Source of the DNA: Vibrio sp. ED004
Lineage (GTDB): Bacteria > Pseudomonadota > Gammaproteobacteria > Enterobacterales > Vibrionaceae
Direction: 5' to 3'
Assembly: GCF_023206395.1 (NCBI RefSeq)
Contig: NZ_CP066150.1
Coordinates: 1,674,001-1,738,000, forward strand
Length of the DNA: 64,000 bases
The notes under the pieces were generated by a model. It did not search any database, had not been told where the DNA came from, and saw nothing but the letters and a program-made list of their open reading frames with translations. This document shows, piece by piece, positions 1 through 64,000 of the stretch (its first letter is position 1; each line of letters opens with the position of its first letter). A program made the position numbers and the translations under genes.

Positions 1-855
1 GCACTTCATTAACTGTAAACCCAAACATAATGAATACAGAAACGGTGGAAAGAAAAATAAGACGCCATCTAATTGACATATTTATCATTTTTATAACTAC
101 TCCCTTCCCGAAAGTAATTTACCTAGCCCAAGTTAAGAATAGGACATTAACAGAGGTTATTGATCAAATTGGGTATGAACAAACGATACTCCGAGTCCAG
201 AACGGACATTTAAAATGAACAAGCATCGATATCAGTGCGTTCAAAGTAGAAAGGTTTACCGAGTTATTATCACTCGCATAACAAGTAAAAGAGAAAGAGG
301 TTCAACGCCGTGAGGTAGCGAATAACCGCCCTACAAACCAACAAAGTCGAAAATTAGGTTAAATTTGTGAGATCCAATTGTTTGCGTCTTGCTGTTTTTC
401 CACTCAACCTCGGCTTATTCGAAAGTCGAACAGCAAAACCCATTGATCAGCTTATCTATTGTTTACCAATTCCGTGTAACTTGAGTTATCGATCACACCT
501 TGAATGATCGGTATGACTTATATTACATATCATATTTTGATTTAAGTATTTTTTGGCGAAAATTAAGTGCTACAGATTGTTAAAGTCAATAGTCTTTCTT
601 AATACTGAAATCTTGATTTATGGCTATTATCGCGCCAACTTGCAGATAATTTATCTGCATTTATTTTTCCTAGCAGAATAACCAGTCGTACCTTACAATC
701 CTGCCACATAAAAATTACAAGTTACACACAAGGCATATCACGCAGAATTAAGTGGCATTAAAGACCACCGCTTGATAGCTCAACCCCCTATGCTGATTGG
801 CTTCCCTACAACCGCCATGACTGCAGAAACTTAACGTGAAAGGTCCCGAGTAAAG
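1..855. other. Intergenic region upstream of the GAPDH gene
   Basis: I see no convincing gene here. A 62-codon open frame starting at 30 has no ribosome binding site and a composition unlike the neighbouring proteins. The stretch is AT-rich between about 520 and 660. It probably contains the promoter and leader of the downstream dehydrogenase gene, but I could not assign a specific promoter or operator. Confidence 0.5.
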
Positions 856-2292
856 ATGAGTCCCGAAAAGCACCTCCTAGACTGGCAAACTAGTCAAACT
901 ATTGCTGAATCCATCGCTCCAACTTTAGGTCAGTTATACCGCCAAAAAGGCGTTGAAGTTATCCTCTTCGGTAAGACCTTAGTTAACGCAACCACTATCG
1001 ACATCATCAAAGCTCACCGCATCGCAAAACGTTACACTAGCTCACCGCTAACCGCAGAACAAACTCAACCAATTATCCAGCATCTACTATCAATGCGCTT
1101 GTCTCCATGCCGCGTTGATGTTGGTCGACTAGCAGCTCAGTACTGGGAAAACCACGAAGACCTTAGCGCGATGGATGACTTCCTTCAAACGGCTCTAATG
1201 GGTTCGCTTGAAGGCGACGCGATGACGAAACCTCGTGACGTTGTGTTGTACGGCTTCGGTCGTATCGGTCGCCTGCTAACTCGTATTCTTGTAGAGAAAA
1301 GCGGCCCAGGTTACCCCCTTCGTTTACGTGCAATCGTAGTTCGTGGCGGTAAAGATGGTGATTTAGAAAAACGCGCAAGCTTGCTACGTCGTGACTCAGT
1401 ACATGGCCAATTCAACGGCAGCATCGTGGTAGACCAAGAACGCAAAGCGATCATCGTTAACGGTAACTTCATCCAAGTTATCTACGCAAACAAGCCAGAA
1501 GAAGTCGATTACACCGCTTACGGCATTGATAACGCATTAGTTGTTGATAACACAGGTGTGTGGCGTGACGCTGAAGGCCTAAGCCAACACGTTGCTTGTA
1601 ACGGCGCTAGCAAAGTACTTCTTACTGCACCTGGTAAAGGCGACATTAAAAACGTTGTGTTTGGTGTGAATGAAGATGTGATTCAGCCAGAAGATACGAT
1701 CATCTCGGCAGCAAGCTGCACTACCAACGCAATTACGCCTGTATTGAAAGCTGTTCACGACAAGTTTGGCGTTCTATCGGGTCACATCGAAACGGTTCAC
1801 TCATTCACTAATGACCAAAACCTAATCGACAATTTCCACTCAGGTGACCGTCGTGGTCGTGCTGCTTCATTGAACATGGTACTGACATCAACTGGTGCTG
1901 CAAAAGCAGTATCAAAAGCGATGCCAGAGATGGAAGGTAAGCTAACGGGTAATGCGATTCGCGTCCCTACGCCAAACGTATCGATGGCAGTAGCAAACCT
2001 AAACCTTGAAAAAGGGACTAACAAAGACGAGCTAAACGCATACCTACGTGAAATGGCACTGTCTTCTGCTCTGTCAGCTCAAATTGATTACACCGATTCA
2101 ACTGAGATTGTATCTACTGACTTGGTTGGTTCTCGCCACCCTGGTGTCGTTGACGGTGTTGCGACTATCGCGCAAGACAACCGCGCTGTTCTTTACATTT
2201 GGTACGACAACGAGTTTGGCTACAGCTGCCAAGTTGTTCACTGTATGGAACAGATGATGGGTGTTCGCTACAAGACTTACCCAGCGGTTTAA
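856..2292 (+). CDS. Glyceraldehyde-3-phosphate dehydrogenase, long form
   Basis: This enzyme oxidises glyceraldehyde 3-phosphate with phosphate and NAD(P) to 1,3-bisphosphoglycerate in glycolysis or gluconeogenesis. The dinucleotide-binding motif GFGRIGR starts at residue 133. The active-site motif SAASCTTNAITP places the catalytic cysteine at residue 288, and the C-terminal WYDNEFGYS motif is intact. At 478 residues it is about 130 to 140 residues longer than ordinary GapA. The extra part is an N-terminal extension of about 130 residues, a form known in Vibrio and some other proteobacteria alongside a normal GapA. The ATG follows a weak AAAGGT-type site. It stands alone, with a perfect hairpin downstream. 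The extension function and NAD versus NADP preference are not visible from sequence. Confidence 0.93.
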   Translation: MSPEKHLLDWQTSQTIAESIAPTLGQLYRQKGVEVILFGKTLVNATTIDIIKAHRIAKRYTSSPLTAEQTQPIIQHLLSMRLSPCRVDVGRLAAQYWENHEDLSAMDDFLQTALMGSLEGDAMTKPRDVVLYGFGRIGRLLTRILVEKSGPGYPLRLRAIVVRGGKDGDLEKRASLLRRDSVHGQFNGSIVVDQERKAIIVNGNFIQVIYANKPEEVDYTAYGIDNALVVDNTGVWRDAEGLSQHVACNGASKVLLTAPGKGDIKNVVFGVNEDVIQPEDTIISAASCTTNAITPVLKAVHDKFGVLSGHIETVHSFTNDQNLIDNFHSGDRRGRAASLNMVLTSTGAAKAVSKAMPEMEGKLTGNAIRVPTPNVSMAVANLNLEKGTNKDELNAYLREMALSSALSAQIDYTDSTEIVSTDLVGSRHPGVVDGVATIAQDNRAVLYIWYDNEFGYSCQVVHCMEQMMGVRYKTYPAV

Positions 2293-2334
2293 GACCTCTG
2301 AGTAAAATCAGCTCCACAACATAATAACTATATC

Positions 2335-2359
2335 TGCGAAGCCTGTTTCAGGCTTCGCA
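2335..2359 (+). terminator. Perfect hairpin after the GAPDH gene
   Basis: An 11-bp perfect stem (TGCGAAGCCTG with its complement) has a 3-base loop and lies 43 bases past the stop codon. No U-tract follows immediately, so it may be an imperfect terminator or an RNA 3'-end stabiliser between the convergent GAPDH and hcr genes. Confidence 0.5.
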
Positions 2360-2472
2360 ACCCCTTCTGTTTTACTCCCTCGTATAAACAAAAGGGTTGC
2401 CACTTAAATCTGCTCTCTCTAACTGATCTAGGTGGCCTTTTTACATCCAGCCTTGCTAGGCCTTCATATCTG

Positions 2473-3528
2473 TTACAACTCAACCTCAACATCCGACTGA
2501 ATCGTGCTTGAACACGCCAATACGTATCCTTGTTCAATCTCTTCTGCTGTCAGTGTCTCTTGGCTGCTGGATTCCACAGAACCTTTGGTCACTTTGCATT
2601 TACACGAGCCACAAATGCCGCTGCGACACGCGATAATAATGGGCACACCTGCTTGTTCTAAAGAGTCTGCTAATGGCGTACCCGTCTCGGCTTCCACTTC
2701 TTTGCCAAACGTTGGGACAAATACCTTAAAGGCACTATTCGTATCACCAGAAGTCTCTACTTGTGACTCTTCTGACTGAGCATTCTGAGTAGCAGGCGTA
2801 AAGCTTTCTTGATAAAAGTTGTCCATGTTGAACTCAAGCTCTTTCAGGTAGCTTTCTATGTCTTGCATAAAGCCAACGGGGCCACAAAGATAAACGGTTC
2901 GGTCTAGGATGTCTGGGCTCAGTTTCACCAACCAGTTCTTGTCCAGTCGACCTTGAGGCGCTGTAGTGCCTTGGTTATCTTTAAGTAGCAATTTAAGGTT
3001 GAAGTTTTCATACGCTTCATCGAGCTGGTGAAGCTCTTCAAAATAGATAGTCTCAAGTTTGTTACGCGCCATATGGACGAAGTCTATCTCCATCTCACTA
3101 TCTTGAGACAACCAATACTTCACCATCGCCATTACAGGCGTGATCCCGCAACCTGCGCTGACTAGCGTTACCTTCTTGCTCTCAGTCGGCATGCAATCAA
3201 TGCAGTTAAAGCCACCAGCAGGTTTTAAAACAGCAACCTCATCTCCTTCATCAAGTTCATCGACAATAAAGTTAGACACCAAACCACCTTCAACACGCTT
3301 AACCGTCAGCTTCAAACGATTATCTTCAGGACAAGAAGCCACAGAGTAAGCGCGATAATCGGTTTTTGTCGGCATATCCAAGCCCAAGGTGATGAACTGG
3401 CCTGGCTTAAAATTGAAATGTAGGTCTTGGGGAATACTGCCAAGCTCGAAACTGACCGTATCTGGCGTCTCATGCCATTTCTTTAAACACACCAAATTGA
3501 TTGAATCGCTATCCGACCATGCATACAT
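2473..3528 (-). CDS. hcr: NADH oxidoreductase for hybrid-cluster protein (Hcr)
   Basis: Hcr passes electrons from NADH through FAD and a [2Fe-2S] centre to the hybrid-cluster protein Hcp, which reduces nitric oxide or hydroxylamine in the cytoplasm. The N-terminal half has the flavin motif RAYSVAS and the nicotinamide motif GCGITPVMAMV. The last ~85 residues form a plant-type ferredoxin domain with CRSGICGSCKC and a final cysteine in LACSS. The 351-residue length fits the family with a slightly longer interdomain linker. It lies downstream of hcp on the same strand, about 100 bases away, with a terminator-like hairpin between them. That suggests hcr is made at a lower level than hcp. Confidence 0.94.
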   Translation of the reverse strand: MYAWSDSDSINLVCLKKWHETPDTVSFELGSIPQDLHFNFKPGQFITLGLDMPTKTDYRAYSVASCPEDNRLKLTVKRVEGGLVSNFIVDELDEGDEVAVLKPAGGFNCIDCMPTESKKVTLVSAGCGITPVMAMVKYWLSQDSEMEIDFVHMARNKLETIYFEELHQLDEAYENFNLKLLLKDNQGTTAPQGRLDKNWLVKLSPDILDRTVYLCGPVGFMQDIESYLKELEFNMDNFYQESFTPATQNAQSEESQVETSGDTNSAFKVFVPTFGKEVEAETGTPLADSLEQAGVPIIIACRSGICGSCKCKVTKGSVESSSQETLTAEEIEQGYVLACSSTIQSDVEVEL

Positions 3529-3565
3529 AGTTCACACACCTTACTGATACTAAAGAATTAAATCT

Positions 3566-3615
3566 AAAAAGCCCCGCAGCTGCACGTTCGAAGAGAACAG
3601 CAACAACGGGGGCTT
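3566..3615 (-). terminator. Terminator-like hairpin between hcp and hcr
   Basis: Reading the minus strand, AAGCCCC pairs with GGGGCTT and is followed by TTTTT. It sits between the hcp stop and the hcr start. Such an internal terminator would let only part of hcp transcription continue into hcr. Confidence 0.65.
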
Positions 3616-3630
3616 GGGAGTGGGCTTACA

Positions 3631-5292
3631 TTAAGCCGCTAAGATTGTTTTAAGATCTTGTTCTGGCGTTGAGATAGAACGCATGTCGAACTCGTCTTGA
3701 ATAATCTTTAGTAGGTTTTCAGTTAGGAACGCAGGCGCTGTTGGACCTGTGTAGATACCTTTCACACCCAGTGCGAACAGAGTAAGCAGGATAACAATCG
3801 CTTTTTGCTCGAACCAAGATAGAACAAGCGTTAGTGGTAGTTCGTTGATGCCACAGTCAAACTCTTGAGACAGTGCAAGCGCAAGCTGAATCGCCGAGTA
3901 AGCATCGTTACATTGGCCAACATCTAACAGACGCGGGATACCGTTAATGTCACCAAATTGGTTCTTATTAAAACGGAATTTACCACATGCCAGCGTTAGT
4001 ATTACTGAATCTTCTGGCGCTTGGGCTGTGAAGTCTGTGTAGTAGCTACGTTCAGATTTGTCACCGTCACAACCACCCACAAGGAAGAAGTGTTTGATGT
4101 TGCCTTCTTTCACTTGTTCAACAACCGCAGGTGCTGCTTCCATCAATGCATTGCGACCAAAGCCGACAGTGATCATTTGCTCGATCTCGTCATGCTTGAA
4201 GCCTTCTTGTGCAAGCGCACAATCGATTACCGCACTGAAATCGTCGCCTTCAAGGTGTGCAACACCCGGCCAACCAACAATGCTACGTGTAAATAGACGA
4301 TCTGCATACGCACCAACATCCGGGTTAAGCAGGCAGTTAGACGTCATCACAATTGCGCCAGGGAAGTTAGCAAATTCTTTCTGTTGGTTCTGCCAAGCGC
4401 TGCCGTAGTTACCCGCAAGGTGTGGGTACTTGTTCAGTTCAGGGTAACCGTGCGCAGGAAGCATCTCACCATTGGTGTAAACATTAATGCCCTTGCCTTC
4501 GGTTTGTTGAAGGATCTTTTCTAGATCGTGAAGGTCGTGACCAGAAACAAGGATACAGTGACCCTTCTTAGTCTTCACATTCACCGTTGTTGGTTGTGGG
4601 TGACCGAATGTATCTGTCTCACCTTTGTCTAGCATTTCCATTACTTTGTAGTTCATCAAGCCAATCTGCATTGATGTATCAAGTAACTGTTTTAGGTCGG
4701 TTGGATCGGTACCTAAGAAAGCCATGATTTCGTGGTATTCAGCAAAGATTGCATCATCGGTTTGGCCAAGAACACGTGCGTGCTCCATGTAAGCCGCAGC
4801 ACCTTTTAAGCCGTATAGGCAAAGAAGACGAAGACCAATCACATCTTCGTGTTGAGAGTCGTGACCACGGTTAACTGCTGCTTGTGGCGCAAGTGCCAAT
4901 AGCTCTGAAGAATCCGTTGGTAGATCGAACTGCGCGGCAGGAGAAAGCGCTGGAATCTCGAAACCAATTAAAGTCGTAGCAGCGCGAACTTTTTGCTCTA
5001 AACGCTGTTTAAATTCGTGAGATTGCTGTGCAAATTCGATGATACGAGCAGGGTCGAAGTTAACGTTGGTCAATGTTGCGAAGAACGCTTTTGGTGCCCA
5101 CTCGTCAATTTCAGTATCAATAACATCGCAAGTGCGACCTAAATTTGCCCAAAAAGAAACACCTTGAAGAGAATACACCAACACATCTTGAAGGTCTGAC
5201 ACTTCCGAGGTTTTGCCACACATACCTTGTGCGAAAGAACAGCCTTTTACAGTGGGTGTTTGAATGGTTTGTTCACATTGAATACAGAACAT
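3631..5292 (-). CDS. hcp: Hybrid-cluster protein (Hcp), hydroxylamine / NO reductase
   Basis: Hcp contains an Fe-S and an Fe-S-O hybrid cluster and removes nitric oxide or hydroxylamine under anaerobic nitrosative stress. The N-terminus MFCIQCEQT with later cysteines in [11 protein letters not shown] matches the enterobacterial-type cysteine pattern for the first cluster. Further conserved stretches include [17 protein letters not shown]-type motifs around SNCLLNP, and [17 protein letters not shown], which carry hybrid-cluster ligands. The 553-residue length is close to the 550 residues of the E. coli protein. It is the first gene of the hcp-hcr pair. A perfect 7-bp inverted repeat just upstream is a candidate operator. 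Confidence 0.96.
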
Positions 5293-5318
5293 ATAGGGGC
5301 TCCAGTAATTTTTATTAG

Positions 5319-5339
5319 CTGTAAGTACTTTGCTTACAG
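5319..5339. promoter_or_regulatory. Candidate operator upstream of hcp
   Basis: CTGTAAG and CTTACAG form a perfect 7-bp inverted repeat separated by 7 bases, 27 to 47 bases upstream of the hcp start codon. The hcp promoters of vibrios are usually controlled by nitric-oxide-sensing repressors or activators. The half-site does not clearly match the NsrR or FNR consensus as I know it, so the cognate regulator is unassigned. Confidence 0.4.
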
Positions 5340-5565
5340 TGACTTATTCCAAACCCTATAGAGCATCAACCATGCCAACTTTTAACTAATTGATTTTAAA
5401 GAACTTGATTATATTCCATATTTTTAGTGCGTGTTTATGACTACATTTACACACCCAAAGTCAACACACCCGTGTCATAGTGACTCTCGGTAATTATTTA
5501 ACGGCGTTCATGTTTCGTTCAGAATAGAAGCGATAAAGTAACAACATAGAAAAAGAGGAATGAAT

Positions 5566-5796
5566 ATGAAAAATATCTTAGTTACGATTGTTGCGCTGTT
5601 TACTGGCCTTTTGGCGCTATTCACAAGCTTGATCCTTGCTATTCCTTTAGCTATTGCAGCTTTAATTACTGGCAAGCGCATTCAAAATCAAATGAAGAAA
5701 CAAGGCTTCGCAGCTCATATGAACACTCGTCAGTCATCAACCAGTGATGCAGGTGTCATTGAAGGTGAATACGAAGACCTTTCAAATAGAAAATAG
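5566..5796 (+). CDS. Small single-span membrane protein of unknown function
   Basis: A short protein of 76 residues has a hydrophobic N-terminal segment (about residues 3-33, rich in Leu, Ile, Ala), then a basic stretch with KRIQNQMKKQGF, and an acidic tail ending GEYEDLSNRK. I chose the second ATG because GAGGA at 5555-5559 sits 6 bases before it but only touches the first ATG at 5560. It resembles the small conserved inner-membrane proteins common in vibrios. I do not recognise a family with a known role. It sits 48 bases upstream of the lipoprotein hydrolase gene and may be co-transcribed with it. Confidence 0.7.
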   Translation: MKNILVTIVALFTGLLALFTSLILAIPLAIAALITGKRIQNQMKKQGFAAHMNTRQSSTSDAGVIEGEYEDLSNRK

Positions 5797-5844
5797 TCTA
5801 AGCTTTTGCTTCAAGACAAAACACGATAGAGACAACACTAAAAA

Positions 5845-7008
5845 ATGCATAGCAAGACCATTCTAACGCTACTCGCCCTAACGACTTTAAGTCTCGTTGG
5901 TTGTTCCAACGAGACCATCGCTCCAGCTTACGAAACCTCTCCTGACTTGCCTGAATATCAGCAAGACAGCTTTGACGCCTACGTAAATGACACTCAAGAT
6001 TGGTTACTGAAAAACCGTGTGTTCATGACTGAAGGCAAGCAATTGGAGATCCAACTCAATTCTCCGACTGAGTACAAACCTGCCACACCTAACGGTAAGG
6101 CCGTTCTATTGGTTCACGGATTGGGGGATTCACCCTACTCGTTTACAGACATCGCTACGCACTTAGCAGAGCAAGGTTACCTAGTGAGAACGGTATTACT
6201 ACCAGGTCACGGCAGCCGTGTGGGTGATTTAATGCAGCCAAGCTTAGAAGACTGGCAAGGCGTGGTGGCTCATCATACTAAGTTACTCGAACAAGAGTAT
6301 GACTCTGTGTGGCTTGGTGGTTATTCAACCGGTGCCAACCTAGTTACGTCACAAGCGATGAATGATCCTAAGATCTCTGGGTTACTGCTGTTCTCTCCAG
6401 CGTTTCAACCGAGCTCATCTGCGGTCCAATATGCAGGGCTAGCGAGCTATTTTGTCACTTGGGCCGATCAAGATCCTGAAGACAATGTACTGCGTTATAA
6501 CTCACTGCCAATGAATGGTGCTTCGGTTTATTACGAAACTTCAGAAGTGGTGCGTGAAGACTTACAAGATAAACACTTCGATAAGCCAGTGTTTATTATG
6601 ATGAGTGAAGGCGACAGTGTGATTGATACTAGCTATGTTCAGCAGGCGTTTACTGAATCTATGCCAAACCCAAACAACGTGTTGATTTGGCAAGGGGAAA
6701 CCACACTCGACGATCCTCGTGCGGTTCAATACAGCATGAAGATCCCTGAACAACGTATATCAAACGGTTCGCATATGGGCTTGCTGTTCTCGCCAAACAA
6801 TCCGTACTACGGTATCAATGGCAGCGAGAAGATCTGTTCGAATGGTCAGGCTGAGGGTTTTGAAGAACAGTGTAATGCGACCAATGAAGTATGGTACTCA
6901 GCATGGGGATACCGCGAAGAAGGTAAAAACCATGCACGTTTAACCTACAACCCATACTTTTCAGATTCGATGAAAAAGCTAGACGAAGTTCTGAACTCGG
7001 AAGGCTAA
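5845..7008 (+). CDS. Lipoprotein with alpha/beta-hydrolase fold
   Basis: This is probably a membrane-anchored serine esterase or lipase-like hydrolase. The signal sequence ends in the lipobox LSLVGC, giving a lipidated cysteine at residue 20. The mature part has an oxyanion motif LLVHGLGDSP and a nucleophile elbow GYSTG, with the catalytic serine near residue 161. A likely histidine lies in SNGSHMG, near residue 311. The substrate cannot be told. A strong terminator follows. The start ATG is the first in frame and gives a normal lipoprotein signal peptide. Confidence 0.85.
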   Translation: MHSKTILTLLALTTLSLVGCSNETIAPAYETSPDLPEYQQDSFDAYVNDTQDWLLKNRVFMTEGKQLEIQLNSPTEYKPATPNGKAVLLVHGLGDSPYSFTDIATHLAEQGYLVRTVLLPGHGSRVGDLMQPSLEDWQGVVAHHTKLLEQEYDSVWLGGYSTGANLVTSQAMNDPKISGLLLFSPAFQPSSSAVQYAGLASYFVTWADQDPEDNVLRYNSLPMNGASVYYETSEVVREDLQDKHFDKPVFIMMSEGDSVIDTSYVQQAFTESMPNPNNVLIWQGETTLDDPRAVQYSMKIPEQRISNGSHMGLLFSPNNPYYGINGSEKICSNGQAEGFEEQCNATNEVWYSAWGYREEGKNHARLTYNPYFSDSMKKLDEVLNSEG

Positions 7009-7029
7009 AAACTCACTCGATAAAAACCT

Positions 7030-7067
7030 AAAAAGGCTCACTAGATAACGTCTAATGAGCCTTTTTT
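7030..7067 (+). terminator. Rho-independent terminator after the lipoprotein hydrolase gene
   Basis: AAAAAGGCTCA pairs with TGAGCCTTTTT through a stem continued by TAGA/TCTA around a 5-base loop, followed by T residues. It can work in both directions and lies between two convergent genes. Confidence 0.85.
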
Positions 7068-7102
7068 ATGGATATCGTATTTTGCCGGAATATGAGTGAC
7101 CG

Positions 7103-7720
7103 CTAGATCGTCCACACCACACGGACAGCAAGCAGAATCAAAACCACACCTGAAAGTCGGTCAATCAGCTGCGCTTTCGAACGGATTCGTTCAACGATCA
7201 ATGGGCTCGATAGCACCAAGGTGATGAAGGTATACCAAAGACCATCGACAATCAGCGGTGTTGAAACAATGATCACTTGGTTGCTGAGTTCATTACCTAA
7301 GGCTACGAATTGGCTAAACAGAGCGATAAAGAACAACGCGATCTTTGGGCTCAAGATAGAGATCAAAAAAGCCTCACGAGCAGACTGCATGTAACTCATC
7401 TGTTCACCCGCTTCTAATTTCGCTGCTACCCCGCCTTTCGAACGCAATGCATTCACACCAAGGTAAAGCAGATACGCGGCACCCGCCAAGCTAATCCCTT
7501 TAAACAGCATTGGCGACTGTTCTAGTAACACCGCCAAACCCACGATGGTTGCGAAGGCATAAATACCGATACCAGCGGCATGTGACCAAGCTGCGATAAG
7601 ACCATTGATACGGCCACCAGCCAAACTGTGTTTAGCGATCATCGCCAAGCTCGGGCCCGGAGACATAGCGCCCAACAAACAGATAGCTAATAAAGAAAAC
7701 CAAATTGTTACTGTCATCAT
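7103..7720 (-). CDS. LysE/RhtB-family amino-acid exporter
   Basis: An inner-membrane exporter of 205 residues with about six hydrophobic segments. The family signature is seen near the N-terminus in MSPGPSLAMIAKHSL and in GAAYLLYLG. LysE/RhtB proteins export amino acids such as threonine, homoserine, lysine or leucine; the substrate here is unknown. It lies downstream of a LysR-type regulator and an Lrp-type regulator on the same strand. That suggests amino-acid-responsive control. Confidence 0.9.
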   Translation of the reverse strand: MMTVTIWFSLLAICLLGAMSPGPSLAMIAKHSLAGGRINGLIAAWSHAAGIGIYAFATIVGLAVLLEQSPMLFKGISLAGAAYLLYLGVNALRSKGGVAAKLEAGEQMSYMQSAREAFLISILSPKIALFFIALFSQFVALGNELSNQVIIVSTPLIVDGLWYTFITLVLSSPLIVERIRSKAQLIDRLSGVVLILLAVRVVWTI

Positions 7721-7829
7721 TCCATTCCTAAGAAAACCATACGTTCTGACTGAACGCCTTTACTTGCTAGCCACCATAATTCGCCGAAGGTATTATTTGA
7801 AATCAAAGATTATCATCATACTTATGATT

Positions 7830-8750
7830 TCAAGTCATACTGATATTGTAGCTCGATTTCTGCATAGCTTGGAATGCCTTTTCTCGCGCCCATTTATGAG
7901 CAGAATCGTTGTCATACTTAGGGTGCCACATTAGCCAATAGGTGTGCATTTCCGTATCAAACGGCAAAGAGAAGTAAGTCGTTTCAAGGTGTCGACCCAA
8001 GTTATAGGCGATGTGTTCTGGTACTATCATCAGGTAATCATCTTGCATCAACACGGTACCTGCCGATGAAAAGAACGGAACCTGCAGTGCGACTCGACGC
8101 TTAAGGCCTTGTTTCTTCAAAGCAATATCTGCGTAGCTGTCTTTGTCCCCACCACCAGTCACTTTAATGTGTGAATAATTGACGATGTCTTGGGCACTCA
8201 GAGTCGATTGTTGAGCCAACGGATGAGATTTACGCATCAAACACACAGACTTATCTTCGCCAAGCTTCATGCTCGACACATGGTCTGGCTTTTGAGGAAA
8301 CATACTCGAAGCTAAGTGAATGCCCGACTCATTGAGCGCTTCAAGGTAGTTTGGTTGCCACAATCGATACGCCAAATTGATGTTCGGCGCTTCGGCGGAC
8401 ACTTCAGCCACAATCACAGGCAGAATGTACTGAGCGACATAATCACTCGAAGCCAACACTAACTCACCATGCCAATCTTGCGGTTCAAATGGCTTATCAT
8501 CTAACAGGTGGTCAAACTCACTAAGCAAGTCATCGAGCTTGTCTTTAAGCTGCAGAGCACGATTGGTAGGAACCAGTTTGTTACCATCGCGAACCAACAA
8601 AGGATCACCACACAAATCTCTAAGCTGACTCAGCTGGCGGCTGACCGCGGATTGTGTAATGTGCAGACGTTGAGCCGCACGGCTTACATGACACTCTTCT
8701 AGAAGGACATGCAGTGAACGCAGCAGGTTTAAATTAATATTGCCTAACAT
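7830..8750 (-). CDS. LysR-family transcriptional regulator
   Basis: A 306-residue regulator with an N-terminal winged helix-turn-helix (LNLLRSLHVLLEECHVSRAA, then TQSAVSRQLSQL) and a C-terminal periplasmic-binding-protein-like effector domain. Its start overlaps the stop of the Lrp-type gene by 7 bases, so the two are translationally coupled. The LysE-type exporter follows about 110 bases downstream on the same strand and is the most likely target. The effector is unknown. Confidence 0.92.
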   Translation of the reverse strand: MLGNINLNLLRSLHVLLEECHVSRAAQRLHITQSAVSRQLSQLRDLCGDPLLVRDGNKLVPTNRALQLKDKLDDLLSEFDHLLDDKPFEPQDWHGELVLASSDYVAQYILPVIVAEVSAEAPNINLAYRLWQPNYLEALNESGIHLASSMFPQKPDHVSSMKLGEDKSVCLMRKSHPLAQQSTLSAQDIVNYSHIKVTGGGDKDSYADIALKKQGLKRRVALQVPFFSSAGTVLMQDDYLMIVPEHIAYNLGRHLETTYFSLPFDTEMHTYWLMWHPKYDNDSAHKWAREKAFQAMQKSSYNISMT

Positions 8751-9205
8751 AAATGTACCGTCGGATTCAGTTTGTTGAAAAACTCGGTCAGCACAGTATG
8801 AGTCATCAGGTGACGCAGATCTGGATAGCTTTGCAGTTGGTCGCGAACTTGATTCAAACGCTCCATGCTTTCTACTTCAACATACAGCATCATATCGGTC
8901 TCACCGCTGATCGAGTGACACCACTGAACACCGTCAATACTCTCGATTCGTTGCGCGTACGATTCACAACTATGGTCACTGCTCGACATGTCGAATTTCA
9001 GCAAAATATAAGCGCACACATTCTTCGTTTGGTTGGGCTCTGTCACTTGAGCGCAGTAACCCGTAATCACTTTGTCGCTTTCCAGCTTTTTGATTCTGGC
9101 GTTCACAGCCGAACGCGAGAGGCTCACATCTCGGGCGATATCGCTCACTGAGCATCTTGCGTTGGTTTTGAGAATACCCAAAATCTGGCGATCAAATTTA
9201 TCCAT
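8744..9205 (-). CDS. Lrp/AsnC-family transcriptional regulator
   Basis: A 153-residue regulator. The N-terminal HTH (DRQILGILKTNARCSVSDIA and SRSAVNARIKKLE) is followed by a RAM ligand-binding domain with the typical VQWCHSISGETDMMLYVEV stretch. I prefer the ATG at 9205 over the GTG at 9223, because GGAAAG precedes the ATG at suitable distance and family members start at MDKFDRQ-like sequences. It is divergent from a YjeH-type exporter gene. In E. coli Lrp controls yjeH, so this local Lrp paralogue is a good candidate regulator of that exporter. Confidence 0.92.
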   Translation of the reverse strand: MDKFDRQILGILKTNARCSVSDIARDVSLSRSAVNARIKKLESDKVITGYCAQVTEPNQTKNVCAYILLKFDMSSSDHSCESYAQRIESIDGVQWCHSISGETDMMLYVEVESMERLNQVRDQLQSYPDLRHLMTHTVLTEFFNKLNPTVHLC

Positions 9206-9436
9206 GCTTTTGATTCTTTCCACTTATTGTTCTATTTATAACGCCTAATTTGACACAACTTTCCGACTTATAACAGCCATTATGACAACCGACATTTTCA
9301 CGCTTAAATGGATTAATACCGTCAAAATGGCGGTGTCTTACGACGTTTCGCTAGCTGTATTATTGATGTCGACAATGTATGCTTTCAATCTCAGTATTAC
9401 CCATCCCAGAATAAGCACCAAAAGCTAGGAGAGCGA

Positions 9437-10702
9437 ATGACACAACTCAAACAAGAAATCACGCTAATGTCCGGAATTGGACAACTCTCTACGACCTTGC
9501 TGGGTACTGGGCTGTTTATGATTCCCGCTATCGCTGCAGGTATCGCAGGTCAGTTGTCGCTACTGGCATGGTTGATCTTGTTTATTGCCATTTGCCCAAT
9601 CGCCCTTACCTTTGCAGCATTAGGGAAACGCTACCCAAATGCAGGTGGCACCGCCTATTTTGTACGCCAAGCGTTCAGCGAGCGTTTAGAAACGAGTGTT
9701 GCTTGGTTGTTTGTGAGTGTTATTCCTGTCGGCATTCCCGCTGCGATTGCATTAGCGGGCGGCTTTGCCCAGCAACTATTACCTTCGCCTCTCGACACAC
9801 AGCTCGGTGCTCAATCCTTTACTGTAGCCTTGCTGATTGCCGTCAACTTGATGGGCAGTAAGTCTTCTGGTCGCCTGCAAACCGTGATTGCATTATCGAT
9901 CTTTGCCTTGGTCAGTGCTTTTGTTTGGAAGGCTGACATCACCGTTGCAGATGTCGCGATTCCCGCTATCTCGTCCGACTCTATGTGGTCTATCGGCGCC
10001 GCATTGGCAGTCATGTTTTGGTGCTTTGTAGGGATAGAAGCCTTTGCTCACATGGGAGAGGAATTTAAGAATCCACAGCGCGATTTCCCGATCGCCATCA
10101 TTGCAGGATGTTTCGTCGCAGGCCTAGTGTATTGGGCTTGTTCAGTGGTCATTCTTAAACTTGGGGCTTATGGATCCGCTGAATTTGATGCTGCATCGAT
10201 TCCGTGGGTGACAGAACAACTGTTTGGCAATGGCTTCAAAACGGTCATCAGTGTACTGGGTTTCTTTGCTTGTTTTGCAAGCCTAAACCTTTATACCCAA
10301 AGCTTGTCTCGCATGATCTGGGCTCAAGCTCGCCAACACAGCCCGACAAGTAAAATGGCGCAACTTAACCGTCGTGGTGTGCCTCTTTACCCAACTTTGG
10401 CGATTGGCTTTATCGCGCTTATCTCATGTGTGATTGGTGAGTTGTCTAACTTGGATCTCGAATTCTTTCTTAAACTCGCCAACGGTATTTTCGTTCTGGT
10501 TTATCTACTTGCGATGTTAGCGGCTTGCCGATTATTAACTGGCATTGCCAGATATACAGCAATGGTTTCATTGGTTATCTGTACTTTGGTGTTTATCTGC
10601 CTAAGTTGGTCGATGCTGTATGCGGTGACCATTTTTGTGACATTGTCACTCCCATGGAAGAAGTGGTTGGGTAAACCCACCATTTCTATCAACAAGTTGT
10701 AG
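9437..10702 (+). CDS. yjeH: YjeH-type amino-acid exporter (APC superfamily)
   Basis: An inner-membrane transporter of 421 residues with about 12 hydrophobic segments. The N-terminal pattern GIGQLSTTLLGTGLFMIPA, the stretch VMFWCFVGIEAFAHMGEEFKNPQRDFP and the FFACFASLNLY segment align closely with E. coli YjeH. YjeH exports methionine and branched-chain amino acids. A clear AGGAGAG site lies 6 bases before the ATG. The gene is divergent from an Lrp-type regulator and next to a second, LysE-type exporter, forming an amino-acid export block. Substrate is inferred from homology only. Confidence 0.9.
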   Translation: MTQLKQEITLMSGIGQLSTTLLGTGLFMIPAIAAGIAGQLSLLAWLILFIAICPIALTFAALGKRYPNAGGTAYFVRQAFSERLETSVAWLFVSVIPVGIPAAIALAGGFAQQLLPSPLDTQLGAQSFTVALLIAVNLMGSKSSGRLQTVIALSIFALVSAFVWKADITVADVAIPAISSDSMWSIGAALAVMFWCFVGIEAFAHMGEEFKNPQRDFPIAIIAGCFVAGLVYWACSVVILKLGAYGSAEFDAASIPWVTEQLFGNGFKTVISVLGFFACFASLNLYTQSLSRMIWAQARQHSPTSKMAQLNRRGVPLYPTLAIGFIALISCVIGELSNLDLEFFLKLANGIFVLVYLLAMLAACRLLTGIARYTAMVSLVICTLVFICLSWSMLYAVTIFVTLSLPWKKWLGKPTISINKL

Positions 10703-10735
10703 CTTGTCGATAAATTATAAATAGCCTCTCCAATA

Positions 10736-12196
10736 TCACTGATAAAAAAGCCGAGCGATCTGTTTGATCTTCGGCTTTATGTCACTCAAGCGGATATTAC
10801 CAAAGCCCAATACCGCCCCACTCCAATCTCGATCATCACTTGAGCCATATTCATAGAAATCGAACGGTCGAATGATGATGTTCTCAAGTTCAGCTCTTCG
10901 ACTCCATTCCTGTTCTGATATTCCGTTCGACCACTTCACCGTGACATGCAACCCTGCAGCTTGGCTGATCACTTCAAGATCACAGTGAAACTCACTTTCA
11001 ATCGCTTCTATCATCGCTTCATACTTGAGTTTGTATGAGCGACGCATCTTTCTGATATGTCTCAGTAAGTCGCCTTCATGAACAAAGTCAGCCAATGCTT
11101 CTTGTGTATGGGCAGCGGTATCTCCTGTGAGCGCATCTTTTATCTCGAGACATCTCGCCACCAAGTGTTCAGGCACAACCAAGTAGCCTAAGCGCAGGCC
11201 GTTGAACATGACTTTACTCAGTGAACCGACATAGATAATCCGGTCATCAAACCCGAGTTTACCCGCCAAGCCTTGCATACTGGTGTAAGGGCGATGTGCA
11301 AACTGAAACTCACTGTCGTAGTCATCCTCAATAATCCAAGACTGGTTTTTGTTGGCCCAATCAATCAGTTTGAGACGTTGTTCGGTATTGAGTGTCGTCC
11401 CCATTGGGTATTGATTACTTGGGGTGACATACAAAGCCTTGGCGTTACTGGAGAGCACTTTTTCAATATCAAGGCCGACCTTTTCACGAACACGCACACC
11501 ATCAAGTTCGAGCTTTAACAGATCGATAATTTTATGCACCTGTCGGTAGCCCGGCTCTTCAACAAGGATTTGGTCGCCCATCGCTAACGTTGCCATTAAA
11601 CCTATCGAAATAGCTTGCTGAGCACCGGCGGTGATAATAATTCGATCAGCATGACAACGAACCGAACGGCTGCTTGCGAGGTAACCGCTAAGTGATTCCC
11701 TCAAGGCCAAGCTGCCTTGAACGTCTTGGTTGCCCGCAATGTTCTGCCTCGTAGCGTGGCGTTGCAACAGTCTCTGCCACTTAGCAAACGGGAAAGCATC
11801 CAGATCAGGGACACCCGGCGCAAAACTGCGGTTGATGTCATTGGGTGTCACTCTTGCGCCACTTGATGTATCAGCCTTAGTACTCAAGTCCTGTGAACTC
11901 TGGATATTGCTCGATTGAGACAAACTGAGAAAATGCTCCGGCTGTTCAACCGACACGTAAAAGCCAGAGCCTTGTCTGCTCTCGATGTAGCCTTCCGTGA
12001 CCAACTGTTCATACGCATAGATCACCGTATTTCGACTTACCGACAGTTCTACGGCCAACTTGCGTGTTGAGGGTAACTTACTGCCTTTGCTCCATAAATC
12101 TTGAACGATCTTCTCTCGGATCGCATGAAACAAGGCGGTTTGGCGCGTGTCGTGTTGTGCATCTAACTGTAGGTCACCGACATCAATAGGCTGCAT
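10736..12196 (-). CDS. MocR-family (GntR-PLP) transcriptional regulator
   Basis: A 486-residue regulator. The N-terminal GntR winged helix includes SKGSKLPSTRKLAVEL and SRNTVIYAYEQLV. The large C-terminal domain has the fold of a class I aminotransferase, with IIEDDYDSEF and the PLP-lysine motif GSLSKVMF. Such proteins bind PLP as sensor; PdxR members control vitamin B6 genes. The ATG at 12196 is preferred over an upstream TTG at 12208. It is divergent from a gene for a pyridoxamine-phosphate-oxidase-like flavin protein, with candidate operators in the shared 90-base gap. Confidence 0.9.
   Translation of the reverse strand: MQPIDVGDLQLDAQHDTRQTALFHAIREKIVQDLWSKGSKLPSTRKLAVELSVSRNTVIYAYEQLVTEGYIESRQGSGFYVSVEQPEHFLSLSQSSNIQSSQDLSTKADTSSGARVTPNDINRSFAPGVPDLDAFPFAKWQRLLQRHATRQNIAGNQDVQGSLALRESLSGYLASSRSVRCHADRIIITAGAQQAISIGLMATLAMGDQILVEEPGYRQVHKIIDLLKLELDGVRVREKVGLDIEKVLSSNAKALYVTPSNQYPMGTTLNTEQRLKLIDWANKNQSWIIEDDYDSEFQFAHRPYTSMQGLAGKLGFDDRIIYVGSLSKVMFNGLRLGYLVVPEHLVARCLEIKDALTGDTAAHTQEALADFVHEGDLLRHIRKMRRSYKLKYEAMIEAIESEFHCDLEVISQAAGLHVTVKWSNGISEQEWSRRAELENIIIRPFDFYEYGSSDDRDWSGAVLGFGNIRLSDIKPKIKQIARLFYQ
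10744..10778. terminator. Bidirectional terminator overlapping the end of the MocR gene
   Basis: AAAGCCGA pairs with TCGGCTTT around a GATC/GATC inner stem, with runs of A upstream and T downstream. It lies between the convergent yjeH-type and MocR genes, but the hairpin is inside the last codons of the MocR gene. Confidence 0.7.
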
Positions 12197-12218
12197 AACT
12201 GGATCCAACTAGTGTTTA

Positions 12219-12245
12219 AAAGTGGCTCTATTTAATAGACCAGTT
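12219..12245. promoter_or_regulatory. Candidate MocR/PdxR operator between divergent genes
   Basis: AAAGTGGCTCTA at 12219-12230 and, on the other strand, AACTGGTCTA (12236-12245 reversed) flank a TCTATT-T-AATAGA palindrome. Both resemble the AAAGTGG-N-CTA-type motif that I recall for PdxR regulators. The site lies where the divergent promoters must be. Confidence 0.45.
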
Positions 12246-12286
12246 AATCGCTACATTAATCAAAAGGCAATGATTAAGGAGCGATT

Positions 12287-12946
12287 ATGTTATCTAACAC
12301 GAAAAGAACCACGATTAAAAAAGGGGCTCACAAAGCCGTATTTGAACAAGAGAAACTGCATCAGATCATTGATGAGAGCTTAATCGCACACATTGCATTG
12401 CAAGGCGAACACGGCCCGATGGTTATTCCTATGCTTGCTTGGAGAGTGGATGACATGGTCTATATTCATGGCGCCCAAAACAGCCGCTTACTGAAGGGGT
12501 TAAAGAAAGGAGAACCAACCTGTTTAACATTCACTCTGTTTGATGGTTGGGTGTTGGCTCGTTCTGCATTTCATCACAGTGCGCACTATCGTTCTGCAGT
12601 GGTACTCGGCTCTTTTTCAGTCATTGATGACAACCAAGAAAAGGACCGCTTGTTGAACATCTTCATTGAGCAGATAGCTCCGGGAAGAACCGATGAGGTT
12701 AGGCTGAGTAACGAAAAAGAGCTCACCGCCACTGAGTTGCTGGCGATTCCGTTAACCGAAGCCTCGGTAAAGATTGGTAAGCACGGTGTGAATGATGACA
12801 AAGCTGATATGGACGTTCCCGTTTGGGCAGGCGTATTGCCTTACCGAACCGTTGTTGGGCCACTAGAAACCGTACCAGAACAGGAAGGGCTCATTGAAAA
12901 GCCAGATTACCAACAAGCCTATGGTGAACGTTGGTATCAGAATTAA
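12287..12946 (+). CDS. Pyridoxamine 5'-phosphate oxidase-like flavin-nucleotide-binding protein
   Basis: A cytoplasmic protein of 219 residues with the split-barrel fold of the flavin-nucleotide-binding group (Pyridox_ox_2 type). The typical N-terminal pattern is visible: IIDESLIAHIALQGEHGPMV, then MLAWRVDDMVYIHGAQNSRLLK, then the conserved VLARSAFHHSAHYRSAVVLG. A good AAGGAG-type site lies before the ATG. The gene is divergent from the MocR regulator, a common arrangement for this family. A link to vitamin B6 or flavin chemistry is inferred; the reaction is unknown. Confidence 0.85.
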   Translation: MLSNTKRTTIKKGAHKAVFEQEKLHQIIDESLIAHIALQGEHGPMVIPMLAWRVDDMVYIHGAQNSRLLKGLKKGEPTCLTFTLFDGWVLARSAFHHSAHYRSAVVLGSFSVIDDNQEKDRLLNIFIEQIAPGRTDEVRLSNEKELTATELLAIPLTEASVKIGKHGVNDDKADMDVPVWAGVLPYRTVVGPLETVPEQEGLIEKPDYQQAYGERWYQN

Positions 12947-13008
12947 CACACGAAGATGGTCAACCAAGAATAGTTGTATACAACCTGGCGTATCAAAAAT
13001 TTAACATA

Positions 13009-13956
13009 ATGAAACTCTGTCGCCAGATGATGAACACGAACAAGGACATTCTTCCACTTCAAGGCTTGCTCAATGGTATTGGGCAAGTCTATTTCACACC
13101 ATCTGTCGTAACATCCCTTCTGTTATTGTTAGCTATCTCTATTGAATCCATTCCACTGGCTTGTCTTACTCTACTTGGTGCCAGTTGCAGTTACACATTA
13201 GCTCGATATATCCATAACATTATTAACACCAACAGAAAAACAACTCATGATCTTAATAGTGGTATTTATGCCTTAAATGGTGCACTGATCGGTTTGTTCA
13301 TTGGTAACTTCTTTGGAGTCACGCCGACACTGGCTGTTGTGACGGTCTTCGGTGCCCTACTCACCGTACCAATCGCTAAGATAGTGTTTAGCTTTAAAAA
13401 GTACCGCGGTTACACCAGTGCCTTTGTTATTACCTCTTGGGGAATTTATATTGTTCAATCAACCATAGAGCTTTCTGCATTTTCAACATCCAGCATAGCG
13501 TTGATGCCACTCATTAATATCGGCACAGATGTAGGAACCTACTTACCAACGTTTGTGGTGACCATGCTAAAAGGGATCAGCCAAGTCAGCTTTATCAATA
13601 ATGAATTGTCTGGATTGGCTATCTTGGTCGCAATCGCGCTGAATAGCTTCAAGCACGCAGTTTGGATACTACTTGCGGTGTTAATCAGCACCCTATTTAG
13701 CTCTCTGATTGGTGCTGACAACGAACTGATCAAGCAAGGTCTTTATGGTTACAACGCGATACTTGCAACCTTGGCTCTGGTGCTTTACCCAAGAATAGCT
13801 TGGCCATTCGTCATCTTAGGGATGCTGTTGAGTTGCCTTATTACTCTAGGCTTTCACACCTTGGCACTGCTGCCATTAACAGCACCTTTCATTCTAAGCA
13901 CTTGGGCTGTGGTTTACTTATCAGGCTTATTACAAAAGCGAAGCTTGGCCTATTAA
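13009..13956 (+). CDS. Urea transporter (UT family)
   Basis: A hydrophobic protein of up to 315 residues with about ten membrane segments. The repeated UT-family signature is seen at LNSGIYALNGALIGLFIG and again at LYGYNAILATLALVL, each followed by a hydrophobic stretch. UT proteins let urea cross the inner membrane passively. The start is uncertain: ATG codons at 13009, 13027 and 13030 are all possible and none has a strong ribosome binding site. A longer reading frame begins inside the previous gene and is less likely. No urease genes are in the window. The gene ends 6 bases from the convergent AraC regulator. Confidence 0.82.
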   Translation: MKLCRQMMNTNKDILPLQGLLNGIGQVYFTPSVVTSLLLLLAISIESIPLACLTLLGASCSYTLARYIHNIINTNRKTTHDLNSGIYALNGALIGLFIGNFFGVTPTLAVVTVFGALLTVPIAKIVFSFKKYRGYTSAFVITSWGIYIVQSTIELSAFSTSSIALMPLINIGTDVGTYLPTFVVTMLKGISQVSFINNELSGLAILVAIALNSFKHAVWILLAVLISTLFSSLIGADNELIKQGLYGYNAILATLALVLYPRIAWPFVILGMLLSCLITLGFHTLALLPLTAPFILSTWAVVYLSGLLQKRSLAY

Positions 13957-13962
13957 CATAAA

Positions 13963-14970
13963 CTATAGGTCCGTCCAAAACCTTTCGACATATTGCTTAG
14001 GCGTTAAGCCACGGTGCTTTTTAAACATGCGATTAAAGCTTGCCACGTTAGTGTAGCCTAAACGTTTCGCGACCTCTTCGACCGGGAGTTTATAGCTCAA
14101 CAGTTCCACGGCGACATTGCTCAGTGCATAACCCATGATGGTGGAAAAGTTAACGCCCAACTTATGCAAACGGCGTTGAAACTGTTGCTCAGAGAGCCCT
14201 AATAAACTGGAAACCTTGTGAAGGGTTGGTAAACCAAAGTGGCGACTGTAATTGATCATCTCATAGGTCACCTTATGTTCATCACCTGCATCTGGCATGT
14301 TGAGGTAATTGTCTAGATCATGAAAATTCATCGCCAAACCCATTTTACCGACGCTTGGTGATTGATTAATCGATAACCTCGACTTACTAGGAATCCAAAC
14401 CTCTGTACGTGGTTGTCCCCACTGAATATTGCACCCAAAGTACTCGTGATAAAGCTCAGTATTCTCACGATAGCCTGCAATGGATACGGCTGCTGGCTTG
14501 AAGTCGGGCCCTAGGTAACGCCTTAGGATCTTCATCATAAAAATCGCGATTCGCACAGAGTCGTGCACTTTTCCAACCTCAGAATACTCAGGGTTGTCAT
14601 AACACCATTTAATGAGTGTCCCAACTTGCGCGCCATATAAGAAAGCCCCCGACTGTAAACAGTGCAACCCGATATTGACTCGACGAATCGTAGAAGCAAG
14701 GTCATGACCAGAGAAAAACCAGTTCGCAAGTGGCCCTAACTTTTCAATATCCACTCTATCGGCCAACTTCAAAATGATGTCGGGATCGCGGGTTTTCTGT
14801 TCGAGTAAGCCATACCATTGGTCCACTTCATTCACTGGAATCAGGTTCATCGCGTTAGCAAATACTGACTTTGGAATGCCCAAAGAGTCCATATCTAAGT
14901 CACGATTGGCCGCCGCATACTGATACACGCCTAAAATTCCTAGTGCTCTTAGGAAGTTACAATTGTTCAT
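13963..14970 (-). CDS. AraC-family transcriptional regulator
   Basis: A 335-residue regulator with an N-terminal domain of about 230 residues like the arabinose-binding-type domain of OruR/ArgR-type AraC members, and a C-terminal double helix-turn-helix. The second HTH is clear: LPVEEVAKRLGYTNVASFNR then FKKHRGLTPKQYVE. It is divergent from the YiaW/YiaV-like pair and convergent with the urea transporter gene; either could be a target. The ligand is unknown. Confidence 0.9.
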   Translation of the reverse strand: MNNCNFLRALGILGVYQYAAANRDLDMDSLGIPKSVFANAMNLIPVNEVDQWYGLLEQKTRDPDIILKLADRVDIEKLGPLANWFFSGHDLASTIRRVNIGLHCLQSGAFLYGAQVGTLIKWCYDNPEYSEVGKVHDSVRIAIFMMKILRRYLGPDFKPAAVSIAGYRENTELYHEYFGCNIQWGQPRTEVWIPSKSRLSINQSPSVGKMGLAMNFHDLDNYLNMPDAGDEHKVTYEMINYSRHFGLPTLHKVSSLLGLSEQQFQRRLHKLGVNFSTIMGYALSNVAVELLSYKLPVEEVAKRLGYTNVASFNRMFKKHRGLTPKQYVERFWTDL

Positions 14971-15103
14971 TTGCTACTAAGCCTCTAAATCCAAAATACA
15001 GATCAAATCATATAAAACCCATTATTAAAGTAATTAGTAAATTTGCAACCTATAAATCTGATATCAATCACACTCGGCGCTCAATTTAATCTAGGGTTTA
15101 TCA

Positions 15104-15454
15104 ATGAGTTTACTTAGTGTCCCATTTGTCGGAACAGGCGCAGATACTGCACTACACATAGTGGCTGGCGTAGTGTTGGTCGCAACTAGCGCGGCAGCAT
15201 GTTACGGGTTCTGGCGTGTGCATGAATTACCAATCAATAAAGCTCACAGTAAAGATCATCACCAGCTCGGTTTGATTACCGCATTAACATGGATTGGTTT
15301 TGTATGGCACTGGGTGTGGGTACTCGCGGTAATCTTGGCATTTGTTGATATGGAAAAAGCCATCATCAACCTAAGAGATACATGGAAATCTCCCACAGCG
15401 CCGAAAGAACAGGCAACGACCGATAAGCAAGATGAGGAGAGCCAAGCATGTTAG
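15104..15454 (+). CDS. Small inner-membrane protein, YiaW/DUF3302-like
   Basis: A 116-residue protein with two hydrophobic segments (about residues 15-35 and 58-83) and a charged tail ending in acidic and Gln-rich sequence. The arrangement YGFWRVHELP, a His-rich linker, then WIGFVWHWVW resembles E. coli YiaW. It overlaps the next gene, a HlyD-type adaptor, by 7 bases, as YiaW pairs with YiaV in E. coli. The cellular role of this pair is not known to me. Confidence 0.72.
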   Translation: MSLLSVPFVGTGADTALHIVAGVVLVATSAAACYGFWRVHELPINKAHSKDHHQLGLITALTWIGFVWHWVWVLAVILAFVDMEKAIINLRDTWKSPTAPKEQATTDKQDEESQAC

Positions 15455-16671
15455 AAGGCTTAGCAGTTTGGGCACTGTTCATTTATTTACTTAGACTGGT
15501 TGGTATGCCTTGGAATAAAGGCACCAAAGCGTTTGCGTACCTCGGTGGTACATCTTGGTTGTTGTTTGTGTGGGTCGGCCTACTCAACTTTACTCCGATG
15601 GATTTATCGGGCGGTTCGGTTGTTCAGTCTCCGCATATTCAATTACGTCCAGACTCAACCAATGTGTCGGGTAAAACAACGAAAGTCCATATCCATCCAA
15701 ACCAAGATGTGACTCAAGGCCAACTGATCTATGAGATTGACGACACCAAATATGTGATAGCAAGAGACAAAGCAAGTGTTCAACTTGAGTCAGCAGAGGT
15801 CGCTTTAGACACGGCTCGACAAGAAGTCAGCATTGCTAAAGTTAGCTATCGCTCGGCGCTAGAAGACATTAAGGCTTCAATAGCACAAATTGAGTCAGCA
15901 AAAACAGATTTAGTTTTGCAATCTAAAACGCTTGATCGTTACCAGAGGCAAAACAGTGTCGTACAACACACGATTACTGAAACTGACATCGATCAACAAA
16001 CAGCCAAGGTAGATTTAGCGACTCATAACGTGACGACGTTGGAGTCTCAACTGAGCAAGAAAGAAGTCGATGCAGAAAATGCAAAGCTCGACATTCACAA
16101 AGCCGAAACCAACGTTAGTAAAAAACAAACAGAGGTGGACTCAGCGAAAGCAACATTGGCTCAAGCACAATGGGACCTGAACAGCACCAAAGTCACCGCT
16201 CCGACGGATGGCTTTGTGACTAACTTTATTCTTCGTGAAGGTCAGCGCGTTTCAATGATGCCTCGTATTCAAATGTACACCGAAGAGAAGTACGTGTTGA
16301 TGCGAGTAAACCACCAAGCTATTCGTAACATCAAAGTTGGTCAACCTGCAGAGTTTGCGACGGCGGTTTACCCTGGCAAGATATTCTCGGCAACCGTAGA
16401 AGGCATTGTTGAGGCGACGGGTGAGGCACAGGCGAGCTTGCTCGGTATCGATGAACAGGTGCGTGTTACCACAGGTCGAAACCTTCAGAACAAGCACCAC
16501 TTTGTGCGTTTAAAGATCGATGAAACAGAAGGCTACGATATTCCTGTTGGTTCTGTCGGTTTAGCATGGGTGAGTGGTGAGAAGCCGATTAGCTTTATGG
16601 CGTTCCTAGATGTAATACGTGGGATCATCATTCGAATGAAGTCTCAGCTGTACTTCTTCTACTCTATCTAA
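15448..16671 (+). CDS. HlyD-family membrane fusion protein, YiaV-like
   Basis: A 407-residue periplasmic adaptor anchored by N-terminal hydrophobic segments (residues 1-50). Its lipoyl-like domain (KTTKVHIHPNQDVTQGQLIY) is split by a long coiled coil rich in Gln, Lys and Ala (about residues 105-235), then the second lipoyl half (STKVTAPTDGFVTNFILREG) and a beta-barrel region. Such proteins bridge inner-membrane transporters and outer-membrane channels. No dedicated pump lies next to it, only the small YiaW-like membrane protein encoded upstream with overlap. The divergent AraC regulator may control the pair. Confidence 0.86.
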   Translation: MLEGLAVWALFIYLLRLVGMPWNKGTKAFAYLGGTSWLLFVWVGLLNFTPMDLSGGSVVQSPHIQLRPDSTNVSGKTTKVHIHPNQDVTQGQLIYEIDDTKYVIARDKASVQLESAEVALDTARQEVSIAKVSYRSALEDIKASIAQIESAKTDLVLQSKTLDRYQRQNSVVQHTITETDIDQQTAKVDLATHNVTTLESQLSKKEVDAENAKLDIHKAETNVSKKQTEVDSAKATLAQAQWDLNSTKVTAPTDGFVTNFILREGQRVSMMPRIQMYTEEKYVLMRVNHQAIRNIKVGQPAEFATAVYPGKIFSATVEGIVEATGEAQASLLGIDEQVRVTTGRNLQNKHHFVRLKIDETEGYDIPVGSVGLAWVSGEKPISFMAFLDVIRGIIIRMKSQLYFFYSI

Positions 16672-16690
16672 TACGCCTGATAGACAAAGC

Positions 16691-16725
16691 AAAGCCCGTG
16701 CGATCTCAGATCGCACGGGCTTTTT
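16691..16725 (+). terminator. Rho-independent terminator after the HlyD-type gene
   Basis: A 15-bp perfect stem, AAAGCCCGTGCGATC with its complement, has a 3-base loop and a T-run. It ends the YiaW/YiaV-like operon and can act from both sides. Confidence 0.9.
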
Positions 16726-16732
16726 AACTTGT

Positions 16733-16756
16733 TTAGTTGCTTAGTTGCTTAGTTGC
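16733..16756. repeat. Three tandem copies of TTAGTTGC
   Basis: Three perfect 8-base units follow each other just past the terminator. This looks like a short simple repeat without an obvious function. Confidence 0.6.
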
Positions 16757-16888
16757 TTAAAATTCCATGTTTTTAGGCGTAGGAAGAGTCCGTAGAAGAT
16801 AAACAACTCAGAAACGCGCTGTGCTCACCTTTCATCTCATCGCGACACTAGAACATCACCACCTAGTTCACCCTGCAATAGCATTAAA

Positions 16889-16914
16889 TTGCAAATCGCA
16901 ATTGCATAATGCGA
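16889..16914. promoter_or_regulatory. Two abutting LuxO-type boxes upstream of the first qrr gene
   Basis: TTGCAAATCGCAA (16889-16901) and TTGCATAATGCGA (16902-16914) each differ by one base from TTGCAWWWTGCAA, the known LuxO site of vibrios. They lie end to end about 85 bases upstream of the sigma-54 promoter, the expected place for an enhancer-binding protein. Confidence 0.85.
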
Positions 16915-16997
16915 CATAGTAATTCTAAAACGCGAATAAAACGCCCAAATACGCACCAAATTGCTATTAAACAGCCTATATTCGAGGTTTTTAAAGT

Positions 16998-17013
16998 TGG
17001 CACGCTACCTGCA
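16998..17013 (+). promoter_or_regulatory. Sigma-54 promoter of the first qrr gene
   Basis: TGGCACGCTACCTGCA has the -24 GG and -12 GC separated by exactly 10 bases. Transcription is expected to start 12 bases after the GC, at 17024, which is the first base of the RNA by comparison with known Qrr molecules. Confidence 0.9.
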
Positions 17014-17023
17014 ATGTATATAT

Positions 17024-17134
17024 TGACCCTTCTTAAGCCGAGGGTCACCTAGCCAACTGACGTTGTTAGTGAACCTTATTCTTGTTCACAAAATATATAA
17101 GCCAATCGCGGTTATTGCGATTGGCTATTTTTTT
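17024..17134 (+). ncRNA. qrr: Qrr quorum-regulatory small RNA (first copy)
   Basis: This Hfq-dependent small RNA is made at low cell density when phosphorylated LuxO activates sigma-54 RNA polymerase. It pairs with mRNAs such as that of the LuxR/HapR master regulator. The sequence begins TGACCC and forms a first hairpin (GACCCT with AGGGTC, 17025-17046). The family core CTAGCCAACTGACG and TTGTTAGTGAA (17049-17073) follows. It ends in a terminator with a 9-bp stem GCCAATCGC/GCGATTGGC (17101-17125) and T residues. The first 54 bases are identical to those of the second copy on the opposite strand at 24661-24553. The neighbouring codB starts about 310 bases downstream in the same direction but has its own control region. 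Confidence 0.95.
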
Positions 17135-17241
17135 GCCTGTCGTTTGGCTAACCGCTCCGCTCTCGATACAGACACCCATTCAATCGCATAATAATCAACA
17201 TTCATAGCCAACTATCGATAGCAGATATTCAATACGCTATG

Positions 17242-17253
17242 GAAAACGTTTTC
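17242..17253. promoter_or_regulatory. PurR-like box upstream of codB
   Basis: GAAAACGTTTTC is a perfect 12-base palindrome with the AAACGTTT centre of the PurR operator. PurR represses codBA in E. coli, which supports the assignment. It lies about 190 bases before the codB start. Confidence 0.55.
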
Positions 17254-17360
17254 TATTTATTTTCATCAAATAAATGAAGAAAATAACCTTATGTTTTACA
17301 AGAGATTTAAGGTGATAATTGATTCTCAAGTGCCTTTATTGACAAAATTAGCATTGACTA

Positions 17361-17376
17361 TGTGATTTATATCACC
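17361..17376. promoter_or_regulatory. CRP-like site upstream of codB
   Basis: TGTGATTTATATCACC fits the CRP consensus TGTGA-N6-TCACA with one change at the last base. It is 70 to 85 bases before the codB ATG and close to possible -35 (TTGACT, 17354) and -10 (CATAAT, 17376) elements, so the exact mode of action is unclear. Confidence 0.6.
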
Positions 17377-17445
17377 ATAATGCGCACGTTTGCCTGCAAT
17401 ACGGCGACCGTTAATTTTAATTTTGATCATTTGCGGAGGTAAAAA

Positions 17446-18684
17446 ATGGCTGCTGATAATAACTACAGTCTAGGGCCGGTTCCTACATCGGCTAGGAAAG
17501 GAGTCGCTTCACTCACCATGGTAATGCTTGGACTCACTTTCTTCTCTGCAAGTATGTGGACAGGTGGTTCACTCGGGACAGGCCTCTCATTCAACGATTT
17601 CTTCCTCGCCGTTCTCATCGGTAACCTAATTCTTGGTATTTACACTTCTTTTCTTGGCTACATCGGCTCATCTACTGGCCTCTCTACTCACCTCCTAGCG
17701 CGTTTCTCTTTCGGTACAAAAGGCTCATGGCTTCCTTCTGCTCTACTTGGTGGTACACAAGTCGGTTGGTTTGGCGTAGGTGTCGCGATGTTCGCAATTC
17801 CAGTACAGAAAGCGACGGGCATTGATACCAACACCTTGATTATTGTGTCAGGTCTTTTGATGACAGGTACGGTGTACTTCGGTATTAAAGCGCTAATGGT
17901 GCTTTCAGCGATTGCTGTTCCAGCGATTGCTATTCTAGGTGGTTACTCAGTATTGACTGCGGTAGACAGCGTTGGCGGACTAGAACAGCTACAACTGATT
18001 AAGCCAGAAACTCCTATGGACTTCTCAATGGCCTTAGCAATGGTTGTGGGTTCGTTTGTAAGTGCGGGTACGTTAACTGCCGATTTCGTTCGCTTTGGTA
18101 AAAAGCCAGCAAGCGCAGTATTGATTACTATGGTTGCGTTCTTCATCGGTAACTCGCTGATGTTTATCTTCGGCGCTGCAGGCGCTGCAGCAACTGGTCA
18201 GGCTGATATTTCAGATGTGATGATTGCGCAAGGCCTATTGCTTCCAGCCATCATCGTGCTTGGCTTGAATATCTGGACAACCAATGAAAATGCACTTTAT
18301 GCATCGGGTCTGGGTTTATCTAACATCACTGGTCGCTCAAGTACTACAATGTCTATCATAAACGGCATTATCGGTACGATTTTCGCACTTTGGTTATACA
18401 ACAACTTCGTTGGTTGGTTAACCTTCCTTTCGCTGGCGATTCCACCAATTGGTGGCGTAATCATCGCCGACTTCTTCGCGAACCGTAAACGTTACAAAGA
18501 TTTTGCAAATGCAGAGTTCCAAACCGTTAACTGGGCTGGCATTATCGCGGTAGCAACAGGCGTAGCCGCTGGTCACTTCCTACCTGGCGTTGTTCCTTTG
18601 AACGCAGTGTTAGGTGGTGCAATCAGTTACCTCGTGCTTAATCCTCTATTGAACAAAAACGCTCTGAAATCTCAGGCCGCTTAA
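17446..18684 (+). CDS. codB: Cytosine permease CodB
   Basis: CodB imports cytosine across the inner membrane with sodium or protons (NCS1 family). The protein has 412 residues, close to the 419 of E. coli CodB, and about 12 hydrophobic segments. The N-terminal pattern VPTSARKGVASLTMVMLGLTF and the segment MWTGGSLGTGLSF are typical of CodB. A strong GGAGGT site precedes the ATG. It is the first gene of the codBA operon, 9 bases before codA. PurR-like and CRP-like sites upstream suggest control by purine supply and carbon state. Confidence 0.95.
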   Translation: MAADNNYSLGPVPTSARKGVASLTMVMLGLTFFSASMWTGGSLGTGLSFNDFFLAVLIGNLILGIYTSFLGYIGSSTGLSTHLLARFSFGTKGSWLPSALLGGTQVGWFGVGVAMFAIPVQKATGIDTNTLIIVSGLLMTGTVYFGIKALMVLSAIAVPAIAILGGYSVLTAVDSVGGLEQLQLIKPETPMDFSMALAMVVGSFVSAGTLTADFVRFGKKPASAVLITMVAFFIGNSLMFIFGAAGAAATGQADISDVMIAQGLLLPAIIVLGLNIWTTNENALYASGLGLSNITGRSSTTMSIINGIIGTIFALWLYNNFVGWLTFLSLAIPPIGGVIIADFFANRKRYKDFANAEFQTVNWAGIIAVATGVAAGHFLPGVVPLNAVLGGAISYLVLNPLLNKNALKSQAA

Positions 18685-18693
18685 GGACACACT

Positions 18694-19971
18694 ATGACAA
18701 CCTTATTAATCAAGAACGCGAAACTTCAAGACCAAGAGGGCTTGAAACAGATTCTGATTGAAAATGGTCAATTTTCTCGCATTCTCGATAATGACGCACA
18801 AATCAATCATCAAGGTGACATCCTTGATGCTGAAGGTGGCATTGCAGTTACTCCTTTCTGTGAACCGCACATCCACCTAGATACTACTCAAACTGCTGGT
18901 GAGCCTAACTGGAACATCTCTGGCACTTTGTTTGAAGGTATTGAGCGTTGGGCTGAGCGCAAAGAACTGCTATCAATCGAAGACGTTAAGTCTCGTGCGA
19001 AGCAAACACTGAAATGGCAGATAGCTAACGGTGTTCAACACGTTCGTACACACGTTGATGTGTCTGACCCAACACTCGTTGCATTAAGAGCGATGGTTGA
19101 AGTTCGTGAAGAAATGAAAGAGTGGGTCGACATCCAGATCGTTGCATTCCCTCAAGAAGGCATTCTTTCATACCCTAACGGCAAAGAGTTGCTTGAAGAA
19201 GCAGTGAAGATCGGCGCTGACGTTATCGGTGCTATCCCTCACTTCGAATTCACTCGTGAATACGGTGTTGAATCTTTGCATTACGTGTTCGAACTTGCAC
19301 GCAAGTACGACTGTCTGATCGACGTTCACTGTGATGAAATCGACGACGAACAGTCTCGCTTTGTGGAAACATTAGCAGCCCTTGCTCATAAATTTGAGAT
19401 GGGTGAAAAGGTAACGGCAAGCCACACAACGGCGATGGGTTCTTACAACGGTGCTTACGCATCTCGCCTGTTCCGTCTATTGAAGATGTCTGGTATCAAC
19501 TTCGTAGCAAACCCGTTAGTGAACATTCACTTACAAGGCCGTTTTGACGATTACCCGAAACGCCGCGGTGTAACGCGCGTTAAAGAGATGCTAGCCGCAA
19601 ACATCAACGTTTGTTTTGGCCATGACGATGTGTTTGACCCATGGTACCCACTGGGTACAGCGAACATGCTTCAAGTTCTGCACATGGGACTGCACGTAAC
19701 ACAGGTTATGGGCTACGACCAAATCAATAACTCACTTGATTTGATCAGCAAGAACTCTGCTCGCACATTGAACATCCAAGACAACTTCGGCATCGAAGAA
19801 GGTAAGCCAGGTAGCTTGCTGATTCTTCCTGCTGACAATGGCTTTGATGCAGTGCGCCGCCAAGTACCAGTGCAGTACTCAATACGCCACGGTAAGGTGA
19901 TTGCAGAGACTCAACCAGCGAAAACAAAAATAAATTTAGATCAAACTGAAGATATCAACTTCAAGCGTTAA
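18694..19971 (+). CDS. codA: Cytosine deaminase CodA
   Basis: CodA hydrolyses cytosine to uracil and ammonia for pyrimidine salvage. The metal-dependent amidohydrolase motifs are all present: [10 protein letters not shown] near residue 60, a metal-binding histidine in [23 protein letters not shown], and the catalytic aspartate in [14 protein letters not shown]. The 425-residue length matches E. coli CodA (427). The start lies 9 bases after codB and follows an AAGGA site. A perfect terminator follows. Confidence 0.96.
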
Positions 19972-19990
19972 TATCGTCTATACTAATGAT

Positions 19991-20018
19991 CAAAAGGAAG
20001 CTGAGATGCTTCCTTTTG
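19991..20018 (+). terminator. Terminator of codBA
   Basis: CAAAAGGAAGC and GCTTCCTTTTG form a perfect 11-bp stem with a 6-base loop, ending in T residues 20 bases past the codA stop. Confidence 0.85.
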
Positions 20019-20329
20019 TTGTGTTGGACGAAGCGACAAAACTATCACTAAATCAGTGTAAATCTTGTACATTCGCACGGTATGACAAAAAAAGCACAAA
20101 TTTCTTAAGCAATGCGTGTACATCTCAAAAGACTGTGTTAACATGCTCTCGCTCTGTTAGCCGGAGTTATTTAAGTTAGATGAATAGTAAAAAATTGACA
20201 TGTAAAATCGTTACCCGTTTTTGTAAGTAGTTTTTCCTTATTTCTTAGCAATATTAAATAATTCAATTATCAGCGCATTGCATTAAATGCAATCAACAAT
20301 TTAGAAAATTTATGAATAAGGGACAAATT
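20019..20329 (+). other. Long leader/promoter region of the cold-shock gene
   Basis: About 310 bases without a gene precede the csp start codon. Cold-shock mRNAs often carry leaders of 100-160 bases that refold at low temperature. A TTGACA hexamer at 20195 could be a -35 element. I could not find a clear cold-box sequence. Confidence 0.4.
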
Positions 20330-20542
20330 ATGTCTAACACAAATACTGGCACTGTAAAATGGTTTAACGAAGAGAAAGGTTTCGGTTTCATTTCTCAAGA
20401 CAACGGCGGCGCTGACGTATTCGTACACTTCCGTGCAATCGTTTCTGAAGGCTTCAAAACTCTGAAAGAAGGCCAAAAGGTTTCTTTCGAAGTTGAAAAC
20501 GGTCAAAAAGGCCTACAAGCAGCAAACGTTGTTGCTCAATAA
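20330..20542 (+). CDS. Cold-shock protein, CspA family
   Basis: A 70-residue single-stranded nucleic-acid-binding protein with one OB-fold. Both RNA-binding motifs are visible: KGFGFIS (RNP1) and DVFVHF (RNP2). An AAGGGA site lies 8 bases before the ATG at 20330; an earlier in-frame ATG at 20312 would add six residues unlike the family. It stands alone with a long leader and its own terminator. Family members melt RNA structures during cold shock or growth; whether this copy is cold-induced cannot be read from the sequence. Confidence 0.95.
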
Positions 20543-20567
20543 TTAGCTCTTAGCTAAAAAGAATTTT

Positions 20568-20596
20568 AAAGCGCTGATTTTTATCGGCGCTTTTTT
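20568..20596 (+). terminator. Terminator of the cold-shock gene
   Basis: GCGCTGAT pairs with ATCGGCGC (one G-U pair) around a TTTT loop, followed by six T residues. Confidence 0.8.
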
Positions 20597-21000
20597 ATGC
20601 CTGCTCATAAACATTTCCCCTCTCGATACAAGCTTCCCCCGTTAACTCTGAACAACTGCAAATCACCTGCAAAGCCTCCTCAATCTAACCACTCTCAGTT
20701 AAAGCTCGACGATCAATTTACTTCACTTTTTGTATACCATTTCCCCAGACAACAACACTCATTTCTCAGCAATGTTTTGACACGAACTCACTCTATATCG
20801 AAAGTTTGATAAGCCCAAATATGGTTAAAGAACAATCCATTAGATTGCACCTATGAATACGCAGTCGATATTCACAATAAAAATGAGTTATTTATCCAAT
20901 CCTCATCCACTAATCATATAATTTTTAAGGCAAAGACCTTCGAAATCCGCTAACCTTGTTCGCAAGTGGCTTAGTTATTTTGGTATCTGCAGTAAAAATA
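20597..21000. other. Intergenic region upstream of the diguanylate cyclase gene
   Basis: About 400 bases hold no gene that I can support. A 70-codon open frame beginning at 20597 starts inside the terminator's T-run context and has no ribosome site. The region presumably contains the vdcA-like promoter. Confidence 0.4.
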
Positions 21001-22017
21001 ATGAACAAAGACGAATTTCAGAAATCCACCGCAAATCTAAAAAAAGCGGTGCCTCTTATGATGAAGAACAGGGTGTCAACGACACCTGCAAATTACGCAC
21101 TTTGGTACACCTATGTCGATAACGCTATTCCCCAGCTGACTCAAGACATGGATGGTGTTTTAGAACACTACGGTATTTGTCCTCCTGCCGTGGGTGAGCA
21201 GCTATACAACAATTATGTTGCCAGCAAATCCGAAACCAATATCAATGACCTTCGCGCTAATTTGGAACTGTTAGTTTCTGAAGTTTCCAATTCAATGAAT
21301 GACACCCTGACCGACACCTCCGCTTTTTCTGACATGATCGATAAAAGCTTCGAGGACTTGGCTCGTGTTGATAATGAAAGCTTATCTATTGATGAAGTCA
21401 TGTCATTGGTTCGACAGCTGGTGTCTGAATCTCGCCATATTCGTCACTCTACTCAGTTTTTAAACTCTCAGCTAAACTCTGCAACCTCAGAGATCACCAA
21501 GCTGAAAACCCAGTTAGTAGAAGTTCAGAAAGATGCGCTCTTCGATAGTACAACCACACTCTATAACCGTCGCTCTTTCGACCGTGACATTGAAACCTTG
21601 TGTGAAGCACAACAATCTTTGTGTCTGATTCTTCTCGATATCGACCACTTTAAAAATTTCAACGACACCTATGGCCACTTGTTTGGTGATATGGTTCTTA
21701 AAGGGATCGCTCGTAAGCTGAAGTTAAGTTGCCGTGAAGGTATTTCTGCTTATCGATTTGGTGGTGAAGAGTTCGCACTGATTGTGCCAAACAAATCTTT
21801 GCGTATTGCCCGTCAACTCGCTGATACCAATCGTCGCTCTTTAGAAAAGCTGTCGATTAAAGATCGCCGCAGTGGTGAACAAGTCGGCAGTATCACTGCA
21901 TCGTTTGGTGTCGCTGAACTTGAACCCGGCGAATCAACTCAATCGCTGATCGAACGTGCTGATAAGCTACTTTACGAAGCGAAATCACTTGGCCGTAACC
22001 GAGTCATGCCTCTTTAA
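21001..22017 (+). CDS. vdcA: Diguanylate cyclase, VdcA-like
   Basis: This cytoplasmic enzyme makes c-di-GMP from two GTP. The N-terminal half (about 170 residues) carries no known sensor. Its sequence, with STANLKKAVPLMMKN and ANYALWYTYVD near the start, closely resembles Vibrio cholerae VdcA (VCA0956) from memory. A helical linker leads to the GGDEF domain with an active GGEEF motif at residues 254-258. The residues where an inhibitory RxxD site would be are REGI, so product inhibition at the I-site is not expected. I chose the ATG at 21001 since the protein then starts MNKDEFQKS and has 338 residues. It lies between the two qrr genes, which matters because Qrr RNAs control c-di-GMP enzymes in V. 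cholerae. Confidence 0.9.
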   Translation: MNKDEFQKSTANLKKAVPLMMKNRVSTTPANYALWYTYVDNAIPQLTQDMDGVLEHYGICPPAVGEQLYNNYVASKSETNINDLRANLELLVSEVSNSMNDTLTDTSAFSDMIDKSFEDLARVDNESLSIDEVMSLVRQLVSESRHIRHSTQFLNSQLNSATSEITKLKTQLVEVQKDALFDSTTTLYNRRSFDRDIETLCEAQQSLCLILLDIDHFKNFNDTYGHLFGDMVLKGIARKLKLSCREGISAYRFGGEEFALIVPNKSLRIARQLADTNRRSLEKLSIKDRRSGEQVGSITASFGVAELEPGESTQSLIERADKLLYEAKSLGRNRVMPL

Positions 22018-22086
22018 GGTTTATCAGTAGCTCGACTTCACTAGCTCCAATGAAGCATCCATAAAAAACGCCTAAAAAGAACATCA

Positions 22087-22130
22087 AAAAGCCCCAAAGA
22101 CTAACTTCTGCGTTAATCTTTGGGGCTTTT
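22087..22130. terminator. Terminator after the diguanylate cyclase gene
   Basis: A long stem pairs AAAAGCCCCAAAGA with TCTTTGGGGCTTTT, extended by TAAC/GTTA, and ends in T residues on the plus strand and A/T on the other. It separates two convergent genes. Confidence 0.85.
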
Positions 22131-22219
22131 CGTTGGTTGCGTGTCAGTTTATTAACTGTGTATTAGTTGATTGACTACTGGCTTTAACCCTCTCGTTCAC
22201 TAAACCTTACTTCTTGCCA

Positions 22220-22816
22220 CTAAAGTTGGTAGCAGTAATTCAGGCAGTAATCTTCACCACTCTTCGCTCTGAACTCTTTGTCTTCACTGCATGCTTTTGG
22301 TTTACCCTTTGTATCACCTTGAATCAAACTGATCCAGTGACGCATTGCCGCAATAGTCTCTTCTCGCATTGTGGTTGTTGCTTCCATTGGTAATTGGCCA
22401 AATGTGGTGCAAGATTCCAGCTGAATATCATCAATTTCTACTAGCTCAATACAACCGGTCCCTTTATGGCAACCAAACATCACCTCTAGGTGGCTTCCAC
22501 TACCATCTCGGAACAAGATAGAGTCAGGATCGTTCTTCTCACCCATGTACGCTACAAACTGTTTAGGATGCTTTAGGCCACTGTGCTGACCGTCTTTAAA
22601 GTAAGCCATGATATGACGGTAATCGACTACGTAGCTGGTTACGTCTTGATGTGAGCCGTTCTCTAGTGGGAATAATCGATCAAGCAGTTGCTTTGCTTTC
22701 ACTTGCTTTTCAGTTTGCTGGTTTGCACTGATTGTCTCCACGGCAAAGACAGCTTCAGCGATAAATGGCTTTGATTGTTTTTGGATTTCTGTTTTATCGA
22801 ATGTAAGCATATTCAT
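22220..22816 (-). CDS. Free-standing malate synthase G insertion-domain protein
   Basis: The 198-residue protein aligns by eye with only the inserted beta-domain of malate synthase G, about residues 140-285 of the E. coli enzyme. Shared pieces include FPLENGSHQDV (E. coli LPLENGSYQDV), a KDG...GL stretch, then P.QFV.Y.G, a P..IL motif and a final ISLIQGD (LLGLMQGT). None of the TIM-barrel catalytic residues of malate synthase are present, so it cannot make malate. It is divergent from an XRE regulator. An effector-binding or regulatory role for acetyl-CoA or glyoxylate metabolism is my inference. The C-terminus is cysteine-rich (four Cys in the last 24 residues), which is not a malate synthase feature. 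Confidence 0.75.
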   Translation of the reverse strand: MNMLTFDKTEIQKQSKPFIAEAVFAVETISANQQTEKQVKAKQLLDRLFPLENGSHQDVTSYVVDYRHIMAYFKDGQHSGLKHPKQFVAYMGEKNDPDSILFRDGSGSHLEVMFGCHKGTGCIELVEIDDIQLESCTTFGQLPMEATTTMREETIAAMRHWISLIQGDTKGKPKACSEDKEFRAKSGEDYCLNYCYQL

Positions 22817-23000
22817 AGTCTTTCCCTCTTGACCAGTCCGGTGAAAACCACCGATTTGTAACGCAAAAATGTGTCCTAGAGCAATTATTCCAAACTAACG
22901 TTTAATTTATTTGTCATTTTGTGAATTGCTTAGTTTGTAGATTAGCGGTTTTTTACATACAATTTCACAACAAAAATTTTACAATGTGAATTTTACAAAT

Positions 23001-24515
23001 ATGGCCTTGTCAAAAAGTTTAGTTCGTCAGTCACATTTCCTAGGTACGAAAATACGTAACCTAAGAAAACGTAACCATTTAACGATGGAAGACCTGTCTG
23101 CGCGTTGTATTAGAATCAACCCAGAATACGCACCTTCCGTTTCTTACCTTTCAATGATTGAACGTGGAAAACGGGTGCCGAGCATCGACATGCTGGAAGT
23201 GATCGCGCAGGTCTTTCAAAAGAACCCTACGTGGTTTCTCGACGACGAATCAGAACAACAAGCCATAGCTCCAGATAAAGGGAATCGCGGCGGGATTAGT
23301 GGTATGGCACTTGAGCCGAGCTTCCTTTTCTCCAACGACATCCTGCAAATCGCGATTCCTGAGATGCTGTCACAAACGGGGATTTCAGGCCGCCAGTTCG
23401 CGCATCTCTTGATTCGAGCACACCAAGAAAGCAATCAGAACCACTTCCCTGACCTAGAGCGCGCTGCGGAGGAAGTTGGCCTAAAACGCCTCAACCTCAG
23501 CGTAGAGGACCTCATAGACATCGCTAGAAGCCTAGGAATTAATATCCGTTGGGTGACGCGCACGCCGCAAGACGTGGTCGATGAGCTCGGAATTAACGCC
23601 AAGCAGCTGGTGACCTCCTTCTTTGAGCCTCCCGGAACTATCTTCTTAAATGAGATTCTTAAAGAATATCCAACTCGTCTGAAATACGACCTTTCGGTTT
23701 ATATCGGTCATTGCATTCTGCACAGCAAAGAAGGCCTAAAGAGTGTGTTGTCGGTAGGTAACAACAACACATGGGATGACAACCAGGTATCAGGATCTTC
23801 ACAACTCAACTCTCAAGACATCCTCCAAGCATGGCGAGACTTTGAATCCAGTTTTTTTGCTGGCGCACTTCTGTGTCCGAAAGTTCCGTTTAGACAGCTA
23901 CTCGACCGCACTGGCTACGAAATCGACGTTCATGAAAGAGCAGGGGTTTCCCCCTCTGTTGCGATGCGTCGAATGACGGTAGTATCGCCCTACCCTCACT
24001 GGCACTACTTTGATGCTTATGGACCGGGGAAACTTAAGGCGGTTTACCGCGGGAACGGGATTCCGCTACCTTGGGGAAATATGAGAACGGTCGCTGACCC
24101 ATGTCAACATTGGGCTGTGTTCCGTCGATTATCAGAACCTAGAGCGGGAAGCTCAGCTCAAATCTCCATTTTGAATGTGGGCGATGAGCCAAGGATCTAC
24201 TGCTGTGAGTCCATCAATATGACGGATCCTGCGGGTAACAATCGTGTGTTGTGTGCTGGTATAGATCTCAACCCTGCGATTGATGCTCAAGGCGGAAATT
24301 CAAGAGACATAGCAGAGCAGCTTAAAGCGTCATGCGTTAACAATGGTGGTTCTGTGGTTATCCCGCGTAACATCAAAAAAGATCTCACGACAATAGCCAA
24401 GATTCTAAATATAAATTGGATTGAACGTGGGATTGAGACAGAGGCGAGACTTATCTGCTCCAGAGGTGGAGAATGCCCACGCCAGCCAAGCTGTTACTCG
24501 AAGTGTGGTGAGTAA
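23001..24515 (+). CDS. XRE-family regulator with large C-terminal domain (DUF3612/RamB-like)
   Basis: A 504-residue transcription regulator. The N-terminal XRE helix-turn-helix spans about residues 10-75 (LGTKIRNLRKRNHLTMEDLS then VSYLSMIERGKRVPS). The long C-terminal part resembles the effector region of the short-chain acyl / acetate-metabolism regulators (RamB or ScfR type), and ends in a cysteine cluster CSRGGECPRQPSCYSKCG. RamB-type proteins control glyoxylate-cycle genes. Here the divergent neighbour is a malate synthase G insertion-domain protein, which fits such a role. GTG at 22986 is an alternative start; neither has a clear ribosome site. The second qrr terminator lies 40 bases downstream. 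Confidence 0.82.
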   Translation: MALSKSLVRQSHFLGTKIRNLRKRNHLTMEDLSARCIRINPEYAPSVSYLSMIERGKRVPSIDMLEVIAQVFQKNPTWFLDDESEQQAIAPDKGNRGGISGMALEPSFLFSNDILQIAIPEMLSQTGISGRQFAHLLIRAHQESNQNHFPDLERAAEEVGLKRLNLSVEDLIDIARSLGINIRWVTRTPQDVVDELGINAKQLVTSFFEPPGTIFLNEILKEYPTRLKYDLSVYIGHCILHSKEGLKSVLSVGNNNTWDDNQVSGSSQLNSQDILQAWRDFESSFFAGALLCPKVPFRQLLDRTGYEIDVHERAGVSPSVAMRRMTVVSPYPHWHYFDAYGPGKLKAVYRGNGIPLPWGNMRTVADPCQHWAVFRRLSEPRAGSSAQISILNVGDEPRIYCCESINMTDPAGNNRVLCAGIDLNPAIDAQGGNSRDIAEQLKASCVNNGGSVVIPRNIKKDLTTIAKILNINWIERGIETEARLICSRGGECPRQPSCYSKCGE

Positions 24516-24552
24516 AAAAATAATAACAAAAAATAGAACCTAAAATTCAGGC

Positions 24553-24661
24553 AAAAAAAAACCAATCACAATAAGGGTGATTGGTCATATATTTTGTGTG
24601 AACAAAAAAGGTTCACTAACAACGTCAGTTGGCTAGGTGACCCTCGGCTTAAGAAGGGTCA
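24553..24661 (-). ncRNA. qrr: Qrr quorum-regulatory small RNA (second copy)
   Basis: Reading the minus strand from 24661, the RNA begins TGACCC, forms the same first hairpin as the first copy, and contains the Qrr core that pairs with luxR-type mRNAs (24637-24610). It ends in a terminator with the stem ACCAATCAC/GTGATTGGT (24585-24561) and eight T residues. The first 54 bases equal those of the first copy; the middle linker and terminator differ. Its 3' end faces the 3' end of the XRE gene, about 40 bases away. Confidence 0.95.
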
Positions 24662-24672
24662 CCATTACTAAA

Positions 24673-24688
24673 GCAGTATACGTGCCAA
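24673..24688 (-). promoter_or_regulatory. Sigma-54 promoter of the second qrr gene
   Basis: On the minus strand TGGCACGTATACTGC has GG and GC separated by 10 bases, putting the start at 24661. The spacing equals that in the first copy. Confidence 0.9.
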
Positions 24689-24749
24689 CTTTTAAAACAC
24701 GTATTTACTACGCATCTGGACACGTATTAGCCGTATATCCTTGTTTGTT

Positions 24750-24775
24750 TTGCAAACTGGAATTGCAAATTGCGA
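24750..24775. promoter_or_regulatory. LuxO-type boxes upstream of the second qrr gene
   Basis: TTGCAAATTGCGA (24763-24775) differs by one base from the LuxO consensus, and a weaker TTGCAAACTGGAA (24750-24762) abuts it. They are about 65 bases from the sigma-54 promoter, closer than in the first copy. Confidence 0.75.
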
Positions 24776-24942
24776 AATTCAACAAAAACGCTAGTGATTA
24801 TGTTGTTATTAATAAATCATTAAAGATTCATTACCCTTCCCCAAAATGCCATATTTCCCTTAGATTCAATCACTTTAAACAGCAATAAACCTCTCCCTAG
24901 GTTACTCAACATAAACGGCTACTAAACATAAACAACACCCAT

Positions 24943-24975
24943 AAAAAACGCGAACATTGAAATTCAATATTCGCG
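24943..24975 (-). terminator. Terminator of the RhlE helicase gene
   Basis: On the minus strand CGCGAATATTGAA pairs with TTCAATGTTCGCG (one G-U) and is followed by TTTTTT. It lies about 120 bases past the helicase stop. Confidence 0.8.
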
Positions 24976-25058
24976 CTTATTTGAGTTAGAAAGTAGAAAG
25001 TCACTTATCAACGAGAACTCTCCTGAAAAGCATCCTCGTTATTGGACCTCTATGGTCT

Positions 25059-25090
25059 ATCTAATAATCTAATAATCTAATAATCTAATA
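25059..25090. repeat. Four tandem copies of ATCTAATA
   Basis: Four perfect 8-base units follow the helicase stop codon. Such a simple repeat can change in copy number by slippage but lies outside coding sequence. Confidence 0.85.
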
Positions 25091-25094
25091 GGCC

Positions 25095-26696
25095 CTACTT
25101 CTGAGGAGCTGGCTTAGAGCGGCTCCTCGACGGTGAAGGTTTGTTGTCTGTCGGCTTATTTGACGACTTGCTTGGGCCGTAGCTACCGCCGTAACCAGAC
25201 TTCTTAGGCTTGCCTGCAGGTTTACCCGCGTTGTTTGGCTTGCTTAAAGTATTTTGGTTACCTGCTTTGTTCGCAGAAGGCTTATTGCCTGCACTACCGC
25301 GCTTGAAGTTGCTGCCGTTGTTTCTTACAGACTTGTCTTCGCCCGCTACTGCGTTATTTTCAGCAGGTTTCTTACCAGATGTTGGCTTACGCTTTGGCGC
25401 AGAACCTGTACCCGGTACGTGACGCTTGTTCTTGCCTGCTGGCTTGTGACCACGAGCGTTGTCACCAGAACGTTGACCGTCTGCATGTTCACGTGGTTGT
25501 TTCGCTTTCTTCGGCTTCTTAGGCTTGATTGGACGTGTATCCAAACGAGACTCTGGCAGCTTGTTTACTGGTGAGAAGCCTTCAAGTTCACGACGCTCTA
25601 GCACTTGTTGAATTAGTCGCTCAATACCGAACAGTTCACCCACTTCATCCGCACAAACCAATGAGATAGCTTTACCCACTTCACCAGCACGGCCTGTACG
25701 ACCAATACGGTGTACATAGTCTTCTGATACATGAGGAAGGTCGAAGTTAACCACTTGAGGCAGTTGTGGGATATCGATACCACGTGCTGCGATGTCTGTC
25801 GCTACAAGTACTCGAACCTTACCCGTTTTGAAGTTCTCTAGGGCTTTGGTACGTGCACCTTGGCTCTTGTTACCGTGAATCGGCGCAGCAGTAATGTCTT
25901 GCTCTTCAAGGAAACGAGCAAGCTTGTTAGCACCGTGTTTTGTTTTGCTGAATACCAGCACTTGTCGCCAATCATTGTCTTTGATTAGCTTCGCTAGCAT
26001 TGCGCTCTTTTTCTTTTTATCTGCTGGGTAGATGCTTTGCTCAACGGTTTTCGCCGTAGAGTTTGCAGGGCTTACCGAGATCTCTACTGGGTTATTCACC
26101 AAGCCTTTTGCCAAGCTACGGATATCGTCAGAGAAGGTCGCAGAGAACAGCAGATTCTGACGTTTCTTAGGCAAGAAAGCCAAGATCTTACGGATATCAC
26201 GGATGAAACCCATGTCAAGCATACGGTCCGCTTCGTCTAGCACTAGGATCTCTAGTTGATCGAAACGCACTGCATTTTGGTTGTATAGATCAAGTAGACG
26301 ACCCGGTGTTGCCACCAGCACATCACTACCTTTACGCAATTTTTGCATCTGAGGGTTAATTTTCACGCCACCAAACACAACGGTAGAAGTCAAAGGTAAG
26401 TTAATACCGTACTTAACTACGCTGCCATTCACCTGCGCAGCAAGTTCACGAGTTGGAGTTAACACAAGTGCACGAACTTGATTCTGACGTACGCGAGTGC
26501 CTTTTGATAAGATTTCAAGAATAGGTAGCGTGAAGCCTGCAGTTTTACCTGTACCTGTTTGAGCAGCGGCCATAACATCTTTGCCCGTTAGGACAGCTGG
26601 TACGGCTTTCTCTTGGATTGGTGATGGCTTATCGTAACCTTGTGCTTCAATAGCTTTAAGGATCGGTTCAGAAAGGCCAAGGGAGGTAAAACTCAT
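25095..26696 (-). CDS. rhlE: DEAD-box RNA helicase, RhlE type
   Basis: An ATP-dependent RNA helicase for ribosome assembly and RNA turnover. All family motifs are intact: Q motif [39 protein letters not shown], and [10 protein letters not shown]. The core occupies about residues 1-390. The tail (residues 390-533) is rich in Lys, Asn, Gly, Pro and Ser, with repeated KPKKPKK-like runs, typical of disordered RNA-binding tails of RhlE proteins. It is a single gene with its own terminator. RhlE versus another subfamily is judged from core similarity. Confidence 0.92.
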
Positions 26697-26846
26697 AGAT
26701 TATTTTCTCAGTTGAATAACATTTAGTATGAGCAACACCGTAAAAATGGTGCTGCTACAGCTTTTGCTGATCAGATGATTGATACGGAGCAAAGCGCGGT
26801 ATTCTGAGGCTTTTCCCCACATTCAGCAACTAAATTCTAATCGCAA

Positions 26847-28214
26847 CTAAGATTCTGTCGAGGTTATCTGGCGCTTCTGCTCGTACATTTTTTCATCAGC
26901 GGCTTTTAAAAGGCCATCCACATCGTTGAAGCAGTCGTTATAAACAACCCAACCCACACTGATTCTGAGATAAATTGAGTGCGTTTCATAAACCACAGGC
27001 GTTTCGCAGATCGCGCCTTGCAGTTTATTGGTAATCGATGCCACATGTTCTTCATCGATAATGCGCGGCAACAGAACTAGAAATTCATCCCCGCCCATCC
27101 TCGCTACAATATCTGAGGTACGCAGCTTACTCTTGATTCGTTTAGCACACTCAATCAAGACTTTGTCACCTGCGGCGTGACCATAGGTATCATTGATGGC
27201 CTTAAAGGCATCTAGGTCGATGTTGACCACTGCAAAGGTTTTGGTTTTCTGCTTTTGTACCGTTTTGAACGCTTGCTTGAGGCTGTACATGAAGTAACGG
27301 CGATTAGGTAGCATCGTCAGTTCATCATGCATTGAACGGCTATCCGCAATGCGATAGAGCCTGTAAATCATAATGTAAGCAACCGCTAGAATCAGCATTA
27401 GGGTGTAACCCACTAGCCTCACCCCATGAACACGGTACCAAGGCACATCCATCAACACATGTTCATTGCCTGACAACGCAAGGTACCAGCCACCATAAGG
27501 GAAGCTCACCTGCTCTGTCGTAAACGCATTCGAGAAGACGCTTGGTTTGCCATAGAAAACATCACCCTCTTTGCCGGCGCTGTTGGTTCCACGTATTGCC
27601 AATTCGTATTTTTTCTCAATCTTGCCGATGCCCACATCTTTCAGCAGTGCATCGAGATCAATCACCGCACTCGACACACCCCAATAGTCTTGATTAAAGG
27701 GAGGATCTCTAAAGATAGGCGTGCGCGTAATCAAGGCTTGACCACCTTGAAACAGGTCAAATGGCCCCGCGATAAAGGTATTCCCGATGTTGCGTGCGAT
27801 CTCTACCGACTCCCATTGGCTTGGGTGGTCACGGTAATCAATCCCGAGGATCTGCTCATTGCCTTCCATTGGATAAACGAAATTAAGTACATCGTTTTCA
27901 GCAAGGCCAATCAAGCGAATATGGAAGCCGTCACGGATAATGTTTTGAGCAATTTGATCCCAGCTCTTTTGATCTCCATTGGGGTTAATGGTCACAAGAG
28001 TCGAGAAATTATTGAGGATATACATGTCTGACACGATCGTCGCTTCTATGCGGGATCGAATAATCGAGAGCTGCTTTTTTGCCTCTGAATAGGATTCATT
28101 TTTAAGATAGGTTAATTCCTTGGCGTGAAAAAACTCGATAGCACTCACTACCACTAGGAAAAACAACAAAGATAATAATTTGGCAGGCAATTGCTTGCTA
28201 GAACCACTTGGCAT
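26847..28214 (-). CDS. Membrane-bound diguanylate cyclase with CHASE-type sensor
   Basis: A 455-residue inner-membrane enzyme. A first hydrophobic segment (about residues 10-28) is followed by a periplasmic domain of about 225 residues that resembles the CHASE sensor. A second hydrophobic segment lies near residues 268-288. The GGDEF domain follows, with active-site motif RMGGDEF and an intact inhibitory site RTSD five residues earlier. It should make c-di-GMP and be product-inhibited. The ligand of the periplasmic domain is unknown. Confidence 0.9.
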   Translation of the reverse strand: MPSGSSKQLPAKLLSLLFFLVVVSAIEFFHAKELTYLKNESYSEAKKQLSIIRSRIEATIVSDMYILNNFSTLVTINPNGDQKSWDQIAQNIIRDGFHIRLIGLAENDVLNFVYPMEGNEQILGIDYRDHPSQWESVEIARNIGNTFIAGPFDLFQGGQALITRTPIFRDPPFNQDYWGVSSAVIDLDALLKDVGIGKIEKKYELAIRGTNSAGKEGDVFYGKPSVFSNAFTTEQVSFPYGGWYLALSGNEHVLMDVPWYRVHGVRLVGYTLMLILAVAYIMIYRLYRIADSRSMHDELTMLPNRRYFMYSLKQAFKTVQKQKTKTFAVVNIDLDAFKAINDTYGHAAGDKVLIECAKRIKSKLRTSDIVARMGGDEFLVLLPRIIDEEHVASITNKLQGAICETPVVYETHSIYLRISVGWVVYNDCFNDVDGLLKAADEKMYEQKRQITSTES

Positions 28215-28500
28215 TCACGAACCTCTAACACTTTTGTTCTGTTTACTGCCTTAAATCGGCTCATTTCTGGCTAATTCTTTCAGTATGCCGACACGCAGTT
28301 AAAAATCCACACTTTGCGTTGGGTCTCATTTCATTATTGAGCGATTCATCACTTCACTGTGAGTTAACTACACTGATTAATAAATCAAAAAACCTTAATG
28401 AACCTTTTAAAGCTTACATTGTATTGACCCAAACCTTACATTAAAGGATTCATCAGTGTTATTTTATACTTACAATTAATCAGCTTGGTACCTTACAAAC

Positions 28501-29691
28501 ATGAAGCTAAAATCTCTCACTCTGTGCACTTTGTTATCTGCCTCTGTCGCAGCAGCGTTTCAAGTACAAGCAACTTCTGACGAGCAACAGACTGTTAACG
28601 TACAAGAGCGTATTAACATACAAGCAACAAGCGTACCAAATGTTCAATCACAAGCTGATTCTCTCTACTCTCAAAAACAATCTTTCAAACAATCCGCCGA
28701 TTTGATTCGCACGACCTACGAAAGCCAACTCTTCACCCTGCCAGCATTCAAAGAGGGTCACTATGGTTTGCGTATGTATCGACAAACATTAGACGACAAA
28801 TATTCTGCCGCGGTGTGGAGTGATATGGCACGCGTATCAAGCAAGCTCAGCCGCCTGTCGAATGATGTTCACACCATGGAACAAATCGTCCTTTATTCAG
28901 AGAAACGCGTGGCTTCTTATGTCGGTGACGACGATGAACGCAGTGTTCGACGCTACAACATCACCAAGCACATGCCTGAATATCTGTACCTCGGTGTCGA
29001 CCTTCTGGGTTCTATGGCACGTGCGAACGAATACGGTTTGGAACACAAGAACGATGCCAAACTGCGTGAAATCATTCGTCGCTATGACTTCTCTCGCTAC
29101 GTAACCAATGAAGACATGGTCAAAGCGTGGGCGGCTCAACTTGCAAACCAAGTTTACTGGCTGCGTCAGTTGGGTGAGCAAGATGTGGTTGATGAGTTCG
29201 TTGATACCTTCAAAAAAGCGTACCCAGACGACAAAGACAAGAAACTTTCAAGCCAGCAATACGGTAATAAGATCTATGGCATGACACATGTGATCTTCGG
29301 TGACTCGGAATACTACCAACATCAAGTGAGCGAGCAAGAACACCAATGGATCTACGATTACTTTAGAGAAAACATCGATACCATCCTGCTGCGCGCGAAA
29401 GAAGATGTGATTGCAGAGGTTGGATTAACCTTCCTACTTGCAGGCCTAGAAGATGATCCGGTTGTAGAGAAAACTCGACTCGCGATCCAAGCTTCTATCG
29501 ATAAAAAACACGGGATGATCCCGTCTATAACGGGTGACTTTGACCTTGAGTACGGTGAGCATCGCAACGTATTGGCAATCATGCTGCTTGATTGGCAACA
29601 AGTGAACGAAGCACCGACGTTCAAGGGCAATCCAAAAATGTTTAAAACAATTCCTTACGGGCTCATTGAAAACCAACCATTGAGTAAATAG
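28501..29691 (+). CDS. Exported protein of unknown function, possibly DUF3541
   Basis: A 396-residue protein with a clear signal peptide (MKLKSLTLCTLLSASVAAAF then QVQAT), so it acts in the periplasm or outside. The mature part is helix-rich and looks all-alpha; I see no enzyme motif. Proteins of this type occur widely in vibrios, and I believe they belong to DUF3541, but this is from memory. It is followed by a strong terminator and appears to be monocistronic. Confidence 0.75.
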   Translation: MKLKSLTLCTLLSASVAAAFQVQATSDEQQTVNVQERINIQATSVPNVQSQADSLYSQKQSFKQSADLIRTTYESQLFTLPAFKEGHYGLRMYRQTLDDKYSAAVWSDMARVSSKLSRLSNDVHTMEQIVLYSEKRVASYVGDDDERSVRRYNITKHMPEYLYLGVDLLGSMARANEYGLEHKNDAKLREIIRRYDFSRYVTNEDMVKAWAAQLANQVYWLRQLGEQDVVDEFVDTFKKAYPDDKDKKLSSQQYGNKIYGMTHVIFGDSEYYQHQVSEQEHQWIYDYFRENIDTILLRAKEDVIAEVGLTFLLAGLEDDPVVEKTRLAIQASIDKKHGMIPSITGDFDLEYGEHRNVLAIMLLDWQQVNEAPTFKGNPKMFKTIPYGLIENQPLSK

Positions 29692-29719
29692 AAACTCCAA
29701 GGTTTACCTACAGAATCTA

Positions 29720-29754
29720 AAAAGCCGCACACCTTTCGAGGCCTGCGGCTTTTT
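29720..29754. terminator. Terminator between convergent genes
   Basis: AAAAGCCGCA pairs with TGCGGCTTTT around a 14-base loop, with T residues after it. Confidence 0.8.
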
Positions 29755-29800
29755 AATGTCTGTTACGTTCCTACGACATCAATCCAAAAATAGTCGTTCA

Positions 29801-30418
29801 TCAAGCTTCAGAGACGGCTTTATTCATCACTATCGTGAAATCCCCTTCTGTGTAACCTTCTATTAAGGAGACATCATCACACAGCGTTTTACAGAAGCGA
29901 TAGACACCTTTAGGGTGATAGCTCATCAAGGTATTGCGCGAAGGATATTGGCTTGAGTTAAGCAGATTAAAAATTACGGTCTGATTCGCTAGCCCAAACA
30001 TACGAGTAATCATGTTAGTCAGATAGTTGGAATCGCGAGAGATGTAGTTCAGTGAACCACTGGCGATAACCACATCGTGCGCTTCTAGGTTCATCTTACT
30101 CATGTCACCCGCAATGAACTTGCAACGAGCTTCGGTGTAGTTTTGCTTGGCCTTCTTAAGAAAATCGGCGTGTTGGTCAACGCCTGTGTACGACTGAATA
30201 CGATAGATACTGTCAAGCAGTTCGAACAACTCTCCATAGCCACACCCCAAATCCAAAACACTCTTCTTCTCAAAGTCGGCCGAGCGTGCGATGACTTCGA
30301 AGCGACATAATTGGCTCTCTTCGTTAGTCCAACCTAAAGACTTTGCCTTGTCACCCTGCCAACGATTAGTTTGCTTTCGGTGATACCAATACACCTTAAA
30401 ACGATCACGCCAATGCAT
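29801..30418 (-). CDS. SAM-dependent methyltransferase, class I
   Basis: A 205-residue cytoplasmic methyltransferase. The SAM-binding motif I VLDLGCGYGEL is followed by an acidic end of strand beta-2 (YTGVDQHADF) and FIAGDMSKM. The ATG at 30418 overlaps the stop of the histidine kinase gene as TAATG, a sign of translational coupling; a GTG at 30436 is a less likely start. The substrate is unknown. It is the last gene of a cluster with a two-component system. Confidence 0.87.
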   Translation of the reverse strand: MHWRDRFKVYWYHRKQTNRWQGDKAKSLGWTNEESQLCRFEVIARSADFEKKSVLDLGCGYGELFELLDSIYRIQSYTGVDQHADFLKKAKQNYTEARCKFIAGDMSKMNLEAHDVVIASGSLNYISRDSNYLTNMITRMFGLANQTVIFNLLNSSQYPSRNTLMSYHPKGVYRFCKTLCDDVSLIEGYTEGDFTIVMNKAVSEA

Positions 30419-31671
30419 TATGAGAAATCTACCCACACTTCACGACCACCAGCCAACTCTTGGTTGTGATATTGCCATTGATATTGTGCGAGCAGTTTTT
30501 CGGTTAACTCTAGCCCGAGACCAAAGCCGAGATTATTGTCTTCTACCGTGCCGTCGGTGTTGTGGTTAACAATGGTGACTTTTGAACCGACTTGAACCAT
30601 ATCCACAGTGCCGCTTCCTGTGTGTTGGAAGGCATTACGAATCAAGTTGGTCAATACAATTCGGGTGAGTCCCACTGGCAACTGGCATTGTGTATCGTCG
30701 CTTTCAAAATTCACGACCACAGCCTTGCCATTCAATAGATAAGTTAAGTCGTAGTTTATTTGTTGCAGCATGTCGCCAAGGTGTATGTTTTCCAGAGGCA
30801 GGTCTTTGTCTTGTTGTCGAGTTAGCCACAACAAGGTCTCTGTGAGGTCTGTCATGGTGAAACCCGCACGCTTAATTCGGTCTATCACTTCGAGCTGCTT
30901 TTCTGGACTCTTGCCTTTTTGAATCAGCTTCTCTAACAGTTCACTGTTGGTTCTTGTTACAGCGATAGGTGTGCGTAACTCGTGACTCGCGTAACCTAAG
31001 AACTTCTGCTCTCGTTCTAAGCTGCTTTGAACCGAACTTAAGCTATCACGAATGATGTTAGCCAAGGTGTTCAGCTCACTGAAATGAAAATCGGGAGTGG
31101 GTTCACTAAGATTATCTTTGTCTAACGACTTAGCCCAATTCTTTAGCTGTTCAACAGGCGATGCCACCTTACGTAATATCAAAATTAGAATGACAAAAAA
31201 TAACACGATAGCGACTAAAGCCGTGAAAAAAATGACCACAAAGTGCGGAAGCCCATCATCATTCATATAGGGATCAGACTTTTGAGTAAATACGGCAGAA
31301 ACATATCGAATCTCATCACCTTTCATCACCTTCATGGCAAAATAACCTTCTTCCGGAGGTGAGAATATGGATTTACCAATGATCATTTTTGTGATGAGGT
31401 CGAATTGGAGTTCGTTCTGCTTAAGGTTGTTCTGGATGCTTTGTGGCAGATCGCTCCATTGAGTTGCTACAGTAAATTCTTGATTGTTCATCGGCTTACC
31501 CGGCTTCACTGCGTCTTGCTGAGCTTGAGCAATCATAGAGCCACGCATCGCGATATCCATACCCGAGACAAAGTATTTTACGCTCAATGTAGACAGAACC
31601 AGAATCGTCGTGACACCTGTAACCAGAATCGCCAATAAAACGTAGATCCTTAAACTTGGTCTGATCTTCAT
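30418..31671 (-). CDS. Sensor histidine kinase
   Basis: A 417-residue membrane sensor kinase. The N-terminal segment (about residues 8-32) and a second one (about residues 143-166) bracket a periplasmic domain of about 110 residues. The H-box YASHELRTPIAV carries the phosphorylated histidine, and the ATPase region has LIRNAFQHTG (N box) and GFGLGLELTEKL (G2). It overlaps the response regulator gene by 4 bases and the methyltransferase gene by 1 base. Lying just behind an RND efflux operon, it may sense a compound pumped by that system. Confidence 0.93.
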   Translation of the reverse strand: MKIRPSLRIYVLLAILVTGVTTILVLSTLSVKYFVSGMDIAMRGSMIAQAQQDAVKPGKPMNNQEFTVATQWSDLPQSIQNNLKQNELQFDLITKMIIGKSIFSPPEEGYFAMKVMKGDEIRYVSAVFTQKSDPYMNDDGLPHFVVIFFTALVAIVLFFVILILILRKVASPVEQLKNWAKSLDKDNLSEPTPDFHFSELNTLANIIRDSLSSVQSSLEREQKFLGYASHELRTPIAVTRTNSELLEKLIQKGKSPEKQLEVIDRIKRAGFTMTDLTETLLWLTRQQDKDLPLENIHLGDMLQQINYDLTYLLNGKAVVVNFESDDTQCQLPVGLTRIVLTNLIRNAFQHTGSGTVDMVQVGSKVTIVNHNTDGTVEDNNLGFGLGLELTEKLLAQYQWQYHNQELAGGREVWVDFS

Positions 31672-32381
31672 TCTGGTCGTAACTCCTTAATCGCAAAGCC
31701 TTTGCCCGCAATGGTATGCAGCAACTTATTGTCTTGTTCAGCATCGACTTGTTTACGCAGGTTGAAGATATGCACTTTTAAGCTATTACTATCGGGTTGG
31801 TCGTCACCCCACACGCCCTGCATGATCGTCTCTCGTGAAACAGGATTAGGGCTAGAACGCATCAACACTTCTAAGATTTTGAGCGCCGTAGGAGAGAGCT
31901 TGAGAGGTGAATTCGCGCGATAAGCTTGATGTTGTTTAAGGTCGATCTCCAAATCACTCACCGATAAGCGGCTCACCTGACCGCTGCGTCGCTTTGCCAA
32001 TACTTGCGCTCGAACAATCAGCTCTTCCATCGCAAATGGTTTGATCAAGTAATCATCCGCACCTTTTGAAAAACCCGTCAACTTGTCATCGAGCGTGTCA
32101 CGCGCCGTCAGCATCAATACGGGAGTATCGATACCTTGTGCTCGTAAGTTCTCACACACCTGCAAGCCATTCATTTTTGGCAAGTTAAGATCGAGAATCA
32201 CCGCATCATAGCGGTTGGTTTCGATAAGGTTGAGTCCAGCTAAACCATTCGCTGCGTGATCGCACTGAATATCTTCTAAATCGAGGTAATCGATAACAGC
32301 CCTCGCCAAATCGAGGTCATCTTCAACCAAAAGCAGTTGAAGCGTATCTGTGAGTTTATTAGTGACGGATTCTGCCATCAT
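31668..32381 (-). CDS. OmpR-family response regulator
   Basis: A 237-residue DNA-binding response regulator. The receiver domain has the acidic pocket LLVEDD, phospho-acceptor DLNLPKM and KPF lysine. The C-terminal winged helix ends in VHIFNLRKQVD and TIAGKGFAI. It partners the overlapping kinase gene downstream. The start MMAESV allows two ATG codons. It begins 136 bases after the end of the RND pump gene on the same strand. Confidence 0.94.
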   Translation of the reverse strand: MMAESVTNKLTDTLQLLLVEDDLDLARAVIDYLDLEDIQCDHAANGLAGLNLIETNRYDAVILDLNLPKMNGLQVCENLRAQGIDTPVLMLTARDTLDDKLTGFSKGADDYLIKPFAMEELIVRAQVLAKRRSGQVSRLSVSDLEIDLKQHQAYRANSPLKLSPTALKILEVLMRSSPNPVSRETIMQGVWGDDQPDSNSLKVHIFNLRKQVDAEQDNKLLHTIAGKGFAIKELRPE

Positions 32382-32517
32382 GACGACCTCTATTATTAGT
32401 TGTTGTGTGGCTTGTTATGCAATGATCTTTAATATCTTGTCTAGTAACGAACCTAGACCGATGTAGCAGAGACTCACTCAGCAATCATCAGCCTAGATAC
32501 CATTCGCTTAGCCATTG

Positions 32518-35500
32518 TTAAGCTGTTTGTTCAACGCCTTTGACTCGATTTGTGACTTTAAGAATCAGAGACTTAATCTCACACTGAATCATTAACAATG
32601 CTGGTGTCAGAATCAGTGTAATAAACGTCGCAAACAAAATACCGTAGCCTAATGCCGCTGCCGCAGGAATCAGGAATTGAGCCTGCAAAGACGTTTCACT
32701 TAACAATGGCGTCAAACCTGCGAACGTCGTCACCGATGTAAGTAATACGGCTCTCAGTCGGCCTGAACACGCTTCAACAATTGCATCGTGAACCGATTTA
32801 CCCTTTTCTTTGATTAGCTCGTTAAAACGAGAAACCAACAACAAGCTGTCATTCACCACCACGCCGCTCAACGCGAGAATACCATTTAACGATAGGATAC
32901 TGATTGTTAAGTCATTCCACCAGTGTCCTAGGATTGCGCCAACAATACCAAATGGAATCGCCGTCATGATGATCACTGGCTGTATATAAGACTTCAGCGG
33001 GATAGCAAGCAGTGTGTAAATAGCAATCATAGCGAGCACAAACATACTCATCATCGAGCTAGCCGTCTCTTCTTGCTCTTCCGTTTCGCCTGCAAAATCG
33101 ACCTTTAATCCCGGGTACTGCGCTTCTAGATCCGGTACTAATGTGTCTTGCAGCTGACGAACAAGCTCTGCCGGTGCCACCACGTCTTTATCTAATACTG
33201 CACTGATGTATACAGCACGTTGGCTATCAATGCGTGTGATCTCTGATACTTGGTAATCTGAATGTACTTCAGCAACCGAACTTAAAGGCACCACAGTACC
33301 ATCGTTGGTTCTCACACTAGACTGCTTAATATCAGCAATGGTTTGACGATCGGATTCTGGGTAACGAACTCGAACTTTCACCTCATCCTTACCACGTTGG
33401 AACTGCTGAACGATGTCGCCACCAAACGCTTGTAACACTTGCTGTGAAAGACTTGCAGTATCAAACCCTAATGCTCGGCCTTGTTGTGTTAATTCAAAGC
33501 GATACTGAGGTTCGCCAAGATCCAAGTTATGATCAATGCCACTCACACCTTCAATAAATTGCAGCTTAGTTAAGAAATCATTGCCTGCTGCAGTCACTGA
33601 TTCTTCGTTCCACGCTTTCAGTTCGACTTTGAAGTTGTCGACCATCTCCATTTTAGACAAGATTTTGAGCTTCTTAACCCCTTCCATTTGGCCAACAGCC
33701 TCTTGCCACGCATCTGCAAACTCGTTCGATGTATAAACACTGTCGCTGTCCAATTCAATTTTCACTTGGCCTGAATCATCGGCATCGGCGATAACTTGAA
33801 GGCTAAGCAATTCAGATGGTTCACCTTGAGCACCGTATTGAGATCTCAGTGTTTCATCGGTTTGTTTTGCTGCCGCTTCAAGCACTAGCAAATTTTGTTG
33901 TGTTTGACCAAAGCTTGCGTCATTTTGCATCGACATATCAGCCGTCACAGTGTCGCCTGGCATGTCAGGGAAGAACGCCACACGAACCGCGCCCGTCATT
34001 GGTAATCCTGCTACTAAGATTAGTAGCGACAAGAAAACCATCACCACGGCATAACGCAGTTTCAGCGCCCATTCAATCACAGGGCAGTAGATGCGCTTAT
34101 TGAACCAACCTAATCCAGTATCGGCAGCATGTTGAACGCGAGCCCACAGCCCCTTCTTCTCACTGCGCTTGGTATTAATGTGTGCAAGGTGCGATGGCAG
34201 AATGAATTTAGACTCAACCAAAGACAGCAGTAAACAGATAGTCACGACCGTACCGAACTGAGCGTAAATCTGGCCCATTTTACCTTCAACGTTAGCGAGT
34301 GCTAAGAAGGCAACAACCGTCGTTAACACACCAAATATGGTCGGTGATGCCACTTTCATTGTGCCTCGAATGGTACTGCCTATCGAGTCGCCTTCTTCTT
34401 TGCGCGTGGAGTAGATACTTTCCCCGACCACAACGGCATCATCGACCACTATCCCGAGCGCCATAATGAAACCAAAGGTGGTCATTTCATTGATGGTTAA
34501 CCCCATAAAGGTGTCTGTCATGAAGAACATGGTGCCAAAGAATACGAACGGTAATCCCGCTGCTACCCAGAAAGCGACACGCACGTTAAGGAAGACCGCT
34601 AACACGATGAAGACCAAAGCAATACCGGTAAGCGCGTTCTTCACCAACAGGCTCAAACGGTCTTTGATCATGGTACTTTTGTCGTACCAAGTTTCGATTT
34701 CGACATCGCTAGGCAGCATGTTGCTGTTTTCCCAGCGCTCTACCACTTTCTCTGCTTGCTCGACAATGCTGACGACGTCTCCGTATTCGTCCATCACGAT
34801 CTGAATCGCCATCGCATTCTGTTGGTTGTAACGAGACAGCATGAAGGTGTCATCGGCAAACATGTCTTCGACGTTGGCAATATCACCCAATGTAATCTGA
34901 GTGCCATCAGTGGTCGTCATCACCGGAATTGCGTTGAAATCTTGGATCTCATACGCCTGCTCAGACACCTTTAAACGAACCGTTTTTTCGCCGTTGCGAA
35001 GGCTAGTAGAGATTGCAGCAGAAGACTCCGCATTGATCGCTTCTGAAACGTCAGTCAGAGTTAAGCCGTAAGCTTGGAGCTTATTTTCATCAACCTCAAC
35101 TGAAATCATAGGATCAGCCTTAGCCTTGATTTCCAGATCGCGAATCGAAGACTGACTCAGTAAATCCGATTTAAGTTGCTCCGCTAAACTCTGTAGCGTT
35201 GCTCTGTCTGCATCCCCATCATCCCCATAAAGCTGTACCCATAAGGCGTGATCTTGCATGCGAGCCTTATCAATCACAGGGTTATCAGCGCCTGCAGGCA
35301 GGTTATTGATCGCATCAACCTTGGTTTTTACGTCGGCTAAAAGGGTATCAAGATCGTAAGTGCTCGTTTTCTCGATCGAAACATGGCTACCGTTCGCATC
35401 AGAAGTCGACGTGATGCGCTTAATGCCCGGCACGGTTTCTAACGCATCTTCAATCTTAATCGCGAGGCCTTCTTCCGCCTGAACAGGGTCGCCACTGTCA

Positions 35501-35715
35501 TAGGTTACCGACACTGTTACTACATCAGGTTCAAGGCTTGGGAACGCCTCTTTACGCAATGAGTTCAGTGATAACAGACCAATGATAATCACGCCCACTA
35601 ACAGTAAGTTCGCTGCCACCGAGTTATTTGCGAACCATGCGATTGCGCCAGTATGTGGCTTGCTTGGCGTCTGATTACTGTCCACTTGGTTATTAGGTTT
35701 CAACTCATGAGACAT
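32518..35715 (-). CDS. RND efflux pump inner-membrane subunit (AcrB/HAE1-like)
   Basis: A proton-driven drug or compound exporter of 1065 residues, the usual size. It has a first membrane segment near residues 35-55, two large periplasmic loops and 12 membrane segments in total. Motif VVDDAVVVGES contains the two aspartates of the proton relay in the fourth segment. A second-half motif VVNDSLLLVSRFNE is seen too. It is the last gene of a three-gene efflux operon, 2 bases after the adaptor. Substrate is unknown. Confidence 0.95.
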   Translation of the reverse strand: MSHELKPNNQVDSNQTPSKPHTGAIAWFANNSVAANLLLVGVIIIGLLSLNSLRKEAFPSLEPDVVTVSVTYDSGDPVQAEEGLAIKIEDALETVPGIKRITSTSDANGSHVSIEKTSTYDLDTLLADVKTKVDAINNLPAGADNPVIDKARMQDHALWVQLYGDDGDADRATLQSLAEQLKSDLLSQSSIRDLEIKAKADPMISVEVDENKLQAYGLTLTDVSEAINAESSAAISTSLRNGEKTVRLKVSEQAYEIQDFNAIPVMTTTDGTQITLGDIANVEDMFADDTFMLSRYNQQNAMAIQIVMDEYGDVVSIVEQAEKVVERWENSNMLPSDVEIETWYDKSTMIKDRLSLLVKNALTGIALVFIVLAVFLNVRVAFWVAAGLPFVFFGTMFFMTDTFMGLTINEMTTFGFIMALGIVVDDAVVVGESIYSTRKEEGDSIGSTIRGTMKVASPTIFGVLTTVVAFLALANVEGKMGQIYAQFGTVVTICLLLSLVESKFILPSHLAHINTKRSEKKGLWARVQHAADTGLGWFNKRIYCPVIEWALKLRYAVVMVFLSLLILVAGLPMTGAVRVAFFPDMPGDTVTADMSMQNDASFGQTQQNLLVLEAAAKQTDETLRSQYGAQGEPSELLSLQVIADADDSGQVKIELDSDSVYTSNEFADAWQEAVGQMEGVKKLKILSKMEMVDNFKVELKAWNEESVTAAGNDFLTKLQFIEGVSGIDHNLDLGEPQYRFELTQQGRALGFDTASLSQQVLQAFGGDIVQQFQRGKDEVKVRVRYPESDRQTIADIKQSSVRTNDGTVVPLSSVAEVHSDYQVSEITRIDSQRAVYISAVLDKDVVAPAELVRQLQDTLVPDLEAQYPGLKVDFAGETEEQEETASSMMSMFVLAMIAIYTLLAIPLKSYIQPVIIMTAIPFGIVGAILGHWWNDLTISILSLNGILALSGVVVNDSLLLVSRFNELIKEKGKSVHDAIVEACSGRLRAVLLTSVTTFAGLTPLLSETSLQAQFLIPAAAALGYGILFATFITLILTPALLMIQCEIKSLILKVTNRVKGVEQTA

Positions 35716-35717
35716 GA

Positions 35718-36947
35718 CTAGCCCTCCGCCTTAGCCAAAACGACCATGCCCGATTTAAAGCTGCTTAACGGACGCTTAACCACTTGTACACTGTCATCAG
35801 TTTCCACGCCCAGTTTGGTAGGATCGATGTAAATTAAACCGCCCTTTTCAAACTCAACATCCGCGTTTGATTTAGAAAGCAGACCGTTGTCATCAACAAA
35901 CCACAGCTCCCCCTGCTGCGAAAGTGCTGAAGCCGGAAGTTCCCACAATTGAGTTAATTGCTTGCCTGAAATCGTTGCTTGCACGAACGTGCCTGGATAA
36001 AGATCTTTCTCTTGCTCCAAAGGGTTGTCGACTTTCACGATCAATGAGCGCTGACGCGTGTCTTGTTGTAAGTGCTGCTCTACTCGTTCGACATAGCCTT
36101 GCCATTGGAATTGGCCATCAGAACTCGACAGAGTCACTGGCCATGGCTGATCTTTCAATTGCGTGTTATCACTACTTGGCAGGCTCAACCATTGGCTTTC
36201 AGAAAGAGGCACAGAAACTTCAACCTCATCGATGCTGTATAACGTAGCGATCTGTGCACCCGTTTGTGCGTAGCTTCCCGGTTGAACATCACGACTCACG
36301 ACCAACGAATCAAAAGGGGCAACCAAGGTTGTTTTTTCGAGGTCTTGCTCAGCCTTGACCAATTCAAGCTTGGCATTCTCTAGAGCTGCTGTAACTTGCG
36401 CCAGTTGTGGCTCACGCAATACTAAAGGTGAATCAGGCTCACCAGACAAACCAGAGCGTTGCCATTCAGACTTCGCTTGTTCGCCTTGTCTTTGTTCTTC
36501 CAATAAATCCAGTTGAGCTTGAGCCACATTCGCCTTTGCTTGGGTTACCGCTTGTTGGTAACTGGTCGAATCGATATTGGCGATCACCTCACCTTGGCCA
36601 ATCACCTGCCCAGTTTCAAACTGCGAGCTGATCGTTTCTACTCGGCCACCGACTTCCGTTGAAAACATCAATTCGTAACGCGACTTTGCTTCGCCATAAC
36701 CCACAACTTCGGCTTGGTAGTCACCCAATGTTGCGAGCACCACAGACACTTGTTGCTGTTGTGATGCAGCCAAGGTCGTCGCTTCGATAGACTTCGTATC
36801 AATAGACATAGCTTGAGGCTCGGAAACCGTGAGTTCATTCGCCTTCTGAGGTGCGCTTACAACTTGAGAACCGTTGTAAGCGAGGGCTGCAAAGATGCTT
36901 GAACCAGCCACTAGAGTGATGGCAATTGTGATGGTATTCAGTTTCAT
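35718..36947 (-). CDS. RND efflux periplasmic adaptor (membrane fusion protein)
   Basis: A 409-residue adaptor linking the inner-membrane pump with the outer-membrane channel. The N-terminal hydrophobic segment (residues 6-26) anchors or exports it. The lipoyl domain halves (GGRVETISSQFETGQVIGQG and TTLVAPFDSLVVSRDVQPGS) flank a helical hairpin of about 80 residues with Ala, Gln and Glu. It overlaps the outer-membrane factor gene by 4 bases and is followed 2 bases later by the pump gene. Confidence 0.94.
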   Translation of the reverse strand: MKLNTITIAITLVAGSSIFAALAYNGSQVVSAPQKANELTVSEPQAMSIDTKSIEATTLAASQQQQVSVVLATLGDYQAEVVGYGEAKSRYELMFSTEVGGRVETISSQFETGQVIGQGEVIANIDSTSYQQAVTQAKANVAQAQLDLLEEQRQGEQAKSEWQRSGLSGEPDSPLVLREPQLAQVTAALENAKLELVKAEQDLEKTTLVAPFDSLVVSRDVQPGSYAQTGAQIATLYSIDEVEVSVPLSESQWLSLPSSDNTQLKDQPWPVTLSSSDGQFQWQGYVERVEQHLQQDTRQRSLIVKVDNPLEQEKDLYPGTFVQATISGKQLTQLWELPASALSQQGELWFVDDNGLLSKSNADVEFEKGGLIYIDPTKLGVETDDSVQVVKRPLSSFKSGMVVLAKAEG

Positions 36948-38392
36948 GAAGATACTCCCAAGCCCAGAGCTAGGCCTAAATCAATTCGGTTTACGAGACG
37001 GTTATAAATGGTTTGTGTTAGCTGCGCTTCAAGGTCATAGGTTTGTTGCTGAACAGAAAGTAGATCAAAAATGTCGACCAAACCCTGACGGTATTTTTCT
37101 TCATAACTGGTAAAGCTGCGTTGTGCGCTCACCAAGGCGTTGGCTAGGTGTTGCTGTTGAAGTGTGAGTGACGACTCTTGTCCCATCGCGTTTTCCACTT
37201 CATTCACCGCACTAAGCAGTGTTTCTTGGTAAGCCCAGTAGCTAGTTTCTGTGGTTAGGTCTGCAATCTCAGCCTGCGCTTTAAGCTTGCCACCTTGAAA
37301 CAGTGGTGCTGAAACTTGACCCAGTGCGCTCCACAAAGGCCCAGTAAGCAAGGCTTCACTCGGAGAGTCTGCCATGTCAGTTAGGCTCGCTGATAAGCTG
37401 ATCGATGGCAGCATGGCTTTATATGCCGCATCTGCGCGCAATACTTCTGCTTCGATGTTAAAGAAAGCGGCTTGAAGATCTGGACGCCCTGCCAAATCTT
37501 GCGTTGGCATGTTGTCTAGTGGATTAATGATGGTTGGGAATGAACCGAGTTCAGCAAGCGATAGCTCATCAGATTCACCACTCCACTGCCCAGTTAATAG
37601 AACCAATTCACGTCGGCTTTGTGCAAGCTGCTCGCGATAGTCAGCTAAAGTTGCCTGAGTCGATGCACTGCTGGTTTTCGCGTTATCCAGGTCTTCAAGG
37701 CTACCTAGCCCTGCGCGGTAACGTTCTAAAACCAGCTCTTCGTTATTTTCTAGAATCACTAAGCGCTGGGTTTCAATATCAACAAGCTGCTGCTTCAAAC
37801 TAATATCAAGCCAACCTCTCATCACACTCGCGACCAACAGATCCTGAGCGCCCTGAAGGTTAGCCTGAGACGTTGCTATGTCTTTTAAAGCAGCGTTGTT
37901 TGTATCTGCAAGCTTCTGCCATAAGTCGAGTTCCCAACCAACAGTCACATCTGTGGTATAAGTTTCAGTGGTGCTTGAACCATTGGTGCCTTCGTCCGCT
38001 TTTCCTGAAAAGCTCGCATCTACGGTTGGTAAACGGTCGCCAGACGTCACACCTTGTTGTGCATAGGCTATTTTGAGCGCAGTGATGCTTTGTTGGAGGC
38101 TTGGACTGTTCTGAAGTGCGCGCTCGATATAAAGATCGAGCTCCGGAGCATTCACTAAATCGGTGAGCTGCAATTTCTCAGCTTCCAGATCTTGGTCATT
38201 AGAAGCCGTTTGATTCGAAGCTTGTTCATCAGCAGTTTTCTGGATCAGCTCTGAGAGCAGGCTTTGCTGTGTTTGGTTGGTGCTTTGTTCGGCTAGCGAT
38301 ACGTAATCAGCCTGACTGGTTGTTGTACAACCCATCAAACCAACTAGAGCCAGCGCGATAACGGAATGTTTTAAAGGAAGATTCAATTTCAT
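36944..38392 (-). CDS. RND efflux outer-membrane lipoprotein channel (OprM/NodT type)
   Basis: A 482-residue TolC-like channel. The signal peptide ends in the lipobox GLMGC, so the protein is a lipoprotein, as in OprM and NodT. The body shows two repeats of the outer-membrane efflux domain with long helices, including TVGWELDLWQKL and SAPLFQGGKLKAQ. It is the first gene of the efflux operon, overlapping the adaptor gene by 4 bases. Confidence 0.94.
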   Translation of the reverse strand: MKLNLPLKHSVIALALVGLMGCTTTSQADYVSLAEQSTNQTQQSLLSELIQKTADEQASNQTASNDQDLEAEKLQLTDLVNAPELDLYIERALQNSPSLQQSITALKIAYAQQGVTSGDRLPTVDASFSGKADEGTNGSSTTETYTTDVTVGWELDLWQKLADTNNAALKDIATSQANLQGAQDLLVASVMRGWLDISLKQQLVDIETQRLVILENNEELVLERYRAGLGSLEDLDNAKTSSASTQATLADYREQLAQSRRELVLLTGQWSGESDELSLAELGSFPTIINPLDNMPTQDLAGRPDLQAAFFNIEAEVLRADAAYKAMLPSISLSASLTDMADSPSEALLTGPLWSALGQVSAPLFQGGKLKAQAEIADLTTETSYWAYQETLLSAVNEVENAMGQESSLTLQQQHLANALVSAQRSFTSYEEKYRQGLVDIFDLLSVQQQTYDLEAQLTQTIYNRLVNRIDLGLALGLGVSS

Positions 38393-38505
38393 CTTCTTGT
38401 CTCCTGTAAGAATGGAGACAAGATAACGAGCTTGGGGTTAAGGGAGGGTTAAGACGAACGTTAACCCTAAAGAAAATGCATAGAGCGTACGTTTAAACTT
38501 CTAAT

Positions 38506-38775
38506 TTACGCTTCTGACTTGCTTGAGAAGAGTCCACCGATCTTATAACCAATCGCATAACAAACCACAGCAATAGTCACAAACACCAATGCCGAGAAGA
38601 AGTACGCCACCGATGCTGCTACGCCAGTGCCCCACACAACGCTAAACACCAAACCGAGATAAGCCTCTTGCGGCCACTGAGAGATAGGAAACTGAGTACC
38701 ACCAGCAATAAGATAAACCATCGCAAACAAGCCGATAAAGGCGGTGATAAAACCAATGAGAACGCGCATGTTCAT
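38506..38775 (-). CDS. Small membrane protein of unknown function
   Basis: An 89-residue protein with three hydrophobic stretches (about residues 3-25, 37-56 and 59-79). It ends in a short polar tail. I recognise no family. It starts with MNMRVLIGF, and lies alone between the efflux operon and nupC. Confidence 0.65.
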   Translation of the reverse strand: MNMRVLIGFITAFIGLFAMVYLIAGGTQFPISQWPQEAYLGLVFSVVWGTGVAASVAYFFSALVFVTIAVVCYAIGYKIGGLFSSKSEA

Positions 38776-38988
38776 GGGAAGACCTTTGATTAATTGGACT
38801 TGGTTGCTTTTGTTCTGGTGAAAACCGACTGTTCTTAATCGGAGACGAACGTTATTAATCGCAACCTAATGATATTCAAGTATATCGGATAAAACAGGCT
38901 TGCTCTATTACTCTTCCGAGTGAGCCTGAAACGTAATAGAAGCGGTCATAGAAGTGGCTAAGTCCGAATAAGCTTAACGAGTAGACAC

Positions 38989-39041
38989 AAAAAAGCGGAC
39001 ACCCTTCTTACGTAAACTCTGTAAGTAAGGTGCCCGCTTTT
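38989..39041 (-). terminator. Terminator of nupC
   Basis: On the minus strand a broken but long stem (AAAGCGG with CCGCTTT, CACC with GGTG, CTTAC with GTAAG) ends in TTTTTT. It is just downstream of the nupC stop. Confidence 0.75.
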
Positions 39042-39071
39042 ATTGAATCTAGCTGTTTTACTAAATCTAGC

Positions 39072-40280
39072 TTAAAGCAGGATGAAGATACCCGCTAAAC
39101 ATGCGCTCATTAGGTTTGCTAGCGTACCAGCAGCTACCGCTTTCAAACCTAGGTTAGCGACTTCAGCACGACGCTCTGGCGCCATCACACCGATAGAACC
39201 CAGTTGAATTGCGATAGAGCCGATGTTAGCAAAGCCACATAGAGCAAACGTCACAATCACTTGGCTGTGTTCAGATAGCAGCGCTTTATTCTCAACGAAG
39301 TCGATGAAAGCAACAAACTCGTTCATTACGATCTTCTGACCGATGTAAGAACCCGCCATTAACACTTCATCACTCGGGATACCAATCAGCCACGCTAGTG
39401 GTGAAAACAGGTAACCAAAGATAGCTTGCAGCGTAATACCCGCAAAACCGAACGTCTCACCTAGGCTTTCTAGGCCTGTGTTGACCATAGCAATCACACT
39501 CACGAATGCAATCAACATAGTACCGACAGCCACTGCGACTTTCATACCGTTCATCGCGCCGCTTGCCAATGCATCGATCACGTTGCTTTGGTCTGCTTTA
39601 TCTAGTTCGATATGGTCGTAGTCACTTGGTGTGCTGCGCTCAGGAACAATGATCTTCGCCATTAACAGGCTACCTGGAGCTGCCATGAAGCTTGCGGCGA
39701 TAAGGTATTTAAGTTCAACACCTAAACCAGCATAACCACCAAGCACACTACCGGCTACCGACGCCATACCGCCCGCCATTACAGCAAACAGTTCAGAACG
39801 AGTCATAGACTTTAAAAAAGGACGAATAAGAAGAGGAGACTCACCCTGAGAAAGGAAGATATTACCTGTCGCAACAAGAGATTCAGCTTTACTTGTACCC
39901 AGCAGCTTTTGCACCGCTCCGCCCAAGATTTGAATCACTTTCTGCATGATACCTAAGTAATAAAGCGCAGAGATCAAAGCACTGAAGAAGATAATGATTG
40001 GAAGTACGCGAACCGCGAAAATGAAGCCTTCAGTAGCAAGGTCACCGAAAAGGAAAGCAATACCAGCGTCTGCAAAACCAAGTAGGCTAGAAACGCCATT
40101 ACTTAGACTTGTTAACGCCAACTGTCCCCATGGGAAATACAATACTAGAGCAGCAAAGCCAATCTGAAGTAATAGAGCACGAGAGACCGTTTTCCAGTTA
40201 ATCGAAGAACGACTTTCAGATAGCAGGTACGCGCAAGCAATCAGTGCAATAACACCGACAGAACCAAATAGAATATTCAT
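39072..40280 (-). CDS. nupC: Nucleoside transporter, NupC family
   Basis: An inner-membrane concentrative nucleoside transporter of 402 residues, with about 10 hydrophobic segments. Family motifs GNIFLSQGESPLLIRPFL and GFANIGSIAIQLGSIG are clear. It imports nucleosides driven by sodium or protons. A weak AGGA site precedes the ATG. The gene has a long leader holding a short ORF and a structured segment, and a CRP-like site about 270-285 bases upstream. Control by CRP would fit the E. coli nupC gene. Confidence 0.95.
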   Translation of the reverse strand: MNILFGSVGVIALIACAYLLSESRSSINWKTVSRALLLQIGFAALVLYFPWGQLALTSLSNGVSSLLGFADAGIAFLFGDLATEGFIFAVRVLPIIIFFSALISALYYLGIMQKVIQILGGAVQKLLGTSKAESLVATGNIFLSQGESPLLIRPFLKSMTRSELFAVMAGGMASVAGSVLGGYAGLGVELKYLIAASFMAAPGSLLMAKIIVPERSTPSDYDHIELDKADQSNVIDALASGAMNGMKVAVAVGTMLIAFVSVIAMVNTGLESLGETFGFAGITLQAIFGYLFSPLAWLIGIPSDEVLMAGSYIGQKIVMNEFVAFIDFVENKALLSEHSQVIVTFALCGFANIGSIAIQLGSIGVMAPERRAEVANLGLKAVAAGTLANLMSACLAGIFILL

Positions 40281-40298
40281 AATGTGTCCTAGTAATCC

Positions 40299-40418
40299 TT
40301 ATAGAATGAACATGAGCCAAGCAAATGACATCAAAGGAACAGGACAAAGAACCGCAAGCAAAACGCTACGCGATGAAGGAGCTAACAGAGTTAGCGACTG
40401 TAACAACGAGTTGTTCAT
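40299..40418 (-). CDS. Short ORF (39 codons) in the nupC leader
   Basis: A 39-residue reading frame starts MNNSLLQSLTLLAP and ends FAWLMFIL. It is Leu-rich (12 of 39) and mostly hydrophobic, so it could be a tiny membrane peptide or a leader peptide. An AAGGTGA site ends 7 bases before the ATG, a better ribosome site than that of nupC itself. The stop lies 18 bases upstream of the nupC ATG. No homologue is known to me. It could control nupC translation. Confidence 0.5.
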   Translation of the reverse strand: MNNSLLQSLTLLAPSSRSVLLAVLCPVPLMSFAWLMFIL

Positions 40419-40432
40419 GTAAAAATCACCTT

Positions 40433-40525
40433 ATACAAGCAGTGGAACGTAGCTGGTCCGGTCCGTGGGGTCATTCACATATCCATGTGACGGCTTGTAT
40501 TGGCTAAGCACCGGCTTAAAACCGG
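40433..40525 (-). promoter_or_regulatory. Structured leader element upstream of nupC
   Basis: ATACAAGC (40433-40440) and GCTTGTAT (40493-40500) are a perfect 8-bp inverted repeat. They enclose a perfect hairpin TCACAT/ATGTGA with a 4-base loop (40475-40490) and a GGACC-rich segment. Another hairpin (CCGG...CCGG, 40511-40525) lies just before it in the transcript. The closing stem ends right before the ribosome site of the short ORF. I could not match it to a known riboswitch family. Confidence 0.45.
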
Positions 40526-40547
40526 AAGAGAAGTATAAACAGTTAAG

Positions 40548-40563
40548 TGAGACTTTCATCACA
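40548..40563. promoter_or_regulatory. CRP-like site upstream of nupC
   Basis: TGAGACTTTCATCACA fits TGTGA-N6-TCACA with one mismatch. It lies upstream of the nupC leader, where a promoter is expected. Confidence 0.45.
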
Positions 40564-40884
40564 TTTTTTAACGAAAACGATCGCGCGGTCAAGGATTAAA
40601 CAAAACGTATTGTTTGTCGTCGTTTTCGTGCTTCAAAAACTGTAAACAATCTGTATAAGGTTGAATTTGGAATGTTAAGTCCTTAAGCGCATGAGCGTAA
40701 CCTCTCGGTTAATTCTGTGTGATTATTAGCAGTTTTCTGTGCTCTACCTCATTTCCCACGACTTCAAGATTCATCTTAACTTTAGATGCGTATATACTTT
40801 GTAGGTATCTCACCAAATAATATCTACAAAATACTAATAGAGCTGATTAGATATAACAGCCATTGAGACTAAGAGAGGAAACAC

Positions 40885-41370
40885 GTGAAGAAAATGGAAG
40901 CTCCGCACGACATGAACAATGGAGCTAGATTCAAAACAAATAGACACGGTTATGTGACAGTAGTTGAATATTATAATACCTACACTGTTATTGTCGCGTT
41001 TGAAAACACCGGAAATATCCGCGCTATCAGTGCGGCGAAATTACGTACAGGTCAACTAACCGATCGTTCGGTTGCACCTGAGTCAATTATGATTGGTGAA
41101 AAGGTTGAATCTGTTAAACACGGAATATTAACCATTACTCAAGTTGAATCTGAAAATATTGTTGTACTGACCAATGCTAATAATGAAGAAATTAGAATGC
41201 TATTGCCTGCAGTACAAAAAATGAAAGATAAAACTGAAGACGTCGACAGTGAAAATGTTGCCGCGCCAAAACCGACTTCGCTTAGTCAGTTAACGAAAAG
41301 AAACAAAAAGACCAAAGACGTTAATAGCATGCTTAAGAAAATGCTTACTGACTACGGTCGATACGATTAA
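40885..41370 (+). CDS. Uncharacterised protein with two SH3-like repeats
   Basis: A 161-residue cytoplasmic protein. It contains two repeats of about 45 residues. The first (residues 13-58) reads GARFKTNRHGYVTVVEYYN then VIVAFENTGNIRAI. The second (about residues 66-110) reads IGEKVESVKHGILTITQVE then IVVLTNANNEEIRML. Similar small units occur next to HNH or AP2 domains in phage proteins. The tail (residues 112-161) is basic and polar. There is an AGAGGA site before the ATG. It lies alone upstream of PTS genes, about 285 bases away. I do not know its function. Confidence 0.7.
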   Translation: MKKMEAPHDMNNGARFKTNRHGYVTVVEYYNTYTVIVAFENTGNIRAISAAKLRTGQLTDRSVAPESIMIGEKVESVKHGILTITQVESENIVVLTNANNEEIRMLLPAVQKMKDKTEDVDSENVAAPKPTSLSQLTKRNKKTKDVNSMLKKMLTDYGRYD

Positions 41371-41530
41371 TTACTCATTATCTGCAATAAAGCCTCTAAA
41401 TATTTATACCCTAGCGTCAAAATTAATTAAGCCTTCCTTTCTCAATAAAATACGTTGCATATTCGAGTGAAAAGTTAAATTTGATCAAAGTCTCACTCTG
41501 GATCTTTACTGCAAATTAACGAGATATCCG

Positions 41531-41555
41531 TCACAATCTCATTTTGGCTTTGTGA
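41531..41555. promoter_or_regulatory. Inverted repeat upstream of the PTS operon
   Basis: TCACAA and TTGTGA are 13 bases apart, overlapped by GAGAT/ATCTC repeats. They lie 100 to 125 bases before the first PTS gene. The regulator is unknown. Confidence 0.35.
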
Positions 41556-41654
41556 TGGAGATCTTATTGAAATCTGAATATTTCCATTACTATGCTCTCA
41601 CACAATAAGAGAACGAAGTTTCTCAACCCCTAAAATCCAATTGAGACAAATATT

Positions 41655-41924
41655 ATGAAAAAGATTCTTGTAGTTTGCGGTAACGGCCTTGGTACTTCTC
41701 TAATGATGGAAATGGCAGTGAAAGAAGTCGCTAAGAAAATTGGTTTTGAAGCAGAAGTTGATCACGAAGATCTATCATCTGCTGCATCAAGCAATGCCGA
41801 CATTTGGGTAGCAGCGACAGACGTTGCAAACCAACTAAAAGACGCTGGTAAAGAAAACATCATCAGCCTTAAAAATATTTTTGACAAAGCATCAATCGAA
41901 GAACAACTAAAAACTTTCATGTAA
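41655..41924 (+). CDS. PTS IIB component, ascorbate (UlaB) type
   Basis: An 89-residue phosphocarrier. The N-terminal motif VVCGNGLGTSLMM carries the cysteine that accepts phosphate from IIA and passes it to the sugar. The size and motif match the lactose/ascorbate-type IIB family and the neighbours match UlaB. It is the first gene of a three-gene PTS operon (B, C, A). No ulaD/E/F-type catabolic genes are nearby. Confidence 0.88.
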   Translation: MKKILVVCGNGLGTSLMMEMAVKEVAKKIGFEAEVDHEDLSSAASSNADIWVAATDVANQLKDAGKENIISLKNIFDKASIEEQLKTFM

Positions 41925-41934
41925 GGTCAAAATT

Positions 41935-43191
41935 ATGCAAAACTTTTTCGAGTTCATGCTCGGCTTATTAAAAGAGCCAGCGATCATGGTAGGTTTAATT
42001 GCTTTCATTGGCCTCGTTGCTCAGAAAGCCGATATTTCTACCATTCTTAAAGGCACCATTAAAACCGTAATGGGTTTCCTAATTTTAGGTTTTGGTGCAG
42101 GTGCTCTTGTTGGCGCTCTAAATAACTTCTCAGTTGTATTTACTGAAGCATTCGGCGTAAGTGGTGTTATTCCAAATAACGAAGCAATTGTGGCACTAGC
42201 ACAAGAAGCATTCGGCTACGAAATGGCACTTATTATGTTCTTCGCATTCGTTGTGAATATTTTATTGGCTCGTTTAACACCTTTAAAATATATTTTCTTA
42301 ACGGGTCACCACACAATGTTCATGTCTATGCTAGTAGCAGTAATCCTGTCTACAGCGAACATCCAGGGCACGGCTCTAGTTGCAATTGGCTCGATCATTG
42401 TGGGTTCATTGATGGTTATCATGCCTGCGCTTGCTCAAAAATATACAGAAAAAGTGATGGGTACCGATCAACTGGCGATGGGTCACTTCTCAACATTCTC
42501 ATACTTGGTTTCTGGTTACATTGGTAGCAAGTTCGGTGATACGTCTAAATCAACAGAAGACATCAACGTACCAAAGAGCCTAATGTTCCTACGTGATACA
42601 CCTGTAGCAGTAGCAACAACAATGGCAATCTTCTTCATGTTTGCTTCTATTGTTGCTGGTGGTGACTTTGTTGAAACCGTTTCAAATGGTCAAAACTGGG
42701 TAGTGTTCACCTTCATGCAGTCTCTTGTGTTTGCCGGCGGTGTTTACATCGTACTGCAAGGTGTGAAGATGCTGATTGCTGAAATCGTTCCTGCATTTAA
42801 AGGTATCTCAGACAAGCTAGTACCGGGCGCAAAACCTGCTCTAGATTGCCCAATGGTATTCCCTGTAGCGCCAAACGCGGTACTTATCGGTTTCCTTTGT
42901 TCTTTCGCTGCTGGCCTACTAGCAATGGCAGTTCAAGGTGCTCTTGGCTGGACAATCATTGTAGCGGGCGTTGTTCCTCACTTCTTCGTAGGTGGTGCAG
43001 CGGGCGTTTACGGTAACGCAACTGGCGGCCTACGTGGTGCGGTTCTAGGTTCATTCACGCAAGGCCTATGTATCTCGTTCCTACCAATGCTACTGCTTCC
43101 AGTTCTGGGGGGCCTTGGTCTTGAAGCAACAACATTTGCTGACTTCGACTTCGGTGTAGTTGGTCTGATTCTAGGGTGGATTGTTTCATGA
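41935..43191 (+). CDS. PTS IIC component, ascorbate (UlaA/SgaT) type
   Basis: An inner-membrane permease of 418 residues with about ten hydrophobic segments. Family motifs include FLILGFGAGALVGAL and the central LTGHHTMFMSM region. It moves L-ascorbate or a similar sugar acid and phosphorylates it together with IIB. It overlaps the IIA gene by 16 bases and follows IIB by 10. E. coli UlaA has about 465 residues, so this one is slightly shorter. Actual substrate is unproven. Confidence 0.88.
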   Translation: MQNFFEFMLGLLKEPAIMVGLIAFIGLVAQKADISTILKGTIKTVMGFLILGFGAGALVGALNNFSVVFTEAFGVSGVIPNNEAIVALAQEAFGYEMALIMFFAFVVNILLARLTPLKYIFLTGHHTMFMSMLVAVILSTANIQGTALVAIGSIIVGSLMVIMPALAQKYTEKVMGTDQLAMGHFSTFSYLVSGYIGSKFGDTSKSTEDINVPKSLMFLRDTPVAVATTMAIFFMFASIVAGGDFVETVSNGQNWVVFTFMQSLVFAGGVYIVLQGVKMLIAEIVPAFKGISDKLVPGAKPALDCPMVFPVAPNAVLIGFLCSFAAGLLAMAVQGALGWTIIVAGVVPHFFVGGAAGVYGNATGGLRGAVLGSFTQGLCISFLPMLLLPVLGGLGLEATTFADFDFGVVGLILGWIVS

Positions 43192-43637
43192 GCCTATTCG
43201 ATTTAATTGGTAACCAAGGCGTTATCATCAACTCTGAAGAGAACCTAACGGTTGATGCAGCGATTGATGTGACATGTTCAACACTGCTAGCAAGCAACAA
43301 AATTGAAGCAAGCTATGTTGAAGCTATCAAGCAAAAGCACAAAGACATCGGCGCGTACTATGTTCTAGCACCAAAGATTGCGATGCCTCATGCTCGTCCT
43401 GAAGATGGTGTGAACGAAGCATCACTGCAAGTAACAGTATTCAAGAAGGGTGTTGATTTAGAGTCGGAAGATAACGGTGACGTTTACCTTTCAATTACTC
43501 TGGCGGCGATGGACTCAGATAGCCACATCCATACGATTATGGCGCTATCAGAGTTGTTCCAAAATGATGATGACATTGATGCCATTATCGCAGCGGATAC
43601 AGAGCAAGCGATCATCGAGATCTTAAAGCGCTACTAA
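43176..43637 (+). CDS. PTS IIA component (UlaC/mannitol-fructose type)
   Basis: A 153-residue phosphocarrier of the EIIA-2 fold. The active histidine lies in AMPHARPEDG, near residue 71. It takes phosphate from HPr and gives it to the IIB component. It overlaps the IIC gene by 16 bases, so start-stop coupling is likely. A perfect terminator follows. Confidence 0.88.
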   Translation: MDCFMSLFDLIGNQGVIINSEENLTVDAAIDVTCSTLLASNKIEASYVEAIKQKHKDIGAYYVLAPKIAMPHARPEDGVNEASLQVTVFKKGVDLESEDNGDVYLSITLAAMDSDSHIHTIMALSELFQNDDDIDAIIAADTEQAIIEILKRY

Positions 43638-43672
43638 TCTAGCCCAAAGATCCTGATAAGACCCCCATTAAA

Positions 43673-43698
43673 AAAGCGATAGCCTCGGCTATCGCTTT
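43673..43698. terminator. Terminator after the PTS operon
   Basis: AAAGCGATAGCC and GGCTATCGCTTT form a perfect 12-bp stem with minimal loop, between two convergent genes. Confidence 0.85.
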
Positions 43699-43771
43699 CC
43701 TGTTTCTGGTATTAAGTCATTTTTCATCGCGCGTGATTTAGGGAATCACACATCTAAAAGACTCACTGGTA

Positions 43772-45037
43772 CTAAAACGCGTACATTCTTTTGTCTGTCG
43801 ATAATTCAAAGCAGTATTGCGCGTGTTTCTTAAGGCACTCAAACACTTCTCTATCCAACTTAAAGTTATCAACGTGGTCCGTCAGAATAGCCATCGTCTG
43901 TTCTAGCGTCATGCCTGCACGATAAGGGCGAGACTGAGTCAACGCTTGGAATACATCGACTACCGCAACGATTCGACTTGGTTGATCCAGCTCTTCAGCC
44001 GTTTTTCCCATTGGATAGCCCGAGCCATCCAACCTTTCATGGTGATTAGATGCCCATTGGCAAACCTGAGGAGAACTGAATAGCTCCTGCAGAGCGAATC
44101 GAGTGTCCGTAGCGTGGCGCTTAATACAACAATACTCTTCTTCGGTAAGCAAGTCCGGCTTATGCAGAATGTCGTTAGGGGTTTGCAGTTTACCGATATC
44201 GTGAACCAAACCCGCTAAATAGAGTTTACGCTGAGTAGTGTAGGAATAACCCATCTGCTTAGCGAGGTATTCAGAAAGCTGCCCTACCTTCAGCGAGTGC
44301 TTAAAGGTAAACGAACTCTTGGTATCCACAACATTGGCAATAAATTCAGCGAAAGCGACCGTCTCATCCAACGACATTTGCTGGGAGAAGAATGGCACAG
44401 GTTCAAAGTTATCCCTCATATTTTCAATGTAAGGGATCTCCATCGAGAACCAGAAATCATCCAAATCGACCAACTCACACATGTGTTGCACAAGGTTGGA
44501 TTCGAACATCTCATCCGCTTGTTCAGTTAAGCGTTCAATGATGCTGGCTTTGCCATCGGGTGTGAGGTTTCCATAACGATCTGAAGAGGTAATGCCATAC
44601 AAGTAGTCGACCCTATCCGCCAGCATCACGATGGCTGCTAACTCTTTTTCTAACTCGCTAATATGAATAGCCTTTAACTCAACCCAAGGGGTGTGATGAT
44701 AAAGCACTGGCTTAGCGAATATAGAGAGAACCGGGCACTCTTTTAGAATTTGGTAGCCCTTTTGACAATGGTGGTAACTCGAGTCAGGAATGAACCCTGA
44801 AACTAAACTGCGCTGCTCATCAATTTGCGAGACACCGCAGTCGTGAATTAACCCCAATGAGAACGCAAGTTGCGCTTGTTCTTCTTCCCATCCCACACTC
44901 AGAGCACATCGATACGCGATGTAACCCACCCTCTGTCCATGATTTTTGCTTTCGAAACCGACGTTATCAAGCGCCTTAGCAATACCAAATAGAGCCTTCC
45001 TTAGGTCTACAGTCACGTCCTGGCAATGTTGATTCAT
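43772..45037 (-). CDS. HD-GYP domain protein with tandem HD domains
   Basis: A 421-residue predicted cyclic-dinucleotide phosphodiesterase. The C-terminal HD-GYP domain has HDIGK (residues 279-283) and HHERLDGSGYP (332-342), both intact. The N-terminal half holds a second HD-like domain with LIHDCGV (63-69) and a histidine pair in YHHTPW, but no GYP motif. Tandem HD proteins of this sort in V. cholerae (the V-cGAPs) hydrolyse 3'3'-cGAMP; others act on c-di-GMP. Which one this is cannot be decided here. It has no membrane segment. It is convergent with the PTS operon. Confidence 0.88.
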   Translation of the reverse strand: MNQHCQDVTVDLRKALFGIAKALDNVGFESKNHGQRVGYIAYRCALSVGWEEEQAQLAFSLGLIHDCGVSQIDEQRSLVSGFIPDSSYHHCQKGYQILKECPVLSIFAKPVLYHHTPWVELKAIHISELEKELAAIVMLADRVDYLYGITSSDRYGNLTPDGKASIIERLTEQADEMFESNLVQHMCELVDLDDFWFSMEIPYIENMRDNFEPVPFFSQQMSLDETVAFAEFIANVVDTKSSFTFKHSLKVGQLSEYLAKQMGYSYTTQRKLYLAGLVHDIGKLQTPNDILHKPDLLTEEEYCCIKRHATDTRFALQELFSSPQVCQWASNHHERLDGSGYPMGKTAEELDQPSRIVAVVDVFQALTQSRPYRAGMTLEQTMAILTDHVDNFKLDREVFECLKKHAQYCFELSTDKRMYAF

Positions 45038-45263
45038 TAATTAAGCCTAGATTTTTTATAGTTTTTATATATTTAGGCCGCCAATACTAATGCATACTTA
45101 ATGATTATATACACAACTATTGTAAGGTTTAATGAGTTTCGTGATAGAACTAACGTATCACGAAAATTCCGTGCTACAAATGGTTGCATATTAAAAATCA
45201 TGCGACATTATATCCTGCCGACTAAGATCCACTAAAATCAGCAGCCATAAGAAAAGGAAAGAC

Positions 45264-45800
45264 ATGTTTAAAACAGTTATTGATGACGAACTATCCATCG
45301 CATTGGTTGAAGAGAGTTTCGCTGCTCATTACGCAGAAATCTCACAAAGCCAGAATGAGTACCTAAGCCAATGGCTTGTGTGGCCACCGCATTGCAAAAC
45401 CGAGCAAGATTTTAGGATCTTCATCCAACGCTCGCTGCACGATTACGCAGAAGGCCAAAGCATGACCTGTGCGATTGTGTATAAAGATAATATCGTCGGT
45501 AACTGTAGCTTCAACACCATTGACCACAATAAGCAGAAAGTCACGATAGGCTATTGGCTGTCTGAAACGTATCAAGGAAAGGGGATTGTTACTCGCGTCG
45601 TCGCAAAGCTGATTGATATAGCTTTCAATGAGTTAGACATGGAAAAGGTCGAGATATCTGCCGCAACGGGCAACCACAGCAGTCGCAAGGTATGTGAGCG
45701 CTTACATTTCACCTTAGAAGGCATCATCACGCGCAATGAGAACTTAAATGGTCGCATCGTTGACCATGCTATTTACGGGCTTCACCGCTCTAAGAAGTAA
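45264..45800 (+). CDS. GNAT acetyltransferase, RimJ/RimL-like
   Basis: A 178-residue acetyltransferase of the GNAT fold. It matches RimJ/RimL type by GYWLSETYQGKGIVTRV (acetyl-CoA binding) and by NHSSRKVCERLHFTLEG near the C-terminus. Members acetylate protein N-termini, for example those of ribosomal proteins, or small amines. An AAAGGAAAG site lies before the ATG. A terminator follows. Confidence 0.88.
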   Translation: MFKTVIDDELSIALVEESFAAHYAEISQSQNEYLSQWLVWPPHCKTEQDFRIFIQRSLHDYAEGQSMTCAIVYKDNIVGNCSFNTIDHNKQKVTIGYWLSETYQGKGIVTRVVAKLIDIAFNELDMEKVEISAATGNHSSRKVCERLHFTLEGIITRNENLNGRIVDHAIYGLHRSKK

Positions 45801-45824
45801 CTAGCTTATGAATCGGAATATGAA

Positions 45825-45851
45825 AAAGCCACGGTATTCGACCGTGGCTTT
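45825..45851. terminator. Terminator after the GNAT gene
   Basis: AAAGCCACGGT pairs perfectly with ACCGTGGCTTT around a 5-base loop. Confidence 0.85.
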
Positions 45852-45930
45852 GTTATTTTACGAAGCTAAACCTAGAGCATAGAACTTAGAATCTGGAACC
45901 TAGAACGTAAGCAACTCTTAAAGCGCCCAG

Positions 45931-47280
45931 TTATACGGTCTTAGGTATTACGATACTGAACTTTGCTCCACCATGGTTACTGTCGTCAATTTTAATATCC
46001 CAAGAGAGCTTTTTAGCGGCCGATAGAGCAATCGCAAGACCTAATCCCAATCCACCCGTTGCCGATGTTCGACTTGAATCTAAACGAGAAAACGGAAGAA
46101 ACACTTCATCACGTCGCTCTTCTGGGATCCCAGAACCATTGTCTTCAATCACCACCAGCCAGTTTTCTGAGTTCTCATCCAGCGTCATCCACACTTTGTC
46201 TTGGGTGTAGTTGCCTGCGTTCTTAAGAATGTTATCAAACACCAAGCGCGCCATAGAGCAGTCACATTTTATCGTGCTTTCTTGCTGAACTTTAGAATCG
46301 AAAGTCACGTTATCCAACTGCGAATAGCGAATCCTATCTAGACAGTACTCAAGCAAGCTAGCTTTCACTTTGACCAGCTCAAAGAAGGAGTTATCCATAA
46401 CGTTCAGTTTCGACAGCATGATAATTTCGGATGTGAGGTCGTTGATATCCTCAATGTAGGTATCAATATCGTCAAAAAGCGCTTGATGGTGTTCTGGTGC
46501 TCCCCTTCTTAAAATATCAGTCGCCAACTGAATACGACTCAACGGCGTACGCACTTCGTGGGGAATAGCTTGAGCGAAGATATGACTCTGTTTCACCTTG
46601 CTCTCGATCTCTTCAGCCATGAAGTTAAAACTGCTCGCCAAATCAGACACAGGGTGAATCTCGTCCAATTCAGAACGGGTACTGAGCTTACCTTTACCGA
46701 ACTGTTTCTGCTTCTTGACTAACAGCTCTATTCTTTCTTGAAAACGCCTCACAGGTAAGTAAACACTTGCTCCAATCGCCACAATCACAGCCAGTAACAA
46801 CCCTATTAGGAAGTGTCTTTCTGAATCCTCATACCATTCAATCTCGGGAGAGAAGAAATCCCCTACCTCACTGAATGCAAAGCTAAATCGAGAATTCGGC
46901 AACTGAAAGACTGCCGAATAAAGATTGTTGTCACTCAGATAAATCGGCACTCCATTCAAGGTGGTGTATAACTCACATCGTTGGCAAGGCACTTCGCCCG
47001 ACCAATTCTCCAACAGGCGTAAATTGAAGATATAAAATTGTTGGTAGCCTGTTCTATCGAGTTCTTTATAGAGTGAGTTTTCTTGATTGTGTTGGCGAGT
47101 GTACTGTTCAGCAAAGTAGATACCGTCGTTGAGGAAGGTTTCAATCTCGGTTCTTCGCATGTGCCCTTCGCCAAGGTTCAAAAACAAAAATATCGTTGCC
47201 GACATTCCCGTCACAATCCCCAGGTACAAACGAGCAAACATCGAAACCGAGCGCAGTTTCGCAGTAATGAACTTACGCAA
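45931..47280 (-). CDS. Sensor histidine kinase (RstB-like)
   Basis: A 449-residue membrane sensor. Two hydrophobic segments (about residues 16-35 and 158-178) frame a periplasmic domain of about 120 residues with a CQRC cysteine pair. The cytoplasmic part has HAMP, the H-box AIPHEVRTPLSRIQLA and an ATPase domain with DNGSGIPEERRDEVFLPF and GGLGLGLAI. The H-box proline before the histidine is common in the RstB group. The start overlaps the stop of the response regulator gene by 8 bases. Confidence 0.92.
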   Translation of the reverse strand: MRKFITAKLRSVSMFARLYLGIVTGMSATIFLFLNLGEGHMRRTEIETFLNDGIYFAEQYTRQHNQENSLYKELDRTGYQQFYIFNLRLLENWSGEVPCQRCELYTTLNGVPIYLSDNNLYSAVFQLPNSRFSFAFSEVGDFFSPEIEWYEDSERHFLIGLLLAVIVAIGASVYLPVRRFQERIELLVKKQKQFGKGKLSTRSELDEIHPVSDLASSFNFMAEEIESKVKQSHIFAQAIPHEVRTPLSRIQLATDILRRGAPEHHQALFDDIDTYIEDINDLTSEIIMLSKLNVMDNSFFELVKVKASLLEYCLDRIRYSQLDNVTFDSKVQQESTIKCDCSMARLVFDNILKNAGNYTQDKVWMTLDENSENWLVVIEDNGSGIPEERRDEVFLPFSRLDSSRTSATGGLGLGLAIALSAAKKLSWDIKIDDSNHGGAKFSIVIPKTV

Positions 47281-47962
47281 CCAGCATATACCCCTTGTTA
47301 CGAACAGTGCGGATCAGCTGTTTATCTTTTGCGTGAATGCGCAGCTTACGGCGTAAACCAGAAACGCGCATGTCAATCGATCGGTCGTTAAACGCGTAAT
47401 CGATCCCTCGAAATAGCTGACAACACTGGTCTCGTGTCACTACCTGACAGATGTTATTCACAAGGAGGTTTAAGATTTCAAACTCAGCAGAGGTAAGCTT
47501 AAGGTTTTGCCCATACAAGGTGGCACTTTGAGCCGCACTGTTGATGACAATATCGCACTGCTTTTCAGCCGCAGTTTCTTGCGCTTTTGCAGCAGGCGCA
47601 GCTCGACGCAATAAAGCTTCAATTCGAGCTAATAAGGCATGACCACGAATCGGTTTGGCAACATAATCATCCGCACCAAACTTGAATAAGCTGACCTCAC
47701 TCATTTCATCGGCAGAAGCTGTGAGCACTAAGATCATGCCATTGTAAAACTCACGAGCCTGACGGCAGATCTGCGCGCCGCTCATACCTGGAAGCATCAA
47801 GTCCAACAGAACTAAATCAGGTTCAATACTTCGGATCGCTTCAAGTGCCAAATTCCCTTCATGAACAACGCTAACACTGTAGCCTTCAGCTTCGAGGTAA
47901 AGCGTAGTTAAACGAGCTATCTCTTGGTCATCTTCAACAATGAGCACTTTGGTTTTTGACAT
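47273..47962 (-). CDS. OmpR-family response regulator (RstA-like)
   Basis: A 229-residue DNA-binding response regulator. The receiver has IVEDDQE, phosphoacceptor DLMLPGM and KPI. The effector winged helix ends with MRVSGLRRKLRI and IRTVRNKGYML. I prefer the ATG at 47962, since GGTGA lies 6 bases before it; a GTG at 47971 is the other choice. A 14-base palindrome upstream is a candidate autoregulatory site. Confidence 0.93.
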   Translation of the reverse strand: MSKTKVLIVEDDQEIARLTTLYLEAEGYSVSVVHEGNLALEAIRSIEPDLVLLDLMLPGMSGAQICRQAREFYNGMILVLTASADEMSEVSLFKFGADDYVAKPIRGHALLARIEALLRRAAPAAKAQETAAEKQCDIVINSAAQSATLYGQNLKLTSAEFEILNLLVNNICQVVTRDQCCQLFRGIDYAFNDRSIDMRVSGLRRKLRIHAKDKQLIRTVRNKGYMLVA

Positions 47963-47993
47963 TCCTATCACCAGTATTTATTAAAAGCGAGGG

Positions 47994-48007
47994 CAGTATA
48001 TATACTG
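47994..48007. promoter_or_regulatory. Palindrome upstream of the RstA-like regulator
   Basis: CAGTATATATACTG is a perfect 14-base palindrome 32 bases upstream of the likely start codon. A nearby CCAGTAT repeats its arm. It may be an operator, or a TATA-rich promoter element. Confidence 0.35.
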
Positions 48008-48496
48008 GTCATATATCATCAATGTTGTTATTAGAGCCTTAACTTTACCGTACGCAAAACATAGTAATCACTTTTGTACATGCACGTTTACAAAATATGG
48101 AATTCAGCAACCACTGAGCCTTTCTTTACAAAGGCTGTAGCAAGCCGAGGGAAGAGTTGACGTGTTTTGTCCGCTTATCGCTCGCTTACATTTGCTTTAT
48201 TTTCTTACGCGCACTTACATTTAAGGCATTTACAAATTCCGATCAAATCAACTATCCGCACACTCAGCTCATATCAGTGAATAACACTATAAAGCAACAA
48301 CCAGGCAGTCTAATAAACCAATAGCTCGATTCTTAAATCAAAAGAAATCGATTACTTATTTACTGAGCCAGTATTTTCCATTATTGAGCACACCACAGAT
48401 CCTGTTAAGCGGTAAGTTCCTAAAGTAACATTCACCCGACCAATAAATTAACTCGTTATTAGACAACCACCACTTGGACACAGGGCCCTCTTTAAG
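48008..48496. other. Intergenic region between divergent genes
   Basis: About 490 bases between the response regulator and the exported protein gene. I see no gene or terminator that I can support. It must hold divergent promoters. Confidence 0.4.
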
Positions 48497-49054
48497 ATGA
48501 ATAAATCGCTTTCACTGTTACTTACAACCACTGCTTTAGTTTCAACACCGCTTATTGCTGACACCAATAAACAAGACACAGTGAACAAAATTCAAGAACA
48601 AGTCAGTGCTTGGATAGACATTCAGGTAACACCACAAAACAGCATTATTCAGAAGATGGTTTTTAGTTGTGAATTCTACAGTGCCACGCCTTCAATCAAG
48701 TCGCCAGACGGCAACGAGAGTAGCAGTGGCTCATACCTCTTTTACTCACACAAAGGTGTATTGGGTACTGTGACAGAACCTTACACAACCCAACCATTGC
48801 CAGAATTAACCATGTGTCTTAAGGAAAACTTCGTGGTCACTAACCAAGATGAGGCTCAGCTGTTGTTCGAAGCCATCGAAACCGTCTATCCAAATTATTC
48901 GATGTTCGATAAGGACTTCCCTAGAGAGATCACAAAGCAACCAAATGGATGGCAGTTGATTGATGGTGAGATATTTGATGACAAAAAAGGCTATGTCATC
49001 GAGACCACGCCGCAAGGTAAAGTGACGAAAATTATCCGCTCACTGAACCTGTAA
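48497..49054 (+). CDS. Exported protein of unknown function
   Basis: A 185-residue protein with a clear signal peptide (MNKSLSLLLTTTALVSTPLI, cleavage after an Ala near residue 22). The mature part has two cysteines that could form a disulfide. I recognise no domain. It is divergent from the RstA-like regulator and is followed by a PAS-GGDEF-EAL gene 47 bases downstream. A short AAAGAC repeat lies between the two genes. Confidence 0.68.
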   Translation: MNKSLSLLLTTTALVSTPLIADTNKQDTVNKIQEQVSAWIDIQVTPQNSIIQKMVFSCEFYSATPSIKSPDGNESSSGSYLFYSHKGVLGTVTEPYTTQPLPELTMCLKENFVVTNQDEAQLLFEAIETVYPNYSMFDKDFPREITKQPNGWQLIDGEIFDDKKGYVIETTPQGKVTKIIRSLNL

Positions 49055-49101
49055 AAGTTGAAATTAAAGACAAAGACAAAGACAAACAGCCTACTGACGG
49101 C

Positions 49102-51096
49102 ATGAGTTCAGTGGGCTTCGTTCGACCCAAACATCCGTGTGCCGAGTTCAATATGATGACAAGTTATCAGCCTTTCGAGTATCTCCAGTGTCCTATTTGG
49201 ATATATGACATTGATAATAAGAGAATAACTTGGGCAAACAGCAGTGCCCTACCTCTCTGGGAGTCTGAATCCCTGTTTGAGCTAACGTCACGTGATTTCA
49301 GTGTCGAGATGTCTAAGGCGATAGAAGCAACGCTTGAAGAGTACCAAAGGCAGTTTCTCCGAAATCAAAGCATCAAAACTTGGTGGAACTTCACGCCTAA
49401 GTACATTGCTAAACGAGCACTGTGTTTGTTCTCTGGGATCCCACTGCCAGACGGACGAACCGGCATGTTGGTACAAGTCGTCGCGGAAAAAGGTAGCCTA
49501 AAGCACGATCTCGCTTGCTCCGATGGTTCAAACCTCTCCCCCCTATTTGATAGATCGGGAGCGGTAGTGAGTGCTAACTCTGCATTTTCCCAGAACTATG
49601 ATGCACCGTTTTCCACCCTCTCCGACTTTGTTTCAAGTGAAGAAATTGCAGCCCATTGGTTGTTCTCGGCGCGTAAAGGACGAGAGATTTTAGAAGAGGT
49701 TAGCTGCCATATTGGTGATAAAGCCCACCACTTTGATGTGCAGGGAAAATGGCTATTTGATAAGAGTGAACTGCTGTTAAACCTAACTTGTACCACCAAA
49801 CAGAAAGAGAAGCTGATCAAGGCCAGATACAATGCAGAGCACGACTGTTTAACCGAACTATACAATCGCCGTGGAATCACCAACCTCTTAGAAACCAGTA
49901 TTGCCTATCGCTCGCCCTTTGAGTTGATGTTCGTTGACCTTGATGGCTTCAAACTGGTTAATGACACCTACGGGCACAGTGTGGGTGACCAACTGCTCAA
50001 ACAAGTGGGTGAACGTCTCAAGCAGCTCGTTGATGAGACCTGCATGATTGGCCGACTTGGTGGTGACGAATTCATAGTGATCGCCCACACCTGCCGAAAT
50101 CAAAACATCCCGCTGCTTTGCACACGCATTATCGATGCCTTAAACCGAAGTTTTCATATCAGAGGCATTGGTACGCTCTCAGTCGGTTGCAGCATTGGTA
50201 CTGCACATTTCCCCGATAATGCCGTGGATCAAGAATCATTACTGAAACAGGCGGGAATGGCGATGCATATTGCTAAAGCCAATGGTCGAAACCGCTTCCA
50301 AACCTTCACTCCGGACTTAGCACAAACGCTTCACCGAAAAGTAGAAATTCGCCATCGATTGACGCAAGCCCTAGAAAACGAAGATCTCGATCTGCATTAT
50401 CAGCCGATCATGAACACCAACAGTGACAAGGTTAAGGGCTTTGAAGCGCTACTTCGATGGTCAGACAAAGAGCTCGGTAACATTGGCCCTGATGAATTCA
50501 TCACCTTGGCGGAAGAAACTGGGCAGATAGTGCCACTCGGAAAGTGGGTGCTCAATTCAGCACTGAAACAGCTATCAATATGGCATCGAGAGTTTGATAG
50601 CGAGCTAATGATGAGCATCAACATCTCGAGTATTCAGATGCATGCAACCTTTGCTGAACAGCTGTCTGCAATGCTTAACTTCTACAATATCCAACCTCAA
50701 AACATTGCACTTGAGATCACAGAGTCTTCGATGATTTTCAAACACGGTGAAGTAAGACAAGCATTAAGCGACATCTCCAAATTAGGCGTTGAACTCCACC
50801 TTGATGATTTTGGCACTGGCTACTCTTCCCTCTCTATGCTGCACGACTTACCAATTAGTACCGTAAAGCTCGATAAAAGCTTTGTTCACGGTTCACACAA
50901 AGGAAGCAAAGCGATTGTCCAAGCGACCCACGCAATTTGCGACAAGTTGGGGCTCAAAGTGGTGGCTGAAGGCGTCGAGACCGAGACACAAAAAGACTTC
51001 TTAATCGACTGTGGATACCAATACCTTCAAGGGTATTTGTTTAGCAAGCCAATCCCGTCAAACGAAGTCGAAAGCCAATTTTTATTCGTTCGATAA
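49102..51096 (+). CDS. PAS-GGDEF-EAL c-di-GMP enzyme
   Basis: A soluble protein of up to 664 residues. A PAS-like domain (about residues 25-130: CPIWIYDIDNKRITWANSSA) and a second sensor-like region lead to a GGDEF domain with RLGGDEF, preceded by no I-site (RxxD is absent). A full EAL domain follows, with FEALLRW, ALEITESS, DDFGTGYSS, KLDKSF and EGVET all intact. The EAL half is expected to break c-di-GMP; the GGDEF half may be active or regulatory. A later ATG at 49153 is an alternative start; neither has a clear ribosome site. Confidence 0.9.
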   Translation: MSSVGFVRPKHPCAEFNMMTSYQPFEYLQCPIWIYDIDNKRITWANSSALPLWESESLFELTSRDFSVEMSKAIEATLEEYQRQFLRNQSIKTWWNFTPKYIAKRALCLFSGIPLPDGRTGMLVQVVAEKGSLKHDLACSDGSNLSPLFDRSGAVVSANSAFSQNYDAPFSTLSDFVSSEEIAAHWLFSARKGREILEEVSCHIGDKAHHFDVQGKWLFDKSELLLNLTCTTKQKEKLIKARYNAEHDCLTELYNRRGITNLLETSIAYRSPFELMFVDLDGFKLVNDTYGHSVGDQLLKQVGERLKQLVDETCMIGRLGGDEFIVIAHTCRNQNIPLLCTRIIDALNRSFHIRGIGTLSVGCSIGTAHFPDNAVDQESLLKQAGMAMHIAKANGRNRFQTFTPDLAQTLHRKVEIRHRLTQALENEDLDLHYQPIMNTNSDKVKGFEALLRWSDKELGNIGPDEFITLAEETGQIVPLGKWVLNSALKQLSIWHREFDSELMMSINISSIQMHATFAEQLSAMLNFYNIQPQNIALEITESSMIFKHGEVRQALSDISKLGVELHLDDFGTGYSSLSMLHDLPISTVKLDKSFVHGSHKGSKAIVQATHAICDKLGLKVVAEGVETETQKDFLIDCGYQYLQGYLFSKPIPSNEVESQFLFVR

Positions 51097-51357
51097 GTCG
51101 GTTAATAAAGTTATTTTTATCAACAAGTTAGAACTTTGAATGATTAATAAACAAGGTAACAGCGACAATGTGAACGCTTACGTAGGCTTACATTACGCAA
51201 AACAACAAAGATACACACGTAACTCTTTGTTAATTAATGATTTAAACATAATTTCGAATTAAACCATTAGTTTGTACTTACACCTACTCCCTGTAATGGT
51301 TTTGGCATTTAGATTACCCTCAAACCGTCACTTAATCAGATTCATTCATTGGTAAAT

Positions 51358-51837
51358 ATGAGCAGACAAAACGGCTTCACTCTCTTAGAGCTTATCGTCG
51401 CTGTACTGATCTTAGCGGTGGTTTCTGCCACGGCCATGGTCAAATTTTTAGATATTCAGGGCAGTGCGCGCGCGAGCAAAATACACGATGTCGCTGGCAA
51501 CCTTCGCACGGGTATCGACATGATCTATGCGAAGTCTGCGATTGCTGGTGTGGAAGGAGAATGTGACTACGTTGAAAAGACCGAGATTGAAACCTACTAC
51601 GTCTGTCATGGTTACCCAATCGCTTATGTCGATTCCTTGAGACGCCTGCTTAACATTGACCAAGCAGAACTCTACGTAAACAACAAAGAAGTAGAGGAAG
51701 GCAGCAATGCAGAAAGAGTCGCTGCTATCTCTTTTGATACGGAGAGTTACACCTATTCACCTGTTGGTGATTTTTGCCAGGTACTCTATCAACCGGAAAA
51801 AGAACCGCAAATCGTCGTTCTTGACGGCGCATGTTAA
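51358..51837 (+). CDS. Lone prepilin-like (type IV pilin/pseudopilin) protein
   Basis: A 159-residue protein with a classical prepilin leader. The cleavage motif is G|FTLLE (short basic leader MSRQNG), followed by a hydrophobic helix of about 20 residues. Prepilin peptidase would cleave and methylate it. The globular part has four cysteines, able to form two disulfides. It is not in a pilus or secretion operon, so it may be a minor pseudopilin recruited by an MSHA, type II or Tfp system elsewhere. The ATG at 51358 gives the short leader expected. Confidence 0.85.
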   Translation: MSRQNGFTLLELIVAVLILAVVSATAMVKFLDIQGSARASKIHDVAGNLRTGIDMIYAKSAIAGVEGECDYVEKTEIETYYVCHGYPIAYVDSLRRLLNIDQAELYVNNKEVEEGSNAERVAAISFDTESYTYSPVGDFCQVLYQPEKEPQIVVLDGAC

Positions 51838-52015
51838 ACGACATCTAGTGTTTATCTCCTAACCATAAAACCTTACCTTGATCTCCATATTTAGGTGAGT
51901 TTTATTCGCTTAATGTCAGGTCTTTTTCAGCTCATTCTTGACTGTGCCGCGACTCATATTTGAGCCTCATTATTGCGTAGACTTTTTCCATCCTGACAAA
52001 ATGAGAAAGAGAATC

Positions 52016-52546
52016 ATGAAAAAGAAAACCTTCGTTTTACCAGCCATCGTTATTGCAACGGTATGTATCCCATTGTCTGCATTGGCAAAAGACCGCGATA
52101 ACTCTATTGAAGCTGGTGTCACTTTCATCGGCAATCAAGAACTGGCGACCTTCGGCTACAGTAAAGAATTGTCGAACAATATCGTTGTCGGTGGTGGTTT
52201 CTCATTGGGTACAGAAGCGGTAGATCTAAGTGAACCAAACTCACAAGATGCATGGGGCCTATACTCCAACATCGGTTATAAGTTTGAAATCGCCGAGTTC
52301 GATATCATCCCTAAAATTGGTATCAACTATCTAAATGCAGATGTGGAGTTTGACGATGCTGCACTTAACGGCCTCAATATCGACAACGTCTATGGCTCAA
52401 TTGGTACAACAGTGAACTGGCGCATGATAGGCCTAACGGTGGATTACGGTAAGATCAATGATTCAGCAATGGTGCCAGATGGTTCAGGAGGCACAACACC
52501 ATTTGAAGAAGACGTAGTGCGCGTTACCGCAAGCTTCAACTTCTAG
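52016..52546 (+). CDS. Small outer-membrane beta-barrel protein
   Basis: A 176-residue protein with a signal peptide ending in ALA. The mature part alternates polar and hydrophobic residues as expected for beta strands, with aromatic strand ends, and ends in ASFNF. The final phenylalanine is the standard signal for outer-membrane insertion. The size suggests an 8-stranded barrel. The ATG at 52016 is chosen because the signal peptide MKKKTFVLPAIVIAT starts there and an AGAAAGAG site precedes it. Function is unknown. Confidence 0.8.
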   Translation: MKKKTFVLPAIVIATVCIPLSALAKDRDNSIEAGVTFIGNQELATFGYSKELSNNIVVGGGFSLGTEAVDLSEPNSQDAWGLYSNIGYKFEIAEFDIIPKIGINYLNADVEFDDAALNGLNIDNVYGSIGTTVNWRMIGLTVDYGKINDSAMVPDGSGGTTPFEEDVVRVTASFNF

Positions 52547-52677
52547 CCTCTTTGGCTTTTATTCTTTAGCCTTTAATCTTCCGTTCCTTGTCAAAAGAGC
52601 GGTAGAAAGAAAGGCTGCCAAAGGAACGTTTAAAACGAAAGGCGTCACAAGAAAGCCTTCAAAAAAAAGCTGCCGAG

Positions 52678-52713
52678 AGCTCCTATTAGCCCGTCTAATT
52701 AGGGGCTTTTTCA
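52678..52713 (+). terminator. Probable terminator of the beta-barrel gene
   Basis: An imperfect stem, AGCTCCTATTAG with CTAATTAGGGGCT, is followed by TTTTT about 130 bases past the stop. Confidence 0.55.
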
Positions 52714-53559
52714 GCGCTGTAAATAAAACAAAACCGACTTACTTAGACTATGTTTGATAGTGCGTATTAATTAATCAAAAGCCACTTTTGCTTTCTGGTT
52801 ATAACTCACTCAAAAAGAATGTTTATTGAAGAAAATCGTTAATATAGTAAGGTTTCTCCAATGACACAGGCATTATAAAAAACCTCACTCATATCAAATT
52901 GAAATATCTTTCAACAAAATAGAGCACAAACACTAACCAAAAACAGCTTAATCATGGAATCAACATCACAGTTCAATCGACCTAACGCTTTGAGTTTCAC
53001 CCTTCTTAGTTAAAATTAAAAAGAAAGATTTTAATAACATTACATTAATTGATAAAGCCTATTCATAAAACCCCGGCAAAACCACTACTGATATTAGTAT
53101 CAATTGATAATTGTCATTAAATAAAGAAATATAACGCCTCAATTAAATGATATTAATATTACCTATTTCATTGTAATTAAATTTTATCCTGAAAAAACCT
53201 GATAAATCAGCCCCATCAATAGCCACCACAAATACCACGCGCAACTACATTAGCAATCACTAAAATTATGGTTAAAACTGCTGATATAGAGGCTTACAAA
53301 TGGATAAATACCAAAACAAATGGATAAATCCCCCTTGTCTCTTGTAAAACATCGGCTTTCATTTATAAATTCAAGTTTTGGGTGAACATCTCTATAACCT
53401 TTCATTACAGCCCAGATTCTGCGATTAGTATCAACATCTTAAGAGGAAATGGTGACATTTTAGTTATGTTATTTAGAACGGACTCTTGGGTTGAATGACA
53501 ATCCCAGCCATCACATATCAATCACACAAATATAATAACTATCGCTTAGGAGTTGAGCT
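52714..53559. other. AT-rich intergenic region before the winged-helix/EAL gene
   Basis: About 850 bases without a supportable gene. It is clearly more AT-rich than its surroundings, with many runs of AAT and TTA. Such regions often bind H-NS or carry long regulatory leaders. A GATAATTGTCATTA stretch near 53107 recalls a Fur box but is a poor match. Confidence 0.5.
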
Positions 53560-55302
53560 ATGCACTGTTCTTTCAATATAAATAACAATAATGAGAGCTT
53601 GCAACTAATCTATAATGAAGAAAAAATATATATCAAAAGAGACAGTAATAAGATATCAGAGGAAACTCTTAATAGTAAAGAGAGTTTTGTCTTCAAATAT
53701 TTAATTGAGAATGCTTCAATTTCTAACCCTCAATCCGCTAGAGATGTTGAAGAGTCTTTTAAATCGCATTTTGATGAAGAGTTCAGTTTGTACGCATTAA
53801 AGAATATTATCGCGTCTATAAGAAAGAAATATCGCAACCTGTGTGAAGAAGCCGAGGTTGATAATAATAGTGAACTCATTTCTAACCTTTATAAGGTTGG
53901 CTATTTTATTGATCTCGATAAGAGCTCAGAAAACCGCATAGCGCCCAAAGACAACATCAACCAGTTCAAACCCAGTCAGGTAGAGATGCTCAAGCTGATG
54001 TTCAACACCTATCACAAGGAGTTGATCAGGGCTTTGATAACCGTGTTCACCGCGACGTCATTCTTCTTGTTCGTTGTCTACTTTTTCCAAATCCTTTATA
54101 CAACGAAAATTGCAGATGAATACAGTGGGAACACCAAACATATTGCAGAAGAAGTGATGGATTACGGCTGTGATAGCCCTGGGGCCGTACATTCACTAAG
54201 GCATTCCCTCAACCTCGACTCGGTCGTCATGACCACCCCTCATGGCTCGTGCTATATATCCAAAAGCCGCTCACAGTATGTGGAACTCGATAAGATTGAT
54301 GACTTCTACGACAGTGGCGATTTCACTTATTCGCGTTTCAGAGACCTTGAAAATGATATCGATCTGACGGTTCGTATTTCCAAAGGTTCTATTGAGGCGC
54401 GTTACAGAAACTCACTGTTGCCTCTGCTGGTTGATTCGGTTTCTATACAAAAGAATGGCTACTACATTCTCAACCTCGGCGATCACAGTCAGCCGATTTA
54501 TACTTCTGAGCTACCGAGCAGTGCCTCAATCACTTTCTACAGTGACGATATCGTTGCACTGTGGGTTGCACTCTCACTGCTGCTCGCTACCCTACTCTAT
54601 CGCTCGTATATTTTAGGTTTCTTTATTTACCTGTATCGCTGGAAACACATCTCGTTTGAAGAAGAGCCAATCATCAACACCGAAGACAGCACCGTTTTGT
54701 ACTACGAGTTGTTATCTAGGGTGCGTAATGTCGGCGTTTTGAGCTTCATCAACACCATGAGACGCACCAACTTACTGACGTTTCATACGATTTTACTTGT
54801 CGAAACGGTCAGAAACGCCAAGTTAAACAACAGCCATGAGATCTACGGTGTCAACGTCTGCCCAAGTGCTTTAGTTGGGAATAACTTTTCAAAACTCAAA
54901 GTGCATTTGGACGCGATGGAAGCGAATGAATTTGTGGTTGAGATAACTGAATACTCAAACATTGGTTATGGATGTGAGGTTATAGACAACATCAAGGCAA
55001 TCAAAAAGCTGGGGATCACCATCGCATTGGATGACTTTGGTACAGGTAATAATAACATCGAGATCATCGGTATTATCTCCCCAACCTACCTAAAGTTGGA
55101 CCGTTGTTTTGTTAAAGACATCGAATCAGGAGAGCATCATCAAGGCGTGTTGCTTAACATCTCAGAGATCGGACGCTTATCTAACATCACGATGATTTAT
55201 GAAGGCGTCGAAACACGCAGGCAACAATACATATTGTGTCAGTTGGGCTACAACCTGCATCAAGGTTACCTATACAGCCGACCTCAAAGCACGACAAGCT
55301 AA
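53560..55302 (+). CDS. Transmembrane winged-helix / CSS-motif / EAL fusion protein
   Basis: A 580-residue protein with an unusual order of parts. Residues ~35-120 form a ToxR/OmpR-type winged helix (SLYALKNIIASIRKKYRNL, then ISNLYKVGYFIDL). TM1 lies at ~157-179. Residues ~180-330 are periplasmic and have two cysteines (C204, C231), with spacing like the redox-sensing CSS domain of E. coli PdeC-type enzymes. TM2 is at ~331-348. Residues ~375-575 form an EAL domain. The motif is YELLSR instead of EALLR, but the catalytic set looks complete: E383, N432, E461 of EITE, D491 and D492 of DDFGTG, K512, E548 of EGVET and Q568. The N-terminal third is markedly AT-rich. It is probably a c-di-GMP phosphodiesterase whose membrane state is linked to DNA binding. 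An AGGAG site lies before the ATG. Confidence 0.82.
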   Translation: MHCSFNINNNNESLQLIYNEEKIYIKRDSNKISEETLNSKESFVFKYLIENASISNPQSARDVEESFKSHFDEEFSLYALKNIIASIRKKYRNLCEEAEVDNNSELISNLYKVGYFIDLDKSSENRIAPKDNINQFKPSQVEMLKLMFNTYHKELIRALITVFTATSFFLFVVYFFQILYTTKIADEYSGNTKHIAEEVMDYGCDSPGAVHSLRHSLNLDSVVMTTPHGSCYISKSRSQYVELDKIDDFYDSGDFTYSRFRDLENDIDLTVRISKGSIEARYRNSLLPLLVDSVSIQKNGYYILNLGDHSQPIYTSELPSSASITFYSDDIVALWVALSLLLATLLYRSYILGFFIYLYRWKHISFEEEPIINTEDSTVLYYELLSRVRNVGVLSFINTMRRTNLLTFHTILLVETVRNAKLNNSHEIYGVNVCPSALVGNNFSKLKVHLDAMEANEFVVEITEYSNIGYGCEVIDNIKAIKKLGITIALDDFGTGNNNIEIIGIISPTYLKLDRCFVKDIESGEHHQGVLLNISEIGRLSNITMIYEGVETRRQQYILCQLGYNLHQGYLYSRPQSTTS

Positions 55303-55358
55303 TCACTTTGAGGGCTTAATCGTACTAAAGTACCTGTGACGCTAAGGCATCAATTGGA

Positions 55359-57893
55359 TTAAGTGTTGCTACACGTAAGGCTTTCAGAGTTCGCAGGAAA
55401 ATAGGCATCAACTAACCCTTGAGCAGAGAGTGGCTTATCGAAGTAGTAACCTTGTAATAAATCACAATGGTATTGCTGCAACTTCGCCATCTGCTCTGGG
55501 GTTTCTACCCCTTCCGCGACGACTTTCATTTGGCAAGACGCACCAATATCAATGATCGCTTTAACCAAGGTTTCGCTGTGTTGACTGGAGTTGAGCTTGC
55601 CAATGAAAGATCGGTCAATCTTGATCTCGGTGATCGGTAACGTATTGAGGTAATTCAGTGATGAAAAGCCCGTTCCAAAATCATCGAGCGAGATACCAAA
55701 ACCGTACTCACGAAGCCTTCTCAGTATCGGCTCAACAATGTGCAGGTCTTTTATGAGGATGTTTTCTGTAAGTTCCAGAGTGACTCGACAAGGGTCGATG
55801 CCCACATCTTCAACGAGACCAATCACCTTGTCATCGAAGCCAAGTTCAAAGACTTGTTTCGGTGACACGTTCACAGAAACACATACCGCTTCTGGCCCGT
55901 TTGGCATTAAGCTCAAAGTATCTGCACACGCTTTTCTTAACACAAACTCACCAATCTCGTGAATCTTGCCTACTCGTTCTGCTGCTGGAATGAAATCCAG
56001 CGGAGACACAAAACCAAGGACACTATTGTGCCAACGACAAAGCGCCTCTACCCCTTTTAGCTGCTCGGTATGAGAATCTACCTGAGGTTGATAGAGCACA
56101 CTGAACTCGCCCTTGTCTAAGGCTGTTTCTAACTGTTCTTCAATCGAAAAGTCATACTTCACTTTCTGATTGATCACATCGTCATAGAAAACCGCATCGC
56201 CTTTGTTCAGCTCCTTCGCCTTATACAACACAATATCGGCTTTGGTTAGCAACTCTTCCACCTCTGTTCCATCATAAGGATACATAGATACGCCCGCAGA
56301 ACATTGCGCAGAAACAGAAGAACCATGCAGATCAAACGAAGGCTCGAACACATCTTGGATTTGTTTAACTTTGTTTTCCGCTTCCACAAGGTCGTGAATG
56401 CCCGGCAGACAGAAAACAAACTCATCGCCGCCGAAACGTGACACGATATCGTTAGGCCCTAAGATACGCTCAAAGCGCTGACCAATCTGTTTCAGCAATT
56501 CATCTCCGCTCGCGTGACCATATTGGTCATTGATGCGTTTGAAGTTATCTAAATCAACAAACACTAATGCCACCAGCTTGCCTTCGAGTTTTGAATGCGC
56601 GATAGCTCGGCTGACTTGCAGTTCGAGTTCTGAGCGGTTTGGAAGAGCGGTTAAGGAGTCGTGTCTTGCCATATGTTGAAGACGGCGGCGGCTATTTTGG
56701 ATTCGATTGAAGTCATCGGAAATTCGCTGTTCCATTTGAGCAAAGCGTATCGAGATCCTTCGGCCAACCAGAGCGCTGATAAAAATGCACGCTAGGGAAA
56801 CGAGTACGCTCATGACGAGAACGAGCCCGAACTCGTTGCGAGACTCAGCCAGTAACTCATCCTTTCGCTTCTCTATCGAAGCATTGACGTTATTCAGGTA
56901 AATACCCGTCCCAACAATCCAATCCCACTCGCCGACATTCTGTACGTAGCTGCTTTTTGTGCCTATCACGCCCTGTTTATCTTCCGCCGTGTAGTCGACA
57001 AACCCGCCTGTCTCAGCTTGAGCCAGAACATCTTGTTTGAAGTCATCTCCAATTAGGTCATACACATTAAGCTCTCGCCCCGCATGAATCTGGTTCGCAT
57101 GAAGCAAGCTGTTGCCGTTCTTCTCAAAAACAAATAGGTACCCATTATCGCCAATCGTTACTGTCGACAGGATCTCAAGGATTCGTTGGTAACTCGTGCG
57201 CTTAACATCTTCAATCGAAACACCTGTACCGAAATACCAATCAAACGGCTCAAATCGGCGGATATAACTGAGTTTTTCAAAATGGTCGCTGCCGAGATGA
57301 GGCTTTTCGAAATCCTGCCCATCAAACCCAGGACGAGGGGCAAAATAACGAGAGTAAGCCCCATCGGTCGCTTTCAGAAGGTCGATTTGCTCTTTGATGA
57401 CAGGCACGCCACGGATGTCGGTCTCTTCTAACTGATTTGTGTTTTCAAGTTCAGGATACAGTGGATGGACTAACAGATTACCTTGCATGTCATAAGCATA
57501 GATATACCCCTTTTCCTTGGCATAGCTCAGCTTTCTAATCTCATTAAGAATGAGTAACTTGAGTTCTTCTTGTGGCAGGTGTTGATTAGATGAATAGATA
57601 TTTCGAGCGGCGGTATAGGCTCTGTCTAAGCGACGGGTGATTCTCTTTTTTGTCTCAGATTCAATAAGGCGCTGGGTGTGCGTGATTTGCTGAGACACCT
57701 GCAACACCTGGGTCTCAATCGATTCCTTTTGCGCTGCAATGTAATCCGTTCTGATGAGATTAACCAACGCCTTAACCTTGTGGTCTACGCTCGTGAACAT
57801 CGCTACATTCAATATGATCGCAGAAAAGATGATGATGGTTATTGGCAAATACTTGGTAAACCAAACCAGTTTTTTGTCATTAATGTGCAACAT
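55359..57893 (-). CDS. Double-Cache GGDEF-EAL membrane protein
   Basis: An 844-residue inner-membrane protein. The first hydrophobic segment (about residues 14-34) precedes a periplasmic region with two Cache-type modules, each ending in the typical W-x-x-G-TG motif (WYFGTGVSI and WIVGTGIYL). A second hydrophobic segment lies near residues 355-378. Then come GGDEF (RFGGDEF active, I-site degenerate as GPND) and EAL domains (GVEALCRW, LELTEN, DDFGTGFSS, KIDRSF, EGVET intact). It may both make and degrade c-di-GMP in response to small ligands such as amino or carboxylic acids. It is convergent with the winged-helix/EAL gene, 56 bases apart. Confidence 0.92.
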   Translation of the reverse strand: MLHINDKKLVWFTKYLPITIIIFSAIILNVAMFTSVDHKVKALVNLIRTDYIAAQKESIETQVLQVSQQITHTQRLIESETKKRITRRLDRAYTAARNIYSSNQHLPQEELKLLILNEIRKLSYAKEKGYIYAYDMQGNLLVHPLYPELENTNQLEETDIRGVPVIKEQIDLLKATDGAYSRYFAPRPGFDGQDFEKPHLGSDHFEKLSYIRRFEPFDWYFGTGVSIEDVKRTSYQRILEILSTVTIGDNGYLFVFEKNGNSLLHANQIHAGRELNVYDLIGDDFKQDVLAQAETGGFVDYTAEDKQGVIGTKSSYVQNVGEWDWIVGTGIYLNNVNASIEKRKDELLAESRNEFGLVLVMSVLVSLACIFISALVGRRISIRFAQMEQRISDDFNRIQNSRRRLQHMARHDSLTALPNRSELELQVSRAIAHSKLEGKLVALVFVDLDNFKRINDQYGHASGDELLKQIGQRFERILGPNDIVSRFGGDEFVFCLPGIHDLVEAENKVKQIQDVFEPSFDLHGSSVSAQCSAGVSMYPYDGTEVEELLTKADIVLYKAKELNKGDAVFYDDVINQKVKYDFSIEEQLETALDKGEFSVLYQPQVDSHTEQLKGVEALCRWHNSVLGFVSPLDFIPAAERVGKIHEIGEFVLRKACADTLSLMPNGPEAVCVSVNVSPKQVFELGFDDKVIGLVEDVGIDPCRVTLELTENILIKDLHIVEPILRRLREYGFGISLDDFGTGFSSLNYLNTLPITEIKIDRSFIGKLNSSQHSETLVKAIIDIGASCQMKVVAEGVETPEQMAKLQQYHCDLLQGYYFDKPLSAQGLVDAYFPANSESLTCSNT

Positions 57894-58012
57894 ACGAATT
57901 CAACACCACAGTACGGAGCTCTATATAATGACATTGTTTTTACTGAACATCCAACTATAAAAATATTCTATCTATTTCTATAAAACCCTTGCCAATTCGA
58001 ATAAAAAGGTTA

Positions 58013-58034
58013 GTGTTATACACATGTATATCAC
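58013..58034. promoter_or_regulatory. Candidate operator of the GntR regulator
   Basis: Half-sites GTGTTATACA and TGTATATCAC form an inverted repeat with one mismatch and a 2-base centre. It lies 16 to 37 bases before the gntR start, the right place for autoregulation of the operon. Confidence 0.6.
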
Positions 58035-58049
58035 CATGCAGTTTTGATT

Positions 58050-58421
58050 ATGACCGAATGGAAAGACGACCAACCGATCTTTAGGCAGCTTGCTACCAAG
58101 ATCAGTGACCAAATTCTTCAAGGTGTTTGGTTAGAGCAACAAGCATTGCCTTCGGTACGTGCCGTTGCTGCCGATCTCAAAATCAACCACCTTACTGTCA
58201 TGAAAAGCTACCAGTTACTGGTGGATGAAGGCTTAGTGGAGAAAAAACGCGGCCAAGGCATGTATGTGGCTGAAGGCGCGCTTCAAAAGTTGAAAGAGTC
58301 GGCCCACCAAACTTTCATTAACACACAGATCCCAGCCATCGCTGAGACGCTAGGCATCATTGATATGAGTGTCGAAGAACTCGTGAAACAGCTAGCACAA
58401 CACATCAAGGACAAGTCATGA
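58050..58421 (+). CDS. GntR-family regulator, YtrA type
   Basis: A 123-residue regulator with an N-terminal winged helix (RQLATKISDQILQG, then LPSVRAVAADLKINHLTVMKSYQLL) and a short helical C-terminal dimerisation part, as in the YtrA subfamily. Such genes usually head ABC-transporter operons that they repress. The ATG at 58050 is preferred over TTG at 58044. It overlaps the next gene by 4 bases. Confidence 0.92.
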   Translation: MTEWKDDQPIFRQLATKISDQILQGVWLEQQALPSVRAVAADLKINHLTVMKSYQLLVDEGLVEKKRGQGMYVAEGALQKLKESAHQTFINTQIPAIAETLGIIDMSVEELVKQLAQHIKDKS

Positions 58422-59272
58422 GTACTTTACTTTCCGTGAAAAACGTAACCAAAACCTATTCAAATCAAGTGGGTGTCGAGAACATCAGCTTTGAGTTAAA
58501 GCCGGGGCAAGTGCTTGGATTACTTGGCCACAATGGTGCGGGTAAATCGACACTGATCAAATCACTGCTTGGTGGACACAACTATCAAGGTGAGATTGAG
58601 GTCAATGGATACCACCCTATCCACCAGCACGCGGAGCTCATGCAGCACCTATCTTACATTTCAGATGTGAACGTGTTGCCAGAATGGATGACAGTGAAAC
58701 AACTGCTTCGCTACGCAGAAGGTGTACACCCAAGCTTCAATAAACAAAAAGCCGAACAGACACTAAGCAGCACCAACATTAAGATCTCTTCAACGATCAA
58801 GCAGCTCTCTAAAGGGATGAAGGTTCAACTTCATCTTGCGATCATCATCGCGACGGATACTCAAGTCTTGATCTTAGATGAACCAACGTTGGGTCTAGAT
58901 CTACTCTACCGCGATACTTTCTATCGCCATCTTCTAGAGTGGTTCCACGACGGTGAACGCGCGATGATCATCGCCAGTCATGAAGTTTCAGAGATCGAAC
59001 ACCTATTAACGGATGTGTTGATTCTGAAACAAGGTCATTGTGTGATGCAAAAGAGCATGGAAGAGATCGAGAACGACTACTTCATTATCGATGTGGCAAA
59101 CAACCACTCTAGTGAGATCCAAAAACTCAATCCACTGACCTCACAACCGGGGCTGGGAACAACTAAGTGGTTATTGGAAAGTCAGTACAAAGAACAGCTT
59201 GAATCATTGGGTAACATCTACAACGTTGGTCTCGCGGACCTATTCCTTGCAACACAGACGGAGAAGGCATAA
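58418..59272 (+). CDS. ABC transporter ATP-binding protein
   Basis: A 284-residue ATPase. Walker A GHNGAGKST, signature motif QLSKGMKVQ (a variant of LSGGQ, as usual in YtrB/CcmA-like groups), Walker B VLILDEPTLGLD and a switch histidine in ASHEV are seen. It pairs with the permease encoded downstream, overlapping it by 1 base (TAATG). The C-terminal 70 residues after the core have no known motif. Substrate is unknown. Confidence 0.92.
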   Translation: MSTLLSVKNVTKTYSNQVGVENISFELKPGQVLGLLGHNGAGKSTLIKSLLGGHNYQGEIEVNGYHPIHQHAELMQHLSYISDVNVLPEWMTVKQLLRYAEGVHPSFNKQKAEQTLSSTNIKISSTIKQLSKGMKVQLHLAIIIATDTQVLILDEPTLGLDLLYRDTFYRHLLEWFHDGERAMIIASHEVSEIEHLLTDVLILKQGHCVMQKSMEEIENDYFIIDVANNHSSEIQKLNPLTSQPGLGTTKWLLESQYKEQLESLGNIYNVGLADLFLATQTEKA

Positions 59273-60129
59273 TGCACCCAAGTTTTTACATGCTAGAAAA
59301 AGAACTTATCGAGCATAAAATTAACACTCGACTGCCTCTGTTTATCGGATTATGTGGTTTCTTGCTTTTCGTTAGCTTGTTCTTTAGCGGCCAAGCACAA
59401 CACGACTTTTTCTTCCAAATGGAGGTTAACGGCGACGTAAGCAGCATGCACAGAGACTTCTCACGAGATCTCAATTCAGTGATCTACTTTGGCGCGGGCC
59501 TAATTTCACTGTTGCTTTCGACACTTTACATCCCTAAAACACTGCGTAAAGAACGCCAAGAAGGCAGTTCAATGTTTTGGAGAAGTATGCCTGTATCGAA
59601 TGCCATGACTCACGCCGTGAAGCTAGGTTTCGGATTAGTGGTGATCCCTGCTATTTGTGCGCTATTGGTTCTATTTGCTGATGTTCTGTTCTGGATTCTA
59701 AACCTATCGAGTGAACAACCATTGGCACTGTTAGTTGAGCAACAGTCGTTATTCTACGTACTCAGCAATTGGGTGGTGTTCTTTGGTCGAATGCTGCTGG
59801 TAGCGTTAGTTCTATTGCCATTGGCAACGATGACTCTGGCGATTTCGCAACTGGCTAACTCTCCGCTGCTTGTCATCTTTGTCTCTAGCTTTGCCATTAA
59901 ATGGTTGGCTATCGCACTATTCGGTTTCTATGGCATCAATGACTTCTTTTCTGTCATCGCTTCACTGCCAATGAAAGTACTGACGACAAGTAACCCATTC
60001 AGTGCACTTTCAGAAGTTTCGATTCTGTCTTTAACTATTTACATCCTACTCGGCATTGGTGGTTACCTGCTAAGCCTAAAACTGAACAGAACCGACGATG
60101 TGAGCTTGAAGACGTTGTTCCAACGCTAG
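59272..60129 (+). CDS. ABC transporter permease (ABC-2 type)
   Basis: A 285-residue membrane protein with six hydrophobic segments. The first is near residues 21-40, and a large polar loop follows. It is the last gene of the GntR-ATPase-permease operon, starting within the TAATG that ends the ATPase gene. Such transporters often export peptides or respond to cell-envelope stress. The substrate is not evident. Confidence 0.88.
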   Translation: MHPSFYMLEKELIEHKINTRLPLFIGLCGFLLFVSLFFSGQAQHDFFFQMEVNGDVSSMHRDFSRDLNSVIYFGAGLISLLLSTLYIPKTLRKERQEGSSMFWRSMPVSNAMTHAVKLGFGLVVIPAICALLVLFADVLFWILNLSSEQPLALLVEQQSLFYVLSNWVVFFGRMLLVALVLLPLATMTLAISQLANSPLLVIFVSSFAIKWLAIALFGFYGINDFFSVIASLPMKVLTTSNPFSALSEVSILSLTIYILLGIGGYLLSLKLNRTDDVSLKTLFQR

Positions 60130-60182
60130 AGTCATCACGCTTGGGCCTCAAGGCTCATCACTGCATACATAGAATCTAAATC

Positions 60183-60211
60183 AAAGCTTCTGAGAAATCG
60201 GGAGCTTTTTT
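60183..60211 (+). terminator. Terminator of the GntR-ABC operon, joined to an IS
   Basis: AAAGCTTC and GGGAGCTTT form a stem with a G-U pair, followed by TTTTTT. The T-run is part of the 8-base target site duplicated by the insertion element that begins at 60214. Confidence 0.7.
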
Positions 60212-60213
60212 AT
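60206..60213. repeat. Left target-site duplication
   Basis: TTTTTTAT directly precedes the element and is repeated exactly at 61108-61115. An 8-base AT-rich duplication is typical of ISL3-family insertion. Confidence 0.85.
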
Positions 60214-61107
60214 GGTTCATCGCGGATTAGCGGGAACTAAAAACAAAAAAACGGTAGTAAGTGATATGGTTTAGTCGCCAAACAAAAATCATACACAAAC
60301 TACCGTTTTCATGCCGAATCATACTTTCCTATCTTCATTCTGGGAAGGCTTTAAAATAGTAAAGTCTCACCAGACAGCATCACTTGTTACACTAACTCTT
60401 AAACCTAATTCTGAGGCTAAGACTCACCAAGTCATTTGGATAGGGTTAGGTCGTAGCCGCAAGGACATACGACCGTTTTTCGAGCAGTTAGGCAAGCATG
60501 GTAACAATATCGAAGCGGTCGCAATGGACATGAATACGGCTTTTGACCTTGAAGTTCAAGCGCACTGCCCGAATGCAAAAATCGTTTACGACTTATTCCA
60601 TGTTGTTGCTAAGTTCGGTCGTGAGGTGATGGATAGAGTCAGAGTCGACCAAGCTAACAAACTCAAGCAGGATAAAAAGCGAGGCAATGGGTGAAGCGCT
60701 CACGCTGGGTACTGCTGAAAAACAGAGGTAATTTAAATGCACGACAAGATAGCTATCTTACTGAAATATTGAATATCAATAAGGACTTGATGGCCACTTA
60801 TATACTCGGCTCACAACTCAAAGAGCTTTGGTACTGTAAATCAGAAGCACATGCTAAGGGGCTCTGGGAGGTATGGTGGGCACAAGTGCAAGAGAGTGGA
60901 ATTAAGCCATTGAAAGAGTTTGCACGAAAACTGAGGCCTTATCTTCACGGTATTATTGCATCGGCAACTTATCCGCTCAACACCTGCACATTGGAAGGGA
61001 TAAACAACAAAATAAAGTTAATCAAGCGAATGGGGTATGGATATCGAGATACAGACTACTTCTTCTTGAAGATAAAAGCGGCTTTCCCCGGAAAGCCGCG
61101 ATGAACC
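60214..61107 (+). mobile_element. Internally deleted ISL3-family insertion sequence
   Basis: The element is 894 bases. Its ends share an inverted repeat beginning GGTTCATCGCGG at both termini, with weaker similarity for about 10 more bases. It is flanked by perfect 8-base direct repeats TTTTTTAT. Its only gene is a broken ISL3-type transposase. Full members are expected to be around 1.2 to 1.3 kb, so an internal part is missing. It can only be moved, if at all, by a complete relative elsewhere in the genome. Confidence 0.88.
60311..61104 (+). pseudogene. Broken ISL3-family transposase
   Basis: The first ~36 residues (MPNHTFLSSFWEGFKIVKSH...) are the normal N-terminus. Sequence then jumps to the middle of the DDE domain (HQVIWIGLGRSRKDIRPFFEQ), so the zinc-finger and HTH regions and the first catalytic aspartate are lost. 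The frame ends at 60694 and the rest (VKRSRWVLLKNRGNL to the C-terminus) continues in another frame from 60691. The second aspartate (AMDMNTAF) and the glutamate region (TLEGINNKIKLIKRMGYGYR) remain. Both defects make it inactive. Confidence 0.88.
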
Positions 61108-61115
61108 TTTTTTAT
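61108..61115. repeat. Right target-site duplication
   Basis: TTTTTTAT follows the right inverted repeat and equals the sequence at 60206-60213. Confidence 0.85.
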
Positions 61116-62012
61116 TGGGTGGCGCTTTCTTTGAAGGGTAATACGTTTCAATGATTTGAATAGCAAAAAAGATTTAGTCGCAGGTGCGAGTTGATTTTGG
61201 TGCGTAAGAATTAAGTGAAGTAGGTATAACAAGAGAGGGTATTAATGAGCTGACATTGAATTGCATTGTTGTTAATGCCTGCCAGCTCTTTGGGGATGAT
61301 TTCTTTAGTCGCCGACCAGATGAAGGTCCTTGAGAGTGCTATTGAAATCGGTTTGTTGCGTTTTACATACCCAATTGAGGGTTTTGTTTGAAAGCCTTTT
61401 CGTTTTCAGCTTTGTAACTTTATAGGTTTAGATATAAAGCTTATTTCTTTGAAGCTTCTTTTGACGTGTCTTTCCAGTATTGGATACGAACGCGATGAAG
61501 CTGTGCTCTTCTCATTTTTTTCATAAGGGATATTTCCTTTTCTTTAACTGCTCTTCTTGAGCTATTTTTTATTGCCAACCATTCGAATCTAACGGTGTTT
61601 GACGGCCAGATCAATGATACAAATCACAAAACATATAGGGTTTTAAGTACCATTTACATCAAAGTATGACCTAGATATCAACTATGACTCAATTTAATCC
61701 GATGAGCCGTTGTTCGAAATTAAGATTAGTTGTCTCAGATGACAAATTCATTTCAGTACCAATACAGTTCAATGATACCTGTTTAATAGACCGGACCAAC
61801 GCAGATTAAGTTCCCAATAACTTACCTTTCCTACCTATTAACTTATCACCTTCAGCAATTAAAGTTACGGCGTAACCTTAATTCCAGCTGTATTGAGCAT
61901 TTTTTATTCACATTAGCCTATACGACACAAACTCAAAATGGGATTATGTTTGTAACGGACGGCGCTTTTAATGGAAAAAGCGAGTAATGGGCAAAATTAA
62001 ATGGACGTAATA
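61116..62012. other. Gene-poor region between the IS and the monooxygenase gene
   Basis: About 900 bases. Apart from a short minus-strand ORF I see no gene, RNA or repeat that I can name. Some parts look like decayed coding sequence, but I could not read a family from them. Confidence 0.4.
61441..61524 (-). CDS. Possible very small basic protein (27 residues)
   Basis: A short reading frame encodes a 27-residue, highly basic peptide that starts MKKMRRAQLHRVRIQYW and ends SKEASKK. AAGGAAA lies about 9 bases before the ATG. I know no family with this sequence. It lies alone in a gene-poor area, so chance is possible. Confidence 0.35.
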   Translation of the reverse strand: MKKMRRAQLHRVRIQYWKDTSKEASKK

Positions 62013-62303
62013 ATGAGTAAAGTCATTCTACAAGGGCATATTCTCGTACCTGACAACGACCTAGAAGCGGTCACACAAGCGTTGGTTGTTCATAAAGAAC
62101 TTACACTGTCAGAACCCGGCTGTATCGTGTTTCGAGTCAGTCAAAGCACACTTCAACCGAATCGCTTTGAAGTTTACGAGGAATTCACGAGCCGTGATGC
62201 GTTCGAAGCCCACCAGCAACGCGTCAAAGTTTCTGAATGGGGTAAGATCTCAAAGAACGTAACTCGTCATTATCAAGTCACCGACGTGACCACACCACAA
62301 TGA
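62013..62303 (+). CDS. Antibiotic-biosynthesis-monooxygenase (ABM) family protein
   Basis: A 96-residue ferredoxin-like-fold protein similar to YgiN-type quinol monooxygenases. The pattern KELTLSEPGCIVFRVSQS, then EVYEEFTSRDAFEAHQQ, is typical. These small proteins act as dimers on quinols or other aromatics, or bind heme. I chose the ATG at 62013, since GGA lies 7 bases upstream; ATG at 62001 is the alternative. It overlaps the next gene by 4 bases (ATGA). Confidence 0.87.
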   Translation: MSKVILQGHILVPDNDLEAVTQALVVHKELTLSEPGCIVFRVSQSTLQPNRFEVYEEFTSRDAFEAHQQRVKVSEWGKISKNVTRHYQVTDVTTPQ

Positions 62304-62854
62304 CAGACCCGTTAGCCCCACGTGTCATCACATTGATCAAACAAGATCTCTTGCGAATGCAGGTATTAGAGTGTGTATCTCAACTGGAGTTACCACAATG
62401 CTATGTCGCCGCTGGTTTTGTGAGGAATCGAGTCTGGGATCACCTACATGGTTTTGACTCCCCTACACCACTCAATGACATTGATGTGATCTACTTTGAT
62501 CGCAATGACACCTCTTACGAATCCGCTATTCGATACGAAGCCCAGCTTCAAGAGAGGTTACCTGAGCTCAACTGGCAAGTTCGTAATCAAGCCAACATGC
62601 ACATCAGAAACAAAGACAAGCCTTACCAAAGCTCATTAGATGCGATGAGTTACTGGCCTGAAAAAGAGACCGCCATCGCCGTAAAACAAAACCGCGATGG
62701 AAACATCGAGTGTATCTCGGCTTTTGGTTTAGAAAGCTTATTTGATTTGAAGATCACGCCGAACCCCAATCGCCGCAGAGACGTGTTTGACCAACGAGTT
62801 CAATCTAAAAACTGGCTAACTCACTGGCCTAAGTTAACGGTTGGAAACAGTTAG
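62300..62854 (+). CDS. Nucleotidyltransferase-like protein (DUF925 type)
   Basis: A 184-residue cytoplasmic protein. It contains the pattern YVAAGFVRNRVWDHLHG then PLNDIDVIYFDRND, the G-S/N...DxD arrangement of nucleotidyltransferase folds, and WQVRNQANMH and the ending NPNRRRDVFDQRV typical of the DUF925 / NTP_transf_6 family. Its actual substrate is unknown. It starts inside the monooxygenase stop codon (ATGA), so the two are co-translated. Confidence 0.87.
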   Translation: MTDPLAPRVITLIKQDLLRMQVLECVSQLELPQCYVAAGFVRNRVWDHLHGFDSPTPLNDIDVIYFDRNDTSYESAIRYEAQLQERLPELNWQVRNQANMHIRNKDKPYQSSLDAMSYWPEKETAIAVKQNRDGNIECISAFGLESLFDLKITPNPNRRRDVFDQRVQSKNWLTHWPKLTVGNS

Positions 62855-63042
62855 CGAATGACCAAAATTAGTTATTGACCAAAGCCAGTCATTGGCACCA
62901 GTTAACTGGCCGTCGAATTCACAGCTAAAACCATTGACTCAAAGTCCAATCAGATCGAACATGCTCCACCTGTTAGCTTAGTAACTCATCAAACGCGCAC
63001 GGCCGCTAACTGCTGCACACCTCGTCATACAGGGTAACGACC

Positions 63043-63480
63043 ATGAACCAACAATACATGTTGCAAGCTCTTGAAGCTTCGCGCCAAGCCCTACCTGATT
63101 GCCAACCAAACCCGCCTGTGGGATGTGTTTTGGTGAAAGACGATAAGGTGGTGTCGGTTGGGTACACACAAAAAGTCGGTGGGAATCATGCCGAGGTCGA
63201 AGCACTGAATAGATATGACGACGGAACGGATGGAACAATGGAAGGCGTTACCGCTTACGTAACTTTAGAGCCCTGCTCTTTTGTTGGCAGAACACCCGCT
63301 TGCGCCAATACCTTGGTCAAAGCAGGTGTAAAACACGTCGTCGTTGCCATGCTAGACCCAGATCCGCGCAATAATGGTCGTGGTGTAGCGATACTCGAAT
63401 CGCACGGCGTGAAAGTGGATATAGGGCTATGCCAAGCACAAGTGAGCGCCTTTTTAACCCCTTATCTTGGTAAGTCTTAA
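63043..63480 (+). CDS. Stand-alone RibD-type deaminase domain protein
   Basis: A 145-residue zinc-dependent deaminase. The zinc and catalytic motifs HAEVEAL and PCSFVGRTPAC follow the RibD pattern, and MLDPDPRNNGRG also matches the RibD deaminase end. Normal RibD has a second, reductase domain of about 200 residues that is absent here. It may deaminate the riboflavin intermediate together with a separate reductase, or a different pyrimidine or pterin. There is no rib gene nearby. Confidence 0.85.
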   Translation: MNQQYMLQALEASRQALPDCQPNPPVGCVLVKDDKVVSVGYTQKVGGNHAEVEALNRYDDGTDGTMEGVTAYVTLEPCSFVGRTPACANTLVKAGVKHVVVAMLDPDPRNNGRGVAILESHGVKVDIGLCQAQVSAFLTPYLGKS

Positions 63481-63497
63481 CTCTAAAACAGCCAATG

Positions 63498-63950
63498 CTA
63501 GCTTAGTTTCACTCGGTAAAGCGGGTTGACTGGCTTATCGACAAAATACGACCAAATATGATCGTAGACGGCATGTTGGTTAGGGAACGGCGCGAGCGCT
63601 TTCGCTTCATCTAAACTACACCAGCGGTACTCTGTGTGTTCGTCATTCAGTTCAATCGCTTGGTTGGGCGGACATACAACCGCAAACACTGGGATTAGCT
63701 CAATGACGTTCACGTGCGCCTCGTAAAACTGCTCCAGAAACTGCGCATTGTATAAGTCTTTGACTTTAATCTGTGTCTCTTCTTCAAACTCACGAACAAT
63801 AGCCTGCCAGCCTGTTTCACCAGCTTCAATCGAGCCTGCGACATGGCACCAAAACTCGCCTTTCACACGCTTCATTAATAGCATTTTCGTTTGTCCGTCG
63901 ATCTCAGAAATTGCGACACCGGATACAATCGAAGTATTGAGTGGAATCAT
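63498..63950 (-). CDS. NUDIX hydrolase
   Basis: A 150-residue hydrolase. The Nudix box is complete: GSIEAGETGWQAIVREFEEE, in the form GX5EX7REUXEE. The N-terminal MIPLNTSIVSGVAISEID and the later EYRWCSLDEAKAL match dNTP-pyrophosphatase-like members such as NudB, or general house-cleaning enzymes. The exact nucleotide substrate is not evident. It is convergent with the RibD-type gene, 17 bases apart. Confidence 0.9.
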   Translation of the reverse strand: MIPLNTSIVSGVAISEIDGQTKMLLMKRVKGEFWCHVAGSIEAGETGWQAIVREFEEETQIKVKDLYNAQFLEQFYEAHVNVIELIPVFAVVCPPNQAIELNDEHTEYRWCSLDEAKALAPFPNQHAVYDHIWSYFVDKPVNPLYRVKLS

Positions 63951-64000
63951 AACGTTACCTTAGGTTGAAAAAGAGGGCGGCAAGGCTACCACCCTTCGTT

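Follow-up and report, generated by a model that had tools for sequence, protein, structure and literature searches.

Within the window, by which we mean the whole 64-kb stretch of Vibrio sp. ED004 DNA analysed here, the open reading frame at 53560-55302 was borne out on the + strand, with AGGAG ahead of its ATG. It encodes a predicted TpdA-like membrane phosphodiesterase of 580 amino acids, as judged from the open reading frame call, a full-length NCBIfam match and the relatives of the product. The host genome consists of two contigs, the window lying on the smaller one (1.97 Mb), and the closest protein, 92% identical, is named Vibrio chagasii. The domain order of a first-pass annotation was correct: a cytoplasmic winged helix (residues 3-117, 53566-53910), transmembrane helix 1 (approximately residues 155-178, 54022-54093; placed by hydropathy and charges, inside helix 140-202 of the structural model), a periplasmic sensor domain with two cysteines (residues 180-330, 54097-54549; delimited from relatives, model and hydropathy), transmembrane helix 2 (approximately residues 331-349, 54550-54606; placed from sequence) and a cytoplasmic EAL domain with the full catalytic set (residues 364-575, 54649-55284), all on the + strand. 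Three EAL proteins (Pfam) are encoded within 9 kb, namely a GGDEF-EAL protein at 49102-51096, the present one, and a dCache-GGDEF-EAL protein at 55359-57893, whose gene is convergent with that at 53560-55302.

The EAL domain matches PF00563 and carries the motif E383-L-L and the signature DDFGTGNNN at residues 491-499. Comparison with 39 relatives revealed that E383, L385, R387, N432, E461, T463 and E464, as well as D491, D492, K512, E548, E551, Q568 and G569, are invariant in all 39, as is the NNN following DDFGTG, which constitutes a family signature. EAL proteins were among the best 50 matches listed in a fold search with the full-length model, and the domain is predicted to hydrolyse the biofilm signal c-di-GMP. 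The first-pass annotation had also singled out the ELL reading of the catalytic motif; the letters are as described, and the idea that they are unusual was dropped, since ELL is ordinary among the 39 relatives, in which residue 384, in the middle of the EAL motif, is most commonly L (19), followed by V (10), A (8) and I (2).

In the model, the N-terminal domain follows the topology b4-a3-b2, as in winged helices of the OmpR/ToxR type; a second model (P0063) begins at approximately residue 49 and lacks part of this domain. Profile comparison of the winged helix with 29 diverse Trans_reg_C domains (30 were collected, and one, L138, was left out for a stop) yielded a probability of 94.6%, with controls at 0.1-0.2%, whereas the comparison with near-identical PhoB-like domains only had yielded 0.6%. 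TpdA rows alone likewise reached 94.6%, making a winged helix in TpdA a result of the present analysis, whereas the third group described below reached 82.5% and the clade of the window protein only 72.5%. None of the 39 relatives matched PF00486 or another DNA-binding domain directly in Pfam. Three diverged clades retain without exception K81, N82, A85, R88 and K90 in the third helix, and N109, G114 and Y115 in the wing. By profile homology and model topology, the domain is thus predicted to be a winged helix of the OmpR/ToxR type; of the profile searches that the first-pass annotation had suggested, the one for EAL succeeded, the one for an OmpR-type domain succeeded by profile comparison and not by direct Pfam search, and the one for a CSS domain gave no Pfam match. 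ToxR and CadC consist of a cytoplasmic OmpR-type winged helix, a transmembrane helix and a periplasmic sensor, the chain ending in the periplasm. The 580-residue protein resembles them in these three parts and differs in that its second transmembrane helix leads on to a cytoplasmic EAL enzyme.

The architecture had been put forward as one without a studied example, a claim that fails because a known family with the same order of domains, the finding named beforehand as counting against it, exists. Residues 19-573 align to positions 15-568 of the 570 in the NCBIfam model of TpdA, NF051476 (E 2.8e-75), and comparison with V. parahaemolyticus TpdA, a characterised phosphodiesterase, which is VP1881 according to the accessible text of PMC12405303 and PMC11176486, gave 27% identity and 46% positives over 551 columns. 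From end to end the two proteins have their parts in the same order, and they share two periplasmic cysteines, the catalytic set and the DDFGTGNNN signature. They differ in sequence, as this identity shows, in clade, in the contig on which their genes reside in two-contig genomes (contig 1 for TpdA, contig 2 here) and in the GGATA repeats of their promoters, which are inverted in TpdA and direct here. The protein scored 254 bits against NF051476, below the curated cut-off of 1000, whereas V. parahaemolyticus TpdA (P0125) scored 1081. In a midpoint-rooted tree of 30 rows, which carries a long-branch warning and leaves out four loci (L145, L147, L148 and L045) in which no suitable open reading frame was found, 13 TpdA rows were separated from 17 others with support of 100/100; of these 17, 6 form a third group (support 98/99) and 11 the window clade (92/89). 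Given the score and the separate clades, the protein is not TpdA itself, nor its orthologue; most likely, judging from sequence, it belongs to the TpdA superfamily, within a Vibrio clade that is sister to TpdA.

A search of 227 genomes of the genus returned matches in 52 at E 1e-50, which, with groups assigned by score and identity bands, comprised 33 window-clade copies, 7 third-group copies (in 6 genomes) and 18 TpdA rows. TpdA and a third-group copy were found together in five genomes. No pairing of TpdA with a window-clade copy was seen among the genomes listed (E 1e-50, six candidates scored per genome), an absence that is not firm, since at most six candidates per genome entered the comparison and TpdA rows lie near the cut-off. 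With the TpdA model at E 1e-40, 28 of 197 genomes of the family matched, both kinds occurring only in G130 and G185. In all 12 two-contig genomes with a window-clade copy, that copy was located on contig 2, and in all 4 with TpdA, TpdA was located on contig 1. A search with the N-terminal 365 residues listed 63 proteins and one with the N-terminal 355 residues listed 18, the named ones all from Vibrio, and one distant full-length relative occurs in another genus of the family (G097). One genome, G130, bears two third-group copies in tandem on its contig C2 (L172, 2326-4059 and 6651-8380, approximately 2.6 kb apart), and also has TpdA on its larger contig. Literature searches, from which subscription papers were mostly out of reach, found no experiment on a window-clade member.

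In the 1-kb intergenic region upstream of the gene, we found a feature that is new here, a 14-bp direct repeat, ACAAATGGATAAAT, on the + strand at 53296-53329, with copies at 53296-53309 and 53316-53329, which we regard as a candidate operator. The copies have a period of 20 bp, approximately two helical turns, and form the sole long direct repeat of the region. Dinucleotide shuffling of the intergenic region produced a direct repeat of at least 14 bp in none of 1000 cases, of at least 12 bp in 12 of 1000, and of at least 10 bp in 32 of 300; the direct GGATA pair is the only one in the window at any period from 10 to 33. A GGAT pair at exactly 20 bp is conserved in all 17 promoters examined, that is, the window and 16 orthologous loci (L029-L044), from 33 known window-clade copies. 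Two further loci (L046 and L047) were left out because the start lay beyond the flank taken, and longer stretches from these genomes (L187 and L188) have the upstream repeats intact; a locus from another genus (L045) offered no usable start for this comparison. Of the 35 columns at 53298-53332, 21 are invariant, as are 22 of the 43 at 53333-53375. The figures are 5 of 58 for the columns immediately upstream and 19 of 55, 13 of 70 and 7 of 40 for blocks further downstream; beside the start, 10 of 19 are invariant.

Directly downstream of the repeats lies a weak promoter-like pair on the + strand (53342-53369), TTGTAA (53342-53347) and TATAAA (53364-53369) separated by a 16-nt spacer, which is proposed as a candidate promoter from sequence and conservation. 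A sigma-70 consensus scan, whose rule wants T at position 6, did not list this pair and returned five sites, all on the - strand. The 31-bp repeat pattern occurs once in the 5.8-Mb genome with up to three mismatches allowed, which is what a private autoregulatory site would show. A looser pattern gave 6 matches, its own site included, versus 13 for a backwards control, and in view of this lack of excess we claim no further regulon targets.

The arrangement differs in the other clades. TpdA promoters carry an inverted repeat, TATCC-N9-GGATA, approximately 96 bp before the ATG in six of the seven loci compared, the seventh being degenerate (L021-L027 of eight TpdA loci, L028 being left out for its split gene; 18 TpdA rows are known). 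The same TpdA promoters have in common a strongly conserved block, TATAAAAAAA-CTAAA, after which come CTATATCC-N9-GGATAT and TCACA. In the third group, for which all 7 known copies were compared, direct GGATA pairs at 18-21 bp are present in two (the first copy of G130, and G303) and absent in five.

Trigger phosphodiesterases are EAL enzymes that also control a macromolecular target according to c-di-GMP, as reported for TpdA and PdeL in the accessible portions of the literature. In the available text of PMC10269520, TpdA is such an enzyme, its enzymatic activity anticorrelates with its own transcriptional activation, and a drop in c-di-GMP induces its promoter, an induction that requires TpdA; the accessible parts of PMC11315295 and PMC12548387 likewise treat TpdA as a phosphodiesterase. 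This lends support, by way of TpdA, to the earlier suggestion that a single molecule could both hydrolyse c-di-GMP and act on a promoter. For E. coli, the accessible portion of PMC5052742 describes how PdeL (YahA), an EAL enzyme, occupies a far-upstream site in the promoter of its own gene and activates this promoter at low c-di-GMP; PdeL is like the present protein in joining a DNA-binding head to an active EAL domain and in the autoactivation proposed here, and differs in its LuxR-type HTH. The solved chain of PdeL comprises 369 residues. To our knowledge, PdeL has no periplasmic sensor.

We therefore propose, with a probability of roughly 0.68, that the 580-residue protein is a self-activating, TpdA-like trigger phosphodiesterase of the inner membrane, its activity, DNA binding and signal being putative. 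To the architecture, family, catalytic set, invariant cysteines and conserved repeats computed here, the proposal would add enzyme activity, DNA binding at the repeats, autoactivation and periplasmic signalling. The cytoplasmic EAL domain would bind and hydrolyse c-di-GMP, and as long as this is plentiful, the substrate-bound protein would be kept off DNA. Once c-di-GMP falls, the winged helices, tethered to the membrane like those of ToxR or CadC, would occupy the GGATAAAT direct repeats, which immediately precede the promoter of the gene, and activate that promoter; more enzyme would lower c-di-GMP still further, and through this positive feedback the cell would become committed to a motile state of low c-di-GMP, with an outside signal possibly added through the periplasmic domain and its invariant cysteine pair. 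Points against the proposal are that the repeats could serve another regulator, that direct repeats are scarce in the third group and the TpdA repeat is inverted, that the promoter-like pair is weak and was not listed by the scan, that a direct Pfam match for DNA binding is missing and the profile probability of the window clade is only 72.5%, and that two orthologues are interrupted by insertions. The findings widen TpdA from a one-protein case to a superfamily of three clades in Vibrio, and phosphodiesterases said to self-activate gain a concrete candidate operator. Since no listed genome was seen to carry both a window-clade copy and TpdA within the cut-offs used, the two may represent equivalent exit switches from biofilm life.

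What the periplasmic domain senses bears on two other readings. The domain contains exactly two cysteines, C204 (codon 54169-54171, + strand) and C231 (codon 54250-54252, + strand), each invariant in 39 of 39 relatives; a third periplasmic cysteine is present in 12 of 16 TpdA rows, the V. parahaemolyticus row not being among them. The fold is tentatively Cache-like, and the domain could accordingly be a ligand-gated Cache-type sensor in which a small molecule controls the enzyme or the DNA-binding head while the disulfide is structural, a reading that we consider possible without leaning towards it.

The other reading, which we find rather unlikely and which would be compatible with autoactivation, is a redox-gated, CSS-like phosphodiesterase in which, as in PdeC, an oxidised C204-C231 disulfide holds the enzyme low and reduction activates it, the DNA-binding head being an extra output; redox control of PdeC is reported in the accessible part of PMC8846402. 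Like PdeC and other CSS-motif phosphodiesterases, the protein has two periplasmic cysteines between two transmembrane helices, as CSS membership asks, followed by an EAL domain; it differs from them in lacking a PF12792 match and the CSS signature and in its additional winged helix. Its cysteines are 27 residues apart, compared with 30-32 in 30 CSS proteins (31 were gathered, L066 being left out as a short open reading frame; L050 is from the host's own genome and the others are from genomes of its family). PF12792 was matched by none of the 39 relatives at E up to 10, and the second cysteine, followed by S, T or N in the 30 CSS proteins, reads CLI, CLV, CYI or CFI in the family and CYIS here. 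The profile probability against these proteins did not exceed 1.8% with hhalign at one cut and 27 further settings, and no solved CSS structure was among the structures listed. The best global profile alignment, a weak one, nevertheless places both cysteines on the CSS pair. When the best of the 27 settings was put through 400 shuffles, the global score was reached in 8, the cysteine register in 3 and both in 1; an earlier run had reached the global score in 2 of 100 shuffles and the local score in 9 of 100. This weak signal with both cysteines in register led us to retain the CSS reading as a rival and to give it more weight, although an invariant disulfide may be purely structural. The CSS assignment of the first-pass annotation finds no support in PF12792 or in the signature, and may still hold in view of the two cysteines between transmembrane helices and their register in a weak alignment.

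It is improbable that the protein is a degenerate regulator, a plain membrane phosphodiesterase whose winged helix is past DNA binding and whose repeats serve another factor, as the missing direct Pfam match and the 72.5% profile probability of the window clade might suggest, because the third-helix and wing residues are invariant across three clades and, in the accessible text of PMC10269520, the TpdA promoter depends on TpdA.

Returning to the self-activating trigger phosphodiesterase, a broader and more speculative version, which we hold to be doubtful, is a three-port c-di-GMP switch in a single membrane-anchored chain, with a periplasmic signal in, a phosphodiesterase and its own promoter out, operating on one private operator. 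Periplasmic redox would set the switch through the cysteine pair, and the GGATA half-site would be superfamily-wide and rearranged between clades. If so, its arrangement would have changed from an inverted repeat with a 9-bp gap (TpdA) to a direct repeat with a 20-bp period (window clade), and this difference by clade would make the paralogous circuits related but separately wired. Because the cysteine pair is invariant, TpdA too is open to tests of periplasmic gating.

Around the gene, response-regulator and GGDEF-EAL genes lie upstream in six of eight window-clade stretches, and GntR-ABC-permease genes lie downstream in six of eight, one stretch stopping at the contig end; the dCache gene, at 67% identity or more, recurs in two of the eight (L182 and L188). 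Insertions bearing DDE transposases (Pfam) disrupt two of the 33 window-clade copies (those of G140 and G155), so that certain strains can do without the gene and it can be lost. The insertions, at 7155-10289 of L187 (G155) and 7373-10172 of L188 (G140), are independent events, one falling after approximately codon 110 and the other after approximately codon 157. In the window itself, two overlapping open reading frames at 60311-61104 each correspond to part of the ISL3 transposase model (PF01610), constituting a transposase gene split in two.
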